A stretch of DNA of 64,000 nucleotides, taken from Kaistia geumhonensis (lineage in GTDB: Bacteria > Pseudomonadota > Alphaproteobacteria > Rhizobiales > Kaistiaceae). Positions 1 to 64,000 of this stretch are shown here, piece by piece. Location: positions 682,001-746,000 of the forward strand of contig NZ_JAUSWJ010000001.1 in NCBI RefSeq assembly GCF_030815145.1. Reading direction: 5' to 3'. Position numbers and translations under genes: made by a program. How positions within the stretch are numbered: the stretch's first letter is position 1; every line of letters begins with the position of its first letter. A model generated the notes under the pieces. The model searched no databases and had not been told where the DNA came from. It saw only the letters and a program-made list of their open reading frames with translations.

Positions 1-1266
1 CCGCACCCCGCCTCGCCTGTCCTCGCCACGCGCGATGACGGCCCGGTGCGCGTCGTCTATCGCCGCGCCGGCGACGACAATCTGTTGGTCGAGTTCGGCC
101 CGATGGCGCTCGACATCGCGCTCCGTCTCCGCGTCCACCTGATGATGGAAGCCGTGTCGGCGGCGAAGCTGCCCGGCATCATCGACCTGACCCCCGGCAT
201 CCGCTCGCTGCAGGTTCATTTCGACGGGACGAGCCTTTCGATGGCGCGTCTCATCGATGCGCTGCAGGCGATCGAAGCCGCGCTTCCGGCTGTCGACGAC
301 GTGACCGTGCCGTCGCGCATCGTCCACCTGCCGCTCTCCTGGAACGATCCGTCGGTCCAGCTGGCAATGCGCAAGTACCAGGAACTGGTGCGGCCTGATG
401 CGCCCTGGTGTCCGTCGAACATCGAATTCATCCGCCGCATCAACGGCCTCGACACGATCGAGGATGTGAAGCGCATCGTGTTCGACGCGGACTATCTCGT
501 GCTCGGGCTCGGCGACGTCTATCTCGGCGCGCCGGTGGCGACGCCGCTCGATCCGCGACACCGCCTCGTGACGACCAAATACAATCCGGCCCGCACCTGG
601 ACGCCGGAAAACGCGGTCGGCATCGGCGGCGCCTATCTCTGCATCTATGGCATGGAGGGGCCGGGCGGCTACCAGCTGTTCGGGCGGACGATCCAGATGT
701 GGAACGCCTGGCGGCAGACGCCGGAGTTCACGCCGGGCCATCCCTGGCTGCTGCGCTTTTTCGACCGCATCCGCTTCTTCGAAGTGAGCGAGGCGGAGCT
801 CGCGGAGGCGCGCGCCGCCTTCCCGCATGGGCGCTACCCCGTGCGCATCGAGGAGACGCGCTTCTCGCATGCCGACTATGCGAGGTCGCTCGCCGACAAT
901 GCCGAAGGCATCGCGGCGTTCAAGGCGCGACAGCAGGCCGCCTTCGAGGCCGAGCGGCTCGACTGGAAGACGCGCGGGCTCGACAGCTTCGTCAGCGACG
1001 ACGGCGGGCCGGCGGCAGAGAGCGACACCGACATTCCGGACGGCCAGCAGGCCGTCGCCGCGCATATGACGGGCAATGTCTGGAAGATACTGGTGGATGA
1101 AGGCGCGATGGTGGAGGCCGGCCAGCCGGTCGTCATCGTCGAATCGATGAAGATGGAAATGGAAATCGCGACGCCCGTGGCGGGCCGTGTCGCCGGCCTG
1201 CGCTGTCAGGTCGGACGGACGGTGCGCGCCGGCGATATTGTCGCGCTGATTGAAGGAGCCCCGTGA
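1..1266 (+). CDS. Urea carboxylase, C-terminal part (5' end outside window)
   Basis: Biotin-dependent, ATP-driven carboxylation of urea to allophanate in the cytosol, the first step of the nickel-independent urea degradation route. The reading frame is open from base 1, so only the last 421 residues of a protein that is usually about 1,200 aa are present; the biotin carboxylase part lies outside. Visible are an allophanate hydrolase subunit 1-like fold (for example [11 protein letters not shown] and [19 protein letters not shown]) and a C-terminal biotinyl domain with ESMKMEME, the biotinylated lysine being codon 1150-1152. The stop codon overlaps the start of the allophanate hydrolase gene, so the two are translationally coupled. 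The internal GTG at 46 is not a real start. Confidence 0.93.
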
Positions 1267-3077
1267 TGCTGCCGACTTTTCTCGATATCGCGACGCTCTC
1301 GAAGGGCTATCGCAGCGGCGCCTTCACGCCGGTCGACGTCATCCGCGCCGTGATCGAGCGCATCGAAGCCTGGCCGGACCGCGCCGTCTGGATCTCGCGC
1401 TTCGACGACGCGGCGCTGGTCGCGGCGGCCGAGGCGCTCGTGGCGGCCGGAGCCCCCTCCGACGACCAGCCGCTCTGGGGAATCCCCTTCGCGGTGAAGG
1501 ACAATATCGACGTCGCCGGGCTCGAGACGACCGCCGCCTGCCCCGCCTTCGCCTATCGTCCGGACCGCGACGCGACGGTCGTAGCGCGGCTGAAGGCAGC
1601 CGGCGCCATCGTCGTCGGCAAGACCAATCTCGACCAGTTCGCGACCGGCCTCAACGGCACCCGCTCGCCTTATGGCGCGCCACGCTCCGTGTTCAACGAG
1701 GCCTATGTCTCGGGCGGCTCCTCCTCGGGCTCGGCGGTCGCCGTCGCCTCGGGACAGGTTGCCTTCGCGCTCGGGACGGATACGGCAGGATCCGGGCGCA
1801 TTCCTGCGGCCTTCAACAATCTCGTCGGGGTTAAGCCCTCGCGCGGCATGCTCTCGGGCAGCGGGCTGGTGCCGGCCTGCCGCAGCCTCGACTGCATCAC
1901 CGTGATGGCGGGGACGGCGGGCGATGCCGACCTCGTGCGCCGCGTCGCGGCCGGGTACGACGCGGCCGATCCCTATTCGCGCGATCTTCCGGCGGCGGCC
2001 CTGCCGGCGGGTGGCTTCCGCTTCGGCGTCCTCGATGCCGAGGAGCGCGAGTTCTTCGGCGACGACGCGACGGAAGCGCTCTACGACGCGGCGATCGCCC
2101 GGCTCGAGGCGCTCGGCGGCACGGCGGTGCCGATCGACTATGCCCCGTTCCGCGAATGCGCCGCGCTGCTTTATGGCGGCCCATGGGTCGCCGAGCGGCT
2201 GGCCGCGATCGAGACCTTCGTGGACGACAACGCCGAGGCGATGGACCCGACCGTACGCACGATCGTGGAGGGCGCGCGCGCCTATTCGGCGGTCGACGCC
2301 TTTCGCGGGCAGTACCGTCTCGAGGAATTGCGCAAGCTGACGGACACGCAATGGGCGCTGATGGACGTGCTGCTGCTGCCGACTGCGCCGACGGCCTACA
2401 CGGTCGAGGCGATGAAGGCCGATCCGATCCGCCTCAACTCCAATCTCGGCCGCTACACCAATTTCGTGAACCTGCTCGATTGCAGCGCCATTGCGATTCC
2501 CGCCGGCTTCCGGCCGGACGGAATGCCCGGCGGCGTGACGCTGATCGGCCCCGCCTTCGCGGATGCAGCGCTGGCGGAGCTGGGCGACCGGCTGCACCGG
2601 GCATCGCCCTTCGGCATGGGCCGCGACACGGCGGCCCTGCTGCCAGAGGCGAGCCGCATCGCTGCCCCGGCCGAGGAGCTTCTTCCGGTCGTCGTCGTCG
2701 GCGCGCATCTCTCGGGCATGCCGCTCAACCCGCAGCTGACCACCGCAGGCGGCCGGCTGTTGAAGACCTGCCGCACGGCCGCCGACTATCGTCTCTACGT
2801 CCTCCCCGACACCGTGCCTCCGAAGCCGGGCCTCATCCGCGATCCCGGCTTTGCCGGCGACGGCCTCGCGGTCGAAGTGTGGGGGCTTTCGGCGGCCGCT
2901 TTCGGCGCCTTCGTCAACGCCATTCCCGCGCCGCTCGGCGTCGGCAAGGTGACGCTCGACGACGGGTCGCAAGCGACCGGCTTCCTCTGTGAGCCCTATG
3001 CCGTCAAGGGCGCCCGCGAGATCACCGCGCTCGGCGGCTGGCGCGCCTATATCGCCGAGAAGACGGCGATCGTCTGA
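1266..3077 (+). CDS. atzF: Allophanate hydrolase
   Basis: Hydrolyses allophanate to ammonia and carbon dioxide, completing urea breakdown started by the upstream urea carboxylase. 603 aa, the normal size for the two-domain enzyme. The amidase-signature half carries the catalytic lysine in FAVKDN (about residue 78) and the Gly/Ser-rich motif SGGSSSGSAVAVASG followed by GTDTAGSGR. The C-terminal third (from about residue 470, VVVVGAHLSGMPLN) is the allophanate hydrolase C-terminal domain. The ATG at 1266 overlaps the upstream TGA as TGATG; a GTG three bases earlier is possible but less likely. Confidence 0.95.
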   Translation: MLPTFLDIATLSKGYRSGAFTPVDVIRAVIERIEAWPDRAVWISRFDDAALVAAAEALVAAGAPSDDQPLWGIPFAVKDNIDVAGLETTAACPAFAYRPDRDATVVARLKAAGAIVVGKTNLDQFATGLNGTRSPYGAPRSVFNEAYVSGGSSSGSAVAVASGQVAFALGTDTAGSGRIPAAFNNLVGVKPSRGMLSGSGLVPACRSLDCITVMAGTAGDADLVRRVAAGYDAADPYSRDLPAAALPAGGFRFGVLDAEEREFFGDDATEALYDAAIARLEALGGTAVPIDYAPFRECAALLYGGPWVAERLAAIETFVDDNAEAMDPTVRTIVEGARAYSAVDAFRGQYRLEELRKLTDTQWALMDVLLLPTAPTAYTVEAMKADPIRLNSNLGRYTNFVNLLDCSAIAIPAGFRPDGMPGGVTLIGPAFADAALAELGDRLHRASPFGMGRDTAALLPEASRIAAPAEELLPVVVVGAHLSGMPLNPQLTTAGGRLLKTCRTAADYRLYVLPDTVPPKPGLIRDPGFAGDGLAVEVWGLSAAAFGAFVNAIPAPLGVGKVTLDDGSQATGFLCEPYAVKGAREITALGGWRAYIAEKTAIV

Positions 3078-3155
3078 CGGTCGCCGCATGACTTGATCGA
3101 GATCGAGTCTTGGCACCCCGATTGCGGTATCCTTTGCCGTGATCGGGGGAAGGGC

Positions 3156-4418
3156 ATGGACTCGGATCTGGCTCTCAGACTGGCGCTGGCCCTTGGCATC
3201 GGGCTCGTCGTGGGCCTCGAGCGCGGCTGGCGCGAGCGGGAGGCCTCGCCGGGGAGCCGCACGGCGGGCCTGCGCACCTATGCGCTCTCCGGGCTCCTCG
3301 GAGGCATTGTGGCCGCCGTGTCTCGGGCGGCCGAAGCGCCGGTGCTGATCGGCTTCGGCTTCGTCGGCTTCATCGCCATCTTCGCCTGGTTCAAGCGCGA
3401 CGAGAGCCGGGCGGACCGCGACTTCAGCGTCACCGGCACCGTGGCGGCGATGCTCGTCTTCATGCTCGGCGTCCTCAGCGTCGTGGGCGACCGCGAGATC
3501 GCCGCCGCCGGCGGCATCGCAACCGCCGCGCTCCTCGCGGCGCGCGAGTGGCTGCACGCGCTCGTGGCGCGCATCACCTGGGCGGAGATGCGGTCCAGCC
3601 TGCTGCTCCTGGCGATGACCGTCATCGTGCTGCCGCTGCTGCCCGATCGCGCGCTCGATCCGCTCGGAGCGCTCAATCCGCGCGCGATCTGGATGCTGAC
3701 CATCCTCATCGCCGGGCTTTCCTATGCCGGCTATCTCGGCATGCGCGTACTCGGCCCCTCACGCGGCGTGCTGGTGGCGGCTCTCACGGGCGGGATGGTC
3801 TCGTCCACCGCCGTCACGGTCGCCTTCGCCCGCCGATCGGCAGGGGGCGAGGACGGAAGGCTGCTCGCAGCCGGGGCGGCCGCGGCGGGCGCGGTTTCCA
3901 TCACCCGCGTCCTTGTCGTCGCGGCGGCGATCCAGCCCGCCCTGGCGCCGCTCCTCGTGGCCTATGCGGTTCCGGCGGCGCTGGTGCTCGCCGCCCCCGC
4001 CGTGCGGCTCGCCTTCCAGCGAGCGCCCGCCGGAGAAGGCGGCGTCGCGCTCGGGAACCCGTTCGAGCTTCTGCCCGTTCTCGGATTCGCGGGTCTCCTC
4101 GCCGGCGTCGGCCTCCTTGCCGCCTTAGTCAGCCAGCGCTTCGGAGCCGCCGGTCTCTATCCACTCGGAGCGCTGTCGGGACTCGCAGATGTCGATGCCT
4201 TCACTCTCTCAACCGCCCGGCTCGCCGGTCGATCGATCGGGATCGCCGAGGCAGGTTACGCGATCCTCATCTGCGTCGGCGTCAACGCGCTGGCTCGCGC
4301 CGGCTATGGCGCCGCGGTCGGCGATCGTCGCTTCGGCGGGCGCATCGCCTTCTTCAGCCTCGCTGCGATCGCCGTGGGCGGCGCCTCGGGTCTCGTCCTC
4401 GGCGCCGCATACCCCTGA
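3156..4418 (+). CDS. MgtC/DUF4010 family inner-membrane protein
   Basis: Predicted polytopic membrane protein of 420 aa. The first about 140 residues look like the MgtC/SapB N-terminal domain (GLVVGLERGWRERE, then AGLRTYALSGLLGGI). The rest is a DUF4010-type membrane domain with many hydrophobic helices, including a conserved-looking ALTGGMVSSTAVTVAFARRS and a late GALSGLADVDAFTLS. The ATG at 3156 is preceded by a purine-rich GGGGAAGGG; the upstream TTG at 3093 would add an atypical hydrophilic extension. Function is unknown in this family; transport or a stress role is inferred only. It ends 18 nt before the CYTH-CHAD gene and probably shares its transcript. Confidence 0.8.
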   Translation: MDSDLALRLALALGIGLVVGLERGWREREASPGSRTAGLRTYALSGLLGGIVAAVSRAAEAPVLIGFGFVGFIAIFAWFKRDESRADRDFSVTGTVAAMLVFMLGVLSVVGDREIAAAGGIATAALLAAREWLHALVARITWAEMRSSLLLLAMTVIVLPLLPDRALDPLGALNPRAIWMLTILIAGLSYAGYLGMRVLGPSRGVLVAALTGGMVSSTAVTVAFARRSAGGEDGRLLAAGAAAAGAVSITRVLVVAAAIQPALAPLLVAYAVPAALVLAAPAVRLAFQRAPAGEGGVALGNPFELLPVLGFAGLLAGVGLLAALVSQRFGAAGLYPLGALSGLADVDAFTLSTARLAGRSIGIAEAGYAILICVGVNALARAGYGAAVGDRRFGGRIAFFSLAAIAVGGASGLVLGAAYP

Positions 4419-4436
4419 GAAGGATGATCGCCAGCA

Positions 4437-5948
4437 ATGAAGGACGAAGCCGACAGAGGGGTCGAGACCGAACTCAAATTCGCCATCGATGCCGCGGATC
4501 TCCCGGCCCTTCGCGCACATCGGATGTTCGCGGGCCTCGCAGACAAGCGGCAACTGCTGGAAGCGACCTATTTCGATACGCCCGATAACTTGCTCCACGA
4601 GGCCGGCTTCTCACTGCGGCTGCGACGCTCGGGCGACACGGTGGTGCAGACGCTGAAGGGCAAGCGGCCGGGCGGCTCCGGCTTGCTGCACCGAGACGAG
4701 CACGAGCGTGTCGTCGCCGATGGCATGCTGGACGAGCCGGCGCTGGCCGAAGGACTGCCGCCCGATCTGCTGCACCGCGTGCGCGGCCGGCTGGAGCCGC
4801 GCTTCTCGATGGTCGTGACGCGCAGCGCATGGACGATCGAGGAAGGCGACGGGGTGGTCGAGGTCAGCACCGACGAAGGCCGGATCATCGCTGGCGAACG
4901 CAGCGAGCCGATCGCCGAGGTCGAGTTCGAACTGCTTTCCGGCGATCCGGCCGCCCTGTTCGCGCTGGCCCGGTCGGCGCTCATCGCCATACCGCTGCAT
5001 CTCCAGCCGCTCGCAAAGTCCGATCGTGGCTATCGGCTCTGTGGCGGCAAGGCGGACAGTTTCACGGGAACCGTCCTGCCGCTCGATCCGCAGGCGACCG
5101 CCGCGGCGGCGCTGCGCAGCCTGGCCGAGCCGCTGGTGCGCGCCATCGCGGTCGAACGCGCGACCGTCATGACCGACAGCGACGCCGAGGCGGTCCACCG
5201 GCTCCGCGTGCTGCTGCGCAAGCAACGGACACTGTTTGACCTCGCCGACGCCATGCTGCCCGGCACGCTGCCGCCCGTATTGGCCGCAACCATTCGCGAG
5301 GCCTTCAAGAGGCTCGGCGAGGCCCGCGATCTGGACATCCTGCAGGCCGTCATCCCCGTCAACCAGATGGAAGCGGCCGACCAGCTCTCGACCATCGCCC
5401 GCGCCCGCAATGCCGCGCTGCTCAGGGCCCGAACGGTCCTCGCCTCGCGCGCGTTCGCCGAGGCGCTGCTCGATCTGCTGGCCTTTGCCGAGGGGATAGG
5501 ACACCTCGCGACGGACAGCGCCGCCGACGTCCCCGCCGTTACCGCCGCTGCATCGGCGCTGGACGAGCGCTGGCGCTCCATCCGAGACAGCCGCCGGCCG
5601 GGGCGGCTGCGACCCGCCGCGCGGCACAAGCTGCGCATTCGCGCCAAATGGCTGCGCGACGCGACCGAGTTCCTTGCCGGCCTCTTCGCTGATGCGAAAT
5701 CCGAAAAACGGGCGGGCGACCTCATGAACGATCTTCGTGATTTGCAGGGCGCGCTCGGAGCGCTCAACGATCGCGACAGCGCCTGGCGTCTCGGCAAGGT
5801 CTGGCTCGGCAAGCCGCTCTCGGCCTCGCTCGGACTGAAGCCGGACTCACGCGCCGAAAAGGGTGGCGTCCACGACGCCGACGCGGCGTTCCGCAGCCTC
5901 AGGAAGTGTCGCAGATACTGGCGCGGCGCCGCGCCTTCCGCTCAATGA
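4437..5948 (+). CDS. CYTH and CHAD domain-containing protein (inorganic triphosphatase-like)
   Basis: 503 aa, two-domain protein. The N-terminal CYTH domain (about residues 8-205) shows the ExExK signature ETELKF and alternating charged strands typical of triphosphate tunnel enzymes such as YgiF. The C-terminal CHAD helical domain (about 220-500) contains the conserved-histidine helices (AVHRLRVLLRKQRTLFDL, RHKLRIRAKWLRDATEFL). CYTH enzymes of this architecture hydrolyse inorganic triphosphate, and CHAD domains bind polyphosphate; a cytosolic polyphosphate-related role is inferred. It follows the DUF4010 gene by 18 nt. Its last 7 bases overlap the convergent small gene on the other strand. 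Confidence 0.88.
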   Translation: MKDEADRGVETELKFAIDAADLPALRAHRMFAGLADKRQLLEATYFDTPDNLLHEAGFSLRLRRSGDTVVQTLKGKRPGGSGLLHRDEHERVVADGMLDEPALAEGLPPDLLHRVRGRLEPRFSMVVTRSAWTIEEGDGVVEVSTDEGRIIAGERSEPIAEVEFELLSGDPAALFALARSALIAIPLHLQPLAKSDRGYRLCGGKADSFTGTVLPLDPQATAAAALRSLAEPLVRAIAVERATVMTDSDAEAVHRLRVLLRKQRTLFDLADAMLPGTLPPVLAATIREAFKRLGEARDLDILQAVIPVNQMEAADQLSTIARARNAALLRARTVLASRAFAEALLDLLAFAEGIGHLATDSAADVPAVTAAASALDERWRSIRDSRRPGRLRPAARHKLRIRAKWLRDATEFLAGLFADAKSEKRAGDLMNDLRDLQGALGALNDRDSAWRLGKVWLGKPLSASLGLKPDSRAEKGGVHDADAAFRSLRKCRRYWRGAAPSAQ

Positions 5949-6157
5949 GCGCCGTCGGGCAAGGAGCTTCGCGCGGAGCCCGAGAGCGTCCGGGCGATCC
6001 CATAGGGCACCCAGGTCGGCAGCCAGCGATAGGGATGCCCCTTCGGCAGCTTCAGTCGATTGCGCCGCGCCTGCATCGCTTCCCGGCGGGCGCGTTCGGG
6101 CGTGAGCGGAAGAGGGTACCGGCTCACCAATGGGTCGACAGGACGAAGATCGTTCAT
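5942..6157 (-). CDS. Small basic protein of unknown function, paralogue of the 6527-6805 protein
   Basis: 71 aa, not recognised. It shares a pattern with the divergent neighbour at 6527-6805: DPxVSxYPLP, then a charged RARREAMQARR helix, KLPKGHPYR, and a hydrophobic tail LPTWVPYGIAR ending in GSARSS. The ATG at 6157 has GGGAG seven bases upstream. The conservation of a complete two-part architecture between two short genes argues that both are real. The tail could be a short membrane-associated or amphipathic helix. It is convergent with, and overlaps by 7 nt, the CYTH-CHAD gene. Confidence 0.72.
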   Translation of the reverse strand: MNDLRPVDPLVSRYPLPLTPERARREAMQARRNRLKLPKGHPYRWLPTWVPYGIARTLSGSARSSLPDGAH

Positions 6158-6526
6158 TGCCGCACTCCCGCATCCGGTGGGAGAATGGGGTCATCCGAAA
6201 GGATGATCCCGCAGCGCAATATGCCCGATTGCATCGCAACACGCCAGATACGACACGTGGTCCTGTCGCGCAATAGACGCAAGAATGGCGCGACTCTTTG
6301 GCGTGCGGCATGTCAGTGTCGGCAACAGTCCCGCCGCCTTCCGTCTCGCGCCTTTGCAGACGATGATCCCGTTCCCGCGTTTCTGACACGGAGCTGTGAC
6401 GACGATCATTGATGAGAAGTTGCACCTTCGATCTGTTCCATGGTGAAAGTCCGCAACGGACTTCGACTCATGCTAGGGAATCAAGCCGACCGCGCCGCAG
6501 TGCGCGGCGCGCTCGGGAGGCACTCC
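6158..6526. other. Divergent intergenic region between the two small paralogues
   Basis: 369 bases without a supported gene. It must contain the promoters of both flanking small genes, which point away from each other. It has lower GC than its surroundings. No clear palindromic operator or convincing -35/-10 pair could be fixed by eye. Confidence 0.5.
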
Positions 6527-6805
6527 ATGCCAGAACAGACGCCTGCGACGCGGCGGCGCAGTCAGAGGCGATCGTCGGGATCGCGCACTGGCGAACGGGG
6601 TCTGGAGCCGACCGATCCGATCGTGAGCGTCTATCCGCTGCCGATGGACGAAAAGCGCGCCCGCGAGGAAGCCAGCCGCGCCCGCCGGCTCGGCAAGAAG
6701 TTGCCGATCGGCCATCCCTATCGCGGGCTTCCGCTGTGGCTGCCATACTGGCTGGCGCGATTGATCAACGGTTCGGCCGCGAGTTCGAAGCCGAAAAAAG
6801 ACTGA
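6527..6805 (+). CDS. Small basic protein of unknown function, paralogue of the 5942-6157 protein
   Basis: 92 aa from the ATG at 6527, which has GGGAGG at 6515-6520; a longer reading from 6440 is open but lacks such a site. An Arg/Ser-rich N-terminus is followed by DPIVSVYPLP, a charged helix EKRAREEASRARRLGKKLP, then IGHPYRGLPLWLPYWLARLINGS and a Lys-rich end. The order and spacing of motifs match the leftward gene at 5942-6157, so this looks like an inverted gene duplication. No known family was recognised. A nucleic-acid- or membrane-associated role is only suggested by charge and the aromatic tail. Confidence 0.75.
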   Translation: MPEQTPATRRRSQRRSSGSRTGERGLEPTDPIVSVYPLPMDEKRAREEASRARRLGKKLPIGHPYRGLPLWLPYWLARLINGSAASSKPKKD

Positions 6806-6847
6806 CCGATCCGTTGATGCAGAGAAGGCCGGATCGCCCGGCCCCCG

Positions 6848-8059
6848 TCAGGTCTCGAGCGCTTCCGTGAACCGCTTGAGGCCGTCGCTTCGCGACAGCT
6901 GCGCCGAGAGCTGGGATTGCAGCACGCGATCCGTGGTGAGCTTCTGGCGCGCCACGTCGCGGATCGCTTCGGCAAGCTTCTCCGAATCGCCCGGCGGCGT
7001 GATGAAGGCCGCCTGGCCGAGAAACTCGAAGATCTCCGTGCCGGACGCCGCCGTCACGACGATGGGCCTGCCCGAGGCGAGCATTCCGCCGAGCTTCGAC
7101 GGCAGCACCAGATCGGCGGCGTTGGCGTCCTGCGGCAGCGCATGCAGGTCCGCCATGTTGAGGAAGGCGTTGAGCCGCTCATAGGGCTGGAACGGCAGGA
7201 AGCGCACCGTGTCGAGCTTGCCGTAGCGCGCGACGAGATCGGTCTTGGCCGGCCCTTCCCCCGCAATCACGAAGCGGATCGAGCGATCGCCGGCGAGACG
7301 CTCGGCCGCGTCGAGGAGGACATGCAGCCCCTGCTTGGCGCCGATATTCCCCGAATAGAGAACGACGAAATCGTCGTCGGCATAACCGAGTTCCTGCCGG
7401 TAGGGACTCGGCCCATCGAGCGGGAAGATCTGGTCGAGATCGACCCAGTTGCGGATGACGCTGACCCTGGCCTCCGGCACGCCCTTCTCGGCGATCTTTT
7501 CGGCCATGCGATTGGAGATGGTTACGACGCGATCAAATCCGCGCATCACGACGCGCTCGAAGGCATAGCCGAGACGCTTCAGCCAGGTCTTGCTGCCGAG
7601 ATGGCCTACGGCGAAGGCCGCGTCCACCTCGAGGTCCTGGACATGCAGAATGCTGCGAGCGCCCGTGAGCTTGGCCGCCAGCAGGGCCGCGGGAGCGGCG
7701 ATCAGCGTCGGCTCGATGCAGAGCAGCGTATCGGGACGATGGCGGATAAACTGCCAGAGCACCGCCGGAAGGGAGGTCGCGGCGAAACTGATCGGCGCGA
7801 TCAGCCGCCAGACACCTTCCATCCGCTCGCGCAGAAGCAGCGGACAACGAACGACCGTGACGCCGTTCAGCGTCTCGGTCTGGTAGGCGTTGCGATAGGG
7901 AGCCTGCACGCGCCAGCCGGGATAGTGAGCCGGCGTCGTCACGACGACGACCGACTTGCCCTCCGCCGCCAGATGCTCGGCAATCTCGCCGGTGTAGCGG
8001 CCTACGCCCGCCATTTCGGGGGCGTAGTTCATGCCGTAGACGAGGACCTTGTGGGTCAT
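6848..8059 (-). CDS. WcaI-like glycosyltransferase, family 4 type
   Basis: 403 aa cytoplasmic glycosyltransferase with a GT-B fold. The N-terminus MTHKVLVYGMNYAPEMAGVG followed by GRYTGEIAEHLA, the central HVQDLEVDAAFAVG and the C-terminal nucleotide-sugar region (VLYSGNIGAKQGLHVLLDAA, later LPSKLGGMLASGRPIV) fit the colanic acid WcaI group. In that family the enzyme adds a sugar, probably fucose, to a lipid-linked intermediate. It ends the leftward set gmd-wcaI, 33 nt from gmd. The GDP-mannose dehydratase beside it supplies the precursor of GDP-fucose or GDP-rhamnose. The exact acceptor and sugar cannot be read from the sequence. Confidence 0.85.
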   Translation of the reverse strand: MTHKVLVYGMNYAPEMAGVGRYTGEIAEHLAAEGKSVVVVTTPAHYPGWRVQAPYRNAYQTETLNGVTVVRCPLLLRERMEGVWRLIAPISFAATSLPAVLWQFIRHRPDTLLCIEPTLIAAPAALLAAKLTGARSILHVQDLEVDAAFAVGHLGSKTWLKRLGYAFERVVMRGFDRVVTISNRMAEKIAEKGVPEARVSVIRNWVDLDQIFPLDGPSPYRQELGYADDDFVVLYSGNIGAKQGLHVLLDAAERLAGDRSIRFVIAGEGPAKTDLVARYGKLDTVRFLPFQPYERLNAFLNMADLHALPQDANAADLVLPSKLGGMLASGRPIVVTAASGTEIFEFLGQAAFITPPGDSEKLAEAIRDVARQKLTTDRVLQSQLSAQLSRSDGLKRFTEALET

Positions 8060-8092
8060 GAGCTTCCCGGGCTCGATCCGTCCTGTCGAAGG

Positions 8093-9166
8093 TCAGGCGT
8101 TGTGCATGACCGGAGCGTGCGCCATGACCTTGAGATCCTCGGCCACCATCTCCGCGACGAGCCCGTCGAGGTCCGTCTCATGCGTCCAGCCGAGCTTCGC
8201 CTTGGCCTTGGCCGGGTCGCCGATCAGGAGGTCGACTTCGGTCGGGCGGAAATAGCGCGGATCGATCGCCACCAGCACGCGGCCGGTCTTCTTGTCGATG
8301 CCCTTCTCCTCGACGCCCTCGCCCTGCCACTCGATGGCGATGTCGACATGGGAGAAGGCCTTCTCGACGAAGGAGCGCACGGTGTGGGTCTCGCCCGTCG
8401 CCAGCACGTAGTCGTCGGCCTGGTCCTGCTGCAAGATCAGCCACATGCCGCGCACATATTCACGGGCATGGCCCCAGTCGCGCTTGGCGTCGAGATTGCC
8501 GAGATAGAGGCGGTCCTGCTTGCCGTGATGAATCGCCGCCACAGCGCGGGTGATCTTGCGGGTGACGAAGGTCTCGCCGCGCAGCGGGCTCTCATGGTTG
8601 AACAGGATGCCGTTCGAGGCGTGCATGCCATAGGCCTCGCGGTAGTTCACCACGATCCAGTAGCCGTAGAGCTTCGCGGCGGCATAGGGCGAGCGCGGAT
8701 AGAACGGCGTCTTCTCGCTCTGCGGAATCTCCTGGACCTTGCCATAGAGTTCCGAGGTCGACGCCTGGTAGAAGCGAGTCTTCTCGGTGAGCTTCAGGAG
8801 GCGGATCGCCTCCAGCAGGCGCAGCGTGCCGATCGCGTCGGCATTGGCCGTGTATTCCGGCGTCTCGAAGCTGACCTGCACATGGCTCTGGGCGGCGAGA
8901 TTGTAGATCTCGTCCGGCTGCGTCTCCTGCACGATGCGGATCAGATTGGTCGAATCCGTCATGTCGCCGTAATGCAGGATGAAGCGCGGATCCTTCTCGT
9001 GAGGATCCTGGTAGAGATGCTCCACGCGCCCCGTGTTGAACGACGACGAGCGCCGCTTCACGCCATGAACGACATAGCCCTTCTCGAGCAGGAGCTCCGA
9101 GAGGTAGGCGCCGTCCTGACCCGTCGCGCCGGTGATCAGCGCCGTCTTCCCCGTCTTTGAAACCAT
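8093..9166 (-). CDS. gmd: GDP-mannose 4,6-dehydratase
   Basis: Converts GDP-mannose to GDP-4-keto-6-deoxymannose using bound NADP, the entry step to GDP-fucose, GDP-rhamnose and related sugars. 357 aa, typical length. Extended short-chain dehydrogenase features are all present: the nucleotide-binding [19 protein letters not shown] near residue 13, [13 protein letters not shown], the catalytic YAAAK with the adjacent Thr/Ser region [14 protein letters not shown], and [16 protein letters not shown]. It sits upstream of the WcaI-like glycosyltransferase in the same direction, so the two probably form an operon for surface polysaccharide. Confidence 0.97.
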
Positions 9167-9369
9167 GAATCCTGTCGCCGTTCAGTAGAAGTTGAGAAAT
9201 CTGCCCCAGTCGTGCGGCAAGGCTTGCTTGCCACATGTATGGACCGTTTATATCGCAGTGCAACATAAATGTGCGTCCGCGACAAAGCTGCCCCGCGACC
9301 GGCCCCCAACCGTCCGCGCCGGCCCTTCATAGGCCGGAAGCCGGTGCACCGCCAGCCCGCTTCGAGCAG

Positions 9370-10725
9370 CTACTCCGCGGCGGTACCGAGGATCGATGCC
9401 TCGACATCGCCCGCCGTCGCAGCCCGCCCGACGCCCTCGTAGGTAAAGCCGTGGCGAGCCACCTCGTCCGGGCTGTAGACATTGCGCAGGTCGACGAGAA
9501 CCGGCGCGCGCATCGCCGCCTTCAGCCGCGCGAAATCCAGCGCCCGGAACTGGTCCCATTCCGTCACCAGGACCAGAGCATCCGCGCCCGCCGCCGCCTC
9601 GTATGGGCTCTCGGCATAGCTGACTGCGTCGTCGAGAAGCGGCTTCGCCGCCTCCATGCCGACCGGATCGTGCGCCACGACCTTCGCTCCGGCATCCTGC
9701 AGCGCCTGGATGATCGACAGCGACGGCGCCTCTCGCATGTCGTCGGTGCGCGGCTTGAAGGTCAGCCCGAGCACGGCCACGACCTTGCCGCGAGCATCCC
9801 CGCCACAGGCCGCGATGACCTTCCGCGCCATCGCCCGCTTGCGCTGGTCGTTGATCGCCACCGTGGTTTCGATCAGCCGCACCGCGCTGCCATGATCCTG
9901 CGCCGTCTTGACCAGCGCCAGAGTGTCCTTCGGGAAGCAGGAGCCGCCATAGCCGGGGCCGGCATGCAGGAACTTCGAGCCGATCCGATTGTCGAGGCCG
10001 ATGCCGCGCGACACCGCCTGCACGTCCGCGCCCACTTCCTCGCAGAGATCGGCGATCTCGTTGATGAAGGTGATCTTCATCGCCAGGAACGCGTTCGCCG
10101 CATATTTGATCAACTCGGAAGAGCGACGCGAGGTGAATACGATCGGCGAGGCATTGAGGTAGAGCGGCCGGTAGACCTCGACCATCGGCTCGCGCGCCCG
10201 CTCGTCCTCGAGGCCGACCACGATGCGGTCCGGCTTCTTGAAATCGCCGATCGCGGCGCCTTCGCGCAGGAATTCCGGGTTCGACACGACAGCGACATCG
10301 GCGGCGGGGTTCGTCTCGCGGATGATCCGCTCGACCTCGTCGCCCGTCCCCACCGGAACGGTCGACTTCGTCACCACCACGGTGAAGCCCGTCACCGCCA
10401 GCGCGATCTCGCGCGCCGCCGCGTAGACATAGGAGAGATCGGCATGACCGTCGCCACGTCGCGACGGGGTGCCGACCGCGATGAATACCATGTCCGCCGC
10501 GGCCACGGCACCGGCGAGCTCGGTCGTGAACGAGAGCCGACCGGCCTTCACATTCTCAGCGACCAGCGCATCGAGCCCCGGCTCGTAGATCGGAATCTCG
10601 CCACGCTCCAGCGCCTCGATCTTGGCCACTGCCTTGTCGACGCAGACCACGCTATGGCCGAAATCCGCAAAACACGCACCGGACACCAAACCGACATAGC
10701 CGGAACCGATCATCGCAATCTTCAC
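9370..10725 (-). CDS. ugd: UDP-glucose 6-dehydrogenase
   Basis: Oxidises UDP-glucose to UDP-glucuronate with two NAD, supplying acidic sugar for exopolysaccharide. 451 aa from the GTG at 10725, which is preceded by GAGGAG at a good distance; an upstream in-frame ATG at 10794 would add 23 unconserved residues. Seen are the Rossmann start KIAMIGSGYVGLVSGACFAD, the catalytic cysteine in GPGYGGSCFPKDT, and the C-terminal UDP-binding domain beginning near VAVLGLTFKPRTDDMREAPS. It precedes gmd in the same direction with a 203-nt gap, so it may have a separate promoter. Confidence 0.97.
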   Translation of the reverse strand: MKIAMIGSGYVGLVSGACFADFGHSVVCVDKAVAKIEALERGEIPIYEPGLDALVAENVKAGRLSFTTELAGAVAAADMVFIAVGTPSRRGDGHADLSYVYAAAREIALAVTGFTVVVTKSTVPVGTGDEVERIIRETNPAADVAVVSNPEFLREGAAIGDFKKPDRIVVGLEDERAREPMVEVYRPLYLNASPIVFTSRRSSELIKYAANAFLAMKITFINEIADLCEEVGADVQAVSRGIGLDNRIGSKFLHAGPGYGGSCFPKDTLALVKTAQDHGSAVRLIETTVAINDQRKRAMARKVIAACGGDARGKVVAVLGLTFKPRTDDMREAPSLSIIQALQDAGAKVVAHDPVGMEAAKPLLDDAVSYAESPYEAAAGADALVLVTEWDQFRALDFARLKAAMRAPVLVDLRNVYSPDEVARHGFTYEGVGRAATAGDVEASILGTAAE

Positions 10726-10875
10726 GGTCAGTCTCCTCAATTCGGCATAGCCATGGGGTCCGGCTGCGCGAGCCCCGGCGATCGACGCGGACATTGACCG
10801 GAAATTGTGCGCCGCACAAGACCCGGAACGCTGCCAGGCCCTTACGGGCCGGAGCGAATGTTGCGCGCTTGCACC

Positions 10876-11154
10876 TCAGCCCCGGAGCGAGGCGGCGTAG
10901 CGCATGCGGAGATCGTTCTGTCGCTGCCTCACCATTCCCGGGATGAGGAAGATATCGACGAGAACCCAGATGAAGCCGATCAGAACGAAATAGCTGAGAA
11001 TCTGGAGTACGGCGCTGCCCGGGCGGCCGAGATAGAAGCGGTGCGCCGACACGAACCACAGGAAGAACCAGAACAGATAGGCGACCAAGACGCTCGGCCC
11101 GTCATTGGCGACGCGCGCTTCGATCAAGAGCTGCTGCTCGGTCGAGAGGCTCAC
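10876..11154 (-). CDS. TM2 domain-containing membrane protein
   Basis: 92 aa. Two hydrophobic segments, about residues 22-40 ([22 protein letters not shown]) and 47-70, are linked by the [11 protein letters not shown] turn that defines the TM2 domain. The function of TM2 proteins is not established. The start is a GTG at 11154 whose bases overlap the lolD stop codon as GTGA, so it is probably translated by coupling from the lolCD operon. That links it by expression to lipoprotein export, without proof of a shared role. Confidence 0.82.
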
Positions 11155-11879
11155 AGTTCGACGACCTTTCCGCCTGAAAGCGTGATGCGCCGATCCATGC
11201 GTTCGGCGAGGTCCATGTTGTGAGTGACGATCAGCGCAGCAAGTCCGGAGGCGCGCACCAGAGCGGCCAGGGCATCAAAAACGTAATGGGCGGTGGTCGG
11301 ATCGAGATTGCCCGTCGGCTCGTCGGCGAGGAGCAGGCGCGGTGCATTCGCCACGGCGCGGGCGATCGCCACGCGCTGCTGCTCGCCTCCCGAAAGCTCG
11401 GACGGGCGATGATTCTTGCGCTCGGCGAGCCGCATATAGGCGAGCAGAGCCTCGGCGCGCGTCGCCGCCTCCTTGCGAGGCAGGCCGCGGATCAACTGCG
11501 GCATCATCACATTCTCCAGCGCCGTGAATTCGGGCAGGAGATGGTGAAACTGGTAGACGAAGCCGATCTTGTTGCGCCTGATCGCCGTCCGGTCGGCATC
11601 CGTGACGGCGGTCACCGAATTGCCGTCGATCAGCACGTCGCCCTTGTCGGGCCGCTCCAGCAGACCGGCGATGTGGAGAAGGGTCGACTTGCCCGCGCCC
11701 GACGGTGCGACGAGCGCGACGATCTCGCCCGTCGAAACCGACAGATCGGCGCCGCTCAGAACGGACAGCCGGCCGGCGCCCTCGCGATAATGTCGTTCGA
11801 TGCCCTGCAGGCGCAGGACCGGCGGCGGCGCGGCGCGGCGCTCGATCGGCCGCTGGGGATCGGTCACGGTCTCGCTCAT
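11151..11879 (-). CDS. lolD: Lipoprotein-releasing ABC transporter, ATP-binding protein LolD
   Basis: ATPase of the LolCDE complex that extracts lipoproteins from the inner membrane for transport to the outer membrane. 242 aa. Walker A is APSGAGKST, the Q-loop lies in [19 protein letters not shown], the signature is [14 protein letters not shown], and Walker B is [12 protein letters not shown], followed by the H-loop VTHNMDLA. Walker A has A-P-S rather than the common G-x-S start, which still fits GxxGxGKS loosely. The ATG at 11879 overlaps the stop of the permease gene as ATGA. An in-frame extension to 12098 runs inside the permease gene and is not used. Confidence 0.95.
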
Positions 11880-13144
11880 TCGTAGCGCAGCGCCTCCACG
11901 GGATCGAGGCGGGCGGCCCGCCATGCCGGATAGATGGTCGCGAGATAGGAGAGCACGATCGCCATGATGACGATACTCGTCACTTCGGCGGGCTCCATCC
12001 GCGCCGGAAGGCGGGATAGGAAATAGAGTTCGGGCGAGAAGATCTCCGTCCGCGTCAGCCAGGAGACGAACTGGCGGATCGATTCGACGTTCCAGCACAC
12101 CACCGTGCCGAGAATGACGCCGAACAGCGTGCCGAAGGTGCCGATCGCCGCGCCGGTCAGGAAGAAGACGCGAAGGATCGCACCGCGCGTCGCGCCCATT
12201 GTTCTCAGGATGGCGATGTCGTGGCCCTTGTCCTTCACCAGCATGGTCATGCCGGAGATGATGTTGAGCGCCGCCACCAGCACGATCAGCGTCAGGATCA
12301 TGAACATCATGTTCCGCTCCACCTCGAGGGCGGAGAAGAAGGTCATGTTGCGCTGCCGCCAGTCGGTTATGAGCACCGGCCGACCGGCTGCGGTCTCGAT
12401 CATCGGCGTCAGCGTGCCGGCCATCTCGGGATCGTCGAGATAGACCTCGACGGCCGAGGCCTTGTCGTCCTGGTTGAAATAGAGCTGCGCCTCGGCGAAG
12501 GGCATGAAGACGAAGGTCGAATCATATTCCGACATACCGATCTCGAAGATCGCCGTGACCGGATAGGCCTTCACGCGCGGCGTCACCCCCATCGGCGTGA
12601 CTGCCCCGCGTGGCGAAACCAGCGTGATCTTGTCGCCGATCGAGAGGCCGAGCGCGGTCGCGAGGCGCGTCCCGATGGCGACACCGCCGGCCGTGTCGAA
12701 ATCCTTCAGCGTGCCCTGGCGGATGTTGCTGGCGACGCCGGGGACGGAGGGCAGGTCCTCGGCCCGGATGCCGCGCACCAGCGCGCCGTTCGACGTCGAC
12801 GCGCCGGAGGCCAGGACCTGGCCTTCCACGAAGGGAATCGCAGCCTTGACCCCCTTCACCATCGCGATGCGCGAGGCGACATCGGCGAAATCGGTGAAGG
12901 GCGTGTCGATCGGCTGCACGATCATGTGGCCGTTCACGCCGAGGATCTTGCCGATCAGCTCGTATCGGAAGCCGTTCATGACGGCCATCACGATGATGAG
13001 CGTCGCTACGCCCAGCATGATGCCGACGAAGGAGAAGCCGGCGATGATCGAGATGAACGTCTCACGCCGGCGGGCCCGCAGATAGCGCCCCGCCAGCATC
13101 CACTCAAAAGGTGAAAAGGCCTTGGTGCCGGTCGGCTCCGCCAT
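11876..13144 (-). CDS. lolC: Lipoprotein-releasing ABC transporter permease LolC/LolE family
   Basis: 422 aa inner-membrane permease. The N-terminus [19 protein letters not shown], then a first membrane helix [23 protein letters not shown], a large periplasmic domain (about residues 50-270) and three C-terminal helices of the FtsX type (about 280-410, with [20 protein letters not shown]) are the LolC/E layout. Alphaproteobacteria often have one gene for both LolC and LolE, as here, so the complex is probably a homodimer with LolD. It ends in an ATGA overlap with lolD and lies 61 nt downstream of proS. Confidence 0.94.
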
Positions 13145-13205
13145 CGCAATCCTGTCCCGAGCGCGCGGGGACCGCGCCTTGCAGCCGACGGTGCCTCACC
13201 GGCTT

Positions 13206-14525
13206 TCAGCCGGCGATCAGCCGATTCACCGCCGCGTCGAGTGTAAGCGTTTCCCGCTCGCCCGTCGCGCGCCGTTTCAGCTCGACCTCGCCGCTCGCGA
13301 GGCCCTTCGGACCGACGATGAGCTGCCAGGGCAGGCCGATCAGGTCCATGGTGGCGAACTTGGCGCCGGCCCGTCCGTCGACATCATCGTAAAGGACTTC
13401 GATTCCGGCTTTCGTGAGGCGCTCGTAGAGACCGTCGCAGGCCGCGTCGGTGGCCGCGTCGCCAACCTTCAGGTTGACGAGACCGACGCGATACGGCGCG
13501 ACGCCCTCGGGCCAGATGATGCCGGCCTCGTCATGGCTCGCCTCGATGATCGCCGCCACGAGCCGCGAAACGCCGATGCCGTAGGAACCCATATGGACGT
13601 CGTGGTCCGCGCCGTCAGGACCGGTGACCTTGGCGCCCATCGGCGTCGAATATTTCGTGCCGAAATAGAAGACCTGGCCGACCTCGATGCCGCGCGCCTC
13701 GAGCCGCCGCTCTTCGGGGAGCGACTCGAACGCCGCCTTGTCGTGCATTTCCTCGGTCGCGGCGTATTTGGCCGTCCAGGCGGAGACGATCGGCGTCAGA
13801 TCGCCCTCGAAATCGACATCGGTTCCCGGCACGGGAACGTCGAGCGCCTCGCGGTCCAGGAACACGGCGCTCTCGCCCGTCGAGGCGAGAACGATGAACT
13901 CGTGCGTCGCGTCGCCGCCGATGGGGCCCGAATCGGCGCGCATCGGGATCGCCTTCACGCCGAGCCGGTCGAAGGTGCGCAGATAGGCGACGAACATGCG
14001 GTTATAGGCGCGCCGCGCCGCCGCCTCGTCGATGTCGAATGAATAGGCGTCCTTCATCAGGAACTCGCGGCCGCGCATGACGCCGAAGCGGGGGCGCACC
14101 TCGTCGCGGAACTTCCACTGGATATGGTAGAGGTTGAGCGGCAGCTCCTTGTAGGACCGCACATAGCTGCGGAAGATGTCCGTGACCATCTCCTCGTTGG
14201 TCGGACCGTAGAGCATGTCGCGCTCGTGCCGGTCCTTGATGCGCAGCATCTCCTTGCCGTAGTCGTCGTATCGGCCGCTCTCGCGCCACAGGTCGGCGGA
14301 CTGCAGCGTCGGCATCAGAATCTCGATGGCCCCGGCCCTGTCCTGCTCCTCGCGCACGACCTGCTCGATTTTCGAAAGCACACGCTGGCCGAGCGGCAGC
14401 CAGGCATAGATTCCCGCCGCCTGCTGGCGGATGAGACCGGCCCGCAGCATCAGCCGGTGCGAGACGATCTCGGCCTCCTTGGGCGTATCGCGGAGCGTCG
14501 GCAGGAAGGAACGGGAAAGGCGCAT
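13206..14525 (-). CDS. proS: Prolyl-tRNA synthetase
   Basis: Charges tRNA-Pro with proline. 439 aa, the short form found in alphaproteobacteria that lacks the inserted editing domain of the 570-aa enzymes. Class II motifs are visible: motif 2 around [31 protein letters not shown] and motif 3 in [16 protein letters not shown]; the anticodon-binding domain starts near [11 protein letters not shown]. The ATG at 14525 gives the usual [13 protein letters not shown] start; GGAG lies seven bases upstream, and a second ATG at 14528 is too close to it. It leads a leftward operon with lolC, lolD and the TM2 gene. Confidence 0.97.
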
Positions 14526-14699
14526 CATCAGCTCCGGACGAGTCGAATTCGGGGCGTCATCAAGCCACAAACGGCTCGGATTTCAAGGGAAACTGCCACC
14601 CGCCGCGTTCTGGGCAGCCCATGCTTTGGGCAGTGTGACCATGATGGTGCAATGCAAGCAGATCGGCGCATCGCAACACGTCTCGGAACGCTTCACTAA

Positions 14700-14996
14700 G
14701 GTCAGCCATGCTGACGCAAAAAAAGTGAGCGGGTCATGCACAAATTGGTGACAAGCACCCCGGCATTGGATAACGTCCCCTGCCATAAGAAAGGGGTCGG
14801 CATTTACAAGCACGGCTCCACCAACAGGCATCGCGGTCTAAGTCTTGGGAGGAAGCTCCCCTCCGGCGCGCCGCAAGGCAGCAGCCGCCGGGTCCGAATA
14901 AACAATTCGCAATGCCCTCAGGGGCAGGTTGCTCGGCTACGAGGGGATAGAACGCGAACTCGACAAAGCAAGGCTCTCGCGAGCCTTGCTTTTTTT
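14700..14996 (+). ncRNA. Candidate small RNA ending in an orphan rho-independent terminator
   Basis: The 549 bases between proS and thiD contain no convincing protein gene, yet a strong rightward terminator stands at 14965-14996. No rightward gene lies upstream within 7 kb to account for it. The stretch is locally less GC-rich and has several inverted repeats (GTCAGC-CAT-GCTGAC at about 14700-14714, GGGAG-GAA-GCTCCC near 14850). A reading frame at 14736-15005 runs through the terminator before stopping, which argues against it being coding. The 5' end is not known; the start given here is arbitrary. It does not match tmRNA, SRP RNA or RNase P RNA by eye. Confidence 0.42.
14965..14996 (+). terminator. 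Rho-independent terminator, rightward
   Basis: A perfect 9-bp stem GCAAGGCTC/GAGCCTTGC (14968-14976 with 14981-14989), loop TCGC, followed by seven T (14990-14996). The stem can be extended by A-T pairs at its base. On the other strand it is followed only by TTTG, so the direction is rightward. Confidence 0.85.
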
Positions 14997-15074
14997 ATTG
15001 CCTGAATATGGGGATTTTTGCTTACGCTATACTGTTAACCCTGTTCAGTCGTCGATCTGACCAGCGCGGTGTTT

Positions 15075-15878
15075 TCACTCGATCCACCAGCGATGAAAAT
15101 GGTGGACTGGCCCGTGGCCCTTCCCGATCGACAGCCGGTCGGCTGCCGCGATCGCCTCGCTCACATAGCGCTTGCCCGTCTCGACCGCCGCCTCGAGGTC
15201 CTCGCCGAGCGCAAGGCCCGCCGCGATCGCCGAGGACAGCGTGCAACCGGTCCCATGCGTGTTGCGTGTGGCGATACGGGGCGCGCGATACCAGCGGCGG
15301 ATCGTCGGCGACAGCAGCAGATCGGCACTTTCGGGACCCTCGCCATGGCCGCCCTTGAGCAGCACCGCCCGCGCGCCGAGGTCGAGGATCGCCTCTGCCT
15401 GTGCCATCATCTCCGTCTCGCTGGCGGCGACCGGCGCACCGACGAGACGAGCGGCCTCGCGCATGTTGGGCGTCACCAGCGCGGCGCGCGGCAGCAGGTC
15501 GGCAACCAGCACCGCCACAGCCTCCTCGCGCAGCAGCATGTCGCCGCTCGTCGCCACCATCACCGGATCGAGCACCACCTCGCGCTGGTCGAACCTGTCG
15601 AGTCCGGCCGCGACGGCACGGATGACGTCCGGCTGCGAGAGCATGCCGATCTTCACGGCTCCGACGTCGAGATCCGAGAAGACGGCGTCGATCTGCGCCG
15701 TGACGAACGCCGCCGGGACATCGTGGATGGCCGTCACGCCGAGCGTGTTCTGCGCCGTCAGAGCCGCGATGACCGAGGCGCCGTAGACGCCGAGCGCGGA
15801 AAAGGTCTTGAGATCGGCCTGGATGCCGGCCCCGCCGCCCGAATCCGAGCCGGCGATGGTCACTGCGATGGCGGTCAT
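15075..15878 (-). CDS. thiD: Hydroxymethylpyrimidine/phosphomethylpyrimidine kinase
   Basis: Phosphorylates HMP and HMP-phosphate for thiamine synthesis and salvage. 267 aa, normal length. Ribokinase-fold landmarks are [20 protein letters not shown] at the N-terminus, [14 protein letters not shown], and the anion-hole/base region [18 protein letters not shown]. The ATG at 15878 has AGGA six bases upstream; an ATG at 15890 overlaps the stop of the transporter gene as ATGA and is the alternative. The gene follows an EamA transporter directly, which may be a partner in precursor uptake, but this is only inference. A TenA homologue is encoded at 33.5-34.2 kb. Confidence 0.95.
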
Positions 15879-15886
15879 GGCGGTCC

Positions 15887-16825
15887 TCATTGCTCCGGGT
15901 CGAAAGGCGTCTTCACCGCCGCCTTGCGTGCGCGGGCGAGATTGAGCCTCTGCTCGCGATAGATGACGAAAAGGCCCGACGCGATCACGATGGCCGAACC
16001 TATCAGCATCGAAAGGCCCGGCAGGGTATCGAACAGGAGATAGCCGACGAGGATCGCCCAGACCATCGAGACATATTCGAAGGGCGCGATTAGCGAGGCC
16101 TCGCCATAGCGATAGCTCTGCGTCAGCAGCACCTGCCCGATACCGCCGCAGATGCCGCAGCCGACGAGCAGCACCCATTCGGTTGCCGTCGGCAGCACCC
16201 AGCCGAAGGGCAGCGTGACGAGCATGAACAGCGCGGTAAAGGACGAGAAATAGACGACGATGGTCGAGGGGTCCTCCGACCAGGTCAGGCGCCGCGTCTG
16301 CGTCGCCGCGAGCGCGCCGAAGGCGGCGCCGGCCAGCGCGAAGGCTGCGCCGATGGTGCTGCGGTCCGGACCATCGGTCTCGACATAGCCGGAGACGATG
16401 ACCACGATCCCGACGAGGCCGACCACCACCGCCGTCCACCGATAGACACGGATCGTCTCGCCGAGCAGCACGGCCGCGAGGATGACGGTAAGAAGCGGGG
16501 CGGCATAGCCGATCGCGGTGGCATCGGAGAGCGGCAGCAGGGCGAGCGCCGTGAAGCCGCAGAACATCGAGCTGGCGCCGGCGATCGAGCGCAGGAGATG
16601 CCCCCCGATGCGGGGCGTCCGGAACACCGTCGTAAGCTGGCCGCGTGTCGCGACCCAGAAGAGAACCGGAATGAGCGCGAAGGCCGAGCGGAAGAACGCC
16701 ACCTCGCCCGCCGGAATGCGGTCCGAGACGAGCTTGATCTGCGTCGCCATTGCCGTGAAGGCGATGGTCGAGATCACTTTCAGCATGACACCGAACAGAG
16801 GGTGCCGGTGGTGGGCGGCTTCCAT
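15887..16825 (-). CDS. EamA/DMT-family transporter
   Basis: 312 aa inner-membrane protein of ten predicted hydrophobic helices, made of two repeated EamA domains. Typical motifs are [18 protein letters not shown] in the first half, [26 protein letters not shown] before the middle, and a second-half [18 protein letters not shown]. The ATG at 16825 gives [17 protein letters not shown]; longer readings add a low-complexity Pro/Arg stretch. The substrate cannot be predicted. The stop overlaps the possible first ATG of thiD, so the two genes are co-transcribed. Confidence 0.88.
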
Positions 16826-17132
16826 GGCCTCAGGGCCCGCGGCGGACCCGTTCCAGCTGAGCGCCGAGGCGGCGCGGAGGATGAACGGCCCTCGGGCCGG
16901 CGGGACCCCGACGAAAACCCGCCCGGCCGGGCGCCGGGCGGCGGCCGCAGACAGGTCAGATCGTCCGGATGCCGAAACTTGCGAGCCTGTCGCAGCGCCC
17001 GGCGGCATGGATCATAGAGGGCACGGCGCCGCCGGTGCAACGGCGGACGCCGACCGCCCGCCTTTTCGCGACCAAAATCGCGTGCTAGGCAGCGTTCATC
17101 GACTGCGCTCCCAGGATTCCGGCGGCCCCTTC

Positions 17133-17657
17133 ATGATCGCGTGTTCCCTGCGCCTCCTCGGCGCGACGACCCTCATTCTCGCCGGCCTCGCAGCAGCAAG
17201 CGCCCAGGATGCCCTCCCCGATCCTTCGATGCCCGAGATGCCGGCAGCGCCGCAGGCGCCCGACGCCGCAGCGCCCGGCGCGATGCCGCCGGATGCCGTC
17301 GCGCCCGCCCCGGCAGGGCCGACGCGGCTCACCAATCCGGTCGCGGAGTTCGCCGGGCTCGACAAGATCACCGGCCGGATCATCACCTTCGACGTCTACA
17401 TGAACGAGACGGTGCAGTTCGGCGCCCTGCAGGTGACGCCGCGCGTCTGTTATTCGCGCCCGCCGACCGAGCCGCCGCGCACCGATGCCTTCGTGGAGGT
17501 GGACGAGATCACCCTCGCCCGCAAGGTGCGCCGCATCTTCACCGGATGGATGTTCGCCGACAGCCCGGGCCTGCACGCCGTCGACCATGCGGTCTATGAC
17601 GTCTGGCTCGCGAGCTGCAAGACCTCATCGACCGTCGCGCCGCCCGGCAGCCGGTAG
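17133..17657 (+). CDS. DUF2155 domain-containing secreted protein
   Basis: 174 aa. A signal peptide (MIACSLRLLGATTLILAGLAAASA) is followed by a Pro/Ala-rich linker (about residues 25-65) and the DUF2155 domain (about 70-165) with DKITGRIITFDVYMNE, CYSRPPTEPPRTDAFVEVDE and GWMFADSPGLHAVDHAVYDVWL. Two cysteines are retained in the domain. The family is periplasmic and uncharacterised; it is regularly found beside aat and accCB in alphaproteobacteria. The last 64 bases overlap the 3' end of aat on the other strand. Confidence 0.85.
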   Translation: MIACSLRLLGATTLILAGLAAASAQDALPDPSMPEMPAAPQAPDAAAPGAMPPDAVAPAPAGPTRLTNPVAEFAGLDKITGRIITFDVYMNETVQFGALQVTPRVCYSRPPTEPPRTDAFVEVDEITLARKVRRIFTGWMFADSPGLHAVDHAVYDVWLASCKTSSTVAPPGSR

Positions 17658-18271
17658 AAGTCGGCGTCCACGGCGAGCGCTGCTTCCAGCCGCTCGTGAT
17701 AGGCGGCGCGGTCGATCTCGACGGCGCCGAAGCGCTGCAGATGATCCGTCGTGAACTGCGCGTCGAGGAGGCGGAACCCGCCGGCCTTGAGACGCGCCAC
17801 GAGATGGACCAGCGCGATCTTCGACGCGTCCGTGGCGTGGCTGAACATGCTCTCGCCGAAAAAGGCGCCGCGCAGCCGCACGCCATAGAGCCCGCCCACG
17901 AGCTTTCCGTCCTGCCAGGCCTCGACCGTGTGGCAGAAGCCGAGCTCGAAAAGCTCGCCATACAGGCGGCGGATGCGTCCGTTGATCCAGGTCTTGTCGC
18001 GATAGAGCGACGTCTCGTCGCCCGCGCAGCCGTCGATCACGCCGGCGAAATCGGTGTCGATCCGGATTTCGTAGGGCTCCTGTCGCATGGTGCGCGCGAG
18101 GCGCCGCGGGACATGGAAGCTTTCGAGCGGGAAGATGCCGCGACTTTCCGGCTCGATCCAGTAAAGGCCGGGATCATCGGCCGAATCGGACATCGGAAAG
18201 ATGCCGCAGGCATAAGCCTTGAGAAGAACCTGCGGCGTGATCTGCAGCGAGGAGTCGGATTGTCTGGCCAT
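17594..18271 (-). CDS. aat: Leucyl/phenylalanyl-tRNA-protein transferase
   Basis: Transfers Leu or Phe from tRNA to proteins with N-terminal Lys or Arg, marking them for ClpAP under the N-end rule. 225 aa. Visible motifs are LKAYACGIFPMSD, WIEPESRGIFPLESFHVPRRL, TWINGRIRRLYGELFELGFCHTVEAW, GGLYGVRLRGAFFGESMFS and LDAQFTTDHLQRFGA. The ATG at 18271 gives the conserved start SLQITPQVLLKAY shortly after; the frame is open further upstream but the added 58 residues are low-complexity. It overlaps the convergent DUF2155 gene by 64 bases. Confidence 0.95.
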   Translation of the reverse strand: MARQSDSSLQITPQVLLKAYACGIFPMSDSADDPGLYWIEPESRGIFPLESFHVPRRLARTMRQEPYEIRIDTDFAGVIDGCAGDETSLYRDKTWINGRIRRLYGELFELGFCHTVEAWQDGKLVGGLYGVRLRGAFFGESMFSHATDASKIALVHLVARLKAGGFRLLDAQFTTDHLQRFGAVEIDRAAYHERLEAALAVDADFYRLPGGATVDEVLQLASQTS

Positions 18272-18474
18272 GCCGTCGCCCGTGCGCGGCGGCCCCATGC
18301 CGTCCGCACTTCGCCGCGCGCCCCCGCGACGATTCGCAGCATCGCACGAGTTGCGGTGCGGTAGAAGGCGCGGCGGGGAAGAGATGGGGATTGGCGGAGG
18401 CGCCCGGGAGCCAAAGCTCCGAAGGTCAGCACGCATAAGGGCCAAACGCTTCCGGCACTGGACGAGGACATCAT

Positions 18475-18493
18475 GGCCGGGCTTTACCCGGCC
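18475..18493. repeat. Palindromic repeat unit 1
   Basis: Perfect 7-bp inverted repeat GGCCGGG/CCCGGCC around loop CTTTA, lying 69 bases from a second palindrome. It resembles the REP-like intergenic palindromes common in rhizobial genomes. Confidence 0.55.
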
Positions 18494-18561
18494 ATTGACT
18501 GCTTTCCTTCAGCTCAGGGGAGCGGTTCGCACACTCTCCTGCCGCCAAAGACCGACGGCGA

Positions 18562-18581
18562 TGCCCGGATCAAGCCGGGCA
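18562..18581. repeat. Palindromic repeat unit 2
   Basis: Perfect 7-bp inverted repeat TGCCCGG/CCGGGCA around loop ATCAAG. The core GCCCGGATCAAGCCGGGC is a form often seen dispersed in alphaproteobacterial intergenic DNA. With unit 1 it may be one composite element or an accC terminator. Confidence 0.6.
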
Positions 18582-18636
18582 CCATGGCTGAACTCGACAA
18601 CCGTCGCTGCACCTCAGCCGGAGTCGCCGCAGAAGC

Positions 18637-19980
18637 TCAATGGCCGATCGAGAGCTTCTTCTCGAGCCAATGGATGTCGTAGCGGCCATCGGCGATGTCC
18701 TGGTCGTCCACCAGGTCGCGGAAGAGCGGGATCGTCGTCTTGATGCCGTCGACGACGAACTCGTCCAGCGCGCGGCGCAGCCGCATCATGCATTCGACGC
18801 GGTTGCGGCCATGCACGATCAGCTTTCCGATCAGGCTGTCGTAATAGGGCGGGATCTTGTAGCCCTGATAGACGCCTGAATCGACGCGAACGCCGAGCCC
18901 GCCCGGGGGATGGTAATAGGTGATCAGCCCCGGCGAGGGCGCGAAGGTGCGCGGGTCCTCGGCATTGATGCGGCACTCGATCGCGTGACCCTGGAACTTC
19001 ACCTCTTCCTGGCGGAAAGAGAGCCCGCTGCCGGCGGCGACACGGATCTGCTCGTTGACGAGGTCGATGCCCGTCACGGCCTCGGTCACCGGATGCTCCA
19101 CCTGGAGGCGGGTGTTCATCTCGATGAAGTAGAACTCGCCGTTCTCGTAGAGGAACTCGATCGTGCCGGCGCCGGAATAGCCGAGATCGCCGATCGCCTT
19201 GGCGCAGACGGCGCCGATGCGGTCACGCTCCTCGGCATTGAGCGCGGGCGAGCCCGCCTCTTCCCAGACCTTCTGGTGGCGGCGCTGAAGCGAGCAATCG
19301 CGCTCGCCCAGATGCACGGCATAGCCCTTGCCGTCGCCGAGCACCTGGATCTCGATATGCCGCGGCTTCTCGAGATACTTCTCCATATAGACCGCATCGT
19401 CGCCGAAGGCGGCCTTCGCTTCCGAACGTGCGGTCGAATAGGCGATCGGCAGTTCCGCGGCCGAGCGCGCCACCTTCATGCCGCGTCCGCCGCCGCCGGC
19501 CGAAGCCTTGATGAGCACGGGATAGCCGATCTCGGCCGCCGTCCTCAGCGCGTCGGCCTCGTCCTTCAGCGCACCGGCCGAGCCGGGAACGACCGGAATG
19601 CCGAGCCGCTGCGCCGTGCGCTTCGCCTCGATCTTGTCGCCCATGATGCGGATATGCTCTGACCGCGGGCCGATGAAGGTCAGGTTGTGCGCTTCGAGGA
19701 TCTCGGCGAAGCGGGCATTCTCGGAGAGAAAGCCGTAGCCCGGATGCACGGCGTCGGCGCCGGTGATCTCGCAGGCGGCCAGCAGCGAGGGAATGTTGAG
19801 ATAGCTGTCGCGGGCGGGCGGCGGGCCGATGCAGACGCTCTCGTCGGCGAGGCGCACATGCATCGCGTCGGCGTCGGCCGTGGAATGCACCGCCACCGTC
19901 TCGATGCCGAGCTCCTTGCAGGCGCGCAGCACCCGGAGGGCGATCTCGCCGCGATTGGCGATGAGGATCTTGTTGAACAT
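18637..19980 (-). CDS. accC: Acetyl-CoA carboxylase, biotin carboxylase subunit
   Basis: Carboxylates biotin on AccB using ATP and bicarbonate in the first step of fatty acid synthesis. 447 aa, like E. coli AccC. Seen are [20 protein letters not shown], the glycine-rich ATP loop [14 protein letters not shown], and the active-site region [24 protein letters not shown]. The ATG at 19980 matches the family start; a GTG at 19998 overlaps the accB stop as GTGA and would add six residues. It forms the operon aroQ-accB-accC. Confidence 0.97.
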
Positions 19981-19994
19981 CGGCTTGCCGCTGC

Positions 19995-20459
19995 TCACTC
20001 GATCACCAGGAGCGGCTCGCCATATTCCACAGGCTGGCCGTCAATGACCATGATCGCCTTCACGGTTCCGGCGCGCGGCGCGGGGATCTGGTTCATCGTC
20101 TTCATGGCCTCGACGATGAGAACCGTCTGGCCTTCGCGAACCGTCTGGCCGATCTCCACGAAGGGCTTGGCGCCCGGCTCGGGCGAGCGATAGGCCGTGC
20201 CGACCATCGGCGAGGGCACGGCGCCCGGATGCGAGGCATGGTTCACTTCGGCGGCGGGCGCGGCAGCGGCCGCAACGGGCGCGGCGGCCGGAGCCGGCGG
20301 CGCGACGTGATAGGACACCGGCGCCGCTGTGACGCTCCGCGCGACGCGGATGCGCAGGTCGCCCTGCTCGACCTCGATCTCGGAGAGATCCGTGTCCGTC
20401 AGCAGGGTGGCGAGCTGGCGGATCAGTTCCTGATCGATGGTCGATGGCTTCGAGGTCAT
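19995..20459 (-). CDS. accB: Acetyl-CoA carboxylase, biotin carboxyl carrier protein
   Basis: 154 aa carrier subunit. A variable N-terminal part is followed by an Ala/Pro-rich flexible linker (about residues 45-75) and the biotinyl domain from about residue 80, with [20 protein letters not shown] and the biotinylation motif [11 protein letters not shown]. The biotin is carboxylated by AccC and delivers CO2 to acetyl-CoA through AccAD, which are not in the window. The stop overlaps a possible GTG of accC. Confidence 0.97.
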
Positions 20460-20493
20460 GTGTTGAGCACTTTCATGGGAAGGGTCCTCCGGC

Positions 20494-20931
20494 TCACGCG
20501 AGATGCTTCTTCAGCGCGGTCAGGGCCAGCTGATAGCCGAGCGGACCGAAGCCGCAGATGACGCCGAGAGCGACGGGGGACACATAGGAGTGGTGGCGGA
20601 AGGCTTCGCGCGCGAACACGTTCGACAGGTGCACCTCGACGGTCGGGAGCCCGACCGCGCGCAGCGCATCCTGCAGGGCGACGGAGGTGTGCGTGTAGGC
20701 GCCGGGATTGATCGCGATCCCCTGAAACCGTCCGAGGGCCTCATGGATCCAGTCGACCAGCACGCCTTCGTGATTGGTCTGGCGGAAGTCGATCGCGATG
20801 CCGATGCCCTCCGCGAAGGCCCGCGTCTCCACCTCGATCTCGGCGAGCGTCCGGGCGCCATAGACGCCGGGCTCGCGCTTGCCGAGCATGTTGAGGTTGG
20901 GGCCGTTGAGGACCAGGACGGAGATCGACAT
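20494..20931 (-). CDS. aroQ: 3-dehydroquinate dehydratase, type II
   Basis: Third step of the shikimate pathway, trans-dehydration of 3-dehydroquinate. 145 aa. The type II signatures [20 protein letters not shown], the active-site [29 protein letters not shown] and [20 protein letters not shown] are all present, including the catalytic Tyr and His. It leads the aroQ-accB-accC operon, an arrangement regular in alphaproteobacteria. Confidence 0.97.
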
Positions 20932-21077
20932 CAGCAGGCTGCCGCCTCGACTATGAACCGCCCCCGGCTTCGCCGGAATGCGGCGGCCGGAGCGCGCCGG
21001 TTATAGGGGGTCGCCCGGCAAAGGAAAAGCCCCGGCCGCGCGCCCCGCTGTCGATGTCCGGATCGGGCGGCGCCCAA

Positions 21078-21896
21078 TCAGCAGGTCGCCTTGCCGCATT
21101 CGCGGACCGACTTGATCTTGTTCTTGAGCGTGTCGTAGCCGACGGCGCCGACGACGATGTCGCCCTTCAGCACATAAGTGGGCGTGCCGTTGATGCCGAG
21201 CGCCTGGGCGAGGCCGAAGGATTCGGAGATCGTCTCTCCGATGATCGGCTCCTTGAGACGCGCCTTCACCGCGTCGGCATCGAGGCCGATATCGGCCGCC
21301 ACGGCCAGCGCGCGCGCGCCGTTGACCTCGCCGCGCGTCATCAGCAACTCGTCGTGGAAGGCCTCATACTTCTCGGGCGCCATCTCGTGCACGATGACGG
21401 CGACCTGCGCGGCCTCCTCCGAGCCCTGGCCGAGAACGGGGAATTCCTTGAGGACGATCTTGAGGTTCTTGTCCTCTTCCAGGAGGCGCTTCATGTCGGC
21501 ATGCGAGCGCTTGCAGTAGCCGCAATTGTAGTCGAAGAACTCGACCAGCGTGACGTCGCCGTCCGGGTTTCCGAGCACGACCTGCTTGCCCGAATTGAAG
21601 AGCTGGTCCTCGTATTTGGCGAGATTGGCGCGTTTCGCGGCTTCCTCGGCTTCCTGGTCGCGCCGCTGCAGCTCCTGCAGCGCTTCGCGGACCACCTCCG
21701 GATGCGCCATCAGGTAATCCTTGACGATACCGCCGATCGCCTCCTGCTGACCTGCGCTGAAGGGAGTGTCGTCGGCGAGAGACGGCGCGGCGGTGCCGGC
21801 GAGCAGGGCGACGGCCATGGCCGCAGTGACGCCGAAGCGGCCGAACGCGCGCCTCGCGAGCGGTCCTGATGTCATGACGGGGTGCGGCGCGTTCAT
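21078..21896 (-). CDS. DsbA-family thioredoxin-like periplasmic protein
   Basis: 272 aa. A signal peptide with hydrophobic core (TAAMAVALLAGTAAPSLA) is followed by a charged helical region (about residues 45-90, ELQRRDQEAEEAAKRAN) and a DsbA thioredoxin fold with active site FFDYNCGYCKRSHAD. The helical insertion lies between GTPTYVLKGDIVVG at the cis-proline end and the active site. Proteins of this layout act as thiol oxidases or as isomerase/reductases in the periplasm; which one cannot be told here. The ATG at 21896 has AGAGG eight bases upstream. It lies 58 nt downstream of the M48 protease gene. Confidence 0.88.
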   Translation of the reverse strand: MNAPHPVMTSGPLARRAFGRFGVTAAMAVALLAGTAAPSLADDTPFSAGQQEAIGGIVKDYLMAHPEVVREALQELQRRDQEAEEAAKRANLAKYEDQLFNSGKQVVLGNPDGDVTLVEFFDYNCGYCKRSHADMKRLLEEDKNLKIVLKEFPVLGQGSEEAAQVAVIVHEMAPEKYEAFHDELLMTRGEVNGARALAVAADIGLDADAVKARLKEPIIGETISESFGLAQALGINGTPTYVLKGDIVVGAVGYDTLKNKIKSVRECGKATC

Positions 21897-21954
21897 CGGT
21901 GAAACCTCTGCTGGTCGGGTCGGCGGCGGGCGGCGCGAAACGGATGCGCGGCCG

Positions 21955-23343
21955 TCAGCCGGGTTTGTCGGGATGATAGGACACGATGTCGTCGGCGCGA
22001 ATCCAGGCGGGCGAGCCGGGCTTCAGGCCCTTCTGCGCCCGCGCGGCGTGCTGGCGCGCCGCGGCATAGTTGCCGCCGGCGAACTCGCCCTGCGCCGTCG
22101 CCAGATCCGCGAGCGCGATGTCGCCGCGCGCCGCATAGGCGCGCGCCAGGCTGCGATAGCCGATGCCCATATTCGGATCGACCTGAAGGCCGACCGTGAG
22201 ATTCTTGATCGCCTCGTCGGTGGTCTTCGGATCGCCGGTCTCGACGAGCGCCTGCCCGAGCAGGACCTTGAGCATGCCGGATTTCGGCGCGAGCGAGACC
22301 GCCTTGCGGAAGCCGGGCACTGCCTGGCCGGCACGGCCGTTCTCCAGGTTGATCTGCCCCTGCAGCTCCCAGAAATAGGGGTTCTTCGGCTGCGCCTTGA
22401 GGAGGCCGTCGAGAATCTTGAGACCGGCCTGCGAGTTGCCGTTGCGATAGGCGGCGATGGCGCGCGCGTACTGCGCCGGCAGGGAGGTATCGCTCGGCGG
22501 GTAGCGCCGCATGATCTCGTCCATGCTGCCGCTGAAACCCACCAGCTTGGCACGGACCATGTTATGGCGCGCCACGAGCGCGGGCGGGTCCTTCTTGTTG
22601 TAATAGGGGCTCGCCGTCGCCTCGCGCTGGATCATGTCGACGCGCTCGCGCGGCAGCGGATGGCTCAAGAGATACGGGTTCGCCGTGCGGGCTGCGAAGA
22701 GCGTGTTGTCGGCGAATCGCTTGAAGGTATCGAGCATGCCCTTGGCGGACTGCTGCGTCTTCTTCAGGTAGATCAACGCCGACTGGTCCGCCGCCATCTC
22801 CTCCGACCGCTGATAGGAAAGGACGGAGCGGCGCGCGATCTCGCCGGAGCCGGCGATGATGCCCGAACCGGCGCGCGCTGCCTCGCCCGACCCCGCCGCG
22901 GCGCCGGCCACGGCCGCGCCGATGCCGGCGAGCGCTCCGAGGGTCGCCATGGTCTGGGCATTGGCGAGTTGCTCGTTGAGGCGCGCCGTGTGGTCTCCGG
23001 CAAGATGGCCGGTCTCGTGCGCGAGCATGCCGATCAGCTCGTTCGGCGTCTTCGAATCGATGATGGCGCCGGTATTGACGACGATGGTCCGGCCGGACGG
23101 GACATAGGCGTTGAAGGCCGGATCCTGGACGAGAAACAGCTCGACCGAATTGGCGCGGATGCCGGCGGCCTTGAAGATCGGCCGCACATAGTCCTGCAGC
23201 AGCGCCTCGGTCTCGGCGTCGCGGACGAACTTCCGGGAGCGCGTGCTCTGCGCCTCGGCGGGGATGGCGAGCGTCGCCGCCAGCGTGGCCGCGAGGAGGC
23301 CGGCGACCGCCTTCCGCCCGTTCCGCCCGATCGCGCCCAGCAT
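21955..23343 (-). CDS. M48-family metalloprotease with TPR repeats (BepA/YfgC-like)
   Basis: 462 aa, exported by a signal peptide (about residues 10-32, ending AIPAEA). The zinc motif HETGH is in LIGMLAHETGHLAGDH (about residue 130), with the third ligand probably in YQRSEEMAADQSALIYL. C-terminal TPR units (about 300-440) include YFWELQGQINLENGRAG and IGYRSLARAYAARGDIALADL. BepA-type enzymes handle outer-membrane protein assembly in the periplasm. The ATG at 23343 is used; a TTG nine bases earlier is in frame. It is probably co-transcribed with the DsbA-like gene. Confidence 0.9.
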   Translation of the reverse strand: MLGAIGRNGRKAVAGLLAATLAATLAIPAEAQSTRSRKFVRDAETEALLQDYVRPIFKAAGIRANSVELFLVQDPAFNAYVPSGRTIVVNTGAIIDSKTPNELIGMLAHETGHLAGDHTARLNEQLANAQTMATLGALAGIGAAVAGAAAGSGEAARAGSGIIAGSGEIARRSVLSYQRSEEMAADQSALIYLKKTQQSAKGMLDTFKRFADNTLFAARTANPYLLSHPLPRERVDMIQREATASPYYNKKDPPALVARHNMVRAKLVGFSGSMDEIMRRYPPSDTSLPAQYARAIAAYRNGNSQAGLKILDGLLKAQPKNPYFWELQGQINLENGRAGQAVPGFRKAVSLAPKSGMLKVLLGQALVETGDPKTTDEAIKNLTVGLQVDPNMGIGYRSLARAYAARGDIALADLATAQGEFAGGNYAAARQHAARAQKGLKPGSPAWIRADDIVSYHPDKPG

Positions 23344-23472
23344 CTTCTCCAACCCCGTTCTTCCTCTCCGCCTCCCGGCGCGCTAGGAAAGCGCGGCCGA
23401 ATGCCGCCATCCGATCGATGGCCGGCAAATGGGGCAATAACAGGACGCCCCCTCCACCAGCAAGCCGGACCG

Positions 23473-24657
23473 ATGGACGAGACCAGACACGATCCCTTGA
23501 ACGAGGCCGGCGCCTCGCGCCGCAGCGCCGTCGCTCCCTTCATCGCCATGGACGTGAAATCGGCCGCCAACGCGCTCGAAGCGGCGGGACGCCGGGTGCT
23601 GCATCTCGAGATCGGCGAGCCGGGCGCACGCACGCCGGAGCGGGTGCGCGACGCCGCGCGTGCGGCGCTGGAAGACGAGCGGATCGGATACACCGAGGCG
23701 CTCGGCTGGCGGCCGCTGCGCGAGCGGATCGCCCGCCATTATGGCGAGCATTACGGCGTTGACGTCCCAGCCGGCCGCGTCGCCATCACGACCGGCTCGT
23801 CGGCGGGCTTCAATCTCGCTTTCCTCGCCGCCTTCGACCATGGCGACCGGGTTGCCATCGCCTCGCCGGGCTATCCGGCCTACCGCAACATCCTCGCCGC
23901 GCTCGGACTGCATGTCGTCGAACTGCCGACGGCCGCGCGGGACCGGCATGTCATCACGCCCGAAATGCTGGAACGCGCCCACGAGTCGGCGCCGCTCGCC
24001 GGCGTGCTCGTCGCGAGCCCCGGAAATCCGACCGGCACGCTGATGGCGCCCGAGGCGCTCGCGGCGCTGACCGAGACCTGCGATCGGCTGGGCATCCGCT
24101 TCATCTCGGACGAGATCTACCACCGCCTCGTCTATGAGGGACGCGAGGAGACCGCCCTCGCCTTCTCCGACAGGGCGATCGTCATCAACTCGTTCTCCAA
24201 ATACTACTGCATGACCGGCTGGCGGATCGGCTGGACCGTGCTGCCACAGGAGCTGGTCCGTCCTGTCGAGCGGATCGCGCAGAGCCTCTACATCTCCGCG
24301 CCCGACCTCTCTCAGCGCGCGGCGCTCGCCGCCTTCGAGGCGACGGACGAACTGGAGGCGATCAAGGCCGGCTACGCAGCCAACCGGCGCCTGCTGCTGG
24401 ACCGCCTGCCCGCCATGGGCTTCGACGACTTCTTTCCCGTCGACGGCGCCTTCTACGTCTATGCCTCGACGCGCCGCTTCACCAACGACTCCGCCGCCTT
24501 CGCGCGGGCGATGCTCGAGGAAGCCGGTGTCGCCGCGACGCCCGGCCTCGATTTCGACCGTTCGCGCGGCGACGGTCACATCCGCTTCTCGTTCGCCGGA
24601 TCGGAGGCGGAGGTCGCCGAGGCGGTGCAGCGGCTCGAGGACTGGCTGAAGCGCTGA
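23473..24657 (+). CDS. PLP-dependent aminotransferase, class I/II
   Basis: 394 aa fold-type I aminotransferase. Seen are LEIGEPGARTPERV near the N-terminus, TTGSSAGFNLAFLAAF, VASPGNPTGTLM, RFISDEIYHRLVYEG, and the PLP lysine in NSFSKYYCMTGWRIGW, followed by the carboxylate-binding arginine near IRFSFAGSE. This is the aspartate/alanine-type aminotransferase group; the substrate cannot be fixed. The start is the ATG at 23473; the reading frame is open far upstream but that DNA belongs to the M48 gene on the other strand. Confidence 0.92.
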   Translation: MDETRHDPLNEAGASRRSAVAPFIAMDVKSAANALEAAGRRVLHLEIGEPGARTPERVRDAARAALEDERIGYTEALGWRPLRERIARHYGEHYGVDVPAGRVAITTGSSAGFNLAFLAAFDHGDRVAIASPGYPAYRNILAALGLHVVELPTAARDRHVITPEMLERAHESAPLAGVLVASPGNPTGTLMAPEALAALTETCDRLGIRFISDEIYHRLVYEGREETALAFSDRAIVINSFSKYYCMTGWRIGWTVLPQELVRPVERIAQSLYISAPDLSQRAALAAFEATDELEAIKAGYAANRRLLLDRLPAMGFDDFFPVDGAFYVYASTRRFTNDSAAFARAMLEEAGVAATPGLDFDRSRGDGHIRFSFAGSEAEVAEAVQRLEDWLKR

Positions 24658-24667
24658 GCCCGAGCCT

Positions 24668-25915
24668 TCAGCGGCGGCGCGGCGCGACCGGCTCGTGGTC
24701 GCTGCTAGCGAAGACCTCACGGTCGAGACGCTGCAGCGCGCCGGCAAGAATTCCGACATCGACGAGGTCGTCCTCGGGGGACAGTACCTCGATCTCGGTC
24801 ATGCGGCCGATCTCGGCGACGAGACCCTCGTCGATGCCGGCCTGGAAACCTTCGCGCATCAGGTCGAAGGCCGCGACGCCGCGGCCCGTGAGCACGACCC
24901 GCTCGGGATTGATGATGCCCATCAGCCGCGACAGACCGTAGCCGAGCGCGAGCCCCGCCTGATGATAGGCGGCGCGCACGCGATCCTCGCCCGAACGGGC
25001 GCGAGCCTCGAGCTTCGCCATCGTGTCCGCGTCGGGATCGATGTCGGCCGGGGGCTCGTCGGGCGGCAGGCGCTCCACCGAGCGATAGATCGCATAATCG
25101 GCCACATAGGCCTCGACGCAGCCACGCCGCCCGCAGCGGCAAAGGGGGCCACCGGGAATGTGGTTGGTGTGGCCGAACTCGGCACCGGAGCCGAAGGCGC
25201 CGGAGAACAGGCGGCCATTGATGTAGAGGCCCATGCCGATGCCATAGGCGATGAAGATGATGGCGAAGGTGCCGCCGAAGCGCTTGGGATCGCGCGAGTT
25301 CAGCGCCTGCGCCATCATGTCGACGTCGTTGGTCATGGAGACCGGTACGCCGAGCGCCTCGGATAGCGGCCCGGGAACGGCGCCGACATCGACCGAGACG
25401 GTCGGGCTCCAGACGAGCCGGCCCGTCGTGCGGTCGACGACGCCGGGAATGGCGACGGGAATCACCGGCACCTGACGGAGCGGAATGCCCCGCTTGCCGA
25501 GCTCGTCGCGGATGAGCGCCGCGAGGCGCGGGACGAACTCCGGCGCCTCGGGACCGACCGTCGGAATCGGATGACGGCTCGTCTCCACGAGATGGCCCGA
25601 ATAGTCGGCAAGCAGCAGCGTCACCGAGTTCAGCGAGATCTTGACGCCCGGCACATAGGCGGCCTCGGCGTTCAGCGACAGCGCGACGCGCGGCCGGCCC
25701 CGGCCGATCGGCCGCTCGGCCTTGTCGTCGATGGCGGCGGTGACGATCAGGTTCTCGGTCAGGAGATCGGCGGTGATGGCCGAGATCGTGGCCGGGCTGA
25801 GCCCCGTGATGCGGCCGAGCTCGACCCGGGCCATCATCCCTTCCCGGCGCAGCGCCTCGAGGACGAGGCCGCGATTCTGCCGGCGGACGAGTTCGGTATC
25901 GGCTTTGCTTTGCAA
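24668..25915 (-). CDS. ROK-family transcriptional regulator
   Basis: About 415 aa if the TTG at 25915 is the start. A MarR-like helix-turn-helix ([34 protein letters not shown], shown in part here: [14 protein letters not shown]) is followed by a ROK domain with [29 protein letters not shown] and the zinc motif [13 protein letters not shown]. Many sugar repressors have this layout. It is divergent from pgi, so a role in sugar control of pgi or its own gene is likely. The start is uncertain: the frame extends to a GTG at 26062, which would leave only 20 bases before pgi, so an internal start is preferred. The ATPase motif DxGGT is absent, consistent with a regulator rather than a kinase. Confidence 0.85.
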
Positions 25916-26082
25916 GACGCTGCTCTGAAACGGTTCCGTCTGTAACGCGGCGCAGAATGGTCGATCATGCTTTGGTTTCCAAGGCCTTTCACGCCGTTGC
26001 TCCGGCGGAGCTGCGCCTTGCCGAAGCGCGGCAGCCGTCGTATGTCGGATGCGCTCCGCCACAGATGCCGAGGATGAACGCC

Positions 26083-27738
26083 ATGTCCGCCGTCCGAACA
26101 GCCGCTGCGGCGGCTGCCGTCGCGAACGCCTTCGCCGCCCTGCGTAGCCACAAGGATCGCGTCGAGGCGCAGTCGATGCGCCAGATGTTCGCGGCCGATC
26201 CGCAGCGCTTCCAGCGCCTGTCGCTGTCGGCCGACGGCATGCTGCTCGACTATTCCAAGAACCGCATCGATACCGCCGCCGTCGTGGCGCTGCTCGACCT
26301 CGCCCGCGCGGCCGATGTCGAAGGCCGCCGCGCGATGATGTTCGCCGGCGACAAGATCAACGTCACCGAGAACCGCGCGGTGCTGCACATCGCGCTGCGC
26401 GCGCAGCCCGGCGAGAGCTACAAGGTCGACGGCCACGACGTCGTACCGGACGTCCATGCCGTGCTCGACGCGATGAGCGCATTCTCCGACAAGGTCCGCA
26501 GCGGCGCGATCGCCGGCAAGGGCGGCAAGTTCACCGATGTCGTCAATATCGGCATCGGCGGTTCCGACCTCGGCCCGGCCATGGTGACGCGGGCGCTGAG
26601 CCCCTATCACGATGGCCCGCGCGCGCATTTCGTCTCCAATGTCGACGGCGCGCACATCCACGACACGCTGAAGGACCTCGATCCGGCGACGACGATGTTC
26701 CTCGTCGCCTCGAAGACCTTCACCACCGTCGAGACGATGACCAATGCGGGCACCGCCCGGCAGTGGATCGTCGAGGCGCTCGGCGAGGAGGCGGTCGGCG
26801 ACCATTTCGCGGCCATGTCCACGGCGCTCGACAAGGTCAACGCGTTCGGCATCGCCTCGGACCGCACGTTCGGCTTCTGGGACTGGGTCGGCGGCCGCTA
26901 TTCGGTGTGGTCGGCGATCGGGCTGCCGGTGATGCTCGCCGTCGGCCCGGAGAATTTCCGCGCCTTCCTCGCCGGCGCGCATGCGATGGATCTCCATTTC
27001 CGCGACGCGCCGCTCGATCGCAACCTGCCGGTGCTGCTCGGCATGGTGGGCGTCTGGAACCGCAACGTGCTCGGCTTCCCGGCCAAAGCGGTGCTGCCCT
27101 ACGACCAGCGCCTCCTGCGCTTCGCCGCCTATCTCCAGCAGCAGGACATGGAATCGAACGGCAAGCGCGTGATGCTCGACGGCAGCCCCGTCACGCAGCC
27201 GACCGGCCCGCTCGTCTGGGGCGAGCCCGGCACCAACGGCCAGCACGCCTTCTACCAGCTGCTGCACCAGGGCACCGATCCGATTCCGGCGGACTTCATC
27301 GTCGGCGCCCGCGCCCATGAGAAGGACGACGTGCACCAGCATCTCCTGCTCGCCAACTGCCTGGCGCAGACCGAGGCGCTGATGAAGGGCCGGACCACCG
27401 AGGAGGCGCGCGCCGAGCTGATCGCCGAAGGCAAGCCGCCGACCGAGGCCGACCGCCTCGCGCCGCACAAGACCTTCCCCGGCAACCGCCCGACCAACAC
27501 GATCCTCTACCAGCTGCTCGATCCGTTCACGCTCGGCCGCCTGATCGCGCTCTACGAGCATCAGGTGTTCGTGCAGGGCACGATCTGGGGCATCGATTCG
27601 TTCGACCAGTGGGGCGTGGAGCTCGGCAAGCAGCTCGCCAAGGAACTGCTGCCGATGATCGAAGGCAAGGAAAGCGCCGACAAGCGCGACGCTTCGACCG
27701 CCGGCCTCGTCGCCGCGATCGCCGCGCTGAGGGCCTGA
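26083..27738 (+). CDS. pgi: Glucose-6-phosphate isomerase
   Basis: Interconverts glucose 6-phosphate and fructose 6-phosphate. 551 aa. Family signatures are [56 protein letters not shown] and the active-site region [19 protein letters not shown], then [27 protein letters not shown]. The ATG at 26083 is preceded by GAGGA at 26070-26074; earlier in-frame ATGs at 25957 and 26065-26074 lack a site. It is divergent from the ROK regulator and convergent with the Crp-family gene. Confidence 0.97.
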
Positions 27739-27764
27739 GGCGCAGGGCCGAGCCGCTCACCGTG

Positions 27765-27785
27765 CCCTCTCCCGGTGGGAGAGGG
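27765..27785. repeat. Perfect hairpin between convergent pgi and Crp-family gene
   Basis: Nine-bp inverted repeat CCCTCTCCC/GGGAGAGGG around GGT. There is no T-run. It resembles dispersed alphaproteobacterial palindromes and may also act as a bidirectional terminator between the convergent genes. Confidence 0.6.
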
Positions 27786-27814
27786 TAAGGTCCCGTCGTT
27801 TGCCCGCCGCGCCG

Positions 27815-28492
27815 CTACGGCTCCTTCACGGAGCGGTGGATGATGATGTGATGGCCGTCGAGCGACAGGCGGCCCTCCTTGATCAGCGCCCGGATCTGCT
27901 TGTTCACCGCCTCGCGGCTGGCGCCGAGCATCTGCGCCAGCGTGCCCTGGGTCAGGTCGAGCGCGACGACGGCGCGATCCTTGTCGATGCTGCCATGGAT
28001 GAGCGCGAGCTGGCGCAGCAGCACCAGCAGACGATGGCGCAGGTCATGGAAGACGGCGCGGTTCATCTGATCGTTGGTGTGGCGAAGGCGTTCGCACAGT
28101 CCGAGCAGGATCTGACGCTGCAGACGGGGCGATGAATCGAGCAGCGCCATGAATGGCTGGCGTGGCACGAAGATCAGCTGCGTCTCGGTCAGCGTCGCCG
28201 CGCCCGCGCTGCGCGGCAGCCCGTCGATCAGCGCGATCTCGCCGATCACCTCGCCCTCCTCGAACAGCTGGATCGTGAGCTCGCGCCCGTCCTCCGCCGT
28301 GATGAAGATGCGAACGATGCCGCGCACCACCGCGTAGAGGCCGTCGGATTCATCGCCTTGCGAGAAGAGCACCGTATCGGCGGGGTAGGTGGCGACGCGC
28401 GCGATCTGGGCGAGGCGGACCAGGTCGTCCTTCTCGAGACCGTTGAAGAAGCTGGTCTTCGCCAGCCTCGAAACCATGTCGGCGATCTGCAC
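27815..28492 (-). CDS. Crp/Fnr-family transcriptional regulator
   Basis: 225 aa. The N-terminal cyclic-nucleotide-type beta-roll (about residues 15-120) shows VLFSQGDESDGLYAVVRGIVRIF and GEVIGEIALIDGLPRSAGA, close to the phosphate-binding cassette of Crp. The C-terminal helix-turn-helix is around TQGTLAQMLGASREAVNKQI. No iron-sulfur cysteine cluster is seen, so it is not an Fnr-type oxygen sensor. The start is a GTG at 28492 with a GGGG purine site; an ATG at 28477 is possible. The regulated genes are unknown. It is 48 nt downstream of the TetR gene. Confidence 0.9.
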   Translation of the reverse strand: MQIADMVSRLAKTSFFNGLEKDDLVRLAQIARVATYPADTVLFSQGDESDGLYAVVRGIVRIFITAEDGRELTIQLFEEGEVIGEIALIDGLPRSAGAATLTETQLIFVPRQPFMALLDSSPRLQRQILLGLCERLRHTNDQMNRAVFHDLRHRLLVLLRQLALIHGSIDKDRAVVALDLTQGTLAQMLGASREAVNKQIRALIKEGRLSLDGHHIIIHRSVKEP

Positions 28493-28540
28493 GTCAGTCC
28501 CCCCGCCCCTCTTCGGCGCCGGCTGCCCGGCACCCCCGCA

Positions 28541-29182
28541 TCATTGGCTCGCCTTAGCATTTGACGACAACACTGACGAGCGACCGAGGTCACACCCTTC
28601 GCCGCCGATGACCCGCGTCACCAAGAGATGTCCGAGGCTGCGTGGCGTCTCGTCGGAGACCAGCCCCAGCTTGCCGCTCACCGCCAGCATCGAGAGGCCG
28701 TGCAGCGCGGCCCACATCGCGACGACGGCGGCGCGGCGGCGTTCCTCCGGCCACGCCCCGAGCAGAGGCGCGAGCGCAGCGACCGTGCCGTCGATCAGCA
28801 TCGACAGACCGTCGCTGTACCAGCCGGGCAAAGCCCCCTCGCCCGGCATGCGGTGCTCAAAGATGACCGACCAGAGCAAGGGCTGGCGTTCGACGAAATC
28901 GAAATAGGCATCGACCAGAGCAGTGGCGCGGCCGGACGGCTCACTCTCCCCGGCCGCCACCAGGTCCCGGCCGAGGCGCGCAAGCGTCTCGCCGTTGAGA
29001 GCCAGGATGAGAGCGTCGAGGCTGTCGAAGAGATTGTAGAGCGTCCCCGGCGCATAGCCCATCTTCTCCGCGACGCGCCGCACGGTGAGCCCGCGCAGCC
29101 CCTCGGCCGCGGCGATTTCCCGCGCGGCGCCGAGCGCCATCGCGCGAAGCTCGTCCGGTGTGTGGTCGTTGCGGCGGGCCAT
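28541..29182 (-). CDS. TetR-family transcriptional regulator
   Basis: 213 aa. The N-terminal helix-turn-helix is LTVRRVAEKMGYAPGTLYNLFDSLDALI (about residues 30-57, shown in overlapping part here: VAEKMGYAPGTLYNLF). The rest is a helical ligand-binding domain of unknown specificity. The ATG at 29182 has AGGAAGGA just upstream. Two palindromes of TetR-operator type lie between it and the divergent acyltransferase gene, so it very probably represses itself and that gene in response to a lipid-related ligand; the ligand is inference. Confidence 0.92.
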   Translation of the reverse strand: MARRNDHTPDELRAMALGAAREIAAAEGLRGLTVRRVAEKMGYAPGTLYNLFDSLDALILALNGETLARLGRDLVAAGESEPSGRATALVDAYFDFVERQPLLWSVIFEHRMPGEGALPGWYSDGLSMLIDGTVAALAPLLGAWPEERRRAAVVAMWAALHGLSMLAVSGKLGLVSDETPRSLGHLLVTRVIGGEGCDLGRSSVLSSNAKASQ

Positions 29183-29246
29183 TGTCCTTCCTGTCACGCG
29201 GAGCGGAAGCGCGACGATCGCCGGGCGTCAGCGATGTTGCCGCATC

Positions 29247-29289
29247 ACCCTAGCACCATATTGAACGATGTTCAAAACAGTGCTAGGCA
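29247..29289. promoter_or_regulatory. Face-to-face promoter pair over the first TetR operator
   Basis: The palindrome 29261-29275 supplies a -35 element for both directions. Rightward: TTGAAC at 29261-29266, 17-bp spacer, TAGGCA at 29284-29289. Leftward: TTGAAC (complement of 29270-29275), 17-bp spacer, TAGGGT (complement of 29247-29252). The -10 elements are weak matches, but the symmetry is striking. Confidence 0.5.
29261..29275. promoter_or_regulatory. Operator palindrome 1, TetR type
   Basis: TTGAACGATGTTCAA, a perfect 6-bp inverted repeat with a 3-bp centre, located between the divergent TetR gene and the Aas-like gene. Confidence 0.8.
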
Positions 29290-29290
29290 A

Positions 29291-29305
29291 TTGAACATTG
29301 TTCAG
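29291..29305. promoter_or_regulatory. Operator palindrome 2, TetR type
   Basis: TTGAACATTGTTCAG, matching palindrome 1 in all but three positions and centred exactly 30 bp (about three helical turns) from it. It would cover the transcription start region of the rightward gene. Both copies are followed by the same GAACAG/AAACAG-like flank. Confidence 0.78.
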
Positions 29306-29352
29306 AACAGACTGTCCTTGCCACCGCGCAGAAACCGTTCGAGGCTCGATCC

Positions 29353-32300
29353 ATGGACGCCGCCCCCTCTTCCGCAGCCCCGCCCTCGCTGCTCCGCACG
29401 CGCGGATTCCTGCCGCTCTTCATCGTGCAGTGGTTCGGCGCGTTTGCCGACAACGCGCTCAAGAGCGCCTTCGGCTTCATGGTCGCCTATGGCGGTGCCG
29501 ACCTGTTCGGTCTCTCGCCGCAGGTTGCGGTGACGCTCGGCGGCGGCGTGTTCATGCTGCCCTTCTTCCTGTTCTCGGGCATTTCCGGACGCCTTTCCGA
29601 CTCGATCGACAAGCGCCTCGTCGTGCGCTGGACGCGGGTGGCCGAGGTCATCCTGGCGCTCGTCTCGTCGACGGCGATCGTCATCCATTCCGCGCCGCTC
29701 GCGCTGTTCGGCATGTTCCTCTACGCGGTGCAATCGACGATCTTCGGGCCGGCGAAGTATTCGATCCTGCCGCAGCTCGTGGAACGGCAACGGCTCGTGG
29801 CCGCCAACGCGCTGTTCGAGGGATCGACCTTCGTCGCGATCCTGCTCGGCACGCTGTTCGGCGGTCTCACGATCGGGCTGGGCGGTACCTGGATCGCGGT
29901 GGCCGGGCTCGTCGGAGCGGCGCTCGCTGGCGCTGTCGCGGCCTTCTTCGTTCCCCCTGCCCCGCCGGCGGCCGATGCGCCGCCCTTCCGCTTCTCCTTC
30001 GTGGAGGCCAATCGCGGCGCCTTCGCCGCCATCCGCCGGCGCAAATCGCTGTTCCTCGCCGTGCTCGGCATCTCGTGGTTCTGGATGATCGGCCTCGTCG
30101 TGATGTCGCTCTTCCCGGAATTCGCGAAGTCGACGCTGCGCGTGGACGAAGTGGTGGCCAATCTCCTCGTCGCGGCCTTCGTCGTCGGCATCGCGCTCGG
30201 CTCGGCGGCGACGAGCAAGCTGCTCGGCGGCCATATCTCGGCGCGGCACACGCCGATCGGCGGGCTCATCATGGCCCTGTTCATGATCGATCTCGCGCGC
30301 TCGGCCCCGGCGCTCGGCGGATTGCCCGGCGCCGACCTTCTCAGCGTCGTCGATTTCGCGACCTCGGCGGCTGGCCTGCGCGTGCTCCTCGACCTCGTGG
30401 GCATCGCCTTCGGCGGCGGACTCTTCACCGTGCCGCTCTATGCGCTGCTCCAGTCGCGCGCGGCGGAGAACGAGCGCTCGGCGGCGATCGCCGGCAACAA
30501 CATCATGAACGCGGCGCTGATGGTCGGCGGCACCATCGTTTCCGCCGCCCTCCTCGCCGCCGGCGTCACGACGCTGCAGCTACTGTTCTGGCTCGGCATC
30601 GCGAATATCGGCGCCGCGATCGTCTGCCTGCGCCTTATTCCCGACGAGGTCATCAAGGCCTTCGGACATCGCCTGCTGCAACTCTTCTTCGGCGCCCGCG
30701 TCGAGGGGCTTGAGAACTATGGCGAGGGCGAAGGCTCGGCCGTGGTCGTGGTGAACCACACCTCGTTCCTCGATGCCGTGCTGATCGGCTGCCTGCTGCC
30801 GGGCAGACCGGTGTTTGCGATCAATCGCTTCATCGCCGATCGCTGGTGGGTCAAGCCGGCTTTCCGCTTCTTCGATCTCGTTCCGGTCGATCCGACGAGC
30901 CCCTTCACCGTGCGCACCATGGTGAAGCTGGTGAAGGAAGGGCGGAGGCTCGTCATCTTCCCCGAGGGGCGGATCACCGTGACGGGCGCGCTCATGAAGG
31001 TCTATGACGGACCGGCGATGATCGCGGCGCTCGCCGGCGTGCCGGTCATCCCGCTGCGCATCGCCGGCGCGCAGTATTCGATCTTCTCGCGCCTCAAGGG
31101 CAAGGTGAAGCGTCGCCTGTTCCCGCGCATCCACCTGACCGTGCTGCCGCCGCGCACGATCGAACTGCCCGCCGGGCTCGTCGGCCGCCGGCGCCGCGCC
31201 GAGGCCGGGGCCCATCTGCAGGACATCATGACCGGGATGGTGTTCTCCACGAGCGAGCCGCGGCGCACGCTTTTCGAGAGCCTCGTCCATGCCCGCAGCC
31301 TCAACGGCGCCCGGCCCGTGCTGGAAGACGTCACGCGCTCGCCCGTCGGCTATCGCGAGATCATCCGCGGCGCCTTCGCGCTCGGCCGGCCGCTTGCCAA
31401 GCGGACCAGCGCCGGCGAGCGGGTGGGCGTGCTGCTGCCCAACACCATCGCGGCCGTCGTCACCTTCTTCGCCCTGCAGGCGGGGAGCCGGGTGCCGGCG
31501 ATGCTCAACTTCTCCGCCGGCCCGGCCGCGATCGATGCCGCGCGCCGGGCGGCCGAACTGAAGCTCGTCGTCACCTCGCGCCAGTTCGTCGAGAAGGGGC
31601 GGCTCCAGCCTCTGATCGGTGTGCTCGCCCCGTCGTGCACCATCCTCTATCTGGAGGACCTCCGCGACGAGATCGGCCCGTTCGCAAAGCTCCTTGCGCT
31701 CATCGGCGGGATCGCGCCGCTGTGGCTGAGCCGCCTCCGCTTCGGCCGGAACGGCGGCGCCGATGACGAGGCCGTCGTGCTGTTCACCTCGGGCTCGGAA
31801 GGCCTGCCGAAGGGCGTCTCGCTGAGCCATGCCGCGATCGAAGCCAATCGCCAGCAGATCTCGAGCGTCATCGACTTCTCGCGCGAGGATGTCGTCCTCA
31901 ACGCGCTACCGCTCTTCCATGCGTTCGGGCTGACGGCGGGCTGCCTGCTGCCGCTCTATTCGGGCGTGCGGCAGATGCTCTACCCCTCGCCGCTGCATTA
32001 CCGGATCGTTCCCGAGATCGCCTATGACGTGAACGCGACCATCCTCTTCGGCACCGACACCTTCCTCGCCGGCTATGCGCGGATGGCGCATCCCTATGAT
32101 TTCTACAGCGTGCGCTACATCTTCGCCGGCGCCGAGGCGGTGAAGGCGGAGACGCGCCGCCTCTACTCCGAAAAGTTCGGCCTGCGCATCCTCGAGGGCT
32201 ACGGCACCACCGAAACCGCGCCGGTGATCGCGATCAACACGCCGATGGCCAACCGGCCCGGCTCGGTCGGCCGTGTGCTGCCCGGCATCGAGCTGAGGCT

Positions 32301-32838
32301 GGAGCCCGTCGCGGGCATCGAGGAAGGCGGCAGGCTCCTCGTGCGCGGTCCCAATGTCATGCGCGGCTATCTCCGCGCCGAGGCACCGGGTCGGCTCGAG
32401 CCGCCGGCAGGTGGCTGGTACGATACCGGCGACATCGTCACGGTCGACGGCCGCGGCTTCGTTACCATCGCCGGGCGCGCCAAGCGCTTCGCCAAGGTTG
32501 GCGGCGAGATGGTGTCGCTGGCCGCCATCGAGACCCTGGCCGGAGAGTTCTGGCCGGACCATCCGAGCGCGGCGACCGCGGTCCCCCATGAGCGCAAGGG
32601 CGAGGAGATCGTGCTCGTGACCGAGCGGCCGCATCCCGAGCTCGGCGAACTGCAGCGCTTCGGCCGCGCCAAGGGCTTCTCGGAAATCCAGCTGCCGAAG
32701 TCGGTCGTCGCCGTCGAAAGATTGCCGCTGCTCGGCTCCGGCAAGGTCGATCTCGGCGCGCTGCGCGAACTCGCCCTTTCGGCGCAGGCCGGCGAAGGCG
32801 GCGGGGTGCCGTCCGCGGCCGTCGCCATCAATCCTTAA
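29353..32838 (+). CDS. Aas-like fusion: MFS lysophospholipid transporter, acyltransferase and acyl-ACP synthetase
   Basis: 1,161 aa, three fused modules. Residues about 10-430 are an MFS permease of the LplT type, with about twelve helices starting LPLFIVQWFGAFADNALKSA. Residues about 440-640 are a PlsC acyltransferase with the NHTSFLD catalytic motif (H-x4-D, near residue 468) and FPEGRITVTGA. Residues about 650-1,150 are an AMP-forming ligase with FTSGSEGLPKGVSLSH (about 811), EGYGTTETAPV and GWYDTGDIVTVD. The set matches LplT plus Aas of E. coli, which take up lysophospholipid and re-acylate it; membrane phospholipid repair or remodelling is the likely job. It is controlled by the divergent TetR regulator judging by the two operators. 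Confidence 0.92.
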   Translation: MDAAPSSAAPPSLLRTRGFLPLFIVQWFGAFADNALKSAFGFMVAYGGADLFGLSPQVAVTLGGGVFMLPFFLFSGISGRLSDSIDKRLVVRWTRVAEVILALVSSTAIVIHSAPLALFGMFLYAVQSTIFGPAKYSILPQLVERQRLVAANALFEGSTFVAILLGTLFGGLTIGLGGTWIAVAGLVGAALAGAVAAFFVPPAPPAADAPPFRFSFVEANRGAFAAIRRRKSLFLAVLGISWFWMIGLVVMSLFPEFAKSTLRVDEVVANLLVAAFVVGIALGSAATSKLLGGHISARHTPIGGLIMALFMIDLARSAPALGGLPGADLLSVVDFATSAAGLRVLLDLVGIAFGGGLFTVPLYALLQSRAAENERSAAIAGNNIMNAALMVGGTIVSAALLAAGVTTLQLLFWLGIANIGAAIVCLRLIPDEVIKAFGHRLLQLFFGARVEGLENYGEGEGSAVVVVNHTSFLDAVLIGCLLPGRPVFAINRFIADRWWVKPAFRFFDLVPVDPTSPFTVRTMVKLVKEGRRLVIFPEGRITVTGALMKVYDGPAMIAALAGVPVIPLRIAGAQYSIFSRLKGKVKRRLFPRIHLTVLPPRTIELPAGLVGRRRRAEAGAHLQDIMTGMVFSTSEPRRTLFESLVHARSLNGARPVLEDVTRSPVGYREIIRGAFALGRPLAKRTSAGERVGVLLPNTIAAVVTFFALQAGSRVPAMLNFSAGPAAIDAARRAAELKLVVTSRQFVEKGRLQPLIGVLAPSCTILYLEDLRDEIGPFAKLLALIGGIAPLWLSRLRFGRNGGADDEAVVLFTSGSEGLPKGVSLSHAAIEANRQQISSVIDFSREDVVLNALPLFHAFGLTAGCLLPLYSGVRQMLYPSPLHYRIVPEIAYDVNATILFGTDTFLAGYARMAHPYDFYSVRYIFAGAEAVKAETRRLYSEKFGLRILEGYGTTETAPVIAINTPMANRPGSVGRVLPGIELRLEPVAGIEEGGRLLVRGPNVMRGYLRAEAPGRLEPPAGGWYDTGDIVTVDGRGFVTIAGRAKRFAKVGGEMVSLAAIETLAGEFWPDHPSAATAVPHERKGEEIVLVTERPHPELGELQRFGRAKGFSEIQLPKSVVAVERLPLLGSGKVDLGALRELALSAQAGEGGGVPSAAVAINP

Positions 32839-32937
32839 TCCGTTGCACCCATAGTGCAGGAACCGAGCGTCCGGCCACCCGTCTCGACAGGGCGGATGGC
32901 CATCGCTAGAGTCAGTCTATTCGTGCTGGGGATTGCC

Positions 32938-33075
32938 ATGCGTATCGCTTTTGCTCTGATCGTCGCCACTTTCGCCCTCGTGGGCTGCCAGTCGAACCAG
33001 GAGCTCGGCTCGCCCGGGTCGTGCAATCAGGCGGGTTCGTCCGTCAGCGCCCCGGTGATGTGCCCGAACGGCTGA
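32938..33075 (+). CDS. Small putative lipoprotein
   Basis: 45 aa. A lipoprotein signal peptide MRIAFALIVATFALVGC ends in a lipobox LVGC, leaving a mature part of about 29 residues beginning CQSNQELG, with two further cysteines. The ATG at 32938 has TGGGGA six bases upstream. It is too short for family assignment and could be an entericidin-like or other small envelope lipoprotein. It lies about 100 nt after the Aas-like gene and is convergent with the TfoX-like gene. Confidence 0.62.
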   Translation: MRIAFALIVATFALVGCQSNQELGSPGSCNQAGSSVSAPVMCPNG

Positions 33076-33130
33076 ACCGAACGGCCCGAAACGCGCTCCG
33101 ACCCTGCATCGACGATGACCGGGCCGGACC

Positions 33131-33493
33131 TTATCGGGCCGACTTCCGCTTCCGCGCAGACGCGGGTTTTCCCGGTCCGGCGCGATGCGCGACGGCGACG
33201 GCTTCGAGAGCCCAGATGCGAAATTCCTCGGTGTCGTCCATCAGCCGCTCCGGCAAGCGCCAGTAGCTGAGCGAGACCGACTGTCCGGTCTTCTTTGCAT
33301 AGGTGAAGGGGCCGCATCCCTCGGCCTCGAAACGGGCGCGGGTCGCGTCGTCGCTCTTCAGATAGATCGCATCGTCGAGCACGAGCGCGAATATCAGCCC
33401 GTCGCGGAAAGCGCCGAGCCCGCCGAACATGCGCTTCAGCTCGACGCGGCCGACAGGCTCGAACAGTTCCTCGAGGAAGTCGCGGTCGGCCAT
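33131..33493 (-). CDS. TfoX/Sxy N-terminal domain protein
   Basis: 120 aa. The domain is recognised from FLEELFEPVGRVELKRMFGGLGAFRDGLIFALVLDD and YLKSDDATRARFEAEGCGPFTY, the pattern of TfoX N-terminal proteins; the C-terminal helix-hairpin-helix domain of full-length competence regulators is absent. The tail is Lys/Arg-rich (PGKPASARKRKSAR). The function of stand-alone forms is unknown. It is the last gene of the suf operon, 6 nt after tenA. Confidence 0.85.
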   Translation of the reverse strand: MADRDFLEELFEPVGRVELKRMFGGLGAFRDGLIFALVLDDAIYLKSDDATRARFEAEGCGPFTYAKKTGQSVSLSYWRLPERLMDDTEEFRIWALEAVAVAHRAGPGKPASARKRKSAR

Positions 33494-33499
33494 GACGCC

Positions 33500-34171
33500 T
33501 CACATCGATCCGTCGAGGCCCATCTGCCAGAAATCCGCCTCGAGCCGCACCGCCTCCTCGAACAGCGCGAGCAGCGCCGGATAGCGAGCTTCCGTCAGCG
33601 AGCGGGCGGCGAGGCGGTCGATCTGCGCCAGGCTGTCGAAAGCGAGCGCCTGATAGGATTCGCCCGCATATTCCGCGATCCACGCCGCATAGGGGTTGGC
33701 GCCGTCGTCGAGCCCCTGCCCGCGCGCCGCGAGCACCGCCCCGATCTCGGCATAACCGACGACACAGGGCGAGAGCGCGACCACGAGGTCCAGCATGTCA
33801 CCACGCAGGCCCGCCTCCTGCACGAAGCGCGTATAGGCGATGGTCGCCCGCGCCTGCCGCGTCGAGGCGACCGCGTCGGGAGAGAGACCCCACGAGGCGC
33901 AGAGGCGAAGGTGAAGCGAGGTCTCGTTGAGGATCGCGCCGATGCCGTCGGCCGCCTTGCGCATCTCGGCGAGATCCGGAGCCTTGTAGACACCGATCGC
34001 ATAGGCGCGCGCGAACTCGATCAGGAAGAGATAGTCCTGCACCAAATAGTGCTGGAAAGCCGGCTTCGGCAGCGACCCGTCGCCGAGCCCGCGCACGAAC
34101 TCATGGTCGATATAGGCGGACCAAGCCGACGCGGCGTCGCGCTTCAGCCGCTCGAACAGAACTGCGACCAT
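33500..34171 (-). CDS. tenA: TenA-family thiaminase II-like protein
   Basis: 223 aa helical protein. Recognised by LVQDYLFLIEFARAYAIGVYKA and the catalytic cysteine region VVALSPCVVGYAEIG, with the acidic C-terminal EAVRLEADFWQMGL. TenA hydrolyses aminopyrimidine breakdown products to HMP for thiamine salvage. Its position inside the suf operon, 6 nt after sufA, is unusual; the thiD gene is elsewhere at 15 kb. The usual reaction is assumed from the retained cysteine. Confidence 0.9.
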   Translation of the reverse strand: MVAVLFERLKRDAASAWSAYIDHEFVRGLGDGSLPKPAFQHYLVQDYLFLIEFARAYAIGVYKAPDLAEMRKAADGIGAILNETSLHLRLCASWGLSPDAVASTRQARATIAYTRFVQEAGLRGDMLDLVVALSPCVVGYAEIGAVLAARGQGLDDGANPYAAWIAEYAGESYQALAFDSLAQIDRLAARSLTEARYPALLALFEEAVRLEADFWQMGLDGSM

Positions 34172-34177
34172 CGACGA

Positions 34178-34561
34178 TCAGCCAGCGGCCGGAACGGGCG
34201 GCAGTTCGCCGGGCTTCAGCATCACCGATTCGCCGCAACCGCAGGCGGAGACCTCGTTGGGATTGCGGAAGACGAAGCCTGAGCGGAGCTTGGTGGTCTC
34301 GAAATCCATCGTCGTACCGATCAGGAACAGCACGGCCGAGGGATCGACGAATACGCTGACGCCATGCGCGTCGATGCGTTCGTCCTTCGGATCGGGCTCG
34401 GCGACCTTCAGCATGGTGTATTCCATGCCGGCGCAGCCGCCCTTCTTGACGCCGATCCTGAGGCCGGCGACCGGCTCGTCGCTGTCCTCGACGATCTCGC
34501 GGATGCGGTCGGCGGCGGCCTCGGTCAGCGACATGACGGCAAAGCGTGAACGGACGCCCAT
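34178..34561 (-). CDS. sufA: Iron-sulfur cluster assembly accessory protein SufA/IscA
   Basis: A-type carrier of Fe-S clusters. 127 aa from the ATG at 34561, which has GGAGAAA upstream. The three ligand cysteines are present: KKGGCAGMEYTM and SACGCGESVM. It lies 92 nt after the VOC gene in the suf operon and 6 nt before tenA. A frame extension to 34627 is ignored because it has no ribosome site. Confidence 0.95.
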   Translation of the reverse strand: MGVRSRFAVMSLTEAAADRIREIVEDSDEPVAGLRIGVKKGGCAGMEYTMLKVAEPDPKDERIDAHGVSVFVDPSAVLFLIGTTMDFETTKLRSGFVFRNPNEVSACGCGESVMLKPGELPPVPAAG

Positions 34562-34653
34562 CGGATTTCTCCACTTCCGCGACAGAGGTCGCGCTTCGTT
34601 TCGTGCCCTTAAGATCGGCGATCGCACCCGCTACCGCAAGATGCGGCGATTAC

Positions 34654-35094
34654 TCAGGAATTCCTCAAAGGATCGTTGGCCCAGATCCCGGGCGTCGCCA
34701 GTTCCACGACATGGCCGTCAGGATCGGCGAAATAGAGGCTGCGCCCGCCCTGCGGCCACACCATCTCCGCTGTGATCGCGACGCCAACCTCCTCGAGATG
34801 CCGCCGCCAGGCCTCGTAGTCGCCATCGGCGATGCGAAGCGCGAAATGCATCGGGCCGCTGCCGTCATGCGCCGGAATGCGGCCGCCGGGCAACTCGATA
34901 TCGGCAAGCGTGCCGCCACGGCGGAACACGAGGAGCACGCTCGACGGGCCGGCATCGAAGGCGGCAAAGCGGGGGTCGCCCTCGCCGACCATCAGCTTCA
35001 GACCGACGACGTCCCGATAGAAGGCGACGGCGCGCGCCATGTCGTCGACATAGAGCGCGGTCTCCAGAACACCGGAAATGCGCGGCGCGGGCAT
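34654..35094 (-). CDS. VOC-family (glyoxalase/bleomycin resistance-like) protein
   Basis: 146 aa with two beta-alpha-beta-beta-beta halves. Seen are VLETALYVDDMARAVAFYRDVVGL in the first half, MHFALRI and SLYFADPDGHVVELATPGIW in the second, giving one His and one Glu as possible metal ligands. The substrate is unknown. It is 10 nt after sufT, within the suf operon, so it is co-expressed with Fe-S assembly. The ATG at 35094 is the family start; the frame continues upstream inside sufT. Confidence 0.85.
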   Translation of the reverse strand: MPAPRISGVLETALYVDDMARAVAFYRDVVGLKLMVGEGDPRFAAFDAGPSSVLLVFRRGGTLADIELPGGRIPAHDGSGPMHFALRIADGDYEAWRRHLEEVGVAITAEMVWPQGGRSLYFADPDGHVVELATPGIWANDPLRNS

Positions 35095-35104
35095 GTCCGG
35101 ATCC

Positions 35105-35491
35105 TCAGTACCAGTCGAGCGCGACGCGCGCCTCGTCCGACATCCGGTCCTGCGACCAGGGCGGATCGAACACCATGGTGACGTCGACGCGCCCGATGCC
35201 GGGGATGGCGCCGACGGCGTTTTCGACCCAGCCCGGCATCTCACCGGCGACGGGGCAGCCCGGCGCCGTCAGCGTCATGTCGATGGCGACGTTGCGGTCG
35301 TCGTCGATGTCCACCTTGTAGATAAGGCCGAGTTCGTAGATGTCGGCCGGAATCTCCGGATCGTAGACCGTCTTGAGCGCGGCCACGATGTCGCCCGTCA
35401 GCCGCTCCAGCTCTTCCGGCGGGATGGCGCCGGGGGTCGCCAGCGGCAGCGCGGCCTCCGCCGCCTTCTCGTCCATGGTTTCGCTGGTCAT
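35105..35491 (-). CDS. sufT: SUF system assembly protein SufT/DUF59 (MIP18 family)
   Basis: 128 aa MIP18/PaaD-type protein. The DUF59 domain follows PPEELERLTGDIVAALKTVYDPEIPADIYELGLIY and contains the cysteine in LTAPGCPVAGEMPGW, then VTMVFDPPWSQDRMSDEAR. It works in Fe-S protein maturation and corresponds to the sufX gene of the Agrobacterium-type suf operon. It lies 43 nt after sufS. Confidence 0.93.
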   Translation of the reverse strand: MTSETMDEKAAEAALPLATPGAIPPEELERLTGDIVAALKTVYDPEIPADIYELGLIYKVDIDDDRNVAIDMTLTAPGCPVAGEMPGWVENAVGAIPGIGRVDVTMVFDPPWSQDRMSDEARVALDWY

Positions 35492-35534
35492 GGCTCTGTC
35501 CGATGCTTGGGGATCAATCGGGATCGATCGGGTG

Positions 35535-36785
35535 TCAGGAGAACAGGCGCTGCGCCTTCAGCAGCGCCTCGGCGAGCCGGTCGACCTCGCCGCGCGTGTT
35601 GTAGAGACCGAAGGATGCGCGGCAGGTGGCGGTGACGCCGAAGCGTTGCAAGAGTGGCTGGGCACAATGCGTTCCGGCGCGGACGGCGATGCCCTCGTGA
35701 TCCAGTACCGTCGCGATGTCGTGCGGATGCGCGCCCGCCATGTCGAACGCGACGATCGCGCCCTTGCCGCGCGCCGTTCCGTAGATGCGCAGGCTGTTGA
35801 TGGCCGAGAGCCTCTCATGGGCATAGGCGGCGAGGTCCGCCTCGTGCGCCGCGATCGCCTCCCGTCCAAGCGCATCGATATAGTCGAGCGAGGCGCCGAG
35901 CCCGATCGCCTCGACGATCGGCGGCGTGCCGGCCTCGAAGCGGTGCGGCGGCGCGGCATAAGTGACGAGATCCTCCGTCACGTCGCGGATCATCTCGCCG
36001 CCGCCGAGGAAAGGCGGCATCGCGGCGAGGAGATCCAGCTTGCCATAAAGCACGCCGATCCCGGTCGGGCCGTAGAGCTTGTGTCCGGTGATCGCATAGA
36101 AATCAGCGTCGATGTCACGGACGTCGACCGGCATGTGAACGGCGGCCTGGCTGCCGTCGATCAGCACCTTGGCGCCATGGGCATGCGCGATCCGCACGAC
36201 CTCCTTCACCGGCACGACCGTGCCCGTGACGTTGGACATATGCGTGATCGCAACGAGCCTGGTGCGCGGGCCGATCAGCTTCTCGAATTCTTCGATGAGG
36301 AACGTTCCGTCCTCGGCGACCGGCGCCCAACGGATGACGGCGCCCTTGCGCTCGCGCAGGAAATGCCAGGGGACGATGTTGGAATGGTGTTCGAGGATCG
36401 AGAGTACGATCTCGTCGCCCTCGCCGATCTCCCAGACGCCGAGCGAGGCTGCGACAAGGTTGATCGCCTCGGTCGACGACTTGGTGAAGATGATCTCGTC
36501 GACCGATCCGACATTCAGGAAGCGGCGCACCGTTTCCCGTGCCTTCTCATAGGCTTCCGTCGCGACGTTCGAGAGATGATGCAGCCCGCGATGGACGTTG
36601 GCATAGTCCTCGGAATAGGACTTCACCACCGCGTCCAGCATCGCCTTCGGCTTCTGGGCCGAGGCGCCGTTGTCGAGATAGACGAGCGGCTTGCCGTGGA
36701 TCATGCGCGACAGGATCGGGAAATCCCGCCGGACCGCCTCGACGTCATAGGCCGTGTTCGGCGTCGCGAAGGAAGACGCGCTCAT
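35535..36785 (-). CDS. sufS: Cysteine desulfurase SufS
   Basis: Group II cysteine desulfurase that provides sulfur to the SufBCD scaffold. 416 aa. Key features are PLVYLDNGASAQKPKAMLDA, the PLP lysine in YAITGHKLYGPTGIGVLYG and the persulfide cysteine in RAGTHCAQPLLQRFG. The start ATG at 36785 overlaps the sufD stop as ATGA, so the genes are coupled. A second, group I-type desulfurase is encoded at the operon head. Confidence 0.96.
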   Translation of the reverse strand: MSASSFATPNTAYDVEAVRRDFPILSRMIHGKPLVYLDNGASAQKPKAMLDAVVKSYSEDYANVHRGLHHLSNVATEAYEKARETVRRFLNVGSVDEIIFTKSSTEAINLVAASLGVWEIGEGDEIVLSILEHHSNIVPWHFLRERKGAVIRWAPVAEDGTFLIEEFEKLIGPRTRLVAITHMSNVTGTVVPVKEVVRIAHAHGAKVLIDGSQAAVHMPVDVRDIDADFYAITGHKLYGPTGIGVLYGKLDLLAAMPPFLGGGEMIRDVTEDLVTYAAPPHRFEAGTPPIVEAIGLGASLDYIDALGREAIAAHEADLAAYAHERLSAINSLRIYGTARGKGAIVAFDMAGAHPHDIATVLDHEGIAVRAGTHCAQPLLQRFGVTATCRASFGLYNTRGEVDRLAEALLKAQRLFS

Positions 36786-38095
36786 GGCGAGACCGTCCTT
36801 CCGCGCGACGCCAGCCACTCGCGCGCCACCACCTCGAAGGCCTCGCCGATCGCCTCGTCGCCGAGGCCCTCGATCGCTTCGGCGAGGAAGGCGGTGACGA
36901 GCAGTGTCTCCGCCTCGGCGCGAGGAATGCCGCGCGCCAGGAGGTAGAACAGCATGTCCTCGTCGATCTGGCCGCTGGTGGCGCCATGGGCGCACTGGAC
37001 GTCGTCGGCGAAGATCTCCAGCTCCGGCTTCACCGAGAAAGTCGCTTCCTCGGAGAGCAGCAGCCCCTGCGTCATCATCCGGCCGTCGGTCTTCTGCGCG
37101 CCCGGCCGCACGACGATGCGGCCCTGGAAGACGCCCTCCGCCCGGCCGTCCATGACGGCCTTGAAGAGTTCGCGGCTGGCGCCGTTCGGCACGGCGTGAT
37201 CGACGCCCAGCATGATATCGGAATGCTGGCGGCCGCCGATCATGGTGGCCCCGAACAGGCCGGCGCGGGCGAACTCGCCGCCGAAGCTCACGAAGCTCTG
37301 CGAGCGCGAAAGCGCGGCGCCGGTCATCAGGGTCAGATGGTCGAACTGCGACTCGGCTCCGATCGAGGCCGCGAGCGTCCCGATATGCACGGCCGACGCG
37401 CCTTCTGCCTGCAGCTTGGCCCACACGACCTTGGCACGATCGCCGATCACCGCCTCGGTCACGACATTCGCCTGATAGGCAGCGTCGACACCGGAGAAGG
37501 TCTCGATCAGCCGCAGCGAACCCCCGGCGCCGACGGAAACATGGTTCCGCACATAGGTCGCGACCGTGCCGGTCGTGACATGGGCGATCTCGACGGCGCG
37601 CGACAGATCGATGCCGGCCGGAACGTCGATTGTGACGCCGCCGGCCATCATGGCGGTATTGAGCGCCACCATCGCATCGTCGAGACGGCCGGCCTGTCCG
37701 CCGAGGCGCTCGTCGCCCTCGGCCAGCAGCCGCTCGGTCGCGGTCACGGCGACGCCATCGAGCCCGTCGAGATCGGAAAGGTCAGGCCGCCACACGCCGT
37801 CGACGATCACCAGCCGGGCGCGATCGAGGCCGGGCAGCGGATCGGCAGCAGGCTCCGACGCAGTCATGCCGCCCGCCGCGCGCGGCGGAACGGTCCGGAG
37901 AAGCGCGCGCAGATCGGTATAGCGCCACGGCTCGGTGCGGCGATGCGGCAGCCCCTTGGTCTGGAACGAGGCGAAGGCGCGCTCGCGGGCGGCCTTGACC
38001 ATATCGCTGCCGGGCAGGCTGTCGCGCGCCGCGGCGAAGTCCTCGGCGAGCGCGGTCTCGGCCTCGGTGCGGAAGCTGCGGAGTTCGGCGTTCAT
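36782..38095 (-). CDS. sufD: Fe-S cluster assembly protein SufD
   Basis: 437 aa beta-helix scaffold partner of SufB and SufC. Recognised by PHRRTEPWRYTDLRALL at the N-terminus and by the C-terminal QKTDGRMMTQGLLLSEEATF followed by PELEIFADDVQCAHGATSGQ, with AQKTDGRMM in place of the usual QKTD. The ATG at 38095 has GAGGG upstream. It is coupled to sufS and lies 7 nt after sufC. Confidence 0.95.
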   Translation of the reverse strand: MNAELRSFRTEAETALAEDFAAARDSLPGSDMVKAARERAFASFQTKGLPHRRTEPWRYTDLRALLRTVPPRAAGGMTASEPAADPLPGLDRARLVIVDGVWRPDLSDLDGLDGVAVTATERLLAEGDERLGGQAGRLDDAMVALNTAMMAGGVTIDVPAGIDLSRAVEIAHVTTGTVATYVRNHVSVGAGGSLRLIETFSGVDAAYQANVVTEAVIGDRAKVVWAKLQAEGASAVHIGTLAASIGAESQFDHLTLMTGAALSRSQSFVSFGGEFARAGLFGATMIGGRQHSDIMLGVDHAVPNGASRELFKAVMDGRAEGVFQGRIVVRPGAQKTDGRMMTQGLLLSEEATFSVKPELEIFADDVQCAHGATSGQIDEDMLFYLLARGIPRAEAETLLVTAFLAEAIEGLGDEAIGEAFEVVAREWLASRGRTVSP

Positions 38096-38102
38096 GATGC
38101 CC

Positions 38103-38852
<750 letters not shown>

Positions 38853-38875
38853 GGACGTTTCGTTCCTGGTCTTCG

Positions 38876-39958
38876 TCAGCCGGCAAGGCGCTTCATCGAG
38901 GCCGCCGGCAGGATGGAGATGGTGGACAGGGTTCTGTCCGCAAAGGTGATCATTTCCTCGGCACGGGCGACGACGGCCTCCAGCGGCACGTCCTCCGTCC
39001 GGCGCGACCCGAAATCGCGCGCAGATGCCGACCAGTGGTAGGGCGTGACCGGTCGCCATCGCCGCAGATCCGTCGCGCCGGAAATCGTCACGAGCGGCCG
39101 TCCGGTCGTGGCGACGAGATGACCGATGCCGCCCTCGACCGTGACGCTGCCGACCGCCCGCGCGGCCAGCGCGTGAAAAAGCCAGGGCAGATCCCCCGTC
39201 CCGCGCACCGAGCGCATATCCACCACGGCCGTCCCCGGCAATTCGCGCTCGATCCAGGCCCGTTCGCCGAGCTCCTGCGGGCCCACGGCAAAGAGCGGCT
39301 GCACGCCCCGCGTCGCGAGGTGCCGCGCGAGCGCGACCCAGTTGGCCGGCGGCCAGGCCTTCGGCGAATGCGCCGTGCCGGGCGCGAGCAGCACGAAGCG
39401 TGCGCCCTCGGGCATCACGCGCTCGGCCGCGAGAGCGGCCGCACCGCCGACCGCGACGAACGGATCGAAAGGCAGCAGCCGGCCGGCGGCCAGTTCGACC
39501 GCCCGGTGGAACCTGCGGCTGTTACTTTCCGGCCGTGCCTCGAAGGAGGCGCGAAATCCACGGCGCAGCCCATAAAGAGCGACATTGGCGACATAGCGCA
39601 GGCGAATGCCCGCGGTCGCGACGAAGCTCCAGGCAGCCCCCATGTTGGAGCGAAGATCGATCACGATCTCGACATTGCCAACACCACGGATGATGTCGCG
39701 GACGGGTCGCGGGCCGCGCGTCAGCGACTGGCCTTCGATGATCTCGTCCACGAGTTCCGCAGCGAGGGATGCCAGCGGACCGAGCAGGCTCGACGACCAG
39801 CGGCAGACATGCACGATGCGGTGGGCCGGGAAGGCGATGCGCAGCGCGCGATAGCCGGCGATGCGCGTCAGCGCATCGCCCATCGCCTCGCCGGTGCTGA
39901 GCACGAGCGCCACGGGGCGCCGGTCCGCAAACGCGGCACTGATCGCTCCAGCGGACAT
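38876..39958 (-). CDS. Glycosyltransferase family 9 (heptosyltransferase-like) inside the suf operon
   Basis: 360 aa, GT-B fold. The N-terminal half has ALVLSTGEAMGDALTRIAGYRAL, then VEIVIDLRSNMGAAWSF. The C-terminal half has the ADP-heptose-type signature FVLLAPGTAHSPKAWPPANWVALA and VTVEGGIGHLVATTGRPLVTISGATD. Such enzymes add heptose or a related sugar to LPS core in the cytoplasm. The gene lies 3 nt after sufB and 23 nt before sufC in the same direction, with no break in the operon. No link to Fe-S assembly is known; position suggests co-expression under iron control. The sugar and acceptor are unknown. Confidence 0.82.
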   Translation of the reverse strand: MSAGAISAAFADRRPVALVLSTGEAMGDALTRIAGYRALRIAFPAHRIVHVCRWSSSLLGPLASLAAELVDEIIEGQSLTRGPRPVRDIIRGVGNVEIVIDLRSNMGAAWSFVATAGIRLRYVANVALYGLRRGFRASFEARPESNSRRFHRAVELAAGRLLPFDPFVAVGGAAALAAERVMPEGARFVLLAPGTAHSPKAWPPANWVALARHLATRGVQPLFAVGPQELGERAWIERELPGTAVVDMRSVRGTGDLPWLFHALAARAVGSVTVEGGIGHLVATTGRPLVTISGATDLRRWRPVTPYHWSASARDFGSRRTEDVPLEAVVARAEEMITFADRTLSTISILPAASMKRLAG

Positions 39959-39961
39959 CGG

Positions 39962-41440
<1,479 letters not shown>

Positions 41441-41488
41441 TTCCAACTCCGTCGCCGCGGTTTCAAGAACCGCGGTTTCCGCGATGAC

Positions 41489-42646
41489 TTATGCGGCCCT
41501 CGTCGCGCCCGGCACCAGCCGTTGCACGATTCTGGCCCACGCCTCATCGAACCTATCTATGTCGTCGCGCCCGGTTTCCCAACCGAAGCTGACGCGGATC
41601 ACTGATGCGGCCAGCGCATCGCCGAGCCCCATCGCCTTCATCACATGCGAGACCTGCACCTTGCCGGAGGAGCAGGCCGAGCCGGCCGACAGCGCAATGC
41701 CTTCGAGATCGAAGGCAATGACCAGCGTTTCCGCCCTTGCCCCTTCGAGCGCCAGCGCCGCTGTCTGCGGCAGCCGCTCGGCACCGGCGCCAACAAGCAC
41801 GGCGCCCGGCAGCACGGAAAGCCCATCGCGCCAGCGCCGCCATTCTTCCGCGCGGCCGAGATCGGCGGCCGCGGCCTCTGCCGCCGCACCGAAGCCGACG
41901 ATGCCGGCGACGTTCTGCGTTCCGGCGCGCGCGTTCTTCTCCTGCCCGCCGCCGGTCAGCAGCGGAACGGGCGAGACGAGATCGCCGCCAAGCACGATCG
42001 CGCCGACGCCCTGCGGGCCGCCGAGCTTGTGCGCCGAGAGCGTCAGGAAGTCGACGCCGAGCGCGGCGATATCGACCGGAATGCGGCCGGCAGCCTGTGT
42101 CGCGTCGCTGTGCACCAGCGCGCCGAACCGCCGGGCGATGCCCGCGACCGCGGCGACCGGCTGGATCACACCGGTCTCGTTGTTGGCGAGCATCACGGAG
42201 ACGAGCGCCCGCCTGCCCTCGCCCGCGAGCGCGGCCAGCTTCGTTTCGAGATCGTCGAGGCGGACGACGCCCTCGCGATCGACCGCGATCGTCCGAACGG
42301 CCTCGGGCGGGAAGCGCCCGCCGGCCATAACGGAGGGATGCTCGGTGGCGCCGATGAAGAGTGCGTCCAGTTCCAGCATGCCGCCGCCGACCCGCTGCAG
42401 CGGCGAGAGCACGGTAGCGTTCGCCTCGGTGCCTCCCGACGTCATGACCACGCGATCCGCGGAACCGCCGACCAGGGCCGCCACCTGGCGCCGCGCCGTC
42501 TCGATCCGCCCGCGCGCCGCGCGCCCCTCGGCATGCACGGACGAGGCATTGCCGACCGATCCGAGCGCGTCGATCATGGCGGCACGGGCCTCCGGCCGCA
42601 GCGGCGCCCCGGCATTGTGATCGAGATAGATGCGCGCCCGCGTCAA
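41489..42646 (-). CDS. sufS2: Cysteine desulfurase, NifS/IscS type (SufS2), first gene of the suf operon
   Basis: 385 aa group I desulfurase. Seen are IYLDHNAGAPLRPEARAAM, MTSGGTEANATVL, the PLP lysine in LTLSAHKLGGPQGVGAIV and the active-site loop SAGSACSSGKVQVSHVM. The start is a TTG at 42646 with a strong GGAGG five to six bases upstream; upstream residues of the open frame do not resemble the family. In Agrobacterium-type operons this gene is sufS2. The promoter lies about 150 nt upstream, leaving a long untranslated leader. Confidence 0.93.
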   Translation of the reverse strand: MTRARIYLDHNAGAPLRPEARAAMIDALGSVGNASSVHAEGRAARGRIETARRQVAALVGGSADRVVMTSGGTEANATVLSPLQRVGGGMLELDALFIGATEHPSVMAGGRFPPEAVRTIAVDREGVVRLDDLETKLAALAGEGRRALVSVMLANNETGVIQPVAAVAGIARRFGALVHSDATQAAGRIPVDIAALGVDFLTLSAHKLGGPQGVGAIVLGGDLVSPVPLLTGGGQEKNARAGTQNVAGIVGFGAAAEAAAADLGRAEEWRRWRDGLSVLPGAVLVGAGAERLPQTAALALEGARAETLVIAFDLEGIALSAGSACSSGKVQVSHVMKAMGLGDALAASVIRVSFGWETGRDDIDRFDEAWARIVQRLVPGATRAA

Positions 42647-42783
42647 ACCCGCCTCCAGGCGCCGGTGACCCCGGCGCGGATGCGGCCCGCCCGCCGGGCG
42701 GCCGCTTGTCTCATTATGCTTGAAATCCGAGCCCCGCATCATGCTACAAGGCCGGCTTCAAAGGCCGGGTCGCCCCGGCTCCG

Positions 42784-42798
42784 TTCGAATTGTTCTAA
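42784..42798. promoter_or_regulatory. Irr-type iron control box (ICE-like)
   Basis: On the minus strand TTAGAACAATTCGAA, one base off the TTAGAA-N3-TTCTAA iron control element bound by Irr in rhizobia. It lies just over the predicted leftward transcription start of the suf operon (about 42795). Confidence 0.6.
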
Positions 42799-42801
42799 GG
42801 T

Positions 42802-42830
42802 GTTCTAGAAACCCTGAACATCATAGTCAA
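42802..42830 (-). promoter_or_regulatory. Promoter of the suf operon
   Basis: Leftward -35 TTGACT (complement of 42825-42830), spacer of 17, -10 TAGAAC (complement of 42802-42807). Overlaps the two iron-box candidates. The start would be near 42795. Confidence 0.62.
42815..42829. promoter_or_regulatory. RirA/IRO-type box (TGA-N9-TCA)
   Basis: TGAACATCATAGTCA fits the TGA-N9-TCA pattern described for RirA targets. It covers the -35 element and spacer of the suf promoter, where a bound repressor would block transcription. The short pattern is expected by chance fairly often; location is the main support. Confidence 0.5.
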
Positions 42831-42895
42831 GTTCAAAGACCGGCCGCCCGGGGGCGCGTCCGGCGGCTGAACATGCGAGAGGTGCGACGCACTCC

Positions 42896-43552
42896 ATGCC
42901 CGAAATCATCTTCACCGGCCCGGCGGGCCGCATCGAGGGGCGCTTCCAGCCGTCCAAGACCAAGAATGGCCCGATCGCCATCATCCTGCATCCGCACCCG
43001 CAGTTCGGCGGCACGATGAACAACGCGATCACCTACCAGTTGTTCTACATGTTCGCGAAGCGCGGCTTCGCGGTGCTGCGCTTCAATTTCCGCGGCGTCG
43101 GCCGCAGCCAGGGCGAGTTCGACCACGGCGAGGGCGAGCTCTCAGATGCCGCCTCGGCGCTCGACTGGGTGCAGACGGTTCATCCCGACGCGCGCGCCTG
43201 CTGGGTGGCCGGCTTCTCGTTCGGCGCCTGGATCGGCATGCAGCTCTTGATGCGCCGTCCGGAGATCGAGGGCTTCATCTCGATCGCGCCGCAGGCCAAT
43301 CTCTACGACTTCTCCTTCCTCGCGCCCTGCCCGTCCTCGGGCCTCATCATTCACGGGGACCAGGACAAGGTTGCGCCGCCGAAGGACGTGCAGACCCTCG
43401 TCGACAAGCTGAAGACGCAGAAGGGCATCACCGTCGAGCAGCAGATCATGCCCGGCGCCAACCACTTCTTCGAGGGCCAGGTCGAGCCGCTGATCGATAT
43501 CTGCGGCAACTATGTCGACAAGCGGCTTAAGGCGATCACCGAAGCCGCGTGA
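42896..43552 (+). CDS. Alpha/beta hydrolase
   Basis: 218 aa. The nucleophile elbow is GFSFGAWIG (Ser near residue 110), with the oxyanion-side HPHPQFGGTMNNAITYQLF and FNFRGVGRSQGEFDHGEGE before it; the catalytic Asp is probably in HGDQDKVAPPKDV and His in GANHFFEG. It matches the dienelactone-hydrolase-like alpha/beta hydrolase group seen in alphaproteobacteria near suf genes. The substrate is unknown. It is divergent from sufS2 and starts about 67 nt from the IRO-type box, so its promoter shares that intergenic region. Confidence 0.88.
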   Translation: MPEIIFTGPAGRIEGRFQPSKTKNGPIAIILHPHPQFGGTMNNAITYQLFYMFAKRGFAVLRFNFRGVGRSQGEFDHGEGELSDAASALDWVQTVHPDARACWVAGFSFGAWIGMQLLMRRPEIEGFISIAPQANLYDFSFLAPCPSSGLIIHGDQDKVAPPKDVQTLVDKLKTQKGITVEQQIMPGANHFFEGQVEPLIDICGNYVDKRLKAITEAA

Positions 43553-43631
43553 TCGCACCGGCCGCGCTTGCGCTGCATCAAGGCCGCGCCGGCGCTGCGC
43601 GCCAGGATGGTGCCTCCTCACGGAGGCACCC

Positions 43632-44243
43632 ATGGCCCTTCCATCTGAATACGCCCGGTTCGGCTACCGGTGGGCACTGGCGGCGCTGGTTTTCAGCCTC
43701 GGCTACGGCGTGCCGCAGATCCTTCAGGTCGCCGGCGTCCTCACTTTCCCGCTCGACGAGATCCTGATCTTCGCGCCCTCGCTGGCGCTCGCGCCGAGCT
43801 TCGTGCTGGCGATGGCCGGGCTGCACGCGACGCGCTTGCCCGCCGGCGACCCGAGGACGCTCGGCGCCATCGGCCTCGCGATCATGTATGCGACACTCGT
43901 CAGCAGCGTCTACGCGATCCAGCTCTCCGCCGTCATTCCCGGCAAGCTCGCCGGCGACAGCATGATCGCGACGCTCTTCTCCTGTTGCGGCCAGGGCCAG
44001 CCGCTCACCGCGGTCGACCTGACGGGCTACACACTCATGAGCCTTTCGACCCTCGTCGCCGCGCCGGCGATCCAGCCGCGGGCGACCCGACTCGCCATGA
44101 TCGCCAACGGACTGATCGCGCCGTTCCTGATCCTCCAGACCGCCTGGCCGGGGCTGATCTGGATCGGCGCGCTGTGGCTCGTGACCTTCCCGCTGGCGAT
44201 GGGGCTTCTGGCGCGCGACCAGTGGCGGCTGTCCTTGAGCTAG
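43632..44243 (+). CDS. Polytopic membrane protein of unknown function
   Basis: 203 aa with about six hydrophobic helices: for example ALAALVFSLGYGVPQILQVAGVL, EILIFAPSLALAPSFVLAMAGL and GLIWIGALWLVTFPLAMGLL. The ATG at 43632 has GGAGG six bases upstream. A loop with cysteines (FSCCGQGQPL) lies between helices three and four. I do not recognise the family. Its last 4 bases overlap the convergent antiporter gene. Confidence 0.78.
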   Translation: MALPSEYARFGYRWALAALVFSLGYGVPQILQVAGVLTFPLDEILIFAPSLALAPSFVLAMAGLHATRLPAGDPRTLGAIGLAIMYATLVSSVYAIQLSAVIPGKLAGDSMIATLFSCCGQGQPLTAVDLTGYTLMSLSTLVAAPAIQPRATRLAMIANGLIAPFLILQTAWPGLIWIGALWLVTFPLAMGLLARDQWRLSLS

Positions 44244-46126
44244 ACCTCGGCTCCACCATCCCCGGTGCCGTCATCCCGCGCGAGGCCGGTCACGGCGGCG
44301 GCGAGAGCGGCAGCCTGCGCGGCGGCCTGCGCAGCGGCGCGGCGCGTCTTGCGCGCCTTGAGATAGGCGACGATGTCGCGCCAGTTCTGGAAGAGCGGCA
44401 GCTTGCGCGGCGGCGCCCGTCGCTCGAGCGCGAGGCCGACTTCGGCGATCTGGTCGTCGTCGTCGAGGCGGCGGACGATCAGATCGACGGGGCCCACCGC
44501 GACGCGGTCGCCCTCCTCGAGATCGCCGCCGAGACTGCGGCGCATCATCGCCGCGACGGGCTCGCTGCCGTCGCCGTCACCCACTTCGAAGCCATAGGCC
44601 TCGGCGAGGTCGGCAACGCGGATGTCGGGATCGATCGCGAAATCGCCGAACAGGACTGCGCTGTCGGTGCCTCCGGAGGGTCGCGCGAAGAGTTGGTCGA
44701 GCAGCCGGATATGTTCGGTCGCAGCGACGATATAGACCTGATCGCCCGGCTGAAGCGGGCCGGCCGCCTCAAACCGCAGCGAACGGCCGTCGCGCAGGAT
44801 GAGCGCCGGGCGAGCCCAGCGCGGGATGCGCCTGCCGCGGCCGACGGCGCTGTCGGGCGCCACGCGATAGGTGACGACCTCATGGTCGCCGCGCCCGGGA
44901 AGTTCGAGGTCGATGCGTTCGACGCGGCCATAGCGGGCCGGAACCACCAGCCCCAGGAACCGCGCCACCGGGGCGATCGTCCAGCCCTGCAGAACGAGCG
45001 AACAGAGGACGACGATGAAGGCGACGTTGAACATCGCCTGACCGTGCGCGACGCCGCCGACCATCGGCAGGATCGCGAGCAGGATCGACACGGCGCCTCG
45101 GAGGCCGACCCAGGCCATGAATGCGGTCTCGTTGCGCGAGAAGCCGAACGGGATCAGCGACATCCAGACGGCGACAGGCCGCGCGATGAAGATGAGCACC
45201 GCCGCAACGGCGATCGCCGGCAGCAGCACCTGGCCGAACTCGTGCGGCGTCGCGAGGAGGCCGAGCGTCAGAAACATGGCGATCTGCGCCAGCCAGCTCA
45301 TGCCCTGCAGAACGCGGCGCACGGCGAGCACTTGGCGCATGCGCATGTTGCCGGCGACAAGACCGGCGACATAGACCGCGAGGAAGCCGCTCGCCTGCGC
45401 CATTCCGGTAGCGGCGAAGAGGGCGAGCACCAGCGCGATCAGGAGGATTGGGTAGAGCGCCGCCTCGAGCTCGACCCGGTTGACGATACGCACGATGACA
45501 TAGCCGCCGATCAGACCGGTGATCGTCCCGAGGCCGATCTGCAGGAAGAACGACCGAAGCAGGCTCAGCACGGCCTCACCCTCGCCCGCCGCAGCCGTGG
45601 CGAGGCCGACCAGCGCCATGGTGAGGAAGATCGCCATCGGGTCGTTCGAGCCCGATTCAACTTCCAGCGAGGACCGGACGCGGTCGCGCAGCGTGATGCC
45701 GCCGACGCGGAGCAGGAAGAAGACCGCCGCGGCATCGGTCGAGGCGACGATCGAGCCGAGCAGAAGCGCGGAAATCCAGCTCCAGCCGAAGACGAGACGG
45801 GCGGCGGCGCCAACGATGACGGCGGTGATGATCACGCCGACCGTCGCCAGCGTGAGGGCCGGCAGCGCCGCCACGCGGAAGGAGGAAAAACGCGTCTCGA
45901 AACCGCTCTCGAACAGGATGACGGCGAGCGCGATCGATCCGATGAAATAGGCGACGCGCGCATCGTCGAAGCGAATGCCGAGCCCGTCCTCGCCGGCGAC
46001 GAGGCCGAGCAGCAGGAAGACGAGCAGCAGCGGCGCGCCGAAGCGCGTCGAGAAGATCGAGGTGAAGACCGCGACGCCGACGAGCAGCGATCCGATCAGG
46101 ATGGCGAGGTATGTGGTCTCGATCAT
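44240..46126 (-). CDS. CPA1-family K+/H+ (or Na+/H+) antiporter, CvrA/NhaP2 type
   Basis: 628 aa. About 12-13 membrane helices occupy residues 1-390, with the ion-site region LLGSIVASTDAAAVFFLL and SSLEVESGSNDPMAIFLT typical of CPA1. A cytoplasmic TrkA-C-like domain (about 400-490, EVVTYRVAPDSAVGRGRRI) and a CorC/HlyC-like C-terminal part (about 520-600) follow, the layout of NhaP2/CvrA. It exports K+ or Na+ in exchange for protons. The tail is Ala-rich. It has its own promoter region in the 166 bp before anmK. Confidence 0.9.
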   Translation of the reverse strand: MIETTYLAILIGSLLVGVAVFTSIFSTRFGAPLLLVFLLLGLVAGEDGLGIRFDDARVAYFIGSIALAVILFESGFETRFSSFRVAALPALTLATVGVIITAVIVGAAARLVFGWSWISALLLGSIVASTDAAAVFFLLRVGGITLRDRVRSSLEVESGSNDPMAIFLTMALVGLATAAAGEGEAVLSLLRSFFLQIGLGTITGLIGGYVIVRIVNRVELEAALYPILLIALVLALFAATGMAQASGFLAVYVAGLVAGNMRMRQVLAVRRVLQGMSWLAQIAMFLTLGLLATPHEFGQVLLPAIAVAAVLIFIARPVAVWMSLIPFGFSRNETAFMAWVGLRGAVSILLAILPMVGGVAHGQAMFNVAFIVVLCSLVLQGWTIAPVARFLGLVVPARYGRVERIDLELPGRGDHEVVTYRVAPDSAVGRGRRIPRWARPALILRDGRSLRFEAAGPLQPGDQVYIVAATEHIRLLDQLFARPSGGTDSAVLFGDFAIDPDIRVADLAEAYGFEVGDGDGSEPVAAMMRRSLGGDLEEGDRVAVGPVDLIVRRLDDDDQIAEVGLALERRAPPRKLPLFQNWRDIVAYLKARKTRRAAAQAAAQAAALAAAVTGLARDDGTGDGGAEV

Positions 46127-46292
46127 GTCGGGCGGCGGCCCCGCTCTCTTCGCAGCATGGGAGGGTCGACAGGCCGGATCGCGGCCGGCCGCGACCCACC
46201 CGCAGTATCAGGTCAGAATAAACGGACAGACGCTGAAAATGTGGCCGAACCGAGTGGTTCGATCGTGAGCGCAGCGTGTGCGGCGCCGGCTG

Positions 46293-47393
46293 TCAAGGCC
46301 GCACGAGAATTCCGCCGGTCATGGGATGCGGACAGCCGGTCGTCTCGGGGAAACTGATGGGCAGGCCGGCCACATGCCGGGCGGCCAGATAGGCGAAGGC
46401 CTGCGCCTCGATGAAGTCGACCGACCAGCCATGCGCGTCGGCCGTCGTGACGGGTACGCCGCCCATCGTTTCGAGATTTCGGAGGATCGCCGGATTGTGC
46501 GCTCCGCCGCCGCAGACGACGATCGCATCGGCGCCGCCGGCGAGGTCGATGGCGCGGACGATGGCCTCCGCGGTGAAGGCGGCGAGCGTCGCCGCCGCGT
46601 CTTCCGTCGACAGCCGGGCCACGGGAGCGCGCGAGAAGGCATCGCGGTCGAGCGACTTCGGCGGCGGCAGGTCGAACCAGGGATGAGCGATGAGTTCGGC
46701 CAGCGTCTGCGCCTGCACCGTGCCGGCAAGCGAGAGCCGGCCGTCGCGATCCATCGCCGCGCCCGTGCGCTCGCGCACGAGATCGTCGATCAGCGCGTTG
46801 CCCGGCCCGGTATCGAAGGCGACCAGCGAGTCGTCGGCGCCCACGCGGGTGACATTGGCGACGCCGCCGATATTGACCACGGCGACATCGCCTTCGAGCC
46901 CTGCCGCGCGGACCAACGCGCGGTGGAAGATCGGCACCAGCGGTGCGCCCTGCCCGCCCGCCGCGACGTCGGCGGCGCGAAAATCATAGACGACGGGAAT
47001 GCCGAGCCGCCGCGCGAGCGCCGCGCCGTCGCCGATCTGCACCGTCAGCCGCCGATCCGGCGCATGGAAGACCGTCTGTCCGTGAAAGCCGACGAGCGTC
47101 ACGCGGCCGGCGTCGACATCGGCGCGCGCCAGCAGGCTTTCGACCGTCTCGGCATGGGCGTCGGTGACGATCCGCTCCGCCTCGGCGAGGACGCCGGGCC
47201 GGGCGTCGCGATCAGCGAGGCCCGCGGCCTCGGCGAGCGCTGCGCGGAGAACGGCCCTCTCGGCCACGCTATACGGGCGAAACGCCGTCGGGCCGAAGGC
47301 CTCGACGTCTTCCGCGTCGGTCGCGATCAGCGCGGCGTCGATGCCGTCCATCGACGTGCCGCTCATCAGGCCGAGGGCGACGATCCTGCGCAT
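46293..47393 (-). CDS. anmK: Anhydro-N-acetylmuramic acid kinase
   Basis: Converts anhydro-MurNAc from recycled peptidoglycan to MurNAc 6-phosphate. 366 aa. N-terminal LGLMSGTSMDGIDAALIATD, QTVFHAPDRRLTVQIGDGAALA, GGVANVTRVG, FDTGPGNALIDD and GGGAHNPAILRNL are diagnostic. It is divergent from the DAHP synthase leader region. A weak 6-bp hairpin CGAACC/GGTTCG at 46246-46261 lies 31 nt after its stop and could be its terminator. Confidence 0.95.
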   Translation of the reverse strand: MRRIVALGLMSGTSMDGIDAALIATDAEDVEAFGPTAFRPYSVAERAVLRAALAEAAGLADRDARPGVLAEAERIVTDAHAETVESLLARADVDAGRVTLVGFHGQTVFHAPDRRLTVQIGDGAALARRLGIPVVYDFRAADVAAGGQGAPLVPIFHRALVRAAGLEGDVAVVNIGGVANVTRVGADDSLVAFDTGPGNALIDDLVRERTGAAMDRDGRLSLAGTVQAQTLAELIAHPWFDLPPPKSLDRDAFSRAPVARLSTEDAAATLAAFTAEAIVRAIDLAGGADAIVVCGGGAHNPAILRNLETMGGVPVTTADAHGWSVDFIEAQAFAYLAARHVAGLPISFPETTGCPHPMTGGILVRP

Positions 47394-47462
47394 GATTCGG
47401 GTCTTTGTCCTTTGTCGTCGTGCCCTCTTTCGCGTCGCCCGGACGGCGCGTCAATCTTTGAG

Positions 47463-47491
47463 GTGACAAAGCCTAGCGGCTCGGCTATAGG
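47463..47491 (+). promoter_or_regulatory. Promoter of the aromatic leader peptide and DAHP synthase
   Basis: -35 GTGACA (47463-47468), 17-bp spacer, -10 TATAGG (47486-47491). The transcription start would fall about seven bases later, at or next to the leader peptide ATG (47499). Confidence 0.6.
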
Positions 47492-47498
47492 CTCGCTC

Positions 47499-47585
47499 AT
47501 GAACATCTCGGCCCGCGCCTTCTTCTTCGGCTGGTACTTTAGCTATTCGTCCCCGGCGGCGAAGGCAGGAGCGCGCGCAAACTAA
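47499..47585 (+). CDS. Aromatic-rich leader peptide of the DAHP synthase attenuator
   Basis: 28 codons. Residues 8-16 read FFFGWYFSY: four Phe, one Trp and two Tyr in nine codons, in the fashion of attenuator leader peptides, immediately before a terminator and the first enzyme of aromatic synthesis. No ribosome-binding site is visible and the predicted transcript starts at about the ATG, so it may be translated as a leaderless mRNA. Ribosome stalling when aromatic aminoacyl-tRNAs are scarce would favour read-through. It is part of the aroG mRNA, not an independent enzyme. Confidence 0.82.
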   Translation: MNISARAFFFGWYFSYSSPAAKAGARAN

Positions 47586-47608
47586 CCGAGCGAAGCATCC
47601 GACCCGAA

Positions 47609-47640
47609 GCCGCCAAACCGAGTTGGCGGCTTTTTTGTTT
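47609..47640 (+). terminator. Attenuator terminator before DAHP synthase
   Basis: Perfect 8-bp stem GCCGCCAA (47609-47616)/TTGGCGGC (47623-47630), loop ACCGAG, then TTTTTTGTTT. A GGCGGC at 47555-47560, just after the aromatic codons, can pair with 47609-47614 as a competing antiterminator. Confidence 0.82.
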
Positions 47641-47674
47641 GCCGCCGGCCGGGAAACTCCAAGGAGCCCGAACC

Positions 47675-48751
47675 GTGCCCGACACCACCGACGACCTGCG
47701 CATCCGCGAGATCAAGGAACTCTCGCGTCCCGCCGAGGTCATGGCCGAATTCCCCCGCACCGACGCCGCGAGCCGCACCGTTTCCGGTGCCCGACGCGCG
47801 CTGCACGCTATCCTGCATGGCAGCGACGACCGCCTCGCCGTCGTGATCGGCCCGTGCTCGATCCACGACCCCGCCGCAGCGATCGACTATGCGAAGCGCC
47901 TCCTTCCCGTCCGCGAGCGGCTGAAGGGCGAGCTCGAGATCATCATGCGCGTCTATTTCGAGAAGCCGCGCACCACGGTCGGCTGGAAGGGCCTCATCAA
48001 CGACCCCGATCTCGACGGCAGCTTCCACATCGACAAGGGCCTGCGCCTCGCCCGCGGCCTGCTGCTCGAAATCAACGATCTCGGCCTGCCGGCGGGCAGC
48101 GAGTTCCTCGACATGACGACCCCGCAGTATTTCGCCGATCTCGTCGGCTGGGGCGCCATCGGCGCGCGCACGACCGAGAGCCAGGTGCATCGCGAACTCG
48201 CTTCGGGCCTCTCCTGCCCGGTCGGCTTCAAGAACGGCACCGACGGCAATGTGCGCATCGCCGTCGACGCGGTGCTCTCCGCCTCGCAGCCGCATCATTT
48301 CCTGGCCGTGACGAAGGATGGCCGCTCGGCCATCGCGGCGACGACCGGCAATGACGACTGCCACATCATCCTGCGCGGCGGCAAGCAGCCGAACTACGAC
48401 GCCGCCAGCGTCGAGGCCGCGGCGGCCGAGCTCGTCAAGGCGAAGCTGGCGCCGGCGTTGATGATCGACGCAAGCCACGCCAACAGCCTCAAGAAGCCGG
48501 AGAACCAGCCGCGGGTGGTCGACGAGATCGCCGCACAGGTCGCGGCGGGCGACAAGCGCATCATGGGCGTGATGATCGAGAGCAACCTCGTCGCCGGCCG
48601 CCAGGACCTCGTTCCCGGCAAGCCGCTCGTCTATGGCCAGAGCATCACCGACGGCTGCATCGACTGGGCGACGTCGGAGGGTGTGCTGGAACGCCTCGCC
48701 GAAGCCGTGCGGCAGCGCCGCGCGGCGGAGCCGATCGCGCTCGCCGGCTGA
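47675..48751 (+). CDS. aroG: 3-deoxy-7-phosphoheptulonate synthase (DAHP synthase), class I
   Basis: First enzyme of the shikimate pathway, joining PEP and erythrose 4-phosphate. 358 aa. Family landmarks are RLAVVIGPCSIHDPAAAIDYA, MRVYFEKPRTTVGWKGLIND, SCPVGFKNGTDG, LRGGKQPNYD and DASHANSLKKPENQ. The start is GTG 47675 with AAGGAG eight bases upstream. Expression is predicted to be attenuated by the leader described at 47499-47640. Isozyme type (Phe, Tyr or Trp sensitive) cannot be told from the sequence; all three residues occur in the leader. tyrS follows, 100 nt later. Confidence 0.95.
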   Translation: MPDTTDDLRIREIKELSRPAEVMAEFPRTDAASRTVSGARRALHAILHGSDDRLAVVIGPCSIHDPAAAIDYAKRLLPVRERLKGELEIIMRVYFEKPRTTVGWKGLINDPDLDGSFHIDKGLRLARGLLLEINDLGLPAGSEFLDMTTPQYFADLVGWGAIGARTTESQVHRELASGLSCPVGFKNGTDGNVRIAVDAVLSASQPHHFLAVTKDGRSAIAATTGNDDCHIILRGGKQPNYDAASVEAAAAELVKAKLAPALMIDASHANSLKKPENQPRVVDEIAAQVAAGDKRIMGVMIESNLVAGRQDLVPGKPLVYGQSITDGCIDWATSEGVLERLAEAVRQRRAAEPIALAG

Positions 48752-48771
48752 AATCCCCGCCAATCCTCATG

Positions 48772-48804
48772 GCCGCCGCCGCTGATGATCTTTTCGGCGG
48801 CGGC
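48772..48804. other. Long hairpin between DAHP synthase gene and tyrS
   Basis: Perfect 10-bp stem GCCGCCGCCG (48772-48781)/CGGCGGCGGC (48795-48804) with a 13-base loop ending in TTTT. It may be a weak terminator or an mRNA stabiliser. A T-run lies in the loop rather than after the stem, so it is not a standard terminator. Confidence 0.45.
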
Positions 48805-48851
48805 TGCTAAAGCGAGCCGCACCTGAGTCTTCTCACGTTCCGGGATCCTCG

Positions 48852-50105
48852 ATGACCGCGTTCAAGTCCGATTTCCTCAACGTCCTCTCGACGCGCGGGC
48901 TCATTCACCAGATTTCCGATCCGGAAGGCCTCGACGCCGCGGCGCTCGCCGGCCCGATCACCGCCTATGTCGGCTACGACGCCACCGCGACGAGCCTCCA
49001 TATCGGCAACCTGATCTCGGCGACGATGCTGTACTGGCTGCAGGAGACCGGCCACCGGCCCATCGCGCTGATGGGTGGCGGCACATCCATGGTTGGCGAT
49101 CCTTCCTTCCGCGACGACCAGCGCAAGCTGCTCACCGTCGAGGAGATCGAGCGCAACATCGCGGGCATCAAGCAGATCTTCGCGAAGATCCTGCGCTTCG
49201 GCGATGCGCCGGGCGATGCGATCATGGTCAACAACGCCGACTGGCTGCTGAAGCTCAACTATGTCGAGTTCCTGCGCGATGTCGGCCGGCACTTCTCCGT
49301 CAACCGGATGCTCTCCTTCGATTCGGTGAAGCTGAGGCTCGATCGCGAGCAGTCGCTGTCCTTCCTCGAATTCAACTACATGATCATGCAGGGCTACGAC
49401 TTCGTCGAGCTCAACCGCCGTTATGGCTGCGTGCTGCAGATGGGCGGCTCCGACCAGTGGGGCAACATCATCAACGGCGTCGACCTCGCGCACCGGATGG
49501 ACCGGCCGCAGCTCTATGCGTTGACGACGCCGCTGCTCACCACTTCGTCGGGTGCCAAGATGGGCAAGACCGCCAAGGGCGCCGTCTGGCTCAACGCCGA
49601 CCTCTTCAGCGCCTATGACTTCTGGCAGTATTTCCGCAACACCGAGGATGCGGATGTCGGCCGCTTCCTGAAGATCTTCACGCGCCTGCCGCTCGACGAG
49701 ATCGCGAAGCTGGAAGCGCTGGGCGGCTCCGAGATCAACGAGGCCAAGAAGATCCTCGCCACCGAGGCCACTGCCGTCGTCCATGGCCGCGACGCCGCCG
49801 AGGCGGCCGCCGAGACGGCCCGCCAGACTTTCGAGCAGGGCGCGCTGGCCGAGTCGCTGCCTACGATCGAGGTGCCGGCCGGCGAGTTCGAGGCCGGGAT
49901 CGGAGCGCTCGCGCTCTTCGTCCGCGCCGGCCTCGTCGCCTCGAATGGCGAGGCACGCCGCCAGATCAAGGGCGGCGGCCTGCGCGTCAACGACGTTGCG
50001 CTCGACGACGAGAAGGCGATGGTCGGTCCCGCCGCACTGACGCCGGAGGGCGTCGTCAAGCTGTCGCTCGGCCGCAAGAAGCACATCCTCGTCCGCCCGA
50101 GCTGA
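48852..50105 (+). CDS. tyrS: Tyrosyl-tRNA synthetase
   Basis: 417 aa class I synthetase. The HIGH-type motif is SLHIGNL (about residue 47), the tyrosine-site region [13 protein letters not shown], and the KMSKS-type motif is [11 protein letters not shown]-terminal S4 RNA-binding domain starts near [21 protein letters not shown]. The ATG at 48852 gives a family-typical start. It follows aroG in the same direction. Confidence 0.97.
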
Positions 50106-50112
50106 CGGTCGC

Positions 50113-50928
50113 TCAGGCGACGGCCTCTGCGATCAGCGCACTCATCGGCGCCTCGATCATTCCGGTTCCAAAGCGCCGTTCGAGCGCGGCTGAAACAACG
50201 CCCGTGACGTCATCGAGATGTCCCGGGCGCCTCGTCTCGATCTCGCCGCGCATCGGCGTTCCCTGGCAATAGGCGAGTGCGGCCTGCGAAGCGGAGGCTG
50301 CGCGACAGATGCTGGCGACGCGGGTGACGCTCACGCCCGAGAACCCTGCGGCCTCCAGATCATGCGTGATCGTCTTCGGGTCGAAATACGCATGCGGTAT
50401 GCGGCGCATGAAGTCGGGCGGGTCGTCCGGAAAGAGCCCGGCCAGCGCTTCGCTGCAAGCGAGCGCTAGGGTGTTGTCCTCGATCCTGTCCCACGCATCG
50501 AGGATATAGCGCGCGCCCGGTTCGAGTACCCGCCGGGTTTCCCGGTGGGCGGCGATCTTGTCAGGGAAGAACATCACGCCGAACTGGCAGACAGCCGCAT
50601 CGAAGCTTCGGTCTGCGAAAGGCAGCGACATCGCATCCGCCTGCTGAAAGGTGACGCGCGGATCGCTTCCTTGCCTGACGGCTGCCCGGTCGAGCATGGG
50701 CTGACTGAGATCCGTCGCCAAGATGGTAGAGCCCGGCCCCAGCACGGCAGCGATCGCCCGCGTGGCAGCCCCGGTTCCGGCGGCGATCTCGAGGACGCGC
50801 CGCGGGTTCGACTCGACGATCCGCTCCGCAAGTCGCGCCGCGTAGAACTCGAAGATCAGCGGCACGAGGTTGCTGTCATAGACCTCGGCGACGTTTCCGC
50901 CGAATTGCGGCCTCTCGATATCCGGCAT
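50113..50928 (-). CDS. Class I SAM-dependent methyltransferase
   Basis: 271 aa. The SAM loop is RVLEIAAGTGAATRAIAA and the next elements are ILATDLSQPMLDRAA, FQQADAMSLPFADRSFDAAVCQFGVMFF, typical of the UbiE/Methyltransf_11 group. The substrate is unknown. The ATG at 50928 has GGGAGGA upstream; the open frame further upstream is not family-like. It lies 62 nt after the AsmA-like gene stop, in the same direction. Confidence 0.9.
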   Translation of the reverse strand: MPDIERPQFGGNVAEVYDSNLVPLIFEFYAARLAERIVESNPRRVLEIAAGTGAATRAIAAVLGPGSTILATDLSQPMLDRAAVRQGSDPRVTFQQADAMSLPFADRSFDAAVCQFGVMFFPDKIAAHRETRRVLEPGARYILDAWDRIEDNTLALACSEALAGLFPDDPPDFMRRIPHAYFDPKTITHDLEAAGFSGVSVTRVASICRAASASQAALAYCQGTPMRGEIETRRPGHLDDVTGVVSAALERRFGTGMIEAPMSALIAEAVA

Positions 50929-50990
50929 GGCCGTCCTCCCCGAACCTGCACGAACGGGAGGAGTGTACGCCTCCCAACCGGGCAGCCCGA

Positions 50991-53900
50991 TCAATTGATC
51001 GGGAACTCGAAGATCTTCCGGAAGATGCCGGGCGTGATCATCGAAAGCGGGTTCACGGTGAGGCTGGGGCTGGCGATCGGGCCTTCGACCTTGAAGGTCA
51101 CGCCGAACAGTCCGCCCTGGCTGCCGCCGCCGAGCGCGAGGCCGAGCAGCGGCACGCGGCCGAACAGGTTGTTCACGGCATAGGCCGGCAGATAGGTGCC
51201 GGCGATCTGGACCACCTGCCGGGCGAGATCGATCGTGCCGTTCAGCGTCGCGCCGACGGTCGCCCCGCGCAACACACCATCGTTGATGACGATGACCGAG
51301 CCGCGCTTCGTATAGTCGATGCGCGCCCGGTCGAAGGGCACATGGTCGGGATCGAGGCCGCTCGGCTGTGCGTTCTCGCCCGTCCCGTTGCTGGCCGAGA
51401 CGAGCTTGCGCATCGAGGACTCGTCGACGATCGCGAACTGGGCGATGTCGAACACGCCGTTCATGGGGCCCCTGGCACCGCTCCGCGTTCCGGTCAGCCG
51501 CAGTTGGCCGCCGCTGATGCGCCGGTAGAGATCGACGAAAGCAATGGCGTTCCCGGCATCGGTCGATTGCAGGTCGAGGGCGGCGCCGCCCGCCCCGGCG
51601 TCGGTATAGGTCATCGTGATGGGGCCGCCCGGCAGCGCTCCCTTGAGGGTCGCGCGATCGACGGTGCCGCCGCTCGTCTCGATGACGATGGCCGCCTTGC
51701 CGAGCTTCGCCTTGCCGAACCCGGCGATCTGGTCGATGCGGGCATCGATCGAGAGATCGGGTGCCGCGTCGTTGGGCGCGACGGCGCCCTGCTTGAAGCT
51801 GGCGATGAGGCCGCGCGCGTCGAAAGCCGCGCCGCGCACCACGATCCCGTAGCCGCCGCCCTTGCGGGTGAGCGTCACCGACACGTCATCGCCCTTGCGC
51901 AGCGCGACATCGTCGATCTCGGCCGACACGACGCCGTATTTCGCATCGAGGACCGCCTTGCCGCGGAAACCGAAGCCTTCGCCGGTCGCAACCATGTTTT
52001 CGACCAGATAGCCGCCCTGATCGCGCGGCAGGAGGTCGAATTCGAGCTTGGCCGGTACACCGACGCCCTTCGACCAGCCGAGCGGCTGCAGCACGAGCCG
52101 CGCCTGCTTCAGGTCGAAGACATAGTGCTGCCCCTTGCGGCCGTCGGAGAGATCGGTGATCGAAGCGCCCAGAGTGCCGCCGATGACATTGTCGAGCCCT
52201 ATGCCGAGCCGCTTGCGGGCCGCCGCGTCGAGAATGAGCTGGACGCTCCTGCGCGCCTCGTCGCTGCTGCCGTCGCCGTCATGGTCGCCGATCGGCTGGG
52301 TGAGGTCGATGGTCGCCGGCACGCCGTTGATCGTCGCCTTTCCGGCGATGGAGAAGGCCTGCGGCGTCGCAATCATAGAGAAGGCGCCGGCCGCCACCTT
52401 CCGCCCCTCGATCGGCGCTGCGCTCGCGAACCCCGTGGTGTCGAGGCTGGCGCGCCACTGGATGTCGCTCGGCAGGAGACCCGGCTTCAGCGGCATGCTG
52501 ATCGACAGGCTGCCCTTGCCGCTGCCGGAAAGATCGACCGGATCCAGCCCGTTTCGCGACAGGGCGCGCATCGGCTCGGAATTCGCGATCTGCGCTATGG
52601 CGCCGACATCGCCCTCGAACTCGGCCTCGATCCGGCTCTCGGCGTTCGGTTGCGCTGTGTTCGGCACCGCGAAGATACCGTTGGTGATGGCGACGGACTT
52701 GCCGTTCGGCGCTGTGATCGTGCCGCGGTCGATGTCGATGCCGAAGGTCGAGCCCGCGACGACGGCATTGCCGCTGACGCCGGTGATCGGCGGGATCGTG
52801 CCGACAGTGGTGAAGGTCACGTCCTCGAGGCGGGCGTCGAGGCGCATATAGTCCTCGGGCATGGTGACGCGCTCGCCGGTGAACAGCACGCCGCCGGGCA
52901 CGGCCGACTCGAACCTCGCCGCCGAGATATGGCCGCCGCTCACATGCTCCATGACCCATTTGCGCGCGGGACCGGCGAGGGTCGGCGGCCAGATCTGCTT
53001 CAGGGCGGAGATCGACATCGGCGTGAACGACGCCGAAAGGGCGAGAGAGGGCGTCGGCCCATCCAGCCCGATCGTGCCGGCGGCCGCGACCGAGGCGACC
53101 GGGGTCGTGATATCGAAATCCGTGATGTCGATCCGTTTGCCGGGGAAATCGGCCTTGCCGACGAGCGCGATCCGGTCGGCGACGATCGGCGGCGAGTTCG
53201 AGTCCGCCGCAAGATAAGCGCCGCGCGATTCGAAATCGAAGCTGTAGCGGCCGTCGGACTGGTCGCCGAGCGGCCTGATCTCACCGGTGAGGATGGCGTG
53301 CGTCGGGCCGAACTGGAAACGCGACGGCTCGAGCACGAGAGTTCGCTTCGCCACGTCCCAGTGCACGCGGATCGTCGCCTCGTCGAGCAGAACGGTATCC
53401 TTGCCGAAACCCGATACGAACTGACCGGCACCGAGATCGAAGCGCAACTGCGCATCCTTCACGTCGCCATCGGCCTCCAGGACCACCGTCGCCCGTCCGA
53501 ACAGCGGAATGTCGGACTGCACCAGACTCTCGGGCCTTCCGAAATTCGGCTCGATATCGGCGATCGTGAGCTGCGAGAACGACATCGACAGCGTCCGCTC
53601 GCCGGATTTCGGATCGACCGCCCGCTCTCCGACGATGCCCCAGCGGCCTGAATAGCCTGAGGTCGAAAAGCTCGCCTTGACCGTCCCGCCGGTATCGAGC
53701 GTGAGCGCGATGTCGGTGTGGGGGAATTCGCGCTGCTGGAGCCGCTTCGCGTCCCAGATGTGGATCGTCGCGGCATCGATGCCGAGGCTGTGGAAGTTAC
53801 GGTCGATCGCCGCGTCGATCGCCGGATCGAGGGCGCGGTTGAGGATATGAAGCGCCGTGAAGAGGTCCGGGAATCCGCCGTCGAGCGCCTTGATCGCCGG

Positions 53901-54464
53901 CGGAACGGGCGGCGTCAGATCGTCGACCGGGGAGCGTTCGGGCTGGGCCGACGCGGACACTGCCGGCGGGGGCGGCGCCGGCCGCCCGGGCATGCCGAGG
54001 AAGATGCGGCCATCGTCGCCTCGCACGAGCGATATGTCCGGCTCGCTGATCTCGATCTCCGAGATGTCGAGCCTCAGGCGCAGCAGGGACAGTGGATCGA
54101 TGCCGAAGCGGGCCGTCGGCACATGCGCGACCGAGGTGCCACTGGCATCGCGCACGCGAATCTCGTCGATCCGGGCCATGAGCCCCATCACGGGATCGAC
54201 GTCGATGGAGGCGCCGCCGACGCTGACCTCGTAGCCGGGACCGACCTGATTGCGCACAGACTGCTCGACGCGCTCGCGCAGGACGCCGAGATCGACGGGG
54301 CCGACCGCGAGGATCGCCGCGCCGGCAACGACCAGGACGACCATGAGCACGACCGCCGCGCTCGCCAACCGCACCACGGCGCCCAACCAGCCGCGCCGAC
54401 GCCTCGGCGCCCTCGCGACCAGGGGGCGATGCGCCCGCGCCGAAGGAAACTGGTCAAGCCGCAT
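50991..54464 (-). CDS. Large AsmA-like/DUF3971 (YhdP-type) inner-membrane anchored protein
   Basis: 1,157 aa. A basic N-terminus, one membrane helix (ASAAVVLMVVLVVAGAAILAVG, about residues 35-56) and a long repetitive beta-rich periplasmic part with the DUF3971 region in the middle (SYSFDFESRG-like repeats, IPPITGVSGNAVVAGSTFGIDI) and an AsmA-type C-terminus (TLNGTIDLARQVVQIAGTYLPAY, LFGVTFKVEGPIASPSLTVNPLSM). YhdP-like proteins are thought to carry phospholipid to the outer membrane. The gene is next to tyrS and bcp in the same neighbourhood as in other rhizobia. The ATG at 54464 starts MRLDQFPSARAH. Confidence 0.87.
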   Translation of the reverse strand: MRLDQFPSARAHRPLVARAPRRRRGWLGAVVRLASAAVVLMVVLVVAGAAILAVGPVDLGVLRERVEQSVRNQVGPGYEVSVGGASIDVDPVMGLMARIDEIRVRDASGTSVAHVPTARFGIDPLSLLRLRLDISEIEISEPDISLVRGDDGRIFLGMPGRPAPPPPAVSASAQPERSPVDDLTPPVPPAIKALDGGFPDLFTALHILNRALDPAIDAAIDRNFHSLGIDAATIHIWDAKRLQQREFPHTDIALTLDTGGTVKASFSTSGYSGRWGIVGERAVDPKSGERTLSMSFSQLTIADIEPNFGRPESLVQSDIPLFGRATVVLEADGDVKDAQLRFDLGAGQFVSGFGKDTVLLDEATIRVHWDVAKRTLVLEPSRFQFGPTHAILTGEIRPLGDQSDGRYSFDFESRGAYLAADSNSPPIVADRIALVGKADFPGKRIDITDFDITTPVASVAAAGTIGLDGPTPSLALSASFTPMSISALKQIWPPTLAGPARKWVMEHVSGGHISAARFESAVPGGVLFTGERVTMPEDYMRLDARLEDVTFTTVGTIPPITGVSGNAVVAGSTFGIDIDRGTITAPNGKSVAITNGIFAVPNTAQPNAESRIEAEFEGDVGAIAQIANSEPMRALSRNGLDPVDLSGSGKGSLSISMPLKPGLLPSDIQWRASLDTTGFASAAPIEGRKVAAGAFSMIATPQAFSIAGKATINGVPATIDLTQPIGDHDGDGSSDEARRSVQLILDAAARKRLGIGLDNVIGGTLGASITDLSDGRKGQHYVFDLKQARLVLQPLGWSKGVGVPAKLEFDLLPRDQGGYLVENMVATGEGFGFRGKAVLDAKYGVVSAEIDDVALRKGDDVSVTLTRKGGGYGIVVRGAAFDARGLIASFKQGAVAPNDAAPDLSIDARIDQIAGFGKAKLGKAAIVIETSGGTVDRATLKGALPGGPITMTYTDAGAGGAALDLQSTDAGNAIAFVDLYRRISGGQLRLTGTRSGARGPMNGVFDIAQFAIVDESSMRKLVSASNGTGENAQPSGLDPDHVPFDRARIDYTKRGSVIVINDGVLRGATVGATLNGTIDLARQVVQIAGTYLPAYAVNNLFGRVPLLGLALGGGSQGGLFGVTFKVEGPIASPSLTVNPLSMITPGIFRKIFEFPIN

Positions 54465-54639
54465 TGTCAGGTGTTGTCGCTCCTCGTCGGTCGCCCTTCG
54501 GGCGGACGGCTCAGGCGGGGCCGTTCTCAGTCCTCGGTTAGCGGACGCGGTCTCCCACCGCAATCAGGCGCGACGCGCCTTGAAAGCTATCCATGATTTC
54601 TATTTCTGACGCCAGACAAACCCGACGAAAGGATGGCAA

Positions 54640-55107
54640 ATGACCGCTCCGGCTGCTGGCGCCCCCGCCCCCGACTTCTCGCTTCCGACCACCGGCGGCG
54701 GCACCGCCACGCTGAAGGACTATGCGGGACGCAAGCTCGTGCTCTACTTCTATCCAGGCGACGACGGCTCGACCTGCACGGCTGAAGCGCTCGATTTCAC
54801 GTCCATGCTGGCCGAATTCGAGGCTGCGGGAACAGCGGTGCTGGGCGTCTCGCCCGATTCGGTCGCCTCGCACGAGAAGTTCGCCAAGAAGCGCGGACTC
54901 GGCGTCACCCTCGCCGCCGACGAAGACACGTCGGTCTGCCAGGCCTATGGTGTCTGGCAGCAGAAGCAGATGTATGGGCGGACCTATATGGGCGTCGTGC
55001 GCACCACCTTCCTGATCGATGCCGAAGGCCGCATCGCCCGTGCCTGGACGGTGTCGCGGGTGAAGGGTCATGTCGCCGAGGTCCTCGAAGCCGCCCGGGC
55101 CCTCTGA
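54640..55107 (+). CDS. bcp: Peroxiredoxin, BCP/PrxQ type
   Basis: Thiol peroxidase for hydroperoxides. 155 aa. PDFSLPTTGGG, then YFYPGDDGSTCTAEALDF carries the peroxidatic cysteine (about residue 46). The usual resolving cysteine five residues later is absent (LDF instead); a second cysteine is at DTSVCQAYGVW (about residue 101). RTTFLIDAEGRIARAWTVSRVKGH completes the fold. Stop and next gene's ATG are 2 nt apart. Confidence 0.95.
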   Translation: MTAPAAGAPAPDFSLPTTGGGTATLKDYAGRKLVLYFYPGDDGSTCTAEALDFTSMLAEFEAAGTAVLGVSPDSVASHEKFAKKRGLGVTLAADEDTSVCQAYGVWQQKQMYGRTYMGVVRTTFLIDAEGRIARAWTVSRVKGHVAEVLEAARAL

Positions 55108-55109
55108 GC

Positions 55110-55952
55110 ATGGCATCGCCGACCTTCGCTTCGCTGGCCGATGCGGCCGCGCTCATCGTCGCGACCGCCGATCTCGAGGAGAAGGTCGCGGTCGCCTATG
55201 ACGCCGCCAAGGGCTGGTTCGGCCGGCGGCTGTCGCTGCGTGGAGCGCTCGACCGGCCGATGCCCGAGCGGCCGGGCCGGCCCGAGCGCCCGATTCTGGT
55301 GCCGCCGCGCGAACTGCCCAAGCGCTCGCCGGTCTCGGCGCATGGCCGTCTCGCCCTCATCCACTCGCTGGCCCATATCGAGCTCAACGCGGTCGACCTC
55401 ACCTGGGACCTGGTCGGCCGCTTCGCGCGCGTTCCGATGCCCCGGTCCTTCTTCGACAACTGGGTGCAGGTCGGGCTCGAGGAGGCGAAGCACTTCTCCC
55501 TGCTCGCCGATCATCTGAAGGCGATGGGCGGCGCCTATGGCGACCTGCCGGCGCATGACGGGCTCTGGCAGGCGACGCAGGAAACGGGACACGACCTGAT
55601 GGCGCGGCTCGCCGTGCTTCCGCTCGTGCTGGAGGCGCGTGGGCTCGACGTGACGCCGCCGCTCGTCGACAAGCTCGCCGAGCAGGGCGACGAGGCGGGC
55701 TCCGCCATCCTCGCCATCATCTATCGCGACGAGCGGCGGCATGTCGCCTTCGGCTGCAAGTGGTTCCGCTTCCTGTGCGACCGCCACGGCTTGGCGCCGG
55801 AGCCGACCTTCCGCAAGCTCGTCATCAAGCATTTCCGCGGGCCGCTGAAACCGCCCTTCAACGACGCCGCGCGGGCCGAGGCCGGCATGACGCCGGGCTT
55901 CTACCGCCCCCTCGTGCGACCGCTGGAAGCCTCGATTTCAACCAAGGCTTAA
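55110..55952 (+). CDS. DUF455 family ferritin-like protein
   Basis: 280 aa helical protein. Conserved acidic/His positions ALIHSLAHIELNAVDLTWDL, WVQVGLEEAKHFSLLADHL, ETGHDLMARLAVLPLVLEARGLD and YRDERRHVAFGCKWF have the two-iron ferritin-like spacing; the family is related to the tRNA hydroxylase MiaE. The reaction is not known. It begins 2 nt after bcp. Confidence 0.9.
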   Translation: MASPTFASLADAAALIVATADLEEKVAVAYDAAKGWFGRRLSLRGALDRPMPERPGRPERPILVPPRELPKRSPVSAHGRLALIHSLAHIELNAVDLTWDLVGRFARVPMPRSFFDNWVQVGLEEAKHFSLLADHLKAMGGAYGDLPAHDGLWQATQETGHDLMARLAVLPLVLEARGLDVTPPLVDKLAEQGDEAGSAILAIIYRDERRHVAFGCKWFRFLCDRHGLAPEPTFRKLVIKHFRGPLKPPFNDAARAEAGMTPGFYRPLVRPLEASISTKA

Positions 55953-56033
55953 CCTTAACGCTTTCTAATCATCGCTGAACCGGCGGGCCTCCGAGAACGC
56001 CGGACCTGCCGTCAGCGCAAGGTTGGAGCGTCC

Positions 56034-57347
56034 ATGCCGTCACCCCGTGCTTCGCGTGCCCCCTCCGAGCCGTTCGATGGTCGCGGTGCGGCGGCCGGCC
56101 AGCGACGCGCACGGGCGCAGAAGCCCGAAACCCGGGTGATCATCGCCCGCGGCGACCGGCTGCAGGCCATCCATCTCAGCCCCGGCCTGATGACTCTGGC
56201 CGGCGTCTGCTTCGTGCTCTTCTCGGCGCTTTACTTCGGCTCGACCGCCTATCTCGTCTTCCGCGACGACTGGGCGAGGCAGGAGCGCGGGGAGGAGGCG
56301 ACGCTGCGCGAGGGCTACGAGGATCGCATCACGGCACTGCGCAACGAGATCGAGCGCATCCGCTCCCGCCGCGCGGTCGACCATGCGACGGTCGAGCAGA
56401 AGGTCGAGCAGCTCCTCGATCGGCAGGACGAGCTCGGCCAGCGCCAGGAGATGCTGGAAAAGCTGACCGACGCAGCACGCAAGGCCGGTTTCGAGGTGCC
56501 CCCGCCTTTGCCGCCGCGCAAGGACGCCAGCCACGACACGAATGACCACGGCAAGCAGGCGAGCGCCGACGGCGTCGCCCGTCCTTCGGTGACGCTCGCC
56601 AGCATCACGGGCGCGACGGCGCGCGATCCGCTCGCCCCGCTCGCCGGCGCCGATCGCATCGACGGAATCGAGAGTCAGCTCGACTCGATGCAGACCGCGC
56701 AGGACATGGCGGTCGCGACGATGCGCACGAGCGTCGCCTCGCGAGCCGACCGCATCGCAACGATCCTGAAGCGGGTCGGCCGAAAGGTTCCGCGCCCGTC
56801 CGCCACGGAAGATGTCGGCGGGCCGTTCGTTCCGCTGCCCGAGGGCACGCAGGACGAACGATTCATGACCGACGTGACGATGCTCTCGGCGGAGCTTGCG
56901 CGCTTTGCGAGCCTCCGCAAGGTCGCGCTGGCCCTCCCCTGGAGTCAGCCGATCGTCGGCGCCCCGATCAGCAGCGGCTTCGGTCCGCGGCTCGATCCGT
57001 TCCTCGGGCGCCCGGCGATGCACACCGGGATCGATTTCCGCGCGCCGCGCGGCATGCCTGCCCGCAGCGTCGCCGCCGGCACGGTCATCGCCGCCGAGTG
57101 GAACGGCGGCTACGGCAACATGGTCGACGTGGATCACGGCAACGGCGTCGTGACCCGCTACGGCCATCTCTCGGCGATCACGGTGCGCGTCGGCGACCAT
57201 GTCGAGGCCGGCGGCAAGATCGGCCGCGTCGGCTCGACAGGCCGCTCGACCGGCCCGCATCTCCATTACGAGATCCGCCTCGACGGCGACGCGATCGACC
57301 CGATGCGCTTCCTGATCGCCGGCCGGGAAATGGCGCAGCTGCTGTAG
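56034..57347 (+). CDS. M23-family metallopeptidase (first of tandem pair)
   Basis: 437 aa. A basic cytoplasmic tail, one membrane helix (LMTLAGVCFVLFSALYFGSTAYLVF, about residues 52-76), a long coiled coil (about 85-165, RNEIERIRSRRAVDHATVEQKVEQ as one part) and a C-terminal LytM domain (about 310-430). The zinc ligands are present: HTGIDFRAP (His, Asp) and HLHYEIRLDG (two His). Such enzymes cut peptidoglycan cross-links; related rhizobial proteins support polar growth and division. A similar gene follows at 57555. Confidence 0.9.
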   Translation: MPSPRASRAPSEPFDGRGAAAGQRRARAQKPETRVIIARGDRLQAIHLSPGLMTLAGVCFVLFSALYFGSTAYLVFRDDWARQERGEEATLREGYEDRITALRNEIERIRSRRAVDHATVEQKVEQLLDRQDELGQRQEMLEKLTDAARKAGFEVPPPLPPRKDASHDTNDHGKQASADGVARPSVTLASITGATARDPLAPLAGADRIDGIESQLDSMQTAQDMAVATMRTSVASRADRIATILKRVGRKVPRPSATEDVGGPFVPLPEGTQDERFMTDVTMLSAELARFASLRKVALALPWSQPIVGAPISSGFGPRLDPFLGRPAMHTGIDFRAPRGMPARSVAAGTVIAAEWNGGYGNMVDVDHGNGVVTRYGHLSAITVRVGDHVEAGGKIGRVGSTGRSTGPHLHYEIRLDGDAIDPMRFLIAGREMAQLL

Positions 57348-57554
57348 CGGTCATCGGTGGCGCAAGCTCGAATCTTCCCCATGATTCACCGCCGGCCCGT
57401 CCAGCGCCCGTCCGCCACCCTTCCAACCCGAAACCATCTGCTTTTTACGCAGGCAGGTAACAGAGGATTTACCCTGTCGAGTCTGTAGTGAAGTTCGGGC
57501 CGGCACCTTCCGGGCGGCCCCGCTTCCGACGACGCGCCAGGTTGAACCGACGCC

Positions 57555-58934
57555 ATGCAGACTGCCCACCGCCAGCCATCGCATCCTCCTGTACCGTCCT
57601 CGGGACGCGCGGAAGCAAAGCGGCGCCCGGCTCCCCGTCAAAAGCCAGCCAGAACCGGAACGCGGGTCATTGTCGCCCATGGCGACATGCTGCACGCCGT
57701 CCATGTCAGCCGTCGCCTCGTCGCGATGGTCGTGGTCGGGGTCCTTCTGCTGGTCGGCCTTTCGGCCGGTGGCGTCGCGCTCTATCTCGGCCGCGAACAG
57801 ACTCCGGTCTTCACGGAGGCCGATGAAGCGGTGCTTCGGCAGGCGATGGAGACCGTGATCCGCCAGCGTCGCGAGGCGGAGCTGACCGCCAAGCTGTCTG
57901 AGGACTACGAGAACAAGCTGGCCGACCTCAAAGGCGAAATGGACCGCCTGACCGAACGGCAGCAGATCGACAAGTCGACCGTCCAGCAGGCGCTGGGACG
58001 CGTGCTCGACCGCCAGGAACAGCTGGCCAAGCGGCAGGACCTGCTGACGAGGATCGCCGACGCGGCGAAGCGCGCCGGCTTCGACGTCAAGATGCCCGTC
58101 GCGACGCCTCGGCCCAAGAAGGGCAGCAAGTCCGGCAGCCCGAGCGCCAGCGCGGTGCCGGTCGCCAAGCCGAGCGTTCAGCTTGCCAGTGTCGTCGACG
58201 GCGGGGCTGACGGGCATCTGACGCCGGCGGACGCCGCACGCATCGCGAAGATCGAGGCCGAGGTCAACGCGATGGAGCGTGCCCAGGAGGCAACCATCGC
58301 CGGACTCACCCGTTCGGTCGCCTCGCGCGCCGATCGCATCGCCGCGGTGCTTCAGAAGGTCGGGCGCAAGGCGCCGGGCAGCCGCAGCAATGACGATGCC
58401 GTCGGCGGGCCCTTCGTGCCGCTGCCGGACGATCCAAGCCCCGCACGCTTCGCGCTCGGCGTGAAGACGCTGAGCAGCGAACTCGACCGCCTCGCCGCCA
58501 CCCGCCGCATTGCGCTTTCCCTCCCCTGGAAGGCGCCGCTCGGCAATGCGCCGATCTCGAGCGGTTTTGGCGCGCGCAGTGATCCTTTCCTCGGCCGGCC
58601 GGCCATGCATACCGGCGTCGATTTCCGCGCGCCGATGGGCTACCCGGTGCCGGCCGCGCTCGGCGGCACGATCGTCTCGGCGGGCTGGGAAGGCGGCTAT
58701 GGCAAGATGGTCGACATCGACGCCGGCAACGGGATCGTGACCCGCTACGGCCATCTCTCGGCGATCAACGTCAAGGTCGGCCAGAAAGTGAAGACCGGCC
58801 AGATCATCGGCGAGGTCGGCTCGACCGGCCGCTCGACGGGCACGCATCTCCACTACGAGATCCGCGTCAACGACCGCGCCATCGATCCGATGACCTATAT
58901 CGTGCCGGGCCGGCAGATCGCGCAGTTGCTTTAG
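57555..58934 (+). CDS. M23-family metallopeptidase (second of tandem pair)
   Basis: 459 aa, same layout as its neighbour: membrane helix VAMVVVGVLLLVGLSAGGVALYL (about residues 55-77), coiled coil (about 95-170), and a LytM domain with HTGVDFRAPMG and HLHYEIRVND, so all zinc ligands are kept. Residues such as SRADRIAAVLQKVGRK and GGPFVPLPDDP match the first copy closely in the linker, showing tandem duplication. The first copy lies 207 nt upstream, and the DNA between may hold an own promoter. Confidence 0.9.
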   Translation: MQTAHRQPSHPPVPSSGRAEAKRRPAPRQKPARTGTRVIVAHGDMLHAVHVSRRLVAMVVVGVLLLVGLSAGGVALYLGREQTPVFTEADEAVLRQAMETVIRQRREAELTAKLSEDYENKLADLKGEMDRLTERQQIDKSTVQQALGRVLDRQEQLAKRQDLLTRIADAAKRAGFDVKMPVATPRPKKGSKSGSPSASAVPVAKPSVQLASVVDGGADGHLTPADAARIAKIEAEVNAMERAQEATIAGLTRSVASRADRIAAVLQKVGRKAPGSRSNDDAVGGPFVPLPDDPSPARFALGVKTLSSELDRLAATRRIALSLPWKAPLGNAPISSGFGARSDPFLGRPAMHTGVDFRAPMGYPVPAALGGTIVSAGWEGGYGKMVDIDAGNGIVTRYGHLSAINVKVGQKVKTGQIIGEVGSTGRSTGTHLHYEIRVNDRAIDPMTYIVPGRQIAQLL

Positions 58935-59003
58935 GTCGAGGCAGTCGGGCGTCCCGGCGCGCGGGCAATGCCCGTGACGCCGTGGGTCACGTCCGGTGTT
59001 GCA

Positions 59004-59024
59004 GGAGCGGGTCCTGCCCGCTCC
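59004..59024. other. Hairpin between convergent M23 gene and prfB
   Basis: Perfect 8-bp inverted repeat GGAGCGGG/CCCGCTCC around TCCTG, seven bases from the prfB stop. No T-run follows; possibly a shared transcription end. Confidence 0.35.
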
Positions 59025-59030
59025 CGCTCA

Positions 59031-60159
59031 TCAGTCGATATCCGCCACCTCGACATCGGCGCCGCCGAGGCGCTGCGCCAGCGCGGCTTCCATGAACTCG
59101 TTCAGCTCGCCGTTGAGGACGGTCTGCGGATCGGTGCTTTCGACGCCGGTCCGGAGGTCCTTCACGAGCTGATAGGGCTGCAGGACATAGGACCGGATCT
59201 GGTGACCCCAGCCGATGTCCTTCTTGGACGATTCGGTCGCCATGGCGGCCGCCTCGCGACGCTCCAGCTCGGCCTCGTAAAGGCGCGAGCGCAGCATGTC
59301 CCAGGCGGCGGCACGGTTCTTGTGCTGCGAACGCTCGTTCTGGCACTGCACGACGATGCCCGAGGGAATATGCGTGATGCGGACCGCGGAGTCGGTCGTG
59401 TTGATGTGCTGACCGCCGGCGCCCTGCGCCCGGTACGTGTCGATGCGGCAGTCGCTCTCGTTGATCTCGATGTCGATCGAATCGTCGACGACCGGATAGA
59501 CCCATACGCTGGCGAAGGAGGTGTGGCGGCGCGCACTCGAATCATAGGGCGAGATGCGCACGAGGCGATGCACGCCCGACTCGGTCTTCAGCCAGCCATA
59601 GGACTGCTCGCCCTTGACGAGGAGCGTCGCCGACTTGATGCCTGCTTCTTCGCCATCGTGGATCTCGAGCAGCTCGACTTTCTTGCCGGTGCGCTCCGAC
59701 CAGCGGGTGTACATGCGCAGCAGCATGTTGGCCCAGTCCTGGCTCTCGGTGCCGCCGGCGCCGGCATGGATTTCGACATAGGTGTCGTTGCCGTCGGCCT
59801 CGCCGGACAGCATCGAATTGATCTGGCGGCGGCGAACGACGTCCTTGAGCGCGAAGATCGCGTTCTCGGCCTCGGTCACGATAGACGCATCGCCCTCCGC
59901 CTCGCCGAGTTCGATGAGCTCCAGATTATCGGCGAGCTCGCGCTCGGACGCCTCGACGGCGCGGATGCCGTCCTCGAGAGACTGCCGCTCGCGCATCAGC
60001 TTCTGCGCCTTCTGCGGATCGTCCCAGAAGGTCGGCGTTTCGGAGAGGGCGTTCAGTTCGGAAAGGCGACGCTGGGCACGATCCCAGTCAAAGATGCCTC
60101 CTCAGCAGGGTTACGCCCTGCTTGATTTCGTCGACGATCGTCTCGATCTCGGCTCGCAT
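59031..60159 (-). CDS. prfB: Peptide chain release factor 2, programmed +1 frameshift
   Basis: Recognises UGA/UAA stop codons. 375 aa after frameshifting: codons 60159-60091 (23 residues, [20 protein letters not shown] then RHL), then a +1 shift at base 60090 and continued reading from GAC at 60089 to the stop at 59031. The GGQ motif is in [18 protein letters not shown]. The tripeptide anticodon is SPY here ([14 protein letters not shown]) rather than the E. coli SPF. The shorter frame starting at 59996 is only the downstream part. It is convergent with the M23 gene and divergent from DUF4893. Confidence 0.95.
60087..60102 (-). promoter_or_regulatory. prfB: prfB programmed +1 frameshift site
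   Basis: Minus strand AGGAGG, spacer CAT, then CTT TGA C. The internal Shine-Dalgarno-like AGGAGG (60102-60097) is three bases before CTT, as in E. coli. The in-frame TGA (60090-60088) is read through by slippage when RF2 is low. Confidence 0.95.
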
Positions 60160-60266
60160 ATGCTAGGTCCGCTTGGAGATGGCTGGCGGCGGCAACTGGA
60201 CGTCGCCCCGCGGCGTTGCGCGAACATAGTGACGCCCTCCCCGCCTGTAAACCGATGAGAGGCCTG

Positions 60267-60863
60267 ATGAACCGACCTGCCCGCTCCCTCGCGACCCTCG
60301 TGCTTCTGCTCGCAGCCTTCGCGCCCTCTCTGTCGCATGCCGACGGGACGATGGCGGCACGGACCCTCACCGCTTCGGACAAGGCCCGGATCGCGGGCTT
60401 CGACGCAAGCCGATCGAAGGCGATCGACGAGGCGAAGTCGGGCGGTATCGCGGCCGATGTGAAGGTGCTGGACGCGGTCCTCGCCGGCGCCCCGCAGCCG
60501 ATCCTCGGCACCGACATCCGCGGCGACTATCGCTGCCGGACCGTGAAGCTCGGCGGCACGCTGCCGCTCACGGTCTATGGCTGGTTCAAGTGCCGCATCG
60601 ACGAGGACGACCTCGGCTACCGCCTCGTGAAGACGACCGGCTCGCAGCGCTTCACCGGCCATTTCATCGACGATTCGGAGAAGCGCCTGCTCTTCTATGG
60701 CGCCGGCCACTATGGCGACGAGCAGCCCCGCCGCTACAAGGCCGATGCCGACCGCGATATGGTCGGCTTTCTCGTGAAGGCCGGCCCCAAGCGCTACCGC
60801 CTCGAACTGCCGGCCCCGAAATTCGAATCGACCTTCGACATCATCGAGCTCGAGCGGAAGTAG
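60267..60863 (+). CDS. DUF4893 domain-containing exported protein
   Basis: 198 aa. Signal peptide (ARSLATLVLLLAAFAPSLSHA) then a globular part with DYRCRTVKLGG, FKCRIDEDDLGYRLVKTTGSQRFTGHF and LFYGAGHYGDEQPRRY, matching DUF4893. Two cysteines are close enough to form a disulfide. The ATG at 60267 has GAGAGG upstream. The role is unknown. It is divergent from prfB and convergent with the NYN gene, only 3 nt apart. Confidence 0.83.
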   Translation: MNRPARSLATLVLLLAAFAPSLSHADGTMAARTLTASDKARIAGFDASRSKAIDEAKSGGIAADVKVLDAVLAGAPQPILGTDIRGDYRCRTVKLGGTLPLTVYGWFKCRIDEDDLGYRLVKTTGSQRFTGHFIDDSEKRLLFYGAGHYGDEQPRRYKADADRDMVGFLVKAGPKRYRLELPAPKFESTFDIIELERK

Positions 60864-60866
60864 CCG

Positions 60867-61724
60867 TCAGCCACCGCCGGCCACGGCGATCATTGCGCGC
60901 ACCGCTTGTTGGAATTCCGCTCGCATGTGGCGAATCTCCTCACGATCCAACTCTCGCCCGAGACCATCTCGGCATGTCGGCAGCAACCTGCGGTCGAGTT
61001 CCATCGGAACCCCACGCGAAGTCTCCCAATACACAATGATCCCTTGCAGTTCGGACGTGGACAGAGCGCTTACGAAGCCGCGCACTAACCCAGCTATACG
61101 CTCCTCTGCTCGGGCAGCTCCGTCACCAACGAGCGGATCGAGATTGCCTTCAAATACCGGCGCGGCTGGGATCGGTGTCTCTGGCTTGATCGAAAGGAAG
61201 CTCGCTATCGTATCGCGGCTCCACTCGCGTGTCGTATCCGCCTCTTGCAGCAGATTGGCCGACTGCGAGCCGCGCGCCGGCTCGATTCCCAACAAATGCA
61301 GCCGGACACCATAGTTCTGCGCAATCTGAACTCCCACGCGGACGTCCTCGTCGCCCGATAGGAGTACAGCGTCTGATATTGACTTCAGCCGAGCAAGCTC
61401 GATCAAGTCGGTGACAATGAGTGAGTCGACGCCCTTCTGCTCACCCACTCCGTTCACCATCCCGAGGCGAAGCTTTACGTCGTCCAAATTTGCAATGTGA
61501 CTTTGCTCGGCTGTCGCGCGTGGACCACCGAGCGCACCGTCATACCAATAAATCCGGAGGATACGGCAGTCGCTTGCCTGCTCGGCCGCGATAGATTTAA
61601 GAGCGTGTACCGCAGCAACAGGCTCCAGCGCTAGGCGCTCGCGACGAACGCGACTACCGCTCAGCGCCACACTTCCTTGCGCAAAGAGATAGCCGGCATC
61701 GACAAAAATAGCGACCCGATCCAC
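60867..61724 (-). CDS. NYN-domain (PIN-like) protein
   Basis: 285 aa. The NYN RNase-like fold is seen from RVAIFVDAGYLFAQGSVALSG with an early Asp, then ILRIYWYDGA, VDSLIVTDLIELARLKSISDAVLLSGDEDVR with several acidic residues, and a longer variable C-terminal helical region. A ribonuclease role is likely. Base composition is clearly more AT-rich than neighbours, suggesting recent acquisition. The start is GTG at 61724. It is convergent with DUF4893. Confidence 0.85.
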   Translation of the reverse strand: MDRVAIFVDAGYLFAQGSVALSGSRVRRERLALEPVAAVHALKSIAAEQASDCRILRIYWYDGALGGPRATAEQSHIANLDDVKLRLGMVNGVGEQKGVDSLIVTDLIELARLKSISDAVLLSGDEDVRVGVQIAQNYGVRLHLLGIEPARGSQSANLLQEADTTREWSRDTIASFLSIKPETPIPAAPVFEGNLDPLVGDGAARAEERIAGLVRGFVSALSTSELQGIIVYWETSRGVPMELDRRLLPTCRDGLGRELDREEIRHMRAEFQQAVRAMIAVAGGG

Positions 61725-61744
61725 GAAGATATCCCCGAAATAGC

Positions 61745-61768
61745 AAGGGCTCCCGCAGGAGCCCTTTT
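61745..61768. terminator. Terminator-like hairpin between mgtE and NYN gene
   Basis: Perfect 9-bp stem AAGGGCTCC/GGAGCCCTT, loop CGCA, TTTT at the right side. On the minus strand it is followed by TTGCTATTTC. It is best read as the end of the mgtE transcript, but the stronger T-run is rightward. Confidence 0.5.
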
Positions 61769-61904
61769 ATGCCACCGGCCCGCAAAAGTGTATCGGGCGC
61801 CGATGGAGTAAGAAATCAATACCAGAAACCACACAGGGCCGCAATCAGTTTCGCAGCGTGCGTTCGTAAACCACAAGCGAACAGTTGGGGTCTCGTGGCT
61901 TCAC

Positions 61905-63272
61905 CTACAATAGCGTTCCCGCCAGAATAACCGACGCGATCGAGAAATAGATCACGAGGCCGGTGACGTCGACGAGTGTCGCGACGAAGGGCGCCGAGGC
62001 GCTGGCCGGGTCGAAGTTCAGCCGCTTCAGCACGAAGGGCAGCATCGAGCCGGTCATCGAGCCGAAGGTGACGATGCCGACGAGACCACAGCCGACGGTG
62101 AGCGCCACCAGGAACCAGTGGGCGCCATAATCGTGCAGCCCGAGCAACTGCCAGGCGACGATGCGGGTGAGTCCCATCGCTCCGAGGATCAGGCCGAGCG
62201 TAAGTCCGCTGGGGAGTTCGCGCAGCGCCACGCGCCACCAGTCGCGAAGCCGCACTTCGCCGAGCGCCAGGGCGCGGATGATGAGCGAGGTCGCCTGCGA
62301 GCCGGAATTGCCGCCCGAGCTCATGATCAGCGGGATGAAGAGCGTCAGTACGATCGCCTTTTGCAGCTCGTCCTCGAAATGCTGCATGGCCGTGGCGGTC
62401 AGCATCTCGCCGATGAACAGCGCGGCGAGCCAGCCGGCGCGCTTGTGGATCATCTTTCCGAAGCTGATCTCCATGTAAGGCTCGTCGAGAGCCTCCATGC
62501 CGCCGAACTTCTGGACGTCCTCCGTGCTCTCCTCGACGATCGCGTCGATGATGTCGTCGACCGTGACGATGCCGATGAGATGCCGCCGCTCGTCGATGAC
62601 GGGCACGGCGAGGAGGTCGTATTTCGTGAAGAGCCGCGCCGCTTCTTCCTGGTCGAGCGTCGGCGTGACGGTGATCGGCCGGTTGTGGCGGGCCGCCGCG
62701 AGGACGGGCGCGGCCGGATCCGCGGTGATGAGCCGGCGCAGCGTCGCCGTCTGCAGCAGCGCGCCCGTCTCGGGATGCAGCAGGCAGATCGTGTAGATCG
62801 TCTCGCGGCTCTTCTCGACCTTGCGGATATAGTCGAGCGTCGCGGCGACGGTCCAGTTGGCCGGCACGCTGACCACCTCGGTCGTCATGATGGCGCCGAC
62901 GCTGCCCTCGGGATAGCGCGCGAGATGCGAGACGGCCGAGCGCGTCTCGTGGTCGAGCTTCGCGATGATCCGCGAGCGCTGAGGCTCCTCCATCTCGCTG
63001 AGGAGATCGGTGGCGCGGTCGGCCGAGACGCCGGCCAGCAGCGAGGCGGCGCGGTCGACGGGCAGCGTCGCCACGATCTCGGCGGCATCCTCGAATTCGG
63101 GATGATCGAGCAGTTCGACCGCGCGCTCTTCCGTGAGCTTGGCGAGAACGCCGGCCGCGTCGCCCGCGTCCTGCTCGTTCAGATGCTCGACGACGTCGGC
63201 AACATGCGCATGCTCGAGATCAAGCGCGACGGCGGGCGCACCCGCGCCCTCACGGAGGTCGGAATCTTCCAT
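61905..63272 (-). CDS. mgtE: Magnesium transporter MgtE
   Basis: 455 aa. Domains in order: N-terminal helical superhelix (about residues 15-125), a CBS pair (about 130-265, MTTEVVSVPANWTV and LIGIVTVDDIIDAIVEES), and five membrane helices with the pore motif PLIMSSGGNSGSQATSLIIRALALGE (N-terminal part SGGNSGSQ). Mg2+-gated channel for Mg uptake. The 5' leader can form a stem over the ribosome-binding site, described separately. Confidence 0.95.
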   Translation of the reverse strand: MEDSDLREGAGAPAVALDLEHAHVADVVEHLNEQDAGDAAGVLAKLTEERAVELLDHPEFEDAAEIVATLPVDRAASLLAGVSADRATDLLSEMEEPQRSRIIAKLDHETRSAVSHLARYPEGSVGAIMTTEVVSVPANWTVAATLDYIRKVEKSRETIYTICLLHPETGALLQTATLRRLITADPAAPVLAAARHNRPITVTPTLDQEEAARLFTKYDLLAVPVIDERRHLIGIVTVDDIIDAIVEESTEDVQKFGGMEALDEPYMEISFGKMIHKRAGWLAALFIGEMLTATAMQHFEDELQKAIVLTLFIPLIMSSGGNSGSQATSLIIRALALGEVRLRDWWRVALRELPSGLTLGLILGAMGLTRIVAWQLLGLHDYGAHWFLVALTVGCGLVGIVTFGSMTGSMLPFVLKRLNFDPASASAPFVATLVDVTGLVIYFSIASVILAGTLL

Positions 63273-63318
63273 GGCTCACCTCTTTTCCACCAGCCGACGC
63301 GGCTGCGTGCGGTGAGCC
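63273..63318 (-). promoter_or_regulatory. RBS-sequestering stem in the mgtE leader
   Basis: On the minus strand GGCTCACC (63318-63311) pairs perfectly with GGTGAGCC (63280-63273), which sits directly before the ATG and contains the end of the AGAGGTGAG ribosome-binding site. Inside is a second perfect stem CAGCCG/CGGCTG (63291-63305). The leader also has CGGGAC/GTCCCG at 63417-63433. Confidence 0.55.
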
Positions 63319-63528
63319 GTCTCCCCTCGGGGCGAACGGTCAGCAGGCAGGCACGGTCGGCCGGCTCATTCGACTTCGACTGTCGTTCGACATTGCAGTC
63401 CAGGGGGGTAACGGATCGGGACCAGCTGTCCCGGGCGCCGTTGTTGGGTGCGCCAAACGCCTGATCCGGTCAAGTGAATTCCCGTTCACACGATGCGGCA
63501 TCGTTGCAGCGCGAAAGGGATGGTCGTG
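63319..63528. other. Rest of the mgtE leader/upstream region
   Basis: About 210 bases without a gene. It contains a 6-bp hairpin at 63417-63433 and TTCGAC repeated three times near 63370-63393, including TGTCG-TT-CGACA. The mgtE promoter is expected here but was not fixed. Confidence 0.4.
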
Positions 63529-63560
63529 GCAAAAGAAAAGGCCGCCGAAATCGGCGGCCT
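63529..63560 (-). terminator. Terminator after the penicillin-binding protein gene, leftward
   Basis: Minus strand stem GGCCGCCG/CGGCGGCC with an A-T pair at the base, loop ATTT, followed by TTTTCTTTTG. It ends 28 nt past the stop codon of the PBP gene. Confidence 0.85.
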
Positions 63561-63587
63561 CACATCTCCCGCGATGGCAGGCTGCGC

Positions 63588-64000
63588 TCAGTAGAGCCCG
63601 CCTGTTCCGCCCATCACAGCGCGGTCGGATTCGGACGAGACCGTGCCGCCGTCGGACGAGCCGATGACCGAATAGGTGTCGGCGGGGCCGGTGCCCGGCT
63701 TGAAGGCTTCCATGATCGTGTTTGGCGCGCCGGGATCGGCACGCATGCCGGTGCGGCGGTCGATCGGGATCAGCGTCAGCCCCTCCGGCATGCGGAACGG
63801 CACGGCTGGCTTGTCGGCCAGCGCCAGCTTGAAGAACTCGGCCGCGACCGGCGCCGCGATCTCGCCGCCGGTCATGCCGCGGCCCATCGGGCGCGGCTGG
63901 TCGTAGCCGAAGAACACGCCGACCACGAGATCGGGCGAATAGCCGATAAACCAGGCGTCCTTGTAGTCGTTGGACGTGCCGGTCTTGCCGGCGATCGGCT
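63588..64000 (-). CDS. mrcA: Class A penicillin-binding protein 1A, C-terminal end (5' part outside window)
   Basis: Bifunctional peptidoglycan glycosyltransferase/transpeptidase; only the end of the transpeptidase domain is present. The frame is open to base 64000 and shows the KTG motif in AGKTGTSNDYKDAWFIGYSP followed by DLVVGVFFGYDQPRPMGRGMTGG and a Gly/Ser-rich tail ending MGGTGGLY. The missing part would carry the glycosyltransferase domain and the SxxK motif. A terminator follows at 63529-63560. Confidence 0.93.
   Translation of the reverse strand, partial: PIAGKTGTSNDYKDAWFIGYSPDLVVGVFFGYDQPRPMGRGMTGGEIAAPVAAEFFKLALADKPAVPFRMPEGLTLIPIDRRTGMRADPGAPNTIMEAFKPGTGPADTYSVIGSSDGGTVSSESDRAVMGGTGGLY

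Follow-up and report, generated by a model that had tools for sequence, protein, structure and literature searches.

The shikimate pathway begins with DAHP synthase, the first enzyme of aromatic amino-acid synthesis, and ribosome-mediated attenuation is a classical mechanism. In E. coli, the DAHP-synthase genes are described as controlled by the proteins TyrR and TrpR (PMC5343134), an attenuation-based control of aroF is mentioned as an earlier hypothesis (PMC8632094), and pheA and pheST are reported to be attenuated (PMC11802643). A tested analogue is aroR of C. glutamicum, a Phe-Tyr-Phe leader that is reported to respond to Phe but not to Tyr limitation (PMC11802643, PMC4046766). The uORFC-13-1 motif upstream of aroF is described with 24 representatives in Acholeplasma and environmental sequences (PMC8632094), and attenuators upstream of the Vibrio aroAI-alpha_Y-tyrA were predicted on the Merino website, as listed in PMC1173090. 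The trpL attenuator of the alphaproteobacterium S. meliloti encodes a 14-residue peptide with three Trp, controls trpE(G), and its RNA is reported to start at the ATG of the leader ORF (PMC7298713).

Here, we describe a predicted attenuator upstream of an aroG-type DAHP-synthase gene in Kaistia geumhonensis, located within a stretch of 64,000 nucleotides that was analysed as a whole and is referred to as the window. As in aroR-aroF, an aromatic leader peptide precedes a DAHP synthase, here with predicted ribosome-mediated attenuation; compared by description only, the C. glutamicum system is actinobacterial, whereas the leaders presented here are proteobacterial and most contain Trp. The Acholeplasma motif likewise combines a predicted uORF, Phe codon(s), a terminator and DAHP synthase, but it has a ribosome-binding site, and its description in PMC8632094 includes no Trp/Tyr cluster. 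The Vibrio case shares the predicted attenuation of a class I-alpha DAHP-synthase operon, there in gammaproteobacteria, but concerns a tyrosine-type isozyme in an operon with tyrA (PMC1173090). In contrast to the S. meliloti trpL, the Kaistia leader has 28 codons with mixed aromatic residues and would control aroG.

Organisation of the aroG leader region

The features of the locus are as follows.

46293..47393, reverse strand: anmK, divergent upstream neighbour
47463..47491, forward strand: promoter-like GTGACA-N17-TATAGG (GTGACA 47463-47468, TATAGG 47486-47491)
47499..47585, forward strand: leader ORF of 28 codons, predicted to be leaderless, MNISARAFFFGWYFSYSSPAAKAGARAN (ATG 47499-47501, TAA 47583-47585)
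47514..47534, forward strand: region 1, CGCGCCTTCTTCTTCGGCTGG, predicted from single-sequence folds to pair with region 2
47520..47546, forward strand: control codons FFFGWYFSY (4 Phe, 1 Trp and 2 Tyr among 9)
47553..47577, forward strand: region 2, CCGGCGGCGAAGGCAGGAGCGCGCG, of which the core GGCGGC (47555-47560) is predicted to pair with region 3 as antiterminator
47606..47616, forward strand: region 3, 5' arm of the terminator, GAAGCCGCCAA, common to terminator and antiterminator
47623..47640, forward strand: region 4, 3' arm of the terminator and T-rich tail
47675..48751, forward strand: aroG-type (class I-alpha) DAHP synthase, TIGR00034, GTG start with AAGGAG upstream
48852..50105, forward strand: tyrS, tyrosyl-tRNA synthetase, next gene after aroG

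The aroG product scores 527.6 bits against TIGR00034 (AroF/G/H-type DAHP synthase; cut-off 173.2). The leader ATG lies 7 nt past the -10-like box, which is separated from the GTGACA by a 17-nt spacer; the hairpin starts 20 nt beyond the leader stop, and 34 nt lie between the T-rich tail and the aroG GTG. Since anmK is on the opposite strand and transcribed away from the leader, the terminator is not read from anmK and sits between the promoter-like site and the gene it precedes. It consists of GAAGCCGCCAA (47606-47616), the loop ACCGAG and TTGGCGGCTTT (47623-47633), followed by the T-rich tail to 47640, and forms 11 pairs including A-U and G-U, 8 of which belong to GCCGCCAA/TTGGCGGC.

The promoter-like sequence, the 28-codon ORF at 47499 and the GGCGGC named in the original prediction are present letter for letter. 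Taken alone, the window's terminator or promoter is not significant. A scan over 3 kb found one terminator-like site compared to a shuffle mean of 1.3, the fold of the whole strand is not unusually stable (z-score −0.81), and a sigma-70 promoter scan of 46500-49500 reported no site, TATAGG failing its last-T rule. The leader frame is also open further upstream, antisense to anmK, to a GTG at 46278, so that an open frame alone says nothing in favour of the leader. An aromatic cluster of this kind, by comparison, is not expected by chance: among the 471 ATG ORFs of 12-60 codons in the window, only the leader has 7 aromatic residues in 10 (the second-best ORF has 5), and this value was reached by none of 10083 ORFs in 20 mononucleotide shuffles of the window. 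The decisive evidence that the element is real is, in our view, its conservation.

The order anmK-aroG-tyrS (46293-50105) was found in all 13 loci of the window's genus among those collected and was absent from the fetched flanks of loci outside this genus; an insertion of aroG between the other two genes is possible. It might be that tyrS shares the attenuated aroG transcript. An inverted repeat, GCCGCCGCCG/CGGCGGCGGC, which has no T-run, lies between the two genes (48772-48804) and may or may not separate their transcripts.

Conservation and distribution of the element

We compared 95 distinct loci, consisting of 17 from a family search (window included) and the best 80 of 579 relatives, minus 2 duplicates. 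Left out beforehand were L001, which is the same place as L002, and L021 and L025, which duplicate the contigs of L007 and L012. A leader was called when an ORF with at least 4 aromatic residues in 10 was followed by the terminator motif GGCGG..TTT. This combination was present in 86 of the 95 loci, the window among them, which span alpha-, beta- and gammaproteobacteria. It was absent from nine (L076, L079, L083, L090, L091, L092, L096, L097 and L098), all among the more distant of the 95, and a covariance model (see below) did not match these either.

Within the best 80 of 579 relatives, the nearest genomes all fall in a single genus, with Kaistia hirudinis and K. terrae among its members. 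Judged by record title, the hosts of the leader comprise Kaistia, Devosia, Bradyrhizobium, Methylosinus, Geminicoccus, Caulobacteraceae, Rhizobium and others, as well as Bordetella, Advenella, Oxalicibacterium, Massilia and Stenotrophomonas. Examples of leaders are MITVATSYFWYFSYDSSLAAGGSRSI (Bradyrhizobium), MNLRAAYSYWYFTTGSRWQPKGRV (Devosia), MNAAATRFYWYYFPKPLAEEGLRSP (Stenotrophomonas) and MNFAHPAFFFYFYAFLKPLAEEGSRSN (Bordetella ansorpii). Outside the aromatic run, the peptide diverges widely between clades, and its tail overlaps the RNA pairing region. One locus, L019, is labelled Mycobacterium sp. KBS0706; its AroG and leader group with those of alphaproteobacteria, and the record is probably misnamed.

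Conservation of the aromatic codons and of the terminator in relatives had been set beforehand as a check on the original prediction. Both are conserved, so that the prediction is not refuted; its leader peptide, its attenuator and its DAHP-synthase target survive the comparison, as they do the model matches that follow.

From the 86 leader loci we retained 56 non-redundant elements (pairwise score below 0.88), aligned them and built from them a covariance model (R1), which was searched against 249 genomes of Pseudomonadota. TIGR00034 was run on the same genomes, and 141 of the 249 were over its cut-off. The model matched at E ≤0.001 in 73 genomes. All 34 matches above 48 bits lie directly upstream of a TIGR00034 DAHP-synthase gene on the same strand (33 placed by coordinates and the one in G192 separately), two of the 34 being in the training set (the window and a repeat of L095). 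The 14 matches between 35 and 48 bits comprise two before a DAHP synthase, 11 before pheS or pheA and one partial match; of the 39 matches below 35 bits, 31 are partial, and three of the full-length ones, L165, L166 and L167, have no aromatic leader by the leader rule. In the window genome there is one strong match (92.3 bits), followed by one of 22.9 bits.

The 11 weaker matches (35.9-47.6 bits; L152-L162) precede pheS in six cases and pheA in five, and their leaders include MKLFPFFFAFFFTFP and a 14-residue peptide that we take to be E. coli PheM. Thus, although its training set consists of DAHP-synthase leaders, the model also picks up leaders of genes that are attenuated in E. coli. The pheL-pheA and pheM-pheST elements share with the Kaistia element a Phe-rich leader and a terminator, but they have 14-15 codons, are dominated by Phe and reach only the lower scores given above. 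Common origin and convergence of these leaders with those of DAHP synthase are both possible.

Under strict filters, 36 of the 141 genomes encoding the DAHP synthase were found to carry the element upstream of its gene; the element is widespread but not universal. All 36 matches have an aromatic ORF and the terminator motif, 33 have a Trp in the core, 29 have a -10-like box and none has a Shine-Dalgarno (SD) 4-mer. Two of these (L144 and L203) repeat the window and L095 of the training set; the ORF taken was the shortest with the best aromatic score, and the start is probably wrong in L137, L141 and L148. Upstream of 20 hand-chosen TIGR00034 genes of the phylum sample lacking an adjacent match, six of which accompany, as second copies, a gene in the same genome that has the element, the model did not match, and four of these 20 stretches contain an ORF with at least 5 aromatic residues in 10. 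In G257, an AroFGH copy (C1:1581740-1582765) contains one in-frame TAA.

Amino acids probably read and the DAHP-synthase complement

According to the original prediction, Phe, Trp and Tyr are all sensed by one leader, and such a leader is uncommon. The second part does not hold within this leader family, in which all three residues occur in 60 of 86 leaders and are thus the usual form. A core Trp beside Phe/Tyr is present in 61 of 86 and missing in 25, including leaders of the Rhizobium group and of many Burkholderiales. The first part stands in so far as the codons are conserved (60/86); it is weakened by the single Trp codon of the window, by the 25 leaders without core Trp and by the tested analogue aroR, which, as reported in PMC11802643, answers to Phe and not to Tyr limitation. 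Phe and Tyr are most likely sensed, and Trp is likely to be sensed in the lineages that keep the codon.

Codon usage was compared in the 41 of the 56 loci with GC3 of at least 0.80, using the first 350 codons of the following genes. Phe is encoded by 86 TTT and 38 TTC codons in the leaders compared to 14 and 256 in the following genes, and the TAT:TAC ratio for Tyr is 59:34 compared to 81:133, while the other leader codons mostly end in G or C (603/750). The synonymous bias, tested for these two residues, is thus stronger for Phe than for Tyr; as the loci share ancestry, p-values for it are nominal. Such a bias fits selection on control codons, but a constraint at the RNA level could also produce it. 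Codon choice is held to be important for the sensitivity of attenuators (PMC1183508).

It is possible, though doubtful, that the same attenuator senses essentially one amino acid (Phe, perhaps Tyr), the only Trp codon and part of the Tyr codons being carried along through RNA pairing or chance. The behaviour of the Phe-Tyr-Phe leader aroR, the one Trp codon in the window, the leaders lacking core Trp and the stronger bias for Phe all fit this reading, as does the recurrence of the nucleotides TGGTAYTTTAGC in many alphaproteobacterial leaders, through which an RNA constraint may preserve the codons. Against it, the Trp codon within the aromatic run is kept in 36 of the 56 non-redundant loci, and 33 of the 36 leaders found by the model retain Trp even though the flanking residues and the register vary.

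Another aspect of the Trp codon is its relation to the number of DAHP synthases. The window genome encodes one I-alpha DAHP synthase (the leader-bearing aroG), one enzyme of class II and, outside TIGR00034, a second PF00793 gene, which is presumably KdsA-like. Upstream of the class II gene, no ORF has 3 aromatic residues in 8, whereas one scattered ORF upstream of the KdsA-like gene passes this rule. As no aromatic leader was seen upstream of the class II gene, the attenuated aroG product looks like the adjustable enzyme of the two. We considered that leaders without Trp might accompany an extra, Trp-dedicated DAHP synthase and rejected this, as the opposite was seen in 42 hand-chosen loci of the 95 (L090 and L092 among these have no leader): core Trp is present in 20 of 24 with a class II enzyme compared to 3 of 16 without.

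Extended to 74 genomes, consisting of earlier loci and 34 genomes of the phylum sample, core Trp occurs in 52 of 59 genomes with two or more DAHP synthases compared to 3 of 15 with one. The exceptions with two or more enzymes and no core Trp are L070, L073, L082 and L089 of the Rhizobium group and L046, L053 and L088; those with one enzyme found and core Trp are L023, L085 and L226, of which L023 and L085 are MAGs. A quickly built tree of the AroG proteins from these 74 genomes has good support on 22 of its 71 inner branches. Independent pairs differing in Trp number 3 on supported branches (6 on all) and, on average, 1.6 differ in gene number in the same way, 0.0 in the other way and 1.4 not at all; for pairs differing in gene number (5, or 7 on all branches) these values are 1.4, 0.0 and 3.6, and neither count can reach significance. 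The association is therefore a suggestive lead that is not significant on the tree. Only tentatively, and regarding it as somewhat improbable, do we propose the full reading, according to which one conserved leaderless attenuator reads all three aromatic aminoacyl-tRNA pools with a vocabulary tuned to the set of DAHP synthases, the Trp codon being present with a second enzyme, either of class II or a further I-alpha, and missing where the attenuated enzyme has no other beside it.

A further ORF of the window genome, upstream of a trpE-like gene outside the window (L195:901-1008; G000:C1:619503-619610), ends in RWQGDARWHAGWRWR with 4 Trp and is followed by a GC-rich hairpin before the gene. It is possibly a Trp leader.

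Predicted transcription start, RNA structure and proposed mechanism

The original prediction placed the start of transcription at the ATG of the peptide, and the position of the promoter and the rarity of SD sequences across relatives fit this. In 48 of the 56 non-redundant loci, a hexamer starting with TA lies upstream of the leader ATG with its end at a distance of 4-9 nt, the peak being at 6-7 nt. At least four of six positions match TATAAT in 31 of 56 (300 mononucleotide shuffles: mean 3.5, maximum 9), and C is found at -1 in 44 of 56. An SD-like 4-mer at -18 to -4 is present before the leader in 7 of 56 loci compared to 51 of 56 before aroG, and in all seven leader cases it is the AGGA inside a TAGGAT -10-like box. 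Leaderless transcription of the leader is thus likely. In Bradyrhizobium, a start-site study reports 192 starts exactly at start codons and, for leaderless mRNAs, an extended -10 TGnTA motif (PMC4842269); a term search of the text of PMC4842269 returned no mention of aroG or attenuation.

That transcription instead begins further upstream and the leader ORF is translated from an SD sequence or by re-initiation appears unlikely to us. The seven loci with an SD-like 4-mer, the eight without a TA-starting hexamer at the expected place and the failure of the automatic scan to report the window promoter would be in line with it. However, the hexamer peak, the C at -1 and the contrast to aroG in SD frequency argue for a start at the ATG, as do the 36 model matches (box in 29, SD 4-mer in none) and the assignment of all seven AGGA to -10-like boxes.

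The perfect 8-bp terminator with T-run of the original prediction was confirmed as 8 of 11 pairs, and its compensatory changes in relatives are clear from the alignment of the 56 elements. The helix is paired in 91.0% of cells, and pair 133-157, for example, is G-C in 44 and A-U in 12 of the 56 sequences. It exceeds every slid version in paired cells and in both-side changes, the latter being reached by none of 500 shuffles; its 9 pair types are no more than shuffles give.

The competition of GGCGGC for the first terminator arm, also part of the original prediction, fared more modestly. The antiterminator helix joins region 2, which is CTGGCGG-like and lies inside the ORF, with the 5' arm of the terminator. 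Its complementarity is retained (80.1% of cells paired compared to 16.3-53.5% when slid), and in the window the 2:3 core has only 6 pairs. Compensatory changes appear modest and weaker than those of the terminator: the covariation score was reached by 4 of 500 shuffles, but pair-type counts are not above shuffles (243/500), and a version slid by +3 gives more both-side changes (13 vs 10) and pair types (10 vs 8). Pair 63-138 changes from G-C to A-U only in L070 of the Rhizobium group. At the outermost pair, 68-133, 8 sequences have C-G and 3 have U-A, and 44 of 56 are unpaired. The antiterminator thus rests on retained complementarity more than on covariation. Four clade sets, put together by hand from 47 of the 56 elements, were folded with RNAalifold. 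A two-part form (GGCGG:CCGCC and GGG:CCC) appeared in the sets of the window's family, of betaproteobacteria and of mixed origin; this form was absent from the Devosia set, and all 56 together gave three antiterminator pairs only.

The 1:2 hairpin is the weakest part of the model. Single-sequence folds predict a strong hairpin in the window leader, with UUC codons paired to the GAAGGCAGGAG part of region 2, and an 8-pair leader hairpin appeared in two of the four clade sets, but RNAalifold recovered no common 1:2 helix. In all 56 elements, the last aromatic codon starts 10-20 nt (median 14) ahead of region 2, and region 2 itself starts at a median of 25 nt before the stop codon. Given the ribosome-footprint sizes used for the stall geometry, a ribosome stalled at the last Tyr codon of the window (47544-47546) would reach the edge of region 2. 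Region 2 (47553-47577 in the window) contains in many leaders an SD-like GGAGG-N-AGGG stretch inside the ORF, which may slow ribosomes or pair with the CCC before region 3.

The element in all likelihood controls the class I-alpha DAHP synthase by ribosome-mediated attenuation of transcription, and more enzyme would very probably be made when Phe, Tyr or Trp run short. Sequence and comparison show the ORF, the codon cluster, the spacing and the terminator with its compensatory changes and, more weakly, the antiterminator; we infer from them the translation, the stalling, the transcription start, the 1:2 hairpin and the amino acids that count in the cell. RNA polymerase would begin at the A of the leader ATG or at a neighbouring nucleotide, and a ribosome would load on the leaderless RNA. 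With Phe-, Tyr- and Trp-tRNAs charged, it would cross the aromatic codons and region 2 inside the ORF; with region 2 covered, region 3 would pair with region 4, and transcription would end at about 47636-47640. Scarcity of an aromatic aminoacyl-tRNA would instead make the ribosome stall on FFFGWYFSY and open the 1:2 hairpin. At most aromatic codons it would stop short of region 2, leaving this free, so that GGCGGC could pair with GCCGCC, no terminator would form and aroG would be transcribed.

A quite improbable addition is that the released short RNA or the peptide also acts in trans, as is reported for rnTrpL and peTrpL of Sinorhizobium. A leaderless small mRNA ending at a terminator has the anatomy of rnTrpL as described in PMC7298713. 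The divergence of the peptide between clades outside the aromatic run and the overlap of its tail with the pairing region argue against a trans role, but the divergence counts weakly, because peTrpL itself is reported to be hardly conserved (PMC7298713). Finally, it is extremely improbable that a chance ORF precedes an ordinary terminator, or that a metabolite-binding riboswitch carries an incidental ORF: the terminator alone is at chance level, the fold is of ordinary stability and the leader frame is open upstream as well, but the same enzyme is preceded in three classes by an aromatic ORF whose spacing is fixed, and Rfam gave no match at the gathering threshold in the window.

As an attenuator, the element would work by a classical mechanism; what appears to be new, as far as the literature was searched, is the leaderless form with three amino acids. 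The sources consulted, as far as their text was covered, describe no leader peptide with aromatic codons upstream of the AroG-type enzyme in these Proteobacteria, although an earlier prediction is possible. Our findings suggest that in many alpha-, beta- and gammaproteobacteria a translated RNA switch gates DAHP synthase, as well as or instead of control by proteins. Three end products read in one ribosome queue would act as a natural OR-gate, open to testing of each codon in turn. As the leader is probably leaderless, it would also be well suited to studying how translation of 5'-AUG RNAs stays in step with RNA polymerase, and to asking if trans roles like that of peTrpL are general.
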